A stretch of 38,226 nt of DNA from Nitrospirota bacterium (GTDB taxonomy: Bacteria; Nitrospirota; RBG-16-64-22), in contig JACPZO010000119.1 of assembly GCA_016195465.1 (NCBI GenBank), positions 1-38,226 on the forward strand. Reading direction: 5' to 3'. The translations under genes and the position numbers were made by a program. Shown in pieces: positions 1 to 38,226 of the stretch; positions within the stretch are counted from its first letter, which is position 1; each line of letters starts with the position of its first letter. The notes below the pieces were generated by a model. It worked only from the letters and a program-made list of their open reading frames with translations. It was not told where the DNA came from and ran no database searches.

Positions 1-195
1 AAGGAATTCCGAGTCGTCTACGAAGAGTACAAGATGGTTCGGGACAGGGAGGTGCCGTGGCGGGTCCTCGTTGCGGACGACAAGGGCCTGGTTGTGCGGC
101 TGGACGTGAGGGCGTTCGAGGTCCTCGATGCCGTGCAAGATGGGCTTCGGAGGCTCGATCTGCCGCCGGGGACGGTGATCCGGGAGAGGCTGTAG
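1..195 (+). CDS. C-terminal fragment of an unidentified protein (possibly a LolB/DUF4292-like lipoprotein)
   Basis: Frame 1 is open from the window edge to TAG at 193-195: KEFRVVYEEYKMVRDREVPWRVLVADDKGLVVRLDV...VIRERL*. Family assignment is weak. Confidence 0.45.
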   Translation, partial: KEFRVVYEEYKMVRDREVPWRVLVADDKGLVVRLDVRAFEVLDAVQDGLRRLDLPPGTVIRERL

Positions 196-209
196 GGACG
201 GGACGCAAG

Positions 210-321
210 AGAGGCACAGAGGGACAGAGGCACAGAGGGGCAGAGGCACAGAGGGGCAGAGGCACAGAGGCACAGAGGCACAAAGGCACAGAGGGGCAGA
301 GGCACAGAGGCACAGAGGCAC
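210..321. repeat. 8-bp-period tandem array, consensus AGAGGCAC (variants AGAGGGGC, AGAGGGAC, AAAGGCAC), 14 units
   Basis: Units counted directly from the sequence. Confidence 0.93.
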
Positions 322-390
322 AAAGCAGAGAGGCATAAAGCAGAGAGGCATAAAGCAGAGAGGCATAAAGCAGAGAGGCATAAAGCAGAG
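322..390. repeat. 15-bp tandem repeat AAAGCAGAGAGGCAT, four perfect copies plus a partial
   Basis: Read directly; abuts the 8-bp array. Confidence 0.95.
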
Positions 391-668
391 AATTCCAGCC
401 GGGCCGGCCCCGGCATGCTGGCTTGACTGCCGGAAGATGGGTTGAAACTGGCCGACGATGTTGGTATAATGTTTACGTTTTCCCCCGACAAACTTCTTCC
501 GGTTTTGCAGTCCATCCCCCGGGGTCTCTCTCTTGCGACTGGACCGTTTCCCCCGAACGAAACCAATCCGACCCGCCTGATCATCGCCGAAAGGGGGGAT
601 GACCATCAGTGAGCGTTCATCGTTCTAGGGACCGACATCATTTCCACCGTCAAACCTGGGAGGTTGAT

Positions 669-1901
669 ATGAGGAAACTGCTTGTTGCGGTCTTGAGCGG
701 AACATTCCTGTTCACGGGGCTGGCCGTATTCCTGGCTCCGGATCGGGCGGACGCGATCCCCGCCTTCGCCAGAAAGCACAACGTCGATTGCGCTTCCTGC
801 CACTCCGCATGGCCCCTTCTGAACGCCAGCGGCCGTAAGTTCAAGGAGAGCGGGTACAAGTTCTCCGAGTCGATGGAGAAGGACAAAAACATGGTCGTGT
901 CTCCCGGGATACTCTTCGACCGGTACTTCCCCGTCACCGTTCTGGCGAAGTCGTACGTTTACGACAAGGAGAAGGGCAAGGACAAAGTGATCCGGCCGCT
1001 CCACGAGTACGAAATCATGGTGGGGGGACGCGCCGGCGAACGCCTCTCCGGGTTCCTGGAGCTCGAGGGCGCCTACGACAACGACTTCACGCCCAAAGCC
1101 GAGTTGGGGGAGGTCTCCTATCACTTTGCGCCGGAGGCGAACGTCCTTCTCGGGTTCGTCCCGACGAACTGGGCTGACCCGTACGAATCGCTCGCGGACT
1201 GGGGTCGCCGGATGACCCGCGCGCACAAGGCTGTCTTGGACAAGAAGTACGGGGGTGCGGACGGAAACGCCGCGCTCAGACACCCGCGGCAGACGATCGG
1301 GGTCAGCGGCCGCGCGGCCGGGATGGTCTTCTACAACGTGGGATACGGAAGCGCCGCGGACGACTTGACCGGGTCGGATCCGAAGACCCTTCTGGGGCGG
1401 GTCGCGGTCGAGTTCATGCCGGGTATCCACGTGGGCGGTTTCGGCGTCTCGGGCAAAGCGGACTCGACGCTCATCAACGACGCCGCGACGATCAAGGAAG
1501 AGCACAAGTTCAGCCGGACGGGTCTCGACTTCCAGGCTGGGTTCGGCGATGTCCTCGTATACGGCGCTTGGATCAAGGCCAAGGACGATCCGCTCAAGTC
1601 CTCCACGTCCGGGACCACGACGACGTACAGTAAGGGGAGCGCGGAGAAGAACGACGGCGCCTACCTGGAAGCGCTGTACATCGTGAAGGACGGCGTCCGG
1701 CCCGTGGCGGTTCCTCTCCTTCGCTGGGAGAGCTACGAGGAAAAGGACGGAGCGGACAAGTACAACGCCGTTGCGGCGAACGTGGGCTACTACGTGACGA
1801 GCAACTCGAAGGCGAACATCGAGTACTGGTCCCAGACGAAGGTGCCGAGCGGCAAATCGAAGGGCAACCGGACGACGCTCATGTTCACGCTCCTGTTCTG
1901 A
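669..1901 (+). CDS. Monoheme c-type cytochrome / porin-like outer membrane protein
   Basis: Signal peptide, then FARKHNVDCASCHSAWPLLNASGRKFKESGY (one CxxCH), then a long beta-strand-like region ending in TTLMFTLLF. Start at 669 is preferred over 609. Confidence 0.75.
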   Translation: MRKLLVAVLSGTFLFTGLAVFLAPDRADAIPAFARKHNVDCASCHSAWPLLNASGRKFKESGYKFSESMEKDKNMVVSPGILFDRYFPVTVLAKSYVYDKEKGKDKVIRPLHEYEIMVGGRAGERLSGFLELEGAYDNDFTPKAELGEVSYHFAPEANVLLGFVPTNWADPYESLADWGRRMTRAHKAVLDKKYGGADGNAALRHPRQTIGVSGRAAGMVFYNVGYGSAADDLTGSDPKTLLGRVAVEFMPGIHVGGFGVSGKADSTLINDAATIKEEHKFSRTGLDFQAGFGDVLVYGAWIKAKDDPLKSSTSGTTTTYSKGSAEKNDGAYLEALYIVKDGVRPVAVPLLRWESYEEKDGADKYNAVAANVGYYVTSNSKANIEYWSQTKVPSGKSKGNRTTLMFTLLF

Positions 1902-1995
1902 GGAGCGGGAGACGACAGGAATCACGGACGATCCGGGAGTTTGGCTCACGGGCCCCGGTTTCTGGGGGCCCGCACGAACAAGGAGTGATGGAACA

Positions 1996-2721
1996 GTGAG
2001 GCGCAGACTGACCTCCGGCGTTTTCCCGCCCCTCGTCGTTCTCCTGGTCATCTTGATCGATCCGGCCCGCGGCCTCGCGCAGGAGGCCGGGGAGAGGCTC
2101 TACAAGGAGCGTTGCTCGATGTGCCACGCCCTGCCGAAGCCGGGGGAGAAGACGGAGAAACAGTGGCCGAAGATCATAGAGCAGATGGCCGCCAACGCGC
2201 AGCTCAACGCCCGGGAGAAGGAGTCCGTCCTCAAGTACTTGGTCGAGCACGCGCGGCACGAGACGGTCGAGGCCCGGATGGCGGAGGAGAGGAAGCTCTT
2301 CGAGACGAAGTGCTCTCTTTGCCATTCGATCGACCGGATCTACGTGCTGAAGCTCACGCCGGAGGTGATGGACCACATCGTCAATCGGATGAGATTGCGG
2401 GCACCCGATTGGATCACGCCGGAGCAGGCCCGAAAGATCCTGGAATACATGAAGGTTGACCCCCATGAGCGCAGGCAACGGAAGGAGGTCAAGGAAGGAC
2501 CGGCCGTTCTCGTGCGTGAGCGATGTTCCGCCTGCCACGAGCTGGAGCGCGTTTACCTGGAGGCCGAAAAGCCCGGCACGAAGGACTGGATGCACATCGT
2601 CAAGGAAATGCAGGAAAAGGCCCCGGAGTGGATCACGAAGGAAGAAGCCGACCATATCGTCGGCTTCTTGAACGACCTGAAAGCGAAGAAACCGGCGCCG
2701 GCCACGAAACCCGGGTCTTAA
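1996..2721 (+). CDS. Triheme c-type cytochrome with three tandem modules
   Basis: Signal peptide and three CxxCH motifs (CSMCH, CSLCH, CSACH) in similar ~60-70 aa modules; GTG start. Confidence 0.85.
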   Translation: MRRRLTSGVFPPLVVLLVILIDPARGLAQEAGERLYKERCSMCHALPKPGEKTEKQWPKIIEQMAANAQLNAREKESVLKYLVEHARHETVEARMAEERKLFETKCSLCHSIDRIYVLKLTPEVMDHIVNRMRLRAPDWITPEQARKILEYMKVDPHERRQRKEVKEGPAVLVRERCSACHELERVYLEAEKPGTKDWMHIVKEMQEKAPEWITKEEADHIVGFLNDLKAKKPAPATKPGS

Positions 2722-2820
2722 TGGGGTTGATTTTTTCCTTCCGGGTCGCATAATCTACCCTCAGGCGGGGTCGCGGAGCGTTCCGCGGGGCCGCTTGACG
2801 AACCGACCGGGGAGGAAAGA

Positions 2821-4080
2821 ATGATCGATCTGACCGTCCTGTACTGCGGGCGTGAAACACCGTCCACGCCGCACCGTTACGGGAAAGCCCTCAAGAACCT
2901 AAAGGTTCCGGAACACCAGGCCCACGCCGTGGCGAAGAGCGCCATGGAGAGGCGGCCCGTGACCGTCTGGAACACCACCCGCACGTGCAACCTCCGGTGC
3001 GTCCACTGCTATTCCAACTCCGAGGAAAAGAAATACGAAGGGGAATTGACCACCGAAGAGGCCAAGGCCCTTATCAACGATCTGGGCGATTTCCGGATCC
3101 CCGCCCTGCTCTTCTCGGGGGGGGAGCCGCTCGTCCGGAAGGACATCTTCGAGCTGGCGGCCTACGCGCGGGAGAAGAAGGGCGTCCACGTCGTTTTCTC
3201 GACGAACGGAACGCTCATCACGGAGGAAGTCGCCCGCCGGATGCGCGCGATCCGCGTGTCGTACGTGGGGATTTCGCTGGACGGCATGGAGGACGTGAAC
3301 GACCGTTTCCGGGGGGTGGAAGGGGCCTTCGCCCGGGCCATGAGAGGGTTCCGGAACTGCGTGGCCGTGGGCCAGAAGGTCGGGCTTCGGCTTACGCTCA
3401 CCCGCCAGACCTTCAATGACCTCCACCGGATCTTCGATTTCATCGAGGCGGAGAAGGTCAACCGGGCGTGCTTCTACCATCTCGTTCCCTCGGGACGAGG
3501 GCACGGCGTCGTCGACCTGAGTCCGGCCGAGTCCCGCCAGGCCATGGACGTCATCCTCGACCGGACGATGGACTTCCACAGGCGGAACGTCTCGGCCGAG
3601 ATCCTGACCGTGGACAATCACTGTGACGGCCCGTACATGTACCTCAAGATGAAGGCGGCCGGGGACCCCCGGGCGGAGGAAGTGTACGAGATGCTCAAGT
3701 GGAACGGCGGCGGGCTCTACTCGTCCGGCGTCGGTTTCGGGTGCATCGATTTCCTCGGAAACGTGCATCCCGATCAGTTCTGGATGCACTACACCTTCGG
3801 GAACGTGCGCGAGCGGAAGTTCTCGGAGATATGGATGGACACGGCCGACCCCCTCATGGCGGGCCTCAAGGACCGCCGGAAGCGCATCAAGGGGCGTTGT
3901 GCCGGGTGCCGGTTCCTCGACCTTTGCGGCGGGGCGCTTCGGGTCCGGGCCGAGATCTCGACGGGCGATCCGTGGGCGTCCGACCCGGCCTGCTACCTGA
4001 CGGACGAGGAAATTGGCGCCCAACCCGGGACTGGCGAGGGGACCCTCGGTCCCCGGACCGAGACGGCCGGAGTGGTCTGA
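2821..4080 (+). CDS. Radical SAM protein of the AhbC/NirJ type (12,18-didecarboxysiroheme deacetylase-like; heme or heme d1 biosynthesis)
   Basis: N-terminus MIDLTVLYCGRETPSTPHRYG, CNLRCVHCY radical SAM motif, LFSGGEPLVRKD, C-terminal CAGCRFLDLCGG. ahbC versus nirJ cannot be resolved without a tree. Confidence 0.8.
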   Translation: MIDLTVLYCGRETPSTPHRYGKALKNLKVPEHQAHAVAKSAMERRPVTVWNTTRTCNLRCVHCYSNSEEKKYEGELTTEEAKALINDLGDFRIPALLFSGGEPLVRKDIFELAAYAREKKGVHVVFSTNGTLITEEVARRMRAIRVSYVGISLDGMEDVNDRFRGVEGAFARAMRGFRNCVAVGQKVGLRLTLTRQTFNDLHRIFDFIEAEKVNRACFYHLVPSGRGHGVVDLSPAESRQAMDVILDRTMDFHRRNVSAEILTVDNHCDGPYMYLKMKAAGDPRAEEVYEMLKWNGGGLYSSGVGFGCIDFLGNVHPDQFWMHYTFGNVRERKFSEIWMDTADPLMAGLKDRRKRIKGRCAGCRFLDLCGGALRVRAEISTGDPWASDPACYLTDEEIGAQPGTGEGTLGPRTETAGVV

Positions 4081-4168
4081 GTGGCCGGAGTGGCCGGGGT
4101 GAGATGACGAGCCGGGCCTCGACAACTCCCCGGGGCGTTGTTATTAACAGTCCAAGAATAGGGACAAC

Positions 4169-4290
4169 GTTGAAGAACCCCGCCTTGAAAGGCGGGGATT
4201 CTCCGACCTCCAAGGTACTTTTCGTTATTTGCATTCGTGCGCTTTGACCCCGCCCCAAGGGGCGGGGATTGCGGCGCACTGCGCGGTTCA
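4169..4290 (+). repeat. ~122-bp dispersed double-hairpin element, copy 1
   Basis: GTTGAAGAACCCCGCCTTGAAAGGCGGGGATTCTCCGACC...TTTGCATTCGTGCGCTTTGACCCCGCCCCAAGGGGCGGGGATTGCGGCGCACTGCGCGGTTCA; near-identical copies at 18720-18842 and, inverted, 28583-28704. Confidence 0.93.
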
Positions 4291-4294
4291 TTTG

Positions 4295-4370
4295 CAGAAT
4301 CCCTCCTGACCTCCCTTTTCCAAAGGGAGGCATTACCCCTCTTTGGAAAAGAGGGGGAGGGGAGATTCTG
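4295..4370. repeat. 76-bp palindromic element with terminal inverted repeats CAGAATCcCTCC/GGgGAGATTCTG and two internal hairpins
   Basis: Inverted arms read directly; internal CTCCCTTTTCCAAAGGGAG and CCCCTCTTTGGAAAAGAGGGG palindromes. Confidence 0.8.
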
Positions 4371-4448
4371 TAAGAACGTGTCCATACTATTTTACGACCG
4401 CTAATATGAGTTGAGCGTGGCTTGGCTCCGGGACGAGGGGGGGACAAC

Positions 4449-4688
4449 ATGGCGCAGTGTCCTTACCTGAGGTCCGTCATCCGCGGAAGGCCGGAACCCT
4501 GCGCCGAGGAGTACTGTTTCGCCTCCCGGGAAGGGGCCGCCCGAGTCCCCACGATCCGGGAAAGGGACTTGTACTGCTATAGTGAAGATTACGTCCTCTG
4601 CCGCGTCTACCAGCTCCGCGCGGAAGAGGAAGAGGCGTCAACCTGGACCGGGACCCGGCCGAGGCCGGGCAAGGAGGCCCCGCGATGA
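4449..4688 (+). CDS. Small Cys-rich protein (paralog A)
   Basis: MAQCPYLRSVIRGRPEPCAEEYCFASREGAARVPTIRERDLYCYSEDYVLCRVYQLR...; overlaps the next CDS start (ATGA). Confidence 0.7.
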   Translation: MAQCPYLRSVIRGRPEPCAEEYCFASREGAARVPTIRERDLYCYSEDYVLCRVYQLRAEEEEASTWTGTRPRPGKEAPR

Positions 4689-5224
4689 GAAAGTCCAAGC
4701 CGTACAGCCCGGCCGCCGTCAAGAAGAGAGAACTCCTTCCAAAGGACCCGTATCTCCGAAAGAACCCAAATCCCGATGGGGCCGTGTGCGCGGAATGCGG
4801 CGCGGTCTATAAGAGCAAGCGCTGGGCTCTGCCGGCCAAGGGAGCGAGCGTTTCGCTCAAGGCCCGGGCGTCGATTCCGGCCGTCGTAACGTGTCCGGCG
4901 TGCCAGAAGGCCCGCGAAAAGTACCCGGGCGGCGTCGTGACGCTCCGCGGGCATTTCCTGGACGGGCATCGGGACGAGATCCTGAACCTCGTCCGAAACG
5001 AAGAGGCCCGGGCCCGCGGATACAATCCTCTTGAGAGAATCATCGAGATCAAGAGCCGCGCCGGCGGCATCGAGGTGACGACGACGACCGAGAAGCTGGC
5101 CCAGCGGATCGGCCGCGAGGTCAAGAAGGCGTACGGCGGGACCCTTGGGTACACTTGGTCGCACGACGTCAAGTTCGCCAGGGTCGGATGGGAACGCGAG
5201 AAGGAAGGCAGGGAACCCCGGTGA
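4685..5224 (+). CDS. BCAM0308-like / NMD3-type zinc-ribbon protein
   Basis: CAECGAVYKSKRW...CPACQKAREKYPGGVVTLRGHFLDGHRDEILNLVRNEEARARGYNPLERI. Confidence 0.75.
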   Translation: MRKSKPYSPAAVKKRELLPKDPYLRKNPNPDGAVCAECGAVYKSKRWALPAKGASVSLKARASIPAVVTCPACQKAREKYPGGVVTLRGHFLDGHRDEILNLVRNEEARARGYNPLERIIEIKSRAGGIEVTTTTEKLAQRIGREVKKAYGGTLGYTWSHDVKFARVGWEREKEGREPR

Positions 5225-5418
5225 CCTGTCCCTACCACCACCCCGTCTACGAGGAAGGAACGATCCGGGAGGAGTACTGCCTGGGGTACGGTCCCGACAA
5301 GCTCCGGGTCACCACGATCGACGAGCGGACAACCCTTTGCCGGGGCGAGGCGTACACGACGTGCCCCGTGTTCACGCACCGTCAACGCGAGGAGGCCGTG
5401 GCGCGGGGGGCGGGGTAA
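5221..5418 (+). CDS. Small Cys-rich protein (paralog B)
   Basis: GTG start overlapping the upstream stop; VTCPYHHPVYEEGTIREEYCLGYGPDKLRVTTIDERTTLCRGEAYTTCPVFTHRQREE shares a Cys pattern with 4449-4688. Confidence 0.65.
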   Translation: MTCPYHHPVYEEGTIREEYCLGYGPDKLRVTTIDERTTLCRGEAYTTCPVFTHRQREEAVARGAG

Positions 5419-5456
5419 ATTGCAAATTTCAAATTGGAAATTGGAAATTGGAAAAA
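5418..5456. repeat. Short AT-rich tandem repeat (AAATTGG x3 and related)
   Basis: TTGCAAATTTCAAATTGGAAATTGGAAATTGGAAAAATTG read directly. Confidence 0.75.
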
Positions 5457-5489
5457 TTGAAAAACGGATAGGGCATCCGTGAGGACTGC

Positions 5490-6596
5490 ATGCGCAAAGG
5501 GATGTTCTGGGAGCCGCTCCCGGACAAGAAAGTTGTTTGCAATCTTTGCGCCCACCGGTGCGTGATCCGCGACGGGAAGCCGGGCGTCTGTTTTGTCCGC
5601 TTCAACGAGGGGGGCGTCCTCTACACGGTCGTCGATGACCGGATCGTTTCGGCGAACGTCGACCCGATCGAGAAGAAGCCGCTTTTTCACTTCCTCCCCG
5701 GTTCCCGCTCCTACTCCATCGCGACGGTCGGCTGCAATTTCCGGTGCCTCCATTGCCAGAACTACGAGATCTCGCAGGCGTCCAAGCGGCGGGAGCGGGG
5801 GGGGAAGCCGCCGGCGTCGTTCCGGGAGGAGATGGAGTCGCGGGCGGTCGGGGAGTTCGTAACGCCGGATGAGATCGTCGAGGCCGCCGTCCGGACGGGC
5901 TGTCGTTCGATCTCCTACACCTACACGGAGCCGACGATCTTCTACGAGCTGGCGTTCGAGACGGCGAAGCGGGCGGCCGAGAAGGGGATCGCCAACGTCT
6001 TCGTGACGAACGGCTTCATAACGCCCGAAGCTCTCCGCGAGATCCGGTCCTTTCTGCACGCCGCCAACATCGACCTCAAGGCGTTCACCGAAGAGTTCTA
6101 CAAGAAGGTTTGCGGCGCGGCCCTCCAGCCCGTGCTCGATTCGATCCGGCTCCACCGTGAGCTTGGGATCTGGATCGAGGTGACGACCCTGATCATCCCC
6201 CATCACAACGATTCGGAGGAAGAGCTTCGGAAGATCGCCGAGTTTATCGTGGGCGTCGATCCGGAGATCCCTTGGCACGTCACGCAGTTCTATCCGACCT
6301 ACAAGCTGACGGACGAGCCGCGGACGCCGGTCTCCACCCTCCGCCGGGCGCGGGAGATCGGTTTCGAGGCCGGTCTCAAGTACGTCTACGAGGGGAACGT
6401 TCCGGGAGAAGGGGGAGAGAACACGTACTGCCCCTCCTGCAAATCCATCCTCATCGAGCGTTTCGGATTCAGCATCCTCAAGAACCGTCTCGATGGCGGC
6501 CGTTGCCCGGACTGCGGCGCGGCCCAGGCCGGCGTCTGGCTGGGTCTTCCGGGCGGCCGGCCGACCGCCCATCCCGTTCAAACCGTTCGCGCTTGA
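5490..6596 (+). CDS. amrS: AmmeMemoRadiSam system radical SAM enzyme (PFL-activating-enzyme-like)
   Basis: MFWEPLPDKKVVCNLCAHRCVIRDGKPGVCFVRFNEGG...; CNFRCLHCQNYEISQ radical SAM motif; C-terminal CPSCKSILIERFGFSI and CPDCG. Confidence 0.88.
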   Translation: MRKGMFWEPLPDKKVVCNLCAHRCVIRDGKPGVCFVRFNEGGVLYTVVDDRIVSANVDPIEKKPLFHFLPGSRSYSIATVGCNFRCLHCQNYEISQASKRRERGGKPPASFREEMESRAVGEFVTPDEIVEAAVRTGCRSISYTYTEPTIFYELAFETAKRAAEKGIANVFVTNGFITPEALREIRSFLHAANIDLKAFTEEFYKKVCGAALQPVLDSIRLHRELGIWIEVTTLIIPHHNDSEEELRKIAEFIVGVDPEIPWHVTQFYPTYKLTDEPRTPVSTLRRAREIGFEAGLKYVYEGNVPGEGGENTYCPSCKSILIERFGFSILKNRLDGGRCPDCGAAQAGVWLGLPGGRPTAHPVQTVRA

Positions 6597-6744
6597 GAGG
6601 TCGTCGAAAGCATCGGACCTGTCCGCGCGAATGTTGTTGATCTCGCCTCAAGCGTTCTGATAATCTCGGGTCCGTTCACAAGCGGCGCTGGTCGTCGCTC
6701 CCAGCCCGGGGGTCATTCCCTTCAACGAAGAAGGAGGCAGTCCC

Positions 6745-7269
6745 ATGCGTTTCCTCGCCACGATTCTGTTGTTCCTGACCATCGGCTTCGTTCACGAGAC
6801 GGTTGCGTACGATTCGGCCGCGTCCGAGAAAAACGCGGTCCAGCCGGCCCCGAACGGGATCTCAATCCCGGCAGGGTACAAGGACTGGCGCGTGATCGCC
6901 ACCGCTCACCGAACCGACAACAACACCCTCCGCGTCATCCTCGGGAACGATCTCGCCGTTGAAGCGGCCCGAAGCGGGAAGACGAATCCCTGGCCGGAGG
7001 GGGCGGTCCTGGCCAAGATTGTGTGGAAGCAGAAGAACGACGAGAACTGGGCGGCCGCCCACGTACCTGCGGCGCTTGCCCACGCCGAGTTCATGATCAA
7101 GGATTCGAAGAAGTACGCCGGGACCGGAGGCTGGGGGTACGCGCGCTGGATCGGGATGGACCAGAAACCGTACGGGAAGGACGCGAACTTCGCGCAGGAG
7201 TGCGTGGGCTGTCACACGCCCGTCAAGTCGATGGACTACGTCTTCACCCGCCCGGCCCCGCTCCCATAA
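6745..7269 (+). CDS. Cytochrome P460 family protein
   Basis: Signal peptide; YKDWRVIATAHRTDNNTLRVILGNDLAVEAARSGKTNPWPEGAVLAKIVWK...CVGCH. Confidence 0.88.
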   Translation: MRFLATILLFLTIGFVHETVAYDSAASEKNAVQPAPNGISIPAGYKDWRVIATAHRTDNNTLRVILGNDLAVEAARSGKTNPWPEGAVLAKIVWKQKNDENWAAAHVPAALAHAEFMIKDSKKYAGTGGWGYARWIGMDQKPYGKDANFAQECVGCHTPVKSMDYVFTRPAPLP

Positions 7270-7277
7270 CCGGAAAG

Positions 7278-7364
7278 GGAGTTCGGAGTTCGTGGTTGGG
7301 AGTTCGTAGCATCAAAAACATATAGACTCCTGGACTACTTACTCCGAACTCCGAACTACCTCCC
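7278..7364. repeat. Inverted GGAGTTCG-type repeats between convergent genes; possible bidirectional terminator
   Basis: GGGAGTTCGGAGTTCGTGG... versus ...CTCCGAACTCCGAACTACCTCCC. Confidence 0.6.
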
Positions 7365-8147
7365 CTACGCCTTTTTCGCTTCTTCCCACAAGGCGTCCAT
7401 TTCGGCCAGGGTCATCTCGCCCAGGTCCCGCCCGGCTTCGTGGGCTTTCTCCTCGATGTGCCGGAAGCGGCGGATGAACTTGCTGATCGTCTTGCGGAGG
7501 GCGTCCTCGGGGTTCACGCCGATGAACCGGGCGATGTTCACGAGGGAGAAGAAGAGGTCGCCGAGTTCCTCTTCCATCCGTTCCGGGTCCTTGGAAGCCA
7601 GGACCTCGCGGAACTCCCGGAGCTCCTCCTCGACCTTCTCCATGACCTGCTCCGGGTGGTCCCAGTCGAATCCGACGCGCGACGCCTTGTCCTGGAGGCG
7701 CTGGGCCCTGAGGAGCGCGGGAAGCTCGCGGGGGACGCCGTCCAGGGCGGACCGCTTGCCGGGGCCGCCCTTCTCGGCTCTCTTCTGCCTCTCCCAGCGG
7801 TTCAGGACGTCCGCGCTCGTCTTTGCCTCCGCGTCGCCGAACACGTGGGGGTGGCGCTTGACCATTTTGTCCGCGATTCCTCCGATGACGTCGTCGATCG
7901 CAAATCGTCCCTCCTCCGAGGCCAGCTCCGAGAGGAAGACGATCTGGAAGAGGAGGTCGCCCAGCTCCTCGCGGACGAGATGGGGCTTTCCTTCATCCAG
8001 CGCTTCCAGGACTTCGTAAGTCTCTTCGAGAAGGAAAGGCTTGATGCTCTCGGCCGTCTGCTCCCGGTCCCACGGGCATCCGCCGGGGCCGCGAAGCCTC
8101 TTCATGACGGCGACGAGATCGGAGAGTTTCCTGTCGGTGTCGGTCAT
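7365..8147 (-). CDS. mazG: Nucleoside triphosphate pyrophosphohydrolase MazG
   Basis: LRGPGGCPWDREQTAESIKPFLLEETYEVLEALD...EELGDLLFQIVFLSELA; second EEELGDLFFSLVNIAR domain. Confidence 0.95.
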   Translation of the reverse strand: MTDTDRKLSDLVAVMKRLRGPGGCPWDREQTAESIKPFLLEETYEVLEALDEGKPHLVREELGDLLFQIVFLSELASEEGRFAIDDVIGGIADKMVKRHPHVFGDAEAKTSADVLNRWERQKRAEKGGPGKRSALDGVPRELPALLRAQRLQDKASRVGFDWDHPEQVMEKVEEELREFREVLASKDPERMEEELGDLFFSLVNIARFIGVNPEDALRKTISKFIRRFRHIEEKAHEAGRDLGEMTLAEMDALWEEAKKA

Positions 8148-8275
8148 TGCATCTCCTGTCGCCGGGACAATGGGTTCGAAACGACACGATACTACCGAAA
8201 AGTCCCGGTTCCCGGCCAGTTGAAAGACGCTTCCGTTCCTTGACTCGCGTTCCGCCGGCTGAATACAATGGGCAC

Positions 8276-11032
8276 ATGCCTCACCTCAGCCCGGTGCGCG
8301 AACAGGCCGAATCGTATTTCGCCGCCCTCCAGAGCCGGCTGGCCGAGACCTCCTCTGCGGGGACGGCCGGTTCGGGGACGGCCGTCGCCGCCCAGGTCGA
8401 CCGGGGATTGGCCCTCGAGACTCTCAAGGGCTTCTACCAGGAGTCGTGGGCGGGTCTCAAGCTCCGGCACGAGCACGGCGCGTCCGGGCGCGACGTCGTC
8501 TGCGGACACACGGGCCTGATGGACGCCGTTCTCCGGCAGGTCTTCGCTCTGGCCGTGGAGAACCTGCGCGCCCGGGATCTCCCCGTCTCGCTCATCGCCA
8601 CGGGCGGGTACGGCCGCGGCGAGCTGAATCCCTGCTCCGACGTCGACATCCTCTTCGTCTACGACGGGATCCTCTCTCAGCCGATCCGCGATCTCTCCGA
8701 GTGGTCGCTCTACTTTCTCTGGGACATGGGTCTGGCCCTCGGGCACTCCGTCCGGTCGATCGGGGAATCGATTCAGGCGGCACGGGTGGACACGGTGACG
8801 AAGACGTCCTTCCTGGAATCGCGTCCGGTCGCCGGAGACGCGGGCGTGGCCGACCGATTCCGGGCCGCGGTGGCCGCCGAGCTCGTGGCCCGGAAGGCCG
8901 AGGCCTTCATTCGGGAGAAGCTGAACGACGCGCACAAGCGAAGGACGCGCTTCGGCGAATCGGTTTTTCTTCGCGAGCCTCACTTGAAGGAGGGCGAAGG
9001 GGGCCTGCGGGATTATCAAACGGCCCTCTGGATCGCCAAGGTGAAATATCGAGTCGCCACGTTCGAAGGTCTCATCCCCCTGGGCGTTCTCTCCCAGGAG
9101 GAGGCGGACGGATTGGGCCAGTCCCTCGATTTCATCTGGCGCCTGCGGAACGAGCTTCACTATCGGTACGGCCGGCGCAACGACGTCCTCTCCTTCGAGG
9201 TCCAGGAGGCGATCGCCCGATCCTGGGGGTACGCCGACCACGAGGGTTTCACGGCGCTCGAGCGGTTCATGCGCGAATACTACCGCCAGGCCAAGAGGCT
9301 GGCGACGCTCTCGAGGAACGTCATCACCCGTGCGATCCGGAAAGGGGCGCGCCCGTTCGGTCCGCTTTCGGTCCTGCGCCGGCGTCACGCGGGGGACGGG
9401 ATCTATGTCACGTCGCGCAACATTTTCGCTTCCGAACAGGCCAGGGAGGCTTTCGTGGAGCGGCCTGCGCTCGCGCTCCGCCTCTTCGAGGAGTCCCAGC
9501 GGCACGGGCTCCCCGTTTCCGATGTCACGATCGAAGGATTGACGGCGCTCCTCCCCCGCATTCCGTCCGAGGCTTGGAGCGGGGGAGAGGCGGCGGAGCG
9601 GTTCCGGGCGATCCTCTCCGCCCCGCGGGGCGTGGCGGACACGCTGAATCTCATGCACGAGTGCGGCGTCCTGGACCGGATCCTGCCGGAGTTCGCCGCG
9701 CTCCGGTGCCTCGTCCAGCACAACCCCTACCACACGTACACGGTCGATACGCACACGCTCATCGCCGTCCGCAATCTTGAGCAGCTTCGGGGGACGGTCC
9801 AGGCGTCGCGCCAGCCTCTCGCGCAGGCGCTCTCCCAGATCCAGTCTCCGGGTCTCCTGTTCCTTGCGACGCTTCTCCACGATTCCGGCAAGTCTTTCGG
9901 CGCGGAGCGGATGCACCTCGCGCTGGATCTGCTTCCCGGCGTGGCGGGCCGGCTGGGTCTTACGGCGGACGAAACCCAGCGGCTCCACTTCCTGGTCGCG
10001 GAGCACCAGACGATGTCGCAGATCGCCCAGCGCCGCGAGTTGTCGGACCCGCGGGTCGTCGCCGACTTCGCCGGCCGCGTGGGGGACATCGAGAACCTCC
10101 GGATGCTCTACCTCCTGACGTACGCCGACATCTCGGCCGTCGGCCCGGACGTCTGGTCCGACTGGAAGGGGGCGCTCCTCCGGGAGTTGGCCGATCGGAC
10201 GCGCGAAGTGCTCGAGCGGCGGCGGGTCGCGGTCCCGGAGCGGGCCGAGCAGATCTCCGAGGCGCGCGACGCGATACGGACGCTGGCGCGCGGGGTCCAT
10301 CCCGAGGACGTCGTGGAATCGTTCCTCTCAATGGCGCCGGACACCTATCTTCTCATGACTCCGCCCGAGCGCGCGCTGGAGCACTTGGAACTTCGCCGCC
10401 GCCTTCCCGAGGAGAAGCTGATCATCGCGCATCGCCACATGCCCGAGATGGGCGTCACGGATCTGACCGTTTGCATGTACGACGCCTTCGGGATCTTCTC
10501 GAAGACGTGCGGGACGCTCGCCGCCCACAACATGAACATCGTCGGGGCGAGGATCGTGACGATGGCGGACGGCGTGGTCCTGGACTCCCTCCAGGTGACG
10601 GACCCCGCCGGACGGATCGTCCGGGACGAGACGATCTGGGAGGGGGTCGAGCGATCCCTCGGGGAGATCCTGACGGGCGTCCGCCGCGTGGAGGCGCTCT
10701 GGTCGAAGAGCTCGATCCGGCTTCGCAAGAAGGATCTCACGATCGGCGGGGTCATGACGAAGATCGTCGTGGACAACGACCTTTCGGACCGCCACACGGT
10801 CGTTGAGGTGTACGCCCACGACCGGATCGGCATCCTGTACCGGATCACCAAGGCCCTGTACGAGCTCGGTCTCTCGGTGGCCAACGCCAAGATCTCCACG
10901 GAGCTGACCCAGGTGATCGACGTGTTCTACGTGACCGACCTGCTCCGGCACAAGATCACGAGCGTCGACCGGATCAAGAAGATCGAGGAAACTTTGCTGG
11001 CGGCCGTCGCCGAGCCGGGACCGAAGGGGTGA
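8276..11032 (+). CDS. glnD: [Protein-PII] uridylyltransferase / bifunctional GlnD
   Basis: GGYGRGELNPCSDVDILFVYD nucleotidyltransferase, HD domain (LLHDSGK), two C-terminal ACT domains. Start at 8276 is preferred over the ORF start at 8147. Confidence 0.93.
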   Translation: MPHLSPVREQAESYFAALQSRLAETSSAGTAGSGTAVAAQVDRGLALETLKGFYQESWAGLKLRHEHGASGRDVVCGHTGLMDAVLRQVFALAVENLRARDLPVSLIATGGYGRGELNPCSDVDILFVYDGILSQPIRDLSEWSLYFLWDMGLALGHSVRSIGESIQAARVDTVTKTSFLESRPVAGDAGVADRFRAAVAAELVARKAEAFIREKLNDAHKRRTRFGESVFLREPHLKEGEGGLRDYQTALWIAKVKYRVATFEGLIPLGVLSQEEADGLGQSLDFIWRLRNELHYRYGRRNDVLSFEVQEAIARSWGYADHEGFTALERFMREYYRQAKRLATLSRNVITRAIRKGARPFGPLSVLRRRHAGDGIYVTSRNIFASEQAREAFVERPALALRLFEESQRHGLPVSDVTIEGLTALLPRIPSEAWSGGEAAERFRAILSAPRGVADTLNLMHECGVLDRILPEFAALRCLVQHNPYHTYTVDTHTLIAVRNLEQLRGTVQASRQPLAQALSQIQSPGLLFLATLLHDSGKSFGAERMHLALDLLPGVAGRLGLTADETQRLHFLVAEHQTMSQIAQRRELSDPRVVADFAGRVGDIENLRMLYLLTYADISAVGPDVWSDWKGALLRELADRTREVLERRRVAVPERAEQISEARDAIRTLARGVHPEDVVESFLSMAPDTYLLMTPPERALEHLELRRRLPEEKLIIAHRHMPEMGVTDLTVCMYDAFGIFSKTCGTLAAHNMNIVGARIVTMADGVVLDSLQVTDPAGRIVRDETIWEGVERSLGEILTGVRRVEALWSKSSIRLRKKDLTIGGVMTKIVVDNDLSDRHTVVEVYAHDRIGILYRITKALYELGLSVANAKISTELTQVIDVFYVTDLLRHKITSVDRIKKIEETLLAAVAEPGPKG

Positions 11033-11041
11033 CGAGGACGG

Positions 11042-11100
11042 TGAATGGGTGAATCGGTGAATCGGAAAAAACCTCCTTCCCTATTTACCGATTCACCCTC
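11042..11100. repeat. GTGAATSG octamer units followed by an inverted unit; terminator-like stem GGGTGAATCGG/CCGATTCACCC
   Basis: Downstream of glnD; 11-bp perfect stem read directly. Confidence 0.75.
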
Positions 11101-11116
11101 TTGCCGTCCCTAGCTG

Positions 11117-14100
11117 ATGCGTTTCCGGCTCCGCACCCTCTGCTTCGCCTCCCTTGCGCTTCTTCTCGCCGGGGCGCTCCTTCTTTCCTGGCGGCTCTCG
11201 GCCGCCGTCCAGCCCTTCGTCATCGCCGGGATCGAGAAGGCGTTCGGTGCGTCGGCCGGCGCCTCCCGGGTCTCCCTCGGGGTTTTTCCTCCCGCCCTCG
11301 TCATCGAAGATTTGGCCGTCCCGCCGCACATGTCCGTCTCGCGGGTCCGGTTCAACGTCTCTCCCGCTTCCGTCGTCGCGGGGGAACTGGTCCTTACGGT
11401 CGACATCGAGAAGCCCGCCCTTCGCGGAAGCCGGAGCAAGGAAGGCGTTCTTTCCTGGCAGGGAGTCCAGGACCGGTTTCTTTCGTACCTTCGCGTCCCT
11501 CCCCCGATCCCGATGCGCGTGGCGAAGGTTTCGATTCGCGCGGCCCGGGCGGATCTCCTCGACGAGTGGACCGGCGCCCGCGTCCGAATCGACGGGCTGG
11601 CCTCATCGATCGGCCTGGGCCAGGGGGGCAATGCCGATGAGGCGTCGTTGACGGCCGAATCTCAGTCCTTTCGAGTCGACTTCTCCGACGGCCGAACGAT
11701 TTCGGGCAGGGGCGAGACGGCCCTGCGAGTCAGCGGCCGGGAGGTCGTCATCAAAAAGGCATCGGCCGTCGTGGACGGGATGGACGTCTTGGCCGGCGGG
11801 ACGGTCTCTCTCTCGCCCGAAGGGGCGGTTGACATTGCGGGCCGGGCCCGGGGACCGATCGAGAAGGCCCTCGTCCTGGCCGGCCGGAGGGAGGATGGAG
11901 GCGGCCTTTTCGAACTGGAAGGAAAAATCACGGGAACCGTCGAGGCGCCGCTCGGGCGGGGCAGGCTCACGGTGACGGAGGGAAGGATCGGGCCGGTCCG
12001 GGTTGAGCGGTTTTCGGGCGAGATTTTGGCAAGCCGGAAGGGCCTTTCGGTCGGGCGGGGAGAGGCGGCCCTTTTCGGGGGGCGGGCGAGGGGAACGGCC
12101 GAGGTGGCGTGGCCGGACGGCCGGGTCAGATACGCGGCCGAGGCCGCCTTCGAGTCCCTTCGAACGGAACAGATCGGTGCTTTGGTCCGCCGTCTGCGAA
12201 GCGGTGCTCCGGTCGTTCCCGGAACGGTCAGCGGCCGAGTCGACCTCAAGGGTGGCGGGGGCGAACCGTGGCTGAGCGAGGGATCGGCGGACGTGGAGTT
12301 CCTCGGTGAAAAGGGATCGACCCTGTTTCCGCGGACGCCGGCCGTGAGGAAGGCGCGCGTGGCCGTGCGCCTTCCACGGGAGGGCGCGGGGAGCGTTTCC
12401 GCCGAAGCGGAGACGGAGGGCGGCCGGATCGACGTGAAGGGACAGGTCGCGCGGTCGGGCGAGATCGACCTTCTCGGGTCCGCGGCCGTCGATGACGTCG
12501 GTCCCTGGTTCGCCGGATTCGCCCCTCGACCGGCGGCGGGGCCCGCTCGAGCGGAAATGAAGCTTGGCGGCCACATCGACAGCCCTTCGCTTTCGATGGC
12601 CGTCAAGGCCGGGCCGGGCCGATATGCCTCCGTCCCTGTGTCATCCGTGGAAGGGCGAATCGGGTGGGAGGAAGGAAGGCTTACATTCGACGACGTGACG
12701 GCCCTGATGCCCTCCCGTCGGCCGGGAGGGGGTGATGGACGGTTCGATCTCAAGGGTTCGATCCTGGGAATCCGACCGGGGGAATCCGGCCCCGCGCCGG
12801 TCCGTTTCGACCTCCTGTTGACCGTGGCCCAAGGGGACCCCCGGAGCGTCACGTCCATGTTCCACCGAGACCTGCCGATCGAATTGACCGCGGACGGATC
12901 GTTCCGCCTGACCGGAACGCCATCGGCCCTTTCGGGGCGGGGGACGCTTCGATCCGGACCGGGAGAAGCTTACGGTCAGACGTTCAGCGCGGCCCAAGCC
13001 GTCTTTTCCCTGACCAACCGGGATATCCGCTTCGACCGGGCGACCGCGCGGCTGAATGGCGGTCAGGCGGAGGGAAGCGGGTGGATCGGGTTCGACGGGT
13101 CATACGAAGCCGATCTCAAGTTTGCGTCTCTTCCCGTATCCAAGATTTCTCTTTTAAGGGGCGTCGAACCGGCCGGCGCGCGGATGGAGGGTGCGCTCGG
13201 GGGGTGGATCCGAGGGAAGGGGACGTTCGCGGACCCCGGAATCGACGCCGAGATCGTTTCTTCGGGCCTTCGTCTGGGGGGCCGTGCCGTCGGGCCGCTC
13301 CGGGCGCGCCTCTCGACCGAGGGGCGTTCCGTTGTCCTGAGTGCCGATCTGGCCGAGCCCTCCATCCGCGCGGAGGCATCGCTCTCCCTGCGGGCTCCCC
13401 GCAACTTTCGGGCGCGGGCGGCATTGGAGAACGTCCAGCCGCTCGCCTATCTTGGGCCGGGGTGGCAGGAGAAGGGAGTCGTGAGGCTTTCGGGAGCGGT
13501 AGAGGCCCAGGGAGACCTCGACGATCCGCGGCTTCTCCGGGGCGAAGTCCGCCTGCACGACGTGGAAGCCTCGAGCGGAGATTTCCGGGCCGCCAACCAG
13601 GGGAACGTCGTCTTCTCCATCCGGGAAAGGACCGTTACGGCCGCTCAGGCGGCGTTCGTCGGCCCTTCCACGTCGTTCAAAGTGAGAGGAAGGTGGGAGG
13701 TACGGGGGGCGGTCGACCTCGGCCTGGAGGGACACGCCGACCTTCGTCTCCTCAAGGTTTTGACGTCCGAGGTCGAGGACGCGTCCGGCGCGGCGTCGTT
13801 TTCCGCGAGCCTCTCCGGAGAGACGTCGTCGCCGGCCGTTCGGGGGTCGATCCGGGGAGCGGGCGGATCGCTCCGCCTCAAGTCGATCGCCCAGCGGGTC
13901 TCGTCTCTCGGAGGCGAGATCCATTTCGCCCCCGGGCGCGTCTTGATCGAGGGTGTGAAGGGAGAGGTGGGCGGAGGGTCCGTTGCGATCGACGGGAGCA
14001 TCTCGTTGGCGGGCCTGAAGCCCGCGTCGTTCGCCGTCGTGGCGCGCGCGCGGGGCGTTACGATCCGCCCGTGGGGCGAGGCGGCCGTGAAGTCGAACGC

Positions 14101-14989
14101 CGATCTCGTTCTGGGAGGGGCGGCGGCGCGCCCTCTTCTTTCCGGAGAGGTCCGGCTGGTCTCCGGGCGGTACCGGGAGCGGTTCGACTGGAAGACGAAA
14201 CTGGCCGACCTGCGGCGGCGGGTCGACCGGCCGAGGACGGAAGCGGGATGGCTCGGAAAGGCCGACCTGGCGGTCCGCGTCGTGGGGCGAGAAAATCTCT
14301 GGATCGACAACAACGTTCTGCGCGCGCCGGTCACCGTCGACCTGGGGCTCGGCGGAACGGCGGCCCGCCCCGGCCTCGTGGGACGCGTCGAGGCCCGCGA
14401 GGGGACCATCCTCTTCCGGTCCCGGGAATTCAAGATATTGAACGCGGCCGTGGAGTTCGTGGACCCGCGGCGGATCCAGCCGGTGATGGATGTCCGCGCG
14501 GAGGCGAGGATCCAGTCGTACGTCGTCGAGATGTCTCTCATGGGGACCTTGGACCGGTTCTCGCTCGCGCTCAATTCGAGCCCCCCGCTGTCCGAGTTCG
14601 ACATTCTGTCCCTCCTGACGGTGGGGCAGGTCCCGAAGACCCTCGCGGGACGGGAGACGGGAGTGGCCACGGGGGAGGCCGTTTCGTTCCTGACGGGGCG
14701 CCTGCAGGACGTGGTCGAGGAGCGCGTCCGCCGGATCGCGGGGATCGACCGTTTCCAGATCGATCCGTACGCGACGACGTCGAGCCTCGCGGGGGCGCCG
14801 CGCGTGACCGTCGGGAAGCGCCTGCTGGGCGACCGGCTGTACGTGACGTACTCCGCGTCGATCGGGACGAGCGAGGAGCAGATCATCCAGCTCGAGTACC
14901 GGCTGACGGACCAGATCTACCTCGTGGGGGAGCGCGACGAAACGGGCCAGGTCGGAGGCGATGTCCGGTTTCGGTTCCGGTTCAAATGA
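11117..14989 (+). CDS. tamB: TamB-like translocation/assembly module protein (DUF490, AsmA-like)
   Basis: Long beta-helical AsmA-like protein; C-terminus LNSSPPLSEFDILSLLTVGQ...GKRLLGDRLYVTYSASIGTSEEQIIQLEYRLTDQIYLVGERDETGQVGGDVRFRFRFK. Confidence 0.9.
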   Translation: MRFRLRTLCFASLALLLAGALLLSWRLSAAVQPFVIAGIEKAFGASAGASRVSLGVFPPALVIEDLAVPPHMSVSRVRFNVSPASVVAGELVLTVDIEKPALRGSRSKEGVLSWQGVQDRFLSYLRVPPPIPMRVAKVSIRAARADLLDEWTGARVRIDGLASSIGLGQGGNADEASLTAESQSFRVDFSDGRTISGRGETALRVSGREVVIKKASAVVDGMDVLAGGTVSLSPEGAVDIAGRARGPIEKALVLAGRREDGGGLFELEGKITGTVEAPLGRGRLTVTEGRIGPVRVERFSGEILASRKGLSVGRGEAALFGGRARGTAEVAWPDGRVRYAAEAAFESLRTEQIGALVRRLRSGAPVVPGTVSGRVDLKGGGGEPWLSEGSADVEFLGEKGSTLFPRTPAVRKARVAVRLPREGAGSVSAEAETEGGRIDVKGQVARSGEIDLLGSAAVDDVGPWFAGFAPRPAAGPARAEMKLGGHIDSPSLSMAVKAGPGRYASVPVSSVEGRIGWEEGRLTFDDVTALMPSRRPGGGDGRFDLKGSILGIRPGESGPAPVRFDLLLTVAQGDPRSVTSMFHRDLPIELTADGSFRLTGTPSALSGRGTLRSGPGEAYGQTFSAAQAVFSLTNRDIRFDRATARLNGGQAEGSGWIGFDGSYEADLKFASLPVSKISLLRGVEPAGARMEGALGGWIRGKGTFADPGIDAEIVSSGLRLGGRAVGPLRARLSTEGRSVVLSADLAEPSIRAEASLSLRAPRNFRARAALENVQPLAYLGPGWQEKGVVRLSGAVEAQGDLDDPRLLRGEVRLHDVEASSGDFRAANQGNVVFSIRERTVTAAQAAFVGPSTSFKVRGRWEVRGAVDLGLEGHADLRLLKVLTSEVEDASGAASFSASLSGETSSPAVRGSIRGAGGSLRLKSIAQRVSSLGGEIHFAPGRVLIEGVKGEVGGGSVAIDGSISLAGLKPASFAVVARARGVTIRPWGEAAVKSNADLVLGGAAARPLLSGEVRLVSGRYRERFDWKTKLADLRRRVDRPRTEAGWLGKADLAVRVVGRENLWIDNNVLRAPVTVDLGLGGTAARPGLVGRVEAREGTILFRSREFKILNAAVEFVDPRRIQPVMDVRAEARIQSYVVEMSLMGTLDRFSLALNSSPPLSEFDILSLLTVGQVPKTLAGRETGVATGEAVSFLTGRLQDVVEERVRRIAGIDRFQIDPYATTSSLAGAPRVTVGKRLLGDRLYVTYSASIGTSEEQIIQLEYRLTDQIYLVGERDETGQVGGDVRFRFRFK

Positions 14990-14997
14990 ACGGAAAT

Positions 14998-15111
14998 TCG
15001 GTGAATAGGTGAATAGGTGAATGGGTGAGGAATCCCCCCGTTCCCCCCTTTTTCAAAGGGGGGGCAGGGGGGATTGGGTGAATCGGTGAATGGGTGAATC
15101 GGTGAATCGGG
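14998..15111. repeat. GTGAATSG octamer array split by an inserted palindrome (15031-15075)
   Basis: GTGAATAG GTGAATAG GTGAATGG GTGAGG [AATCCCCCC...GGGGGGATT] GG GTGAATCG GTGAATGG GTGAATCG GTGAATCG. Confidence 0.9.
15031..15075. repeat. 45-bp palindromic element AATCCCCCCgTtCCCCCCTTTTTCAAAGGGGGGGcAGGGGGGATT
   Basis: Palindrome read directly; octamer units lie on both sides. Confidence 0.85.
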
Positions 15112-17852
15112 CGAAGGTGGCTGGGGTACTTATGGTCTTCCTCATGATCTCCTGCGCCGCGTTTGCGCGGGCGGGGGAGACGTCCGCGCTCGTGGGGCGG
15201 CCGATTGCCGGATGGGCTTTTCAGGGCCTCGTGCAATTTCCCGCCGTCGAGGCCGAAGATCTGGCCGGGTTCGCCGTCGGGGAACCGCTCGACCGGGCGC
15301 GCCTCAGCCGCGCGATCAAGCGCCTGATGGCCACGGGCCGCTTCGCCGACGTTCGGGTCGAAGGGGAGGAAGAAGCGGGGGGCACCCGGCTGGTATTCCG
15401 CGTGACCGAGCATCCGATCCTCAGGAAGATCGCATGGGACGTCCCGCTTTCCATGCGCGGCGAAATCGAAAGACGGGTCCCTTTCCGAACGAACGGGGCG
15501 TTCGATTCCCGGATCGTTCCCCGCGCCGAACGCCGAATCGTTTCCTTCCTTCGGGGCGAGGGGTTCGCTTCTCCCGTCGTGGAGGTTCGTCCGGTTGACG
15601 AAACATCCGGAAGCGTGGATCTCCAAGTCCGGATCGTTCCGGGGGAGCCGATGCGCTGGGCCGGCGTCGAGGTCGTGGACCGGAGTGGAACGAAAGTCGA
15701 TCTCCCCGGCGGGACGTCTCCTCCCTTCGGAATGGGGACGCCCGTCCGCGCTGCCGACGTCCGCCATGGGGCCGAGAAACTCCAGGCCTCCCTTCGGGAG
15801 CGCGGGTGGTACGAGGCGTCGGTTTCCCTTGCCTCGGAGGCCGATAGACTCGATCCATCGGCGCGGTTCACCGTGGAGACCGGGCCGCGGTACGACGTCC
15901 GGTTCGAGGGCGGGATTCTCCTCGATGATCCGCGCTGGCGGGAAGAAGTCCGGAGGGTTCTGACGGACTGGACGGGCCCGGAGACGCCGGGGGACGCGGC
16001 GCGCGTCCTGGAGAGGTACTACCGGGAGGCCGGGTATCCTTTCTCGCGCGTCGAAGGCAAGACCGATCCGGTCGAGGGCGGCGCCCGGCGGATCGTTTTC
16101 CATATCGACCCCGGTCCCCGGCCGCGCGTCGCGGATGTGCGCGTTTCGGGCGCCCTGCGGATCGGGCCCGACGAGATTTTCCCTCTCCTCTCGGTCCAAC
16201 AGGATCGGTGGACCACGCGCGGCTTTTTCGATCCGGGCCGTCTCGAAGAAGACGCGGAGACGATTCGGGCTTTCTATCGCTCGCGGGGATTCCTGTCGGC
16301 CGAGGTCGGCGTTCCGTCCGTCGACGTGTCGCCGGACCGCTCCTCCGTGTCGGTCGAGTTCCAGGTCCGGGAAGGCGAGCGGACGTTCGTGCGCTCGGTC
16401 GATCTCACGGGGCTGGTCTGGAATTCGCGGGTGGAACTCCTTCCCCACATCCAAACGCGGCCCGAAAGTCCGTACGAGGAGGAAAAAGCGGAAGAAGACC
16501 GTATCCGCCTCATGGAGCAGTTGGCTCGAAAGGGCCATCTGCAAGCCACGGTCGATCTCCTCTCGACCTTCTTCGATGACGGGCGCTCCGTGGGGATCAC
16601 CTTCGACGTGGATGAGCGCGAGGCGCGCGCTCTGGGCCGGATCATCGTCCTCGGCCTCGTGCGGACCCGGCGTCCGGTGGCGGAGCGGGAGATTCGCTTG
16701 AAGGAAGGCGACCCGTACGACTTCGAGGGACTTCTCCTGGCCGAGAACCGCCTCAGGCGGCTGGGGATATTCTCCGAGGCCCGGTTCCATCCGGTCGATC
16801 CGCTCGACGAGTCTCCCGTCCGGGACGTGGTCCTCTCTCTCAAGGAGGCGGATGCCGGCACGGTCGAGTTCGGCGCCGGGTACGGCGACTACGAGCGGTG
16901 GCGCGGGATGATCGAGGTCTCCCACCGGAACGTCGGAGGGTGGAACAGGCGCGTGTCGGGACGCCTGGAGGCTTCCACGCTCGAGAAAAGACTCCTGCTG
17001 ACCGGGAGGGAGCCGCGCGCGTTCGAGACGGAATACGATCTCCGGGTGCAGGGAGTGTGGGAGGAGACGGAGAAGCGGAACATCGACACGCACGAAACGA
17101 TCTACAAGATCCGCCGGAGCGGGGTCGCGGCCGGGCCGGAAGGGACGTACGCCTCCGTCTGGAAGGCGTCGCTGACTTACCAGTACGAGAACACAACGAT
17201 CCTCGATATCAGCCCCGGGGCCGTCCTCTCCCGCGAAGACGAGGGCCGGCTGGGGGTGTCGAGCCTGACGCCGGCCCTGTTCCTCGATCTCCGGGACGAT
17301 CCGTTCGAGCCGAGACGCGGTCTCTTTGCCGGTGCGTCCGTCAAGGGGGCGGCGAAGGCGATCGGGTCGGAGATATCCTTCTACAAACTCTCGACGCAAG
17401 CGAGCGCTTACATTCCCCTCACGGGGCGCGTCGTTCTCGCCGTCGGAGGGAAGTGGGGGCGCGGGAAAGCCTCGGGCGAGGACAGAAACCTGCCGGTCTT
17501 CGACCGCTTCTTCCTGGGCGGCCGGTCGTCCGTTCGGGGGTTCTCGCAGGACACGCTCGGTCCGAAGGGAACGGATGGGACGCCGTCCGGGGGGAACGTG
17601 ATCGTCCAGGGGAACGTCGAGCTTCGGTGGTCGCTGGGAAGGGAGTTCCAGGTCGTTGCCTTCGCGGACGCGGGGAACGTCTGGCTCGTTCCGCCCGCCG
17701 CGAGCGACCTCAAGCTCCGGCAGAGCGCCGGTGTCGGCGTCCGGTACAAGACGCCCGTCGGGCCGCTCCGCCTCGACTACGCGCGGAAGATCGACCGGGA
17801 GCCGGGCGAGTCCTCGGGGGAATGGCATTTCTCCCTGGGACATGCGTTCTAG
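15090..17852 (+). CDS. BamA/TamA-like outer membrane protein with POTRA repeats
   Basis: Several POTRA-like domains (FRVTEHPILRKIAWDVPLSMRGEIE...), FFLGGRSSVRGFSQDTLGP motif, C-terminal LRLDYARKIDREPGESSGEWHFSLGHAF. Start is ambiguous because of the octamer array. Confidence 0.9.
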   Translation: MGESVNRAKVAGVLMVFLMISCAAFARAGETSALVGRPIAGWAFQGLVQFPAVEAEDLAGFAVGEPLDRARLSRAIKRLMATGRFADVRVEGEEEAGGTRLVFRVTEHPILRKIAWDVPLSMRGEIERRVPFRTNGAFDSRIVPRAERRIVSFLRGEGFASPVVEVRPVDETSGSVDLQVRIVPGEPMRWAGVEVVDRSGTKVDLPGGTSPPFGMGTPVRAADVRHGAEKLQASLRERGWYEASVSLASEADRLDPSARFTVETGPRYDVRFEGGILLDDPRWREEVRRVLTDWTGPETPGDAARVLERYYREAGYPFSRVEGKTDPVEGGARRIVFHIDPGPRPRVADVRVSGALRIGPDEIFPLLSVQQDRWTTRGFFDPGRLEEDAETIRAFYRSRGFLSAEVGVPSVDVSPDRSSVSVEFQVREGERTFVRSVDLTGLVWNSRVELLPHIQTRPESPYEEEKAEEDRIRLMEQLARKGHLQATVDLLSTFFDDGRSVGITFDVDEREARALGRIIVLGLVRTRRPVAEREIRLKEGDPYDFEGLLLAENRLRRLGIFSEARFHPVDPLDESPVRDVVLSLKEADAGTVEFGAGYGDYERWRGMIEVSHRNVGGWNRRVSGRLEASTLEKRLLLTGREPRAFETEYDLRVQGVWEETEKRNIDTHETIYKIRRSGVAAGPEGTYASVWKASLTYQYENTTILDISPGAVLSREDEGRLGVSSLTPALFLDLRDDPFEPRRGLFAGASVKGAAKAIGSEISFYKLSTQASAYIPLTGRVVLAVGGKWGRGKASGEDRNLPVFDRFFLGGRSSVRGFSQDTLGPKGTDGTPSGGNVIVQGNVELRWSLGREFQVVAFADAGNVWLVPPAASDLKLRQSAGVGVRYKTPVGPLRLDYARKIDREPGESSGEWHFSLGHAF

Positions 17853-17861
17853 GAAAGGCCG

Positions 17862-18013
17862 GTGAATCGGTGAATGGGTGAATGGGTGAATCGGTGAATC
17901 GGTGAATAGGTGAATCGGTGAATCGGTGAATCGGTGAGTCGGTGAATAGGTGAATCGGTGAGTCGGTGAATGGGTGAATCGGTGAGTCGGTGAATAGGTG
18001 AATCGGTGAATCG
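17862..18013. repeat. Octamer tandem array, consensus GTGAATCG (variants GTGAATGG, GTGAATAG, GTGAGTCG), 19 contiguous units
   Basis: Counted unit by unit; units 10-18 form a 24-bp higher-order repeat. Confidence 0.95.
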
Positions 18014-18034
18014 GTTGAGTTTGGGGGAAACAGC

Positions 18035-18664
18035 TTGAAAGGCCAACTCATAACGATCTTGGCAATTGCCGTTCTTCTCGCCGCGCGGCCGGCGGGGGCC
18101 GGCGTTCTCCTCGACGGCGTCGCGGCGACGGTCGACGGTCAGGTGATCACGGTCTACGATTTGACGCGCGCGGAGAGTGTGGCGCGGATCCTCGTCGGGG
18201 AAGATCCGGCTAGCCGGGCGCGGGTATCGAGGGAGGACGTCCTGGAGGCGATCGTCAACCAGAGGCTGACCCTGACGGAAGCCATCCGGCTGCGGATGGA
18301 CGAAAGCGATTCCGAGCGGGTCGAAGAGGTCTTGCGCCAGGCCATGGGCCGCTACGCGTCGGCCGCGGTATGGAAAGCGGCAGTCGAGGAGGCGGGCCTG
18401 TCCGAATCGGACGTCCAGGAGGAAGTGGAAAAGCAGGTGAGGCTTCTCAAATACCTGCACCGCCGTGTTCCGGTTGCCGTGACGCTCGCGGATGCGGGGC
18501 GGTATTTCGAGGAGAACCAGACCCGCATGGGCGGGGCGTCGTTCGGCGACGTGGTCGACACGATCCTCGACCTGTTGCGCGAGGAGAAGTTCAACGCCGC
18601 GATGAAGGAGTATCTTGAGAAACTGCGGGAAGCGGGGGAGATCCGCATTCGGCCCCGGCCATGA
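18035..18664 (+). CDS. SurA N-terminal-like periplasmic chaperone, no obvious parvulin PPIase domain
   Basis: TTG start after GGGGGAAA; signal peptide; LLDGVAATVDGQVITVYDLTRAESVARI...VLEAIVNQRLTLTEAIR; ends after ~209 aa. Confidence 0.75.
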   Translation: MKGQLITILAIAVLLAARPAGAGVLLDGVAATVDGQVITVYDLTRAESVARILVGEDPASRARVSREDVLEAIVNQRLTLTEAIRLRMDESDSERVEEVLRQAMGRYASAAVWKAAVEEAGLSESDVQEEVEKQVRLLKYLHRRVPVAVTLADAGRYFEENQTRMGGASFGDVVDTILDLLREEKFNAAMKEYLEKLREAGEIRIRPRP

Positions 18665-18719
18665 GGCGCGGAACGGCCGGGGCGTCCCCGGCGCGGCGGT
18701 TCTTCCTCCCCGAGAGACC

Positions 18720-18842
18720 GTTGAAGAACCCCGCCTTGGAAGGCGGGGATTCTCCGACCTCCAAGGTGTTTTTTCGATATTTGCATTCGTGCGCCTTGAC
18801 CCCGCCCCAAGGGGCGGGGATTGCGGCGCACTGCGCGGTTCA
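18720..18842 (+). repeat. ~122-bp dispersed double-hairpin element, copy 2
   Basis: Near-identical to 4169-4290, same orientation. Confidence 0.93.
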
Positions 18843-18889
18843 GGATGGCTTGAGAGGCGCTCGCAAGGTCCCGTCAGGTTCATGCGCGG

Positions 18890-19507
18890 CTACGGGTTTC
18901 TCTTGAGGAAGTTCGTCGCCTCGACATGACCCGGGATTCGTTCCAGCACCTGTAGGTATGCGGTCTTGGCCTTTCCGGCATGACCCAGCCACGCCTCGGC
19001 GCGGGCCAAGTAGACGAGAACCGTGGCGTCGGCCGGGTAGCGCAAGGCCACCTCGGCCGCGTGCTTGGCCAGATCCTCCCACTTTCGCTCACCTTCCTCG
19101 CAGATCATGAGGCGGACGTTCGCCAGGTAGTCCCAGGGCGATACGGCGAGGACCTGCTTCGCGTGGTACGCCGCTTCCCCCCACCGTTGTTGCGCCAGGA
19201 GCGGCAAGGTGAGGCCCAGCCGCGCGTCCAGGGACCTGGGATTGACCTTCAAGGCCGCCGTGTATTTGTGGACGGCCTCGTTGTGGCTGCCTTGCAGGTA
19301 GTTGAGCCATGCGTGGCGAAGCAGGGCGAATTCATGGGGAGGCTGTCTTGCCACGAGCGGGTCAAGGACGGCCGCGGCCTGGGCGTACAGGCCTCCCTGC
19401 TCCAGTTTGTATGACTGGGCCCATGGATCATTGCCGGAGGCAAAGGCCGAAGCGCATTGCCACAGGAAAACAGCGAACGTCAGGCTCGGCAGAAAGTAAG
19501 GCTTCAC
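18890..19507 (-). CDS. TPR-repeat secreted/periplasmic protein
   Basis: GTG start at 19507: VKPYFLPSLTFAVFLWQCASAFASGNDPWAQSYKLEQGGLYAQAAAVLDPLVARQP...; TPR-like repeats. Confidence 0.75.
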   Translation of the reverse strand: MKPYFLPSLTFAVFLWQCASAFASGNDPWAQSYKLEQGGLYAQAAAVLDPLVARQPPHEFALLRHAWLNYLQGSHNEAVHKYTAALKVNPRSLDARLGLTLPLLAQQRWGEAAYHAKQVLAVSPWDYLANVRLMICEEGERKWEDLAKHAAEVALRYPADATVLVYLARAEAWLGHAGKAKTAYLQVLERIPGHVEATNFLKRNP

Positions 19508-19562
19508 GGCTCGTTCCTCCCTTGTTGTCGGTGACCCCCTTTTTTCTCGCGGCGCGCCGGTC

Positions 19563-20474
19563 CTACCACTCCCCGGCGAGCGCAAGGAATCCGTAGAGGC
19601 TCGTGTAGGAGACGTTCTCGCGGGCCAGGGCCGTTTTGTACTTCTCCCAGCCGGCGCCGAGCAGGATGCTCGTGGATCGGCCGACTCTCCACCCCGTGCT
19701 GAGGGCGATCGCGCCGGTCTGCAGGTCGGCGAGGTTGTACACGGCGGCGCTGTCCCCATCCACGGCGTAGATCCGTTCGCCCAAGAGGAATGCCAGTTGA
19801 ACGTTTTCGAGGAGGGCGTCCGATTTCCTCTCCGGGCGATAGGTCCACTTCACCTCCAGGGCGGACGTGCCGTCCCGGCCCTGGGAGCGGACAGGGTTCG
19901 ACGAAATGATGAAATAGCCGCGGAGCTGGAGCCACTGCTCGCCGTTCAGCCCGAATCCGGCCGTCGGGGTCCACTGCCGGACCTCCAGATTGCCGGGCTG
20001 CGTCGCGCTGCGCCCAAACCGGCTGGAAGCATAGCCGACGTCCATGCGGACCGTTCCGCCGAGGTCCGAGACGGAGAGCCGAGAGGCCAGCACGCGGACT
20101 TGGTCCGTTCCGTTGGTCGCGTCGTTGTTGTCCACCGCGTGGAGGTCCATGCGGAGGCCGATCCGGGCAGGAACGGCGTCCGGCACGTAGGAAGCCCGAC
20201 CTGACAGGAAAGACGCATATTGAGCAATGTCGGGGTAGCCCGGCTTGCCGTTCACGTTTGCATAGTCGCCTCCGACCGTGAGTCCGGCGCGCTCGAAATA
20301 CTGGGCGTCCAGGAACAGACGTCCGCCGGTCACGCTCTCCCGCGTCGGGGAACCCTGGTAGCGACCGTAAGAGAACGCGGGGGTCAGGCTGAGCGTCCAG
20401 TCCTCGGCTCCGAGCGCGTCGGTCCCAACGATCGCAACGAACATCATGGAAAGAGCGCAAATGCGGGGTCTCAT
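19563..20474 (-). CDS. Predicted outer membrane beta-barrel protein
   Basis: MRPRICALSMMFVAIVGTDALGAEDWTLSLTPAFSYGRYQGSPTRESVTGGRLFLDAQYFERAGLTVGGDYANV... amphipathic strand pattern with signal peptide. Confidence 0.65.
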   Translation of the reverse strand: MRPRICALSMMFVAIVGTDALGAEDWTLSLTPAFSYGRYQGSPTRESVTGGRLFLDAQYFERAGLTVGGDYANVNGKPGYPDIAQYASFLSGRASYVPDAVPARIGLRMDLHAVDNNDATNGTDQVRVLASRLSVSDLGGTVRMDVGYASSRFGRSATQPGNLEVRQWTPTAGFGLNGEQWLQLRGYFIISSNPVRSQGRDGTSALEVKWTYRPERKSDALLENVQLAFLLGERIYAVDGDSAAVYNLADLQTGAIALSTGWRVGRSTSILLGAGWEKYKTALARENVSYTSLYGFLALAGEW

Positions 20475-22699
20475 CTTTCCTCCATTTGGCTCACGGCTGA
20501 AAGGTTCCTTTCCTGGGCGCAACGGGGCACTCCATTGTCATCCACGCGACCTTCGCTCTCGATGAAGGCGGTCCAACGCTTGGAACCGGCTTCCACCACG
20601 AGGGACTCGCACCCCCCGATGGGGGAGATCGCGGCCGATGTCGAGACGCGAAGGACGGCCCCCAGCCCCAGCCGGAGGGTGTGCACGCCCTCTTGTCGCC
20701 AGACTTGAGCGGCGTCATCCCACGTTCTTCGATATCGGCTTTCCACCCACGCCCCGAGCGGACGAGAGAAGGCCACGAGAAGCCGCTGCCAAGCCGCGAG
20801 AGGCATGAGTCGGGCCGGGGGGCTGTCGTGCCACTGTACCGCCCCGCCGGTCAGGGGGGTGAGGCCCATCGCGAGGAGCCACAGATCGAGGAAGCGGTCC
20901 CGGTTTCCGCGGCGGTCGAAGAACGCCAGGATGTTCGGTTTTTCCTCGAACGCGGCGCTCCCTCCGATGTCGGAGACGATCCGGAACTGTCCGAGCAGCG
21001 TGACCTCAACGCTCAGTCGGCGGCCCGCCGGAGGGCGGGAGGAGGATTCACGGAAGCGGTAGCCGAGCGTTCGCCCCGCGGGCAGGTGCAGGGAGGCGGC
21101 CAGGCGCTCGTCGCGACCCGAAGCCGCGACGCTTGTCCCCTCCACGGGCCGTCCCGCGAGTTGGAAGACCGGATCGGGTCCAGCTTCTGGCCCAGCCTCT
21201 GCCCGCGCGAGGATGTTGCAGAGATGGAAGGGAGACGTGGGGCTGCCCAACGCGGGCTCGCGCTGTACTTGGAGGTGCAGGTGGGGCTGAGGGGACCGCC
21301 CCGAGTTGCCGCAAGCCGCCAGGGGCTGTCCGGCGGACACCCATTCCCCCTCTCTGACGACGATGGAGCCCGGGCGCAGATGGGCGAGCAACACGGTGTG
21401 CCCCGTGGCGATCCGAAGAAGGACGTGGTTTCCCCAGTTGTGAGTCGTGTCGACTTCGCCGGGCGCGTTGTCGGGAAGGTCGTCCTGACGGCGAACGACC
21501 GTGCCCGACGCGGGCGCGGTTACGCTCGCTCCGTAGCAGTTGTAATCGTCGAGCGTTCCTCCGTCCGTGCGGAAGCTGCGGCCCTGGTCGAGGATGAAGA
21601 AGTCGAGAGCGTGCTGCCAGGGCGGCTGGTGGGTGTGGCGGCCGTGGAAGCCTTGGTAGACGTGCCATTCCCCCAGGAAGGGAGGGAAGAGAGGAACGCT
21701 TTCCGGGTCTCCCAGGCGCGTCTTGGCGAGCCGCGCGCGCTCGTAGCTGATCTCGGGAAGGGCGGGGTTGGCCAGCGTCAGAACGGGCGGCGAGATTCCC
21801 AACCTTTGACGGAGGCCGGCCAGCATGGTGTAGGCGGCCAGGAGGAAGGGAGAGGCCAGAGCGGGGAGATGGTGGGGGGTCAGAACCTGTTTCAATCCGG
21901 CGGAGGCCAGCGCCGCGAGCGCGGCCCCGAACATCGCCACAAGGAAGCCGGCGCGGCCGGGGACGCTGAAGATCCCGCCCAGGGCCATGGCCGTGAGCAT
22001 GAAGTTGAAACCCGTCAAGGTCGGCGAGGCCGCCGGATCGCCCAGGAAAACCAGCGTGGCCGTTCCCACGCCGTAGCCGCAGAGGGCGAGGATCGCCAGA
22101 TAGCGCGAGGTTGCCAGGAGCCCGACAAACAGCAGGAACCCGGCGATGGGGTGAGGAGCGAAGAGGAACCATCCGAGCGCCTCGAAGAAACCGTCCAGAC
22201 CCAACGGAAAGACGGCGCCTGTATGCGATGGCAGGGGGCCGGGCACGAGGTTCCCGGAGGCTTGGGCGGCCAACCCCAGCGCCCACGAGACCAGGACGAA
22301 GGGCAGGCTGAGCACGGGCAGCTCTCCCGCGCGCCAGAGCAGGGAGGCGATCGCGGGGGTGACGATTGTGGTGAGCGCCGCGCCTGCCGCAATCAGCACG
22401 ATGAGCCCGGCGTCCGGTATTGTCGAAGCGCCGATCCAAAGTCCGACGAGGAGACTGTTGTATACGATCGGTTCCGGGCTCCCGACCGAATAGCCGAGGA
22501 GCCTCGCGGCCCAGCGGCCGCAGAGCGCGGCCAGCAGGCCGGAGAGACCGATCGCCGGTTTCCAGAGAGTGGCGGCGAGAAACAGAAGTCCCGCGAAGGG
22601 GCTCTCGCAAAACAGGACGGCCGCGTAGGAGCGGGCCACCTCGGCCGGCAGCGCGACGATCGAGGACAGGCGGGCGAAAAGCGGTCGGCTTCCGTCCAT
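20471..22699 (-). CDS. Urea transporter (UT family) fused to a C-terminal M23/LytM metallopeptidase domain
   Basis: UT-like halves (ESPFAGLLFLAATLWKPAIG, YNSLLVGLWIGA, LPVLSLPFVLVSWALGLAA; TGFNFMLTAMALGGIF) then M23 signature (HALDFFILD...VTAPASGTVV...GNHVLLRIATGHTVLLAHL...GQPLAACGNSGRSPQPHLHLQV) in one continuous frame. Confidence 0.85.
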   Translation of the reverse strand: MDGSRPLFARLSSIVALPAEVARSYAAVLFCESPFAGLLFLAATLWKPAIGLSGLLAALCGRWAARLLGYSVGSPEPIVYNSLLVGLWIGASTIPDAGLIVLIAAGAALTTIVTPAIASLLWRAGELPVLSLPFVLVSWALGLAAQASGNLVPGPLPSHTGAVFPLGLDGFFEALGWFLFAPHPIAGFLLFVGLLATSRYLAILALCGYGVGTATLVFLGDPAASPTLTGFNFMLTAMALGGIFSVPGRAGFLVAMFGAALAALASAGLKQVLTPHHLPALASPFLLAAYTMLAGLRQRLGISPPVLTLANPALPEISYERARLAKTRLGDPESVPLFPPFLGEWHVYQGFHGRHTHQPPWQHALDFFILDQGRSFRTDGGTLDDYNCYGASVTAPASGTVVRRQDDLPDNAPGEVDTTHNWGNHVLLRIATGHTVLLAHLRPGSIVVREGEWVSAGQPLAACGNSGRSPQPHLHLQVQREPALGSPTSPFHLCNILARAEAGPEAGPDPVFQLAGRPVEGTSVAASGRDERLAASLHLPAGRTLGYRFRESSSRPPAGRRLSVEVTLLGQFRIVSDIGGSAAFEEKPNILAFFDRRGNRDRFLDLWLLAMGLTPLTGGAVQWHDSPPARLMPLAAWQRLLVAFSRPLGAWVESRYRRTWDDAAQVWRQEGVHTLRLGLGAVLRVSTSAAISPIGGCESLVVEAGSKRWTAFIESEGRVDDNGVPRCAQERNLSAVSQMEER

Positions 22700-22703
22700 G
22701 ACC

Positions 22704-24098
22704 TCAGTCCGGCAGGCCGTGCGGATAGGGGTTTCCCAGGTGATCCGGCAGCCGCTCCAGGGCGGTGATCGCTTCCAAGTCCTCCGCTCTGCGCACGACG
22801 GAGACCGCGCCGTCTTCGTGAATCATGACGACGTTTGGACGGTACTGGATGAATTGGAGCCACTGGGTGTTGTTGTAGGCCCCCGCCGGACCGATGACCA
22901 GCGAGTCGCCGACGCTCAGAGGAGGAAGCATGACGCTGTGTCGGACGACGTCCAGATTCATGCAAAGCGATCCATAGACGACGGTTTCCTCGGGAATGCC
23001 GTCGAGCGGGCGGACGGGTTTGAACTCGTGGTGGTACCAGAAGCTGGTGAAGAGGAGATTGACGCCGGCGTCCACCACGACCGCCCGGCGTCCGTCGGGG
23101 AGCCGCTTGGTTCCAACGACGCTGGCAACCAGGACCTCCGCATCGTCGACGATCGCTCGACCGGTCTCGAGGATGAGCGTGGGGGGGCGTCTCCTCCGGC
23201 CGGAGCGGCGTCGCGTCGCCTCCATCAGCGCGGAGGCGATCGCCTCCGCGTACTGCTCGATGCTGGGCACAACCTGGTCCGGAGGGAGGTAAACGCCGTG
23301 GAGGGAGTTTCTCGAGGCAAACCCGCCCCCGATATCGATCGTCTCGATCGCGCATCCCGTCTCGCTCTCGACGGCCTTCATGAAGTCGGCCATGATGCGG
23401 ACCTGCGAGATGTAGGCCCGGACGTCGAGAATGAAGGTTCCGATGTGGCTGTGCAAGCCCGTCAGCCTCAAGGACCGACCGGCCGCGATATGTCGCGCCG
23501 CGTCCATCGCCTCGCCGGAGTCGATGTTGAAGCCGAACCGACTCCACGGGTCGGCATATCCCGTATCGAAATTGAGCCTCATCGTGACGCCGATCTTCTT
23601 GCCGGCCCGTTCGGCGATGTCTTCGACCAGGTAAAGTTCGTCCAGGTGGTCCAGGTGGATGGATGCGCCCTCGGCGACCGCCGATTCGAGGATGGCGCGC
23701 GGCTTGTAGGGCCCGTTGAACAGGATGCGGGATCCCGGGACGCCGAGCGCCCGCGCCTTCTGATACTCGAAATCCGACACCACCTCGGCCCACGCGCCTT
23801 CCTGGTGCAGGACGGCGCACACGGCGTTGAGATAGTTGGTCTTGTAGGACCAGGCGTAGCGGACACGGGGGTAGCGCGTGGCGAACGCGCGGCGAAGCCG
23901 CCTCACGTTCTCCCGGAGCTTCCTTTCGGAGATGACGAACAACGGGGATCCGAATTCTCTGACCAAGCGCGCGATCTCGACGCCGTCTACGTCGGGCTGG
24001 AAGAACTGGTAGCGGCTGGCGCCGAACTTGTTCATCGCGCCGGCGCGGTGCGGCGTGATGGTGGGCTTCTGCCATGGGAGTCGCGTGCGCCGGCTCAT
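22704..24098 (-). CDS. Fold-type III PLP-dependent decarboxylase (diaminopimelate/ornithine decarboxylase-like)
   Basis: RYAWSYKTNYLNAVCAVLHQEGAWAEVVSDFEYQKARALG, GLHSHIGT, IDIGGGFASR, LILETGRAIVDDAEVLVASVVGTK, GAYNNTQW. Confidence 0.85.
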   Translation of the reverse strand: MSRRTRLPWQKPTITPHRAGAMNKFGASRYQFFQPDVDGVEIARLVREFGSPLFVISERKLRENVRRLRRAFATRYPRVRYAWSYKTNYLNAVCAVLHQEGAWAEVVSDFEYQKARALGVPGSRILFNGPYKPRAILESAVAEGASIHLDHLDELYLVEDIAERAGKKIGVTMRLNFDTGYADPWSRFGFNIDSGEAMDAARHIAAGRSLRLTGLHSHIGTFILDVRAYISQVRIMADFMKAVESETGCAIETIDIGGGFASRNSLHGVYLPPDQVVPSIEQYAEAIASALMEATRRRSGRRRRPPTLILETGRAIVDDAEVLVASVVGTKRLPDGRRAVVVDAGVNLLFTSFWYHHEFKPVRPLDGIPEETVVYGSLCMNLDVVRHSVMLPPLSVGDSLVIGPAGAYNNTQWLQFIQYRPNVVMIHEDGAVSVVRRAEDLEAITALERLPDHLGNPYPHGLPD

Positions 24099-24104
24099 GA
24101 GGGC

Positions 24105-25175
24105 CTAGGCGTTTTGGCGGTTTCCGTCGATGACGACGGACTCGTAGGTCGACAGGGGGACGATGGTTTCCTCCGCGTAGCGGACGAACATCGTCCCGGC
24201 GAGGGGCTCGGAAAACGATGGAGCCGGCTTGCCCATCATCAGGTGGAGCAAGGCGGCCGGGAGGTTTCGGCCGACCCCGTGCGTGAGATAGATCCAGGCC
24301 GGGAATCGGGGATTGATCTCGACGAGATGATAATTCCCGCGGCGGTCCCGGATCATCTCCACCTCGAGGGGGCCGCGCCACCGGAGAACGGAGACGAGAG
24401 CGGAAGCGGCGTCGAGCAGGGCGCGGTCATGCGTGCAGATTCCCGCCCAGGCCTTGCCCTTGGCCGTGACGGCCCGCTTCTTCATCGTGACGGCGCCCAA
24501 CATGGCGCCGTCGCCGTCGCCGATGGCGACGAGGTTGTGTTCTTCACCCTCGACGAATCGCTGGACGAGCACGGGGAGCCCCCATTCCGCGGCGATCCGG
24601 CGGAACGCGGAAGCGCCTTCGTCGGCGCCGAAAACGACCTGGGCGTCATAGAAGATCCCCTTGACGACCATGGGGTAGCGCCAGCCTTCCTTGTGGCACG
24701 CATGAAAGAAGCCGGCGTGGTTGACTGGACGGATGGAAGGGCACGAGACGCCCGCAATCTTCGCGAGCTCGGGCAGGCGGTCCTTGTCGCGCAGCCGAAG
24801 CTGGTCCAGGCTCGGCAGAAACGTGCGGATACCCATGGTCGTGAGCCGCGGCCCGAGCCGAATCAGGGACGGCAGTTCCGCGTCAAGGCAAGGGATCAGG
24901 GCGCGAAGTTTCTCCTTTGCGTGGATGTCGGCCAGCCGGGAGATCAAGGCCTCCTCGGTGTTCGAGGGGTAGGGGGTGAGAAAGGCGGCGTCAAAGTACC
25001 GGGGCAGATAGAGGCCGGGGTCCATCGCATCGTATCCCAGGCCGACGATTCGGACGTCCCGCCCGAGGGCTTCGCGAAGACAGCGGGCCACCGCCACGCC
25101 CGGACCCGGATTGTCCGGCTTGGCGTTCAAGCCGGTGACGGCGACCGTGCGAACGCGACGATGGCCGGTTTTCAT
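24105..25175 (-). CDS. ATP-grasp domain protein (carboxylate-amine ligase-like)
   Basis: VAVTGLNAKPDNPGPGVAVARCLREA, YPMVVKGIFYDAQVV, VLVQRFVEGEEHNLVAIGD, GPLEVEMIRDRRGNYHLVEINPRFPAW. Confidence 0.85.
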   Translation of the reverse strand: MKTGHRRVRTVAVTGLNAKPDNPGPGVAVARCLREALGRDVRIVGLGYDAMDPGLYLPRYFDAAFLTPYPSNTEEALISRLADIHAKEKLRALIPCLDAELPSLIRLGPRLTTMGIRTFLPSLDQLRLRDKDRLPELAKIAGVSCPSIRPVNHAGFFHACHKEGWRYPMVVKGIFYDAQVVFGADEGASAFRRIAAEWGLPVLVQRFVEGEEHNLVAIGDGDGAMLGAVTMKKRAVTAKGKAWAGICTHDRALLDAASALVSVLRWRGPLEVEMIRDRRGNYHLVEINPRFPAWIYLTHGVGRNLPAALLHLMMGKPAPSFSEPLAGTMFVRYAEETIVPLSTYESVVIDGNRQNA

Positions 25176-25459
25176 CCGTTGTGCTTTCGAAGAAGCGCGA
25201 CGAACTCGAGGATGTCGCGCTCCGCCTCGCGGGGGTCCGCGTCATACTCGCTTTGCACGGTCGCGGCGATTTCGACGAGATCCTTGTTCTGCTGCAACAG
25301 GCGGAGCAGGCGCAGCCCCGTGGAGTTGACCGTGAAGCTGTTTCCCGTGACGGGATCGAAGACGAAGCCGTTCTCGCTTACGGCAAGACGCTGCAAGGCC
25401 TCCTGGGACGGCAGGAGGACGCGGTCAGGCGCCCCTTTTCTCGGCGATGAGGACGTCAA
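25172..25459 (-). CDS. PqqD-like protein (RiPP-recognition-element fold)
   Basis: VSENGFVFDPVTGNSFTVNSTGLRLLRLLQQNKDLVEIAATVQSEYDADPREAERDILEFVALLRKHNG; overlaps the ATP-grasp start by 4 bp. Confidence 0.75.
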   Translation of the reverse strand: MTSSSPRKGAPDRVLLPSQEALQRLAVSENGFVFDPVTGNSFTVNSTGLRLLRLLQQNKDLVEIAATVQSEYDADPREAERDILEFVALLRKHNG

Positions 25460-25541
25460 AATGCGATCCCTGAGCGAATTGCGGGCCGGCCTCGCCGGAT
25501 TGTGGATAGTATACCACGATTTCGAGAGGCCGGCCCACTAA

Positions 25542-25693
25542 CAGGATGCTGAAAAAGGCCATCCATGGCTTTTTCAGCCACGACTTGCGCGAAGTAAATT
25601 CGCGCAAGTCTTTCAAATCGCTCGACTCCAAATCTTCGCGATTTGGCGGTGCATCCCTGCACCGTGCGCAGGCTGCTGTTTTTCAGCAGCCTG
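25542..25693 (+). mobile_element. 152-bp MITE-like multi-hairpin element, copy A
   Basis: Terminal inverted repeats CAGGATGCTGAAAAA/TTTTTCAGCAGCCTG; internal stems ACTTGCGCGAA/TTCGCGCAAGT, GGTGCA/TGCACC, GCAGGCTGCTG/CAGCAGCCTGC; homologous to 34117-34279. Confidence 0.85.
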
Positions 25694-25710
25694 CTGAAGG
25701 CCGTCCCGTG

Positions 25711-26034
25711 CTACCGGTGCTGGCGGTCGTGCTTCTCGCGGTAGATCTTGCGGCTCTCCACGTCCTGGGCGTGGTTGATCCGGGCCCGCTCCTCGTTCGT
25801 CACCACGCCGTCTGATTTGGCGCGGTCTTCCATCCTGTTGATCCGCTCCTGGCCGCGTTCGAGGCGCGCCGTTTCCCGTTCCGTGAGCTGGCCCGACGCG
25901 ATCCCCTGGTCGATCCGCTGTTCCTGGTTGGCCTGCCGCTTGTCGATGCCCGGCGTGTCCGCCGGCCCGGCGAAGGCGGGCGTTGAAAGAGCGAGAGCGA
26001 GACCCGTCGTTGCAAAGATCCTCGAGTACGACAT
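25711..26034 (-). CDS. Conserved small secreted protein, function unknown
   Basis: Signal peptide MSYSRIFATTGLALALSTPAFA then GIDKRQANQEQRIDQGIASGQLTERETARLERGQERINRMEDRAKSDGVVTNEERARI. Confidence 0.7.
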   Translation of the reverse strand: MSYSRIFATTGLALALSTPAFAGPADTPGIDKRQANQEQRIDQGIASGQLTERETARLERGQERINRMEDRAKSDGVVTNEERARINHAQDVESRKIYREKHDRQHR

Positions 26035-26167
26035 GTCCTGATTCCTCCTTGGAAAGGGTTAAGCGTCGGTTCCGGTACCGGCCTTCTTGCCGTCATTCGA
26101 CCCAGGCCGGGCGGAAAGGTTGAAAGCCCGATTGACCCGCGGTCTCGCCCCTCCTATAATCCTTGCC

Positions 26168-27520
26168 ATGGTGAATCCATATCGGCGCCGGTTCGGACTA
26201 CTCGAGAGGGTTCGTCCGCTCGTCTGGCTTGGGCTCATCGGTTTTGCCGGTGCGTCTCTTCTGTTTTCGACCCCTTCGCCCACTTTCTCATCCGCGGGGA
26301 ACAACGAAAGCGTGATCGTCATCACGGTGAGCGACGCCATCACGCCCGTGACGGCGGAGTACATCGGCAAGGGGATCGACATGGCCGCGGACCGGAAGGC
26401 GGCGGCCCTCGTGATCGAGCTGGACACGCCGGGCGGGCTGGACACGGCCATGCGGGAGATCATCGTCAAGATCCTCGGCTCGGACGTTCCCGTGGTCGTC
26501 TACGTCTCCCCGCCGGGGGCGCGGGCGGCCTCGGCGGGCGTGTTCATCACGATTGCGGCGCACGTCGCGGCGATGGCGCCGGGGACCAACATGGGCGCGG
26601 CGCATCCTGTGAGCCTGGGGCAAGGGAAGATGGACGAGGAGATGGCCGCGAAGGTGACGAACGACGCCGCGGCGTACATCCGGTCGATCGCGGAGAAGAG
26701 GGGAAGGAACGCCGACTGGGCCGAGGAGGCCGTCCGCAAGTCCGTATCGGTGACGGAGAGGGAGGCCGTCAAGAAGAAGATCGTCGATCTCGTCGCGGAG
26801 GACCTGACCGCGCTTCTCAAGGCGATCGACGGCCGTGAGGTCGTGACGGCGACGATGAGAAAGACCCTCAAGGTCGCGGACGCAACGGTCAAGCGGGAGC
26901 CGATGGGGGTGCGGCTCAAGTTCCTCTCCATCCTCACGAACCCCAACGTGGCCTACATCCTGATGATCCTCGGGTTCTACGGTCTCTTCTTCGAGCTCTC
27001 ATCGCCGGGCGCGATCTTCCCGGGCGTCTTCGGCGGCATCTGTCTGATCCTGGCCTTCTACGCGTTTCAGACCCTGCCGGTCAACTACGCGGGGCTCATG
27101 CTGATCATCCTCGCCATCATCCTCTTCCTGGCCGAGATCAAGGTCGTGAGCTACGGGATCCTGACGATCGGAGGGGTCATTTCCATGATCCTCGGGTCCG
27201 TCATGCTCATCGACGCGCCCGGAGACGTCCCGTACATGCGGATCTCTCTCGGCGTGATCATTCCGACGGTGGCCGTCACCGTGCTCTTCTTCCTGGTCGG
27301 GGTCGGGCTGGCGATCCGATCGCTCCGGGAGCGGGCGAGGATGGACAAGGGCGGGTTGGTCGGCCTGGAGGGCGTCGTGAAGACCACGCTGGATCCGCGT
27401 GGCGTGATCATGGTCCACGGCGAGCTTTGGAGCGCCGTCTCGGAAGAGCCGGTCGGCGTGGGCGAGCGCGTCATCGTCACCGACGTGGACGGCCTCACCG
27501 TCCGCGTCCGGAAACCCTAA
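26168..27520 (+). CDS. nfeD: NfeD family membrane-bound serine protease (SppA/ClpP-like plus NfeD domain)
   Basis: [69 protein letters not shown]-terminal membrane and OB-like domain. Confidence 0.92.
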
Positions 27521-27530
27521 GGGAGGCCCT

Positions 27531-28313
27531 ATGAGCTATATCATCAATACCCTTCCCGCCCTCATCGCAATCGTCTTCCTCATCGCCGCCGTCGGGCGGG
27601 CGATCATCAAGGTCCTCAAGGAATACGAGCGGGGCGTCATCTTCACGCTCGGAAAAGTGAGCCTCGCGCACGGCGTCAAGGGGCCGGGGCTCATCCTTCT
27701 CTTCCCCATCATCCAGAAGATGGTGAAGGTCGATCTCCGGACGGTGACGATGGACGTGCCGCCGCAGGATATCGTGACGAAGGACAACGTCACGGTCAAG
27801 GTGAACGCCGTCGTCTATTTCCGAGTCGTGGAGCCGCGGAAGGCGATCCTGGAGGTCGCCGATTACTACTACGCGACGTCCCAGATCGCCCAGACGACGC
27901 TCCGGAGCATCCTGGGACAGAGCTCGCTCGACGACCTTCTTTCGAAGCGGGACGAGATCAACGCCGACCTCCAGAAGATCATCGACCTACAGACCGAGCC
28001 GTGGGGGATCAAGGTCTCCGTCGTGGAGGTGAAGAACGTCGATCTTCCCATCGAGATGCAGAGGGCGCTGGCCAAGCAGGCCGAAGCGGAGCGGGAGCGC
28101 CGGGCGAAGATCATCCACGCCGAGGGGGAGTTCCAGGCGGCGCAGAAGCTGACCGACGCGGCCTCGATCATCGCGACGACGCCCACGGCCATCCAGCTCC
28201 GGTTCCTCCAGACTCTCACGGAGGTGGCGGCCGACAAGAACTCGACGATCGTCTTCCCGATCCCCATCGACCTCTTCAAGCCGTTCCTGGAGAAGGGGAA
28301 GGAAGGGAAGTGA
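27531..28313 (+). CDS. Slipin / SPFH (stomatin-prohibitin) protein
   Basis: [77 protein letters not shown]. Confidence 0.92.
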
Positions 28314-28341
28314 CGTCCGATGGTCAGAGCGAAAAACTTAA

Positions 28342-28857
28342 ATCCCGGACAGTGGCGAGCAGTGGCTCCGGGAGATTTCCGAAGCCTACGCGGACGCTCG
28401 AGAGGCAATCCCGTTCGGCGACCTGCTGGGCACACCCTTCGATGAAGGGGATCTTTTTCACCTGGCGCCTTCGGTAGCGCTCAAGTTCCGCGGGTTGCCC
28501 ATGACCGAGGCGAAAATCCGCCGGGCGACAGAGGCCGCGCTCGCGAGTTACGTCGCGAATCGAGATGAACACGAGGCGACCCTGAACCGCAAAGTGCGCC
28601 CGAGTCCCCGCCCCTTGGGGCGGGGTCAAGGCGCACGAATGCAAATAACGAAAAGTACCTTAGAGGTCGGAGAATCCCCGCCTTTCAAGGCGGGGTTCTT
28701 CAACGATCCTCGCTTGTCGTTCGCTTTTTGCTACCTGGCGAGTCATTTCGGTCTGGGTCTCTTGTCGGTCCCTGAGCGGGAGGCAATCATGCGGTACGTC
28801 GAGGAGAACGAGGCGGAGCTTGAGCGGCCGATCGAAGACGCAACGAGCCCCTGACCC
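28342..28857 (+). pseudogene. Truncated unidentified gene containing an in-frame copy of the double-hairpin element
   Basis: Frame open from after TAA (28339) to TGA, no plausible start before ~28495; IPDSGEQWLREISEAYADAREAIPFGDLL...ATLNRKV-[element]-DPRLSFAFCYLASHFGLGLLSVPEREAIMRYVEENEAELERPIEDATSP*. Confidence 0.55.
28583..28704 (-). repeat. ~122-bp dispersed double-hairpin element, copy 3 (inverted)
   Basis: Reverse complement matches 4169-4290 with few differences. Confidence 0.93.
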
Positions 28858-30547
28858 GCGCATGTTGCAGACGCGCGCGGGTGATGCGCACGAGGTCAGT
28901 CGGACGCCCTCGAATCTCTCAGGAAAGCCCGCGGACGAACTTCTCAAGCGTGAGGGAGGGATGAAGACCGAGGGGGTTGTGGTGGGCGCTGCGAGGAGGA
29001 AGCCCGTCCGGCGTCGCCACGCGAGCGGCGCAGATTCTCTACTGGCGGCTGTGGATGCGATCCGACGCGATGCGGCACAGCGGTTGGACCCTCGCCGCCG
29101 CGTCCTCATGGGACAGTACCTCACTCCTGCGTCCGTGGCCGCATTCATGGCCGGGATGATCCAGTGCCGGAAACGGGTCATCCGCGTCCTCGACCCGGGT
29201 GCCGGGGTCGGGTCCCTCTCGGCCGCTCTTGTAGCTGCCATGTGCCGGGGGCCGCGGCGCCCGGACGCGATCGCCCTAACCGCGTACGAAATTGATCCCA
29301 CGCTCATCGGCCACCTCCGGGCGACGCTCGACTTGTGCCGCGCGGCGAGCGAGGACGCGGGGATCCGGTTCGAGGGACGCATCGTCGCCGAGGACTTCCT
29401 CGAAGTTGGGGCGAGAACCGTGGCCCGAGATCTCTTCGCCGCCGGGGAAGACGAACGATTCGAGTGCGCCATCCTGAACCCGCCCTATAGGAAGATCCGG
29501 ACGGAATCCCGCGAACGCGAGATCCTCCGCGCGATCGGGGTTGAGACGAGCAACCTGTACGCCGGCTTCCTAGCCGTGACGGCGCGGTTCCTGGCCTCCG
29601 GCGGTGAGATGGTCGCGATTACGCCAAGAAGCTTCTGCAACGGCCCATACTTCGAGCCTTTTCGCCGTTTCTTCCTGGAGTGCATGCGCTTTTGCCGGGT
29701 CCACGTATTCGACGCGCGGGACCGCGCCTTCGCCGACGCCGAGGTTCTGCAGGAGAACGTCGTATTCCGTGCGGAGAAGACGACCGATCCGGGCTCGTAC
29801 GTCGTCGTTTCGTCGAGCCTCGACCCCGACGAATCGACCGCGCACATTCGAACGATCGAGCACGACGACCTCGTTCGGCCCAACGATCCTCATGCCTTCA
29901 TCCACATCGTCCCGGATGGCGATGGAGATCCGGTCCGGCATCGGATGGTGAGCCTCGATGCGAGCTTGGCGGATCTCGGCCTGACCGTCTCCACTGGACG
30001 GGTCGTAGACTTCCGGGCAAAGGATCTCCTCCGCGAACACCCAGGACGGAATACGGTCCCTCTCATCTATCCTTGTCACCTTCAGAGGGGCTTCGTTAAG
30101 TGGCCGAACGGCCACACCCGGAAGCCGAACGCGCTTGTACTCACCTCCGGAGCCGACGACCTGCTGGTCCCCGCCGGGCACTACGTGCTGGTGAAAAGAT
30201 TCTCGGCCAAGGAGGAGCCGCGTCGGATTGTGGCGGCCGTGTACGATCCCGCTGACGTCCCGGCCGACCGAGTCGCGTTCGAGAACCACCTGAACTACTA
30301 CCACATTAGGGGCTCAGGCTTGCCGGCGACCGTGGCGAAGGGGCTAGCCGCCTTCCTGAACTCAACGCTCGTGGATTCCTTCTTTCGCCAGTTCAGCGGA
30401 CACACTCAGGTCAACGCCACGGACCTCCGGTCCTTCCGCTATCCGTCTTGGAACAGGCTCAGTGCGCTCGGCCGGCGGATCGGGAGGAGCTTCCCCGCCC
30501 AGGAGGAGTTGGATCGTCTCACCGAAGAAGTCGTGTTCCGTGGTTGA
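28820..30547 (+). CDS. N6-adenine DNA methyltransferase, BsuBI/PstI-type modification enzyme
   Basis: RRRVLMGQYLTPASVAAFMAGMI, VLDPGAGVGSLSAALVAAM, CAILNPPYRKIRTESRERE. Start may lie further downstream. Confidence 0.88.
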   Translation: MSGRSKTQRAPDPRMLQTRAGDAHEVSRTPSNLSGKPADELLKREGGMKTEGVVVGAARRKPVRRRHASGADSLLAAVDAIRRDAAQRLDPRRRVLMGQYLTPASVAAFMAGMIQCRKRVIRVLDPGAGVGSLSAALVAAMCRGPRRPDAIALTAYEIDPTLIGHLRATLDLCRAASEDAGIRFEGRIVAEDFLEVGARTVARDLFAAGEDERFECAILNPPYRKIRTESREREILRAIGVETSNLYAGFLAVTARFLASGGEMVAITPRSFCNGPYFEPFRRFFLECMRFCRVHVFDARDRAFADAEVLQENVVFRAEKTTDPGSYVVVSSSLDPDESTAHIRTIEHDDLVRPNDPHAFIHIVPDGDGDPVRHRMVSLDASLADLGLTVSTGRVVDFRAKDLLREHPGRNTVPLIYPCHLQRGFVKWPNGHTRKPNALVLTSGADDLLVPAGHYVLVKRFSAKEEPRRIVAAVYDPADVPADRVAFENHLNYYHIRGSGLPATVAKGLAAFLNSTLVDSFFRQFSGHTQVNATDLRSFRYPSWNRLSALGRRIGRSFPAQEELDRLTEEVVFRG

Positions 30548-31511
30548 TCGGTTACGCCCCAGACGGACCCCCACCGCGAAGCGCGTCGATGAGGCACTGG
30601 ACATCCTGAGGGGGCTGGACGTGCCGAAGGCGCAGCAAAACGAGAGGTCTGCTCTCACTCTCCTCGCGTTGCTCGGAATGACGCCGCGGAAGCGGTGGAG
30701 CGAAGCCGAAGCTCCCATGCTCGGTATCACCGAGATGATGAACGTTTTCCGAGACCGATTCGGAAAGAGATACGCACCGAATTCGCGGGAGACGGTTCGC
30801 CGGTTCACCGTTCACCAGTTCGTCCAGATGGGGCTGGTCGCCGCGAACCCTGACGACCCGCGTCGCCCCGTGAACAGCCCGGACAACCGTTACCAAGCGG
30901 CCCCAACGCTGCTCAAGCTCGCCCGGGCGTATGGTTCGCCCGAGTGGAGCGAGAGCGTGACGGTTTTCCTTAAAACTTCCGAAGCGCTCTGCCGGCTCAA
31001 GCCGAGGGAGCGCGAGATGGCGCTGATCCCCGTGAGGCTTCCCGACGGCAGGAAGTTGCGGCTTACGCCGGGAGGCCAGAACGAGCTCGTGAAGAAAATC
31101 GTCGAGGAGTTCTGCGCCCGCTTCACTCCGGGCGGGGTCGTGGTCTACGTCGGCGACACGGGCGATAAACAGCGGCACATTGAGACCGGTTACTTGGAGC
31201 GGCTTGGAGTAGAGATTGACGAGCATGGGAAAATGCCCGACGTGGTGATCCATCTCAAGGCGAAGAACTGGCTCGTCTTGATCGAAGCCGTCACGAGCCA
31301 TGGCCCCATCGGTCTCAAGCGGCACAACGAGTTGAAAGAGCTCTTCAGAACGGCTCGCGTCGGTCTGGTGTTCGTGACGGCCTTCCTCACCCGACGGGCC
31401 ATGATGAAATACCTCGCGGACATCGCGTGGGAGACGGAGGTCTGGATTGCCGAGACGCCCAGTCACATCATCCATTTCAATGGCGAGCGGTTCCTGGGGC
31501 CGTATAAGTGA
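30540..31511 (+). CDS. BsuBI/PstI-family type II restriction endonuclease
   Basis: GTG start overlapping the methyltransferase stop; VVYVGDTGDKQRHIETGYLERLGVEIDEHGKMPDVVIHLKAKNWLVLIEAVTSHGPIGLKRHNELKELF. Confidence 0.88.
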   Translation: MVDRLRPRRTPTAKRVDEALDILRGLDVPKAQQNERSALTLLALLGMTPRKRWSEAEAPMLGITEMMNVFRDRFGKRYAPNSRETVRRFTVHQFVQMGLVAANPDDPRRPVNSPDNRYQAAPTLLKLARAYGSPEWSESVTVFLKTSEALCRLKPREREMALIPVRLPDGRKLRLTPGGQNELVKKIVEEFCARFTPGGVVVYVGDTGDKQRHIETGYLERLGVEIDEHGKMPDVVIHLKAKNWLVLIEAVTSHGPIGLKRHNELKELFRTARVGLVFVTAFLTRRAMMKYLADIAWETEVWIAETPSHIIHFNGERFLGPYK

Positions 31512-31569
31512 CGCACGCGGTGGACCGACAACCCTCGACATCCCAGTCCCGCTCACGGAACATGGGGCG

Positions 31570-32241
31570 ATGGCAATCCCCCGTTGGGGTGGAAGATTCA
31601 TCATTCTTCCTGCATTAGTGGCAGACGCTCCGCAGTCGTTTGTCAAATTCTTCGGTGAGGGTGACAATCGGGCAGAACGAACGATGAAGATCTTTGAGGA
31701 GGTGAAGGGGTCCGGCTGTCATTGGGCCTGCGCATATCCTAAAGACAAACGTCCGCGACAGGTCGAAGACGGCGCGGTCATGTTCATGGGAAGGCTGGTG
31801 GAACCCAAGGATACCATTATTTATGGCCGAGCCGTGGCGATGCAGCATCAGGAAGGACGCGATGACGCCACTCCTGCCGATATGAAGTTGCGGCCGTGGA
31901 AGGAGAAATGGCCGCATTACATCCGGGTGCATCATGCCGAGTTCATTGCAGGGACTTTGAGTAATGGCGTTCCTCTCTCTCAGTTGATGGAAGAATTCAA
32001 GTCAGATGCTTTTGCCTCCACGAAACAGCACGCTGCCAAGGGGAGCGGCAATACCGATCCGCGAAAAGCGTATATGCGGCAGGCAGCGGTAAAACTCTCC
32101 GATGAGGGATATAACTGGCTCAACAACAGGTTGGAGGCTGCATTTCAAAATCATGGGAAGCTGACTTCGAGCGAGCTGGAAAAACTCGATTGGCCAGATC
32201 GCATCGTTAGGCCCCGTTCCGGCGGAAGTCATCGCGGGTGA
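31570..32241 (+). CDS. Unknown protein next to the RM system (possibly EVE/PUA-like; low confidence)
   Basis: GAVMFMGRLVEPKDTIIYGRAVAMQHQEGRDDATPADMKLRPWKEKWPHYIRVHHAEFIAGTLSNGVPLSQLMEEF; visibly AT-richer than its neighbours. Confidence 0.5.
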   Translation: MAIPRWGGRFIILPALVADAPQSFVKFFGEGDNRAERTMKIFEEVKGSGCHWACAYPKDKRPRQVEDGAVMFMGRLVEPKDTIIYGRAVAMQHQEGRDDATPADMKLRPWKEKWPHYIRVHHAEFIAGTLSNGVPLSQLMEEFKSDAFASTKQHAAKGSGNTDPRKAYMRQAAVKLSDEGYNWLNNRLEAAFQNHGKLTSSELEKLDWPDRIVRPRSGGSHRG

Positions 32242-32319
32242 CGCCGGGACGTTAGGTCGGTGTCGAGAAACGCATCTTCGGTCTCTCCCTCTGGGAGAAG
32301 GGGCGTTTTCGGCAAGCTT

Positions 32320-33822
32320 CTAATCGTTCGGCGTGATCCGGCCTTCGGCGGCGGGTGAGATCGTGCCCGTCTTCTCCAGCCACTCGACGACGCTCGATGA
32401 AAGCGGCGGGCCGCTCTCCGCGCCCAGGGCCTGCGGGGCGCGGGCGAGCGCATCGAACCCTTCCTTCCCCGAGGCCATGTAGTCGTTCACGGCCACGACG
32501 TACGTCTTGCCGGGATCGAGAGGCTTCCCGCCGACCTTGATTTCGCGCGTGCGTAAGCCGGCCGCCGCGTTGGGGTCGTAGCGGAGCGTGAGCCCGGAGA
32601 CCTGGAGGAACCGGCCGTCGGGCTCCGGGAACTTCGACAGGCCGTTCTCGAGCGTCTGCGCGAGTTCCTTTCCGGTCAGCTTCACGGCGACGATCACGTT
32701 CGGGAACGGGAGGACGTTGAAGACGTCCCCCCGGGTCAGAGTCCCGGCGGGGATCAGGCGGTTCCCGCGGATTCCGCCGCCGTTCATGAGGGCGACGTCG
32801 GCCCCGGTCCTTGCGCGCATGATGTCCGCGATCAGGTTCCCCAGGTTTGTCTCCCGAGTCCGGACGATTTCCGTCCGGGCGTCGAGGGGGACGGCCGTCC
32901 GCGCGAGCGGCTGGTCCAGCTCTCGGCGGAAGCGATTCAGATAGGAATCGCGTAGAGCCGCCATCTCGGCGTCGTCCGGAACCGCGCCATCGACGGGGAT
33001 CATCCGGTCCCGCCGTCCAGTGACCCGGCCGCCGTCTTCCATACTTATGACCACTTCGCCCAGCAAACGGGCGTCCGACCCTGCCTTCAGGATGAGGACC
33101 CCGCCCGCTTCCCGTCGGATCGGCTCGTGCTCGTGCCCTCCCAGGATCACGTTGATTCCGGGGACCTCGCGGGCGAGCTTCTCGTCCGTGGCAACCTCCA
33201 GGTGCGTAACCGCGACGATGACGGAGGCGCCTTGCTGTTTCAGTTCGGCAACGGCCCGGCGGGCGGCGTCGAACGGGTCCCGGAACTCCACCTGCTTCGA
33301 GGGAGAGGACATGATGGCGGTCTCCGGGAGCGTGAGGCCGAGCACGCCAACCTTCACGCCGCGGACCTCGCGGAGGAGCCAAGCCGCCGCGCCGCCGAAA
33401 GGTTTCCCCGTCGCCCGGTCATAGACGTTCGAGGAGACCCACGAGAAGCGCGACTCCTTCATGCGCTGCCTCAGGGTCGCGTCGCCGAAGTCGAACTCGT
33501 GGTTCCCGAAGGTCGCGGCAGTGAGGCCGAGAGCGTTGTAGGCTCCGACCATCTGCTCGCCGCGAAGGAAGATCGATTCAACCGACGGTGAGATGAAGTC
33601 GCCCGCGTGGAGGAAGAGAGTCTCCGGGTCCTTGGCCCGGATCTTCTTGAGGAGCGTTCCCAGCCGGGCGATCCCCCCGCGCTTCCCCTCGTCGACCGCG
33701 TCGATCGTGTAGTGGTCGTTGATGAGAAGAAGGGTGATCCGTCTCTCTTCATCGGCTGGCGCCGTAAGAGGGAAAAGAACGATGCCGGCAAGCAGGGCGA
33801 AGAGCCGAATTCTTCGAACCAT
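32320..33822 (-). CDS. Bifunctional metallophosphatase/5'-nucleotidase (UshA-like)
   Basis: Signal peptide; ITLLLINDHYTIDAVDEGKRGGIARLGTLLKKIR, LGLTAATFGNHEFDFG, TNLGNLIADIMRARTGADVALMNGGGIRGN. Confidence 0.92.
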   Translation of the reverse strand: MVRRIRLFALLAGIVLFPLTAPADEERRITLLLINDHYTIDAVDEGKRGGIARLGTLLKKIRAKDPETLFLHAGDFISPSVESIFLRGEQMVGAYNALGLTAATFGNHEFDFGDATLRQRMKESRFSWVSSNVYDRATGKPFGGAAAWLLREVRGVKVGVLGLTLPETAIMSSPSKQVEFRDPFDAARRAVAELKQQGASVIVAVTHLEVATDEKLAREVPGINVILGGHEHEPIRREAGGVLILKAGSDARLLGEVVISMEDGGRVTGRRDRMIPVDGAVPDDAEMAALRDSYLNRFRRELDQPLARTAVPLDARTEIVRTRETNLGNLIADIMRARTGADVALMNGGGIRGNRLIPAGTLTRGDVFNVLPFPNVIVAVKLTGKELAQTLENGLSKFPEPDGRFLQVSGLTLRYDPNAAAGLRTREIKVGGKPLDPGKTYVVAVNDYMASGKEGFDALARAPQALGAESGPPLSSSVVEWLEKTGTISPAAEGRITPND

Positions 33823-34116
33823 GAAGGAACCTCCGAGCGTCGGGGACGAGGCTGAAGGATATCATATCAAGGTGCACCGTTGGGCGGATTGTTCAAGTCT
33901 CTCAAGGAGTTGCCTGCGGAACCGGGGGCGGGGGGACGGGTGGGAGGCATGGCGCATACGGCCGGCGGCGACCCCCTTGCTTTTCGTAACGGCCGGCATT
34001 AAGTATTGGTTGGAGCCACGAAGCGTCAAGGACGTAAGTGCGGAAGGCCGTCGGGTCTCTGTCATCAGCGACCGAGCGGTTCATCCAGCGTCGTGGCTCT
34101 TTTCTTTTGCTTCTAT

Positions 34117-34279
34117 CAGGATGCTGAAAAAGTCCATCCATGGCTTTTTCAGCCGCGACTTGCGAGAAGTGAATTCGCGCAAGTCTTTCAAATCGCTCGA
34201 AACCAAATCTTCGCGCCATCTTCGAGATTGGGCGGTGCATCCCTGCACCGCGCGCAGGCTGCTGTTTTTCAGCAGCCTG
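34117..34279 (+). mobile_element. 163-bp MITE-like multi-hairpin element, copy B
   Basis: Same TIRs and hairpins as 25542-25693; ~11 bp longer (internal insertion). Confidence 0.85.
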
Positions 34280-34706
34280 CTAAGCGCCCGCGGAACGCGG
34301 CGGGAGTTTCGATTGCGAAGGACGTCTGCCCTGCCAGGACAAGAAGGTCCTGGTCTCCGGTTACGAGAACATCGGCCTTTCCGCCTTGGGCGAGCGACAG
34401 GAACTTCTGATCGTGGGGGTCCCTGCAACGCGGAAGTTCCGCCGTTCGTCGGGAAACCAGCACGGTTTCGGCGAATGGTAGCAAGCAGCCCAGCAAGACC
34501 TCAATTTCCTGGACGTTAAGCCGGAACTTCGGATAGGCGAGAACCCGAAGGAGTTCTTCAGTCGTGGGTTTGTCGATCAGCGGAATGATGGTCCCATTCG
34601 TCCAGGCGTCGCGGATCCACGAAAGGCGGCCTCTTTCGAAAACGACGGCCGAGACGACAACGTTGGTGTCGAGGACGACTCTCAGCCTTTTGCCTTTCGG
34701 GCCCAT
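34269..34706 (-). CDS. PIN-domain toxin
   Basis: LRVVLDTNVVVSAVVFERGRLSWIRDAW...LPRCRDPHDQKFLSLAQGGKADVLVTGDQDLL. The stop codon lies inside MITE copy B. Confidence 0.88.
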   Translation of the reverse strand: MGPKGKRLRVVLDTNVVVSAVVFERGRLSWIRDAWTNGTIIPLIDKPTTEELLRVLAYPKFRLNVQEIEVLLGCLLPFAETVLVSRRTAELPRCRDPHDQKFLSLAQGGKADVLVTGDQDLLVLAGQTSFAIETPAAFRGRLAGC

Positions 34707-34909
34707 GCTACGGCATCGGCGATGTCGGATTCCGCGATCCTCAGCGCGGCCAGCTTCTTTCGGACCTGCCTTGTCTTGTCCTGCCTGAGAGGCTCGAGGA
34801 CGATCCTGTCGTCCTCCCGTCGAACGTCGAAGTACTCGACGCGCGGGAATTGTCCCACGATCTTCTTGGGAAGGGTAATCTGGTTCTTGACGGTCATCTT
34901 GGCGAGCAT
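34682..34909 (-). CDS. AbrB/MazE-type antitoxin
   Basis: MLAKMTVKNQITLPKKIVGQFPRVEYFDVRREDDRIVLEPL; overlaps the PIN gene start. Confidence 0.85.
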   Translation of the reverse strand: MLAKMTVKNQITLPKKIVGQFPRVEYFDVRREDDRIVLEPLRQDKTRQVRKKLAALRIAESDIADAVAWARKAKG

Positions 34910-35122
34910 GGCCGGACCTCCCTCCAGTAAGGATACAAGGAAAGAATACATCGGGAATCCGGCGTTCATCAAGAGGAAAGCCGTCGCGTCCGGTCAGGGC
35001 ACGGAGACGGATGTGCGATGCGGGGGTCCACGGAGGACGCGTGGATGTAGGACAAGCGCCGATATTCGAGCGCCGAGATTTGATTTGCGCTCCCGCGCTT
35101 TTCCGGCTACAATATAGCCAGA

Positions 35123-35437
35123 GTGAAATACGAAATCGTCCTTTCTCCCGAAGCTGTCGAAGATTTTCGAGACCTGAAAGCGAACATTCGCGCCTCCGTC
35201 CGGGACGCGATTGAAAGCCACTTGCGGCATGAGCCGACGAAGACCAGCAAGAGCCGTATCAAACGCCTTCGGGGATTGTCTCGCCCGCAATTTCGGCTGC
35301 GCGTGGAGGACGTGCGCGTCTTCTACGACGTGACCGAAAAGACCGTTGAAGTTCTGGCGGTCGTTCCGAAGCATGAAGTGGAGCAGTGGCTTGAAAAAAA
35401 AGGAGGAGAGCCCCATGAAGACCGCGGCCTTGAATGA
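35123..35437 (+). CDS. RelE/ParE-type toxin
   Basis: KYEIVLSPEAVEDFRDLKANIRASVRDAIESHLRHEPTKTSKSRIKRLRGLSRPQFRLRVEDVRVFYDV; GTG start. Confidence 0.88.
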   Translation: MKYEIVLSPEAVEDFRDLKANIRASVRDAIESHLRHEPTKTSKSRIKRLRGLSRPQFRLRVEDVRVFYDVTEKTVEVLAVVPKHEVEQWLEKKGGEPHEDRGLE

Positions 35438-35684
35438 AGTCAAGGACGATTTGTCCAGATACTTGCGCCTGGCGGAGAAGGAAGAAGTTCTCATTACCCG
35501 GCATGGCAAACCGGCAGGCGTTCTGGTCGGTTTTGCTTCAGAAGATGATTGGTTCGATTATCGGCTGGAACATGACCCGCGTTTTCTCCAGCGGATCGAA
35601 CGCGCACGACAAAGCCTTCGCGCGGGGCGGGGAGTCAAGTTCGAAGGTGACGAGAAACAGAGGATCGCGCCGTCTCGCAAATGA
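35415..35684 (+). CDS. Phd/YefM-type antitoxin
   Basis: MKTAALNEVKDDLSRYLRLAEKEEVLITRHGKPAGVLVGFASEDDWFDYRLEHDPRF; overlaps the toxin end. Confidence 0.88.
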   Translation: MKTAALNEVKDDLSRYLRLAEKEEVLITRHGKPAGVLVGFASEDDWFDYRLEHDPRFLQRIERARQSLRAGRGVKFEGDEKQRIAPSRK

Positions 35685-35727
35685 GAAAGGGAGGCGATCG
35701 TTGACAAAGGCTGATTCCGTGTGGTAA

Positions 35728-35920
35728 CGTCCGCCTCCGTTGATCGGGTTCCCGGGTGATTCCGCGTTCGGCGGAATAGAATCGGGAAGCGGGTGAAACT
35801 CCCGCGCGGGACCGCCACTGTAAGCGGGGACGAAAGCCGCATGGGCCACCGTCGTTCACCGACGGGAAGGCGCGGCGAGTAGGACGATCCGCGAGTCAGG
35901 AGACCGGCCCGGGAACCTCT
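35728..35920 (+). promoter_or_regulatory. Cobalamin (adenosylcobalamin) riboswitch
   Basis: GGGAAGCGGGTGAAACTCCCGCGCGGGACCGCCACTGTAAGCGGGGACGAAAGCC...GCGAGTCAGGAGACCGG; matches the conserved core and lies upstream of btuF. Confidence 0.93.
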
Positions 35921-35954
35921 CACGAGTCTCTTCGGACAAGGGAGCGTGTGAGGT

Positions 35955-37004
35955 ATGTTCCGTTACGGTTCTTCGCCGGCCGGCTCTTGGCGGCCGGGCG
36001 CGTTCATGTTTTCTTTTTCTCCTCGTCGGGGGGCTTGCTCCTCACCCCAGCCCTTTCCCCACCGGCCCCAACGGGAAGAACGGAAATCTCTCGCTACCTT
36101 CCGCCTGAGTTCCGCCGTTCCCATTCTTATTCTGGTCCTCCTTTTATTTCCCGCCTTTTCCGCACAAGTCCACGCCGGGACGTTCACGGACGCGCTGGGC
36201 CGCAAGGTCGATCTTCCCGACTCTCCGCGCCGGATCGTCTCCCTCGCCCCGCACCTGACCGAAATTCTCTTCGCCATCGGCGCGGGGGACCGCGTCGTCG
36301 GCGCGACGGCGTTCTGCGACTACCCGGAGGCGGCGCGGCGCGTTCCTCGGATCGGCGGCTTCTCCGATCCCTCGATCGAGCTTGTCCTGGCCGCGCGGCC
36401 GGACGTCGTGATCGCGACGCTCGTCGGAAACCGGCGCGAAAGCGTCGAAGAGCTGATCCGCCTCGGTCTTCCGGTCTACGTCTCGGGAGCGGAGGCGATC
36501 GGCGAGATTCCCCGAGAGGTCCGCCGGATCGGCGCGGTTGCCGGGGCGGTCCAAGGTGGAGAGACCGCGGCCCGCCGGATGGAAACAGCGCTCGCGGAGA
36601 TCGCCCGCCGGACGTTCGGACGTCCCCGCGTCGCCGTGTACTACCAGCTCTGGGACCAGCCGCTCATGACCGTCTCGGACGGAAGCTTCATCCACGATGC
36701 GATCCGTCTTGCCGGGGGGAGGAACGTCTTCGCCGGGCTCCCCGTCGCTAACCCACGCGTGGGCCTTGAGGCCGTAGTGGCCGCCAGACCGGAGGTGATG
36801 ATCCTCTCGGGGATGGGGAAAGAGGGCGCCGGGCTTGCGTCCCGGTGGTCCCGGTACGCGACGATCCCCGCCGTGGCCGCGGGGAGGATTCACATCATGA
36901 ACTCCGACCTCCTGCACCGCCCCGGCCCGCGGGTCATCGAGGGTGTCGAGCAGTTGGCCCGCTGGATTCATCCGGAAGCGTTTTCCGATAGGCCGGGACG
37001 ATGA
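35955..37004 (+). CDS. btuF: Cobalamin ABC transporter substrate-binding protein
   Basis: FTDALGRKVDLPDSPRRIVSLAPHLTEILFAIGAGDRVVGATAFCDYPEAARRVPRIGGFSDPSIELVLAARPDVVIA. True start may be downstream. Confidence 0.9.
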   Translation: MFRYGSSPAGSWRPGAFMFSFSPRRGACSSPQPFPHRPQREERKSLATFRLSSAVPILILVLLLFPAFSAQVHAGTFTDALGRKVDLPDSPRRIVSLAPHLTEILFAIGAGDRVVGATAFCDYPEAARRVPRIGGFSDPSIELVLAARPDVVIATLVGNRRESVEELIRLGLPVYVSGAEAIGEIPREVRRIGAVAGAVQGGETAARRMETALAEIARRTFGRPRVAVYYQLWDQPLMTVSDGSFIHDAIRLAGGRNVFAGLPVANPRVGLEAVVAARPEVMILSGMGKEGAGLASRWSRYATIPAVAAGRIHIMNSDLLHRPGPRVIEGVEQLARWIHPEAFSDRPGR

Positions 37005-37978
37005 GCCGGATCGTCTTCTGGATCGCGGCCGTCCTCTCTCTCTTCGTCGCGGTGCTGTCGGGCGCTCTCGCCGGTTCGGTTCCGGTGGGCGCGGCGGATC
37101 TCGCGGCCCTGCTCGGCGGGGAGTCCGGCGATCCGGTGGCGGTCACGATCCTTCGCGAGGTCCGCCTCCCGCGCGTCGCTCGGGCCGCCCTTGTGGGCGG
37201 AATGCTCTCCGTGGCCGGCGCCGTGTTCCAGGTCCTGCTCCGAAATCCGCTCGCCGATCCTTACGTCCTCGGCGTCTCGGGAGGGGCGGCCGTGGGCGCG
37301 ATCGCCGTCGTTCTGGCCGGGGCGGGTTCCGGATGGACGATGGCGGGCGGGTCGCTGGCCGGCGCGCTTTTCACCGTGGCCGTCGTGTTCCTTCTCGCCG
37401 GGGCCCGCCGGGGGGCTGGCGGGGACCGACTTCTTCTCACGGGCGTCGTTCTCGCGAGCTTCTGGGGAGCGCTGGTGGCGCTGTTCCTCTCCGTGAGCCA
37501 GAACGAGCGGCTTCGCTCGGTCCTCTTCTGGCTGATGGGCGACCTGGGCCAGACGGGCGCGCTTGCGGGGACGGCGGCGGCCTTCGTGGCCGGACTGGCG
37601 GGGCTTCTCTTTCTCGGGCGGTCCATGGACGCCCTGACGTACGGGGATCGTCACGCGATGGGCCTCGGCGTCGCCGTCCGCGAGGTCCGGGCGGTGTTGT
37701 ATGTCGCAGGCTCTCTTCTCACGGCCGCGGCCGTATCCGCCGCCGGGACGATCGGCTTTGTCGGCCTCATCGTCCCGCACGCCGTCCGTCTCTCCGGCGT
37801 TCGGAGCCACCGGGAACTGGTCCCGGCGTCGGCCGTGGCGGGAGCGGCTTTCCTGGTTCTGGCGGACACGGCGGCTCGTACGATCGTGTCGCCCATCGAA
37901 CTGCCGGTCGGCGTCGTCACGGCGTTCCTCGGGGCGCCGTTCTTTCTCTGGCTCCTGCGCCGGGAGAAGAAGGCGTGA
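37001..37978 (+). CDS. btuC: FecCD/BtuC-type ABC transporter permease
   Basis: REVRLPRVARAALVGGMLSVAGAVFQVLLRNPLADPYVLGVSGGAAVGA...GTIGFVGLIVPHAVRLSGVRSHRELVPASAVAGAAFLVLADTAAR. Confidence 0.93.
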   Translation: MSRIVFWIAAVLSLFVAVLSGALAGSVPVGAADLAALLGGESGDPVAVTILREVRLPRVARAALVGGMLSVAGAVFQVLLRNPLADPYVLGVSGGAAVGAIAVVLAGAGSGWTMAGGSLAGALFTVAVVFLLAGARRGAGGDRLLLTGVVLASFWGALVALFLSVSQNERLRSVLFWLMGDLGQTGALAGTAAAFVAGLAGLLFLGRSMDALTYGDRHAMGLGVAVREVRAVLYVAGSLLTAAAVSAAGTIGFVGLIVPHAVRLSGVRSHRELVPASAVAGAAFLVLADTAARTIVSPIELPVGVVTAFLGAPFFLWLLRREKKA

Positions 37979-38226
37979 CGGGGATTCGGCCGGGCGAGGA
38001 AGGGCTCACGCTCCGGCGCGTATCTTTTTCGTACGGCCCCGAACGCCGGGGAGACGGCGTTCGGGACATCGACTGGGCGGTCCCGCCTGGGGAGGTCGCG
38101 GCCGTCGTGGGGCCGAATGGAGCGGGGAAGAGCACGCTCATCGCGCTCGCGTCGGGGTGGCTGAGGCCCGCGGAGGGCTCCGTCTCCTGGCGGGGGAGAT
38201 CGCCCGGAACGCCGTCCGCCCGCGCC
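37975..38226 (+). CDS. btuD: ABC transporter ATP-binding protein (BtuD-like), truncated by window end
   Basis: GTG start overlapping the btuC stop; LTLRRVSFSYGPERRGDGVRDIDWAVPPGEVAAVVGPNGAGKSTLIALASGWLRP (Walker A). Confidence 0.88.
   Translation, partial: MTGIRPGEEGLTLRRVSFSYGPERRGDGVRDIDWAVPPGEVAAVVGPNGAGKSTLIALASGWLRPAEGSVSWRGRSPGTPSARA

Follow-up and report, generated by a model that had tools for sequence, protein, structure and literature searches.

Results

The window analysed here, a stretch of 38,226 nucleotides from a Nitrospirota bacterium (contig JACPZO010000119.1), carries six minus-strand ORFs between positions 25459 and 18890, confirming the arrangement of six same-strand genes with small junctions that the first-pass annotation had described. 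Based on Pfam and NCBIfam scans, the first gene (25172-25459, 95 amino acids, TTG start) encodes a PqqD-fold protein of the RRE type (PF05402, E-value 4.8e-14, 52.9 bits). It overlaps by 4 bp with the gene of an ATP-grasp ligase of the carbamoyl-phosphate-synthase-like group (24105-25175, 356 amino acids), whose matches to PF15632 and PF02655 lie only marginally above the cut-off (31.6 and 26.9 bits). A 6-bp gap separates the ligase from an alanine-racemase-fold (fold III) PLP decarboxylase (22704-24098, 464 amino acids; PF02784 and PF00278, 114.6 bits, Orn/DAP/Arg decarboxylase), which is followed after 4 bp by the fusion of a urea-transporter (UT) domain with an M23 peptidase (20471-22699, 742 amino acids; PF03253 with 159.1 bits and PF01551 with 50.6 bits), hereafter UT-M23. 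The next gene, overlapping by 4 bp, encodes an outer-membrane β-barrel (19563-20474, 303 amino acids) and the last one, after a gap of 55 bp, a TPR protein matching TPR families (18890-19507, 205 amino acids, GTG start), both with a signal-like N-terminal segment. The barrel matches no Pfam family; its AlphaFold2 model (pLDDT 88.4) has 14 strands, with OmpG as the nearest solved fold. The TPR protein aligns to four homologues with 46-56% identity.

An inverted repeat of about 125-134 bp (window positions 18716-18849 and 28576-28708) flanks a 9.7-kb stretch containing the operon and has 43 matches in the genome, many of them partial. Genes for TamB-like, Omp85 (BamA/TamA-type) and SurA-like proteins lie in a row on the plus strand, convergent with the operon (11117-18664), and a tandem array of the octamer CGGTGAAT (19.5 copies, 17860-18015) is located between the Omp85 and SurA-like genes. 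A role in anti-phage defence was considered and rejected, as PADLOC gave no match.

A single scan of species genomes gave seven relatives that are 44-48% identical to UT-M23 and come from Methylococcaceae, Gallionella and unclassified Gammaproteobacteria, and the order of the genes around them is that of the window. In profile searches UT-M23 was found in the class to which one of these relatives belongs (16 of 369 genomes), in the Gallionella family (6 of 121) and in the window's phylum (4 of 245, the window's own genome counted); two congeners do not contain it. Among 32 loci the order PqqD, ATP-grasp, PLP decarboxylase and UT-M23 is intact in 21, cut by contig ends in eight and different in three, and PqqD directly precedes the ATP-grasp gene in all 21 complete loci; since the loci were picked via UT-M23, these counts measure what accompanies this protein. 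Pairwise identities of the cassette proteins covary (r = 0.77-0.96). The recurrence of the gene order in other genomes together with the correlated identities argues against a chance arrangement. Comparison of genome neighbourhoods thus shows that the neighbours are conserved and, with the co-divergence of the proteins, bears out the earlier proposal of a conserved biosynthesis-plus-envelope module.

In a phylogenetic tree the UT-M23 of the window is nested in a gammaproteobacterial clade, and a clade of three sequences from its own phylum is rejected (p-AU = 0.00013; two of these three are long branches). The window's copy of the cassette has probably been acquired horizontally. No full-length UT-M23 relative was found in plasmid records. 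Several loci show variations. In four of them (L064, L065, L066 and L068) PqqD forms the rear part of a longer protein, whose N-terminal domain of some 180 amino acids is TetR-like by eye and has no Pfam match. Genes of a two-component sensor and regulator adjoin the cassette in several lineages (L022, L023, L028, L064, L065, L068 and L079). The Methylococcaceae loci have a methyltransferase in the position of the TPR protein.

The decarboxylase conserves the Schiff-base Lys86 and the catalytic Cys379. The acid that usually stands beside the catalytic Cys is replaced by Met380, and Met occupies this position in 24 of 24 homologues. This acid binds the side-chain amine of the substrate, and a Met is found at its place in FigC, whose substrate is acylated ornithine; the peptide-conjugate decarboxylase MccE belongs to the same clade as FigC (PMC7857480). 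The closest solved structure is the N-citrylornithine decarboxylase FslC (7kh2, 245.6 bits versus 162.3 for DAP decarboxylase), and the motifs NGPxK, WSRFG, CMxxD and GAYN are shared with FslC/FigC. Judged from these residues, the active site resembles that of N-citrylornithine decarboxylase and is unlike that of enzymes for free basic amino acids. In the alignment the citrate-contacting His357 and Arg387 of FslC correspond to Leu382 and Gln412, and citrate is therefore not predicted as the acyl group. The enzyme is also related to LysA. Its score with the curated NCBIfam model of LysA (220 bits) is below the cut-off of 297.9, and a separate lysA fragment is present elsewhere in the genome; together with the lack of an acid beside the Cys, this led us to reject a housekeeping function in lysine synthesis. 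In keeping with the first-pass annotation, the decarboxylase and the ATP-grasp ligase thus stand outside the known lysine and polyamine enzymes.

The ATP-grasp ligase is of the PRK12767 type but scores under the cut-off of that model. Lys172, Glu273 and the motif E286-x-N288-P-R290 are invariant in seven homologues; the E-x-N-P-R motif binds Mg in the ATP-grasp superfamily. The ligase matches no curated graspetide model. Family scans of the six operon genes reveal no radical SAM enzyme, and comparison of small ORFs across loci gives no conserved precursor peptide, so that the absence of both, as first noted from the window alone, holds. The one recurring small ORF, present at five loci of which two do not contain PqqD, encodes a secreted Cys protein of the Sec type and lies close to a two-component system.

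UT-M23 comprises a urea-channel fold (residues ~7-297), an M23 metallopeptidase domain (~335-482) and a β-rich C-terminal domain (~490-742), for which Foldseek gives only a weak match to DUF3598. In the AlphaFold2 model (pLDDT 90.6) the UT part superposes on dvUT with a Foldseek TM-score of 0.83-0.85, normalised to the target. The filter of UT channels includes Gln/Glu residues at the So and Si sites, among them E187 of dvUT, as well as the Sm leucines and T130 (PMC4357013). The LP boxes and Sm leucines are retained here, and T130 is replaced by Ser131. Both Gln/Glu residues are lost: the Gln of dvUT, which we take to be residue 24, is Ala27, and Glu187 is Trp177. Across the UT-M23 homologues the site of Glu187 is never Glu or Gln, and that of the Gln is Ala, Ser, Thr, Gly or Trp, with the exception of one divergent clade. 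Since both residues are replaced and no urease was found in the genome, urea is unlikely to be the solute, and the suggested link to urea or guanidine is not upheld.

The zinc ligands and the catalytic His of the M23 domain are intact (His357, Asp366, His440, His473 and His475, invariant in 30 sequences). In the UT fold both termini are on the same side of the membrane, and no hydrophobic span follows residue 310. Lys and Arg number 4.0 on average in residues 1-25 and 5.75 in residues 296-335, compared to 0.83 in the loop between the two halves. The Cys content of the C-terminal part (1.67%) can be compared with 1.1 and 1.57% in the cytosolic enzymes, 0.17% in the barrel and 0.48% in the TPR protein. 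Topology, positive-inside pattern and Cys content all point to the cytosol as the predicted location of the M23 domain, against the earlier assumption that it acts in the envelope; it is therefore not an obvious cell-wall enzyme. Related membrane-linked M23 proteins are encoded on a Thermus plasmid and on a haloarchaeal plasmid, the latter (L100, 2755-3681) with 39% identity over 176 residues to the peptidase domain of UT-M23.

A different enzyme set accompanies UT-M23 in other genomes. At four loci (L079, L080, L084 and L075) the operon continues after UT-M23 and the TPR gene with a fold-I decarboxylase of the Orn/Lys/Arg type (OKR) and, where the contig allows, also with a biotin-carboxylase-like ATP-grasp protein and a C45 acyltransferase. 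The alternative ATP-grasp protein lies inside the UT-M23 operon in L079, L080 and L075, behind the unrelated decarboxylase. It is present in all five of the UT-M23 genomes G521, G578, G524, G339 and G356, in none of which the canonical ATP-grasp ligase was found. In G524 and G356 it is located on a different contig from UT-M23, so that the link is one of co-occurrence only; the UT-M23 contig stops within the decarboxylase gene in G524 and just past UT-M23 in G356. Among the remaining 18 genomes with UT-M23 a single one has the alternative protein, and there the match is distant and contains an internal stop. The two ATP-grasp types thus almost exclude each other (hypergeometric probability 1.8e-4, uncorrected for kinship), and in the UT-M23 tree the pair L075/L076 is far from the pair L079/L080. 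Each of the two sets pairs one amino-acid decarboxylase with one ATP-grasp ligase, and both feed into the same genes for channel, peptidase and envelope proteins. The exchange suggests an amino-acid product, both ligated and decarboxylated, as the compound that the envelope module handles. The set of decarboxylase, biotin-carboxylase-like protein and C45 acyltransferase also recurs on plasmids (L086, L087 and L088) near gabT, CN hydrolase and ABC or APC transporter genes.

Discussion

We propose that these six genes have spread horizontally as a cassette for biosynthesis and export, with a probability of roughly 45% for the full mechanism. The product of the cassette is probably a small amine derived from an amino acid, which passes through the urea-channel-like pore to which the peptidase is fused. 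In this scheme an amino acid would be conjugated in the cytosol by the ATP-grasp ligase, through an amide or another acyl linkage, and the PLP decarboxylase would then strip the α-carboxylate from the conjugate to yield an amine, an order of reactions that we infer. PqqD may present a peptide or peptidyl intermediate, a role left weaker by the lack of a conserved precursor peptide. The M23 domain, fused to the pore and predicted to lie on the cytosolic side, would trim the product, which would exit first by the UT-fold channel and next by the OmpG-like barrel, while the TPR protein would act in the periplasm. The product may be a peptide or amine conjugate, as had been suggested from the window, and the enzyme set swapped in elsewhere strengthens this suggestion.

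The reading with the best support is that an amino-acid product, ligated and decarboxylated, is exported; its main rival is uptake followed by catabolism. In that case a small peptide or an amine conjugate would enter through the barrel and the UT pore, to be cleaved by the cytosolic M23 domain and trapped or degraded by the ATP-grasp ligase and decarboxylase. Import is conceivable because UT proteins are passive channels. Further weight against export comes from the OKR set outside the cassette, where its neighbours look catabolic: in Roseobacter the OKR decarboxylase, biotin-carboxylase-like protein and C45 acyltransferase adjoin gabT and an ABC transporter with substrate-binding proteins, and in Chondrinema gabT, a CN hydrolase and an APC permease. 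The canonical operon, in contrast, contains no degradative enzymes according to the family scans, and an ATP-consuming ligase and a PqqD protein would suit synthesis better. Uptake appears unlikely to us, although it comes first among the alternatives.

The constant position of PqqD immediately before the ATP-grasp gene, the channel fused to a peptidase and the ability of MccE, from the FigC clade, to decarboxylate a peptide conjugate (PMC7857480) would also fit a RiPP cluster with its precursor encoded elsewhere, in which PqqD binds the leader, the ATP-grasp ligase and decarboxylase modify the core and M23 cuts the leader at the exporter, the part played by the C39 domain in PCAT transporters. 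We regard this as doubtful: the only small ORF conserved near the loci is that of the Sec-type secreted protein, the ligase does not fit the graspetide models and the UT pore offers little width for a peptide. A cell-wall function is improbable; in it the ligase and decarboxylase would furnish peptidoglycan with a diamine or a modified amino acid, and M23 would trim the wall. M23 proteins are mostly murein hydrolases, the residues are intact here and the decarboxylase is akin to LysA; against this stand the predicted cytosolic location, the separate lysA and the related membrane-linked protein in a haloarchaeon, a group without murein. Assimilation of urea or nitrogen through the channel, to which the clear family match of the UT domain might point, was rejected as highly improbable, the filter pair being replaced and no urease having been found.

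Returning to the export reading, one may tentatively extend it to a novel type of secretion unit. Here a channel descended from urea channels and fused to a cytosolic M23 domain would export small metabolites, amides or peptides, whose synthesis can be taken over by one or another set of decarboxylase plus ATP-grasp enzyme, a generalisation that we would not yet expect to hold. If export is the right reading, the operon would represent a channel-based route of natural-product export that is not ATP-driven; the fold of a urea channel would have been co-opted for a different solute, and an M23 peptidase would lie on the side of the membrane where it is not expected. UT-M23 could then serve as a genome-mining handle for amino-acid-derived metabolites, for example of methane and iron oxidisers.

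The enzyme pairing has precedents, whereas the channel-peptidase fusion and the six-gene set were not found described in the open literature, a scope outside which most subscription journals lie. In rhizoferrin synthesis in Francisella, FslC/FigC with an NIS synthetase likewise combine a ligase and a fold-III decarboxylase whose substrate is an acylated amino acid. There the ligase is the NIS synthetase instead of an ATP-grasp enzyme, the decarboxylase FslC has the citrate-contacting His and Arg that are not kept here, and an MFS exporter takes the place of PqqD, UT-M23, barrel and TPR protein. BtrJ and BtrK of butirosin synthesis reportedly act in series as an ATP-grasp ligase and a fold-III decarboxylase, the same pair of enzyme classes as in this operon. 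BtrK acts on an acyl-carrier-protein thioester, while this operon has no carrier protein, and its similarity to the present decarboxylase is lower (116-117 bits compared to 245.6 for FslC). The channel dvUT (3k3f) shares the fold, the LP boxes and the Sm leucines with UT-M23, in which the filter is replaced and the M23 and β-domains are fused to the pore. A cytosolic peptidase fused to an exporter is known from the PCAT ABC transporters, which carry a C39 leader peptidase. The logic would be the same, although the peptidase and the pore of UT-M23 are unrelated to those of PCATs and the pore is not ATP-driven.
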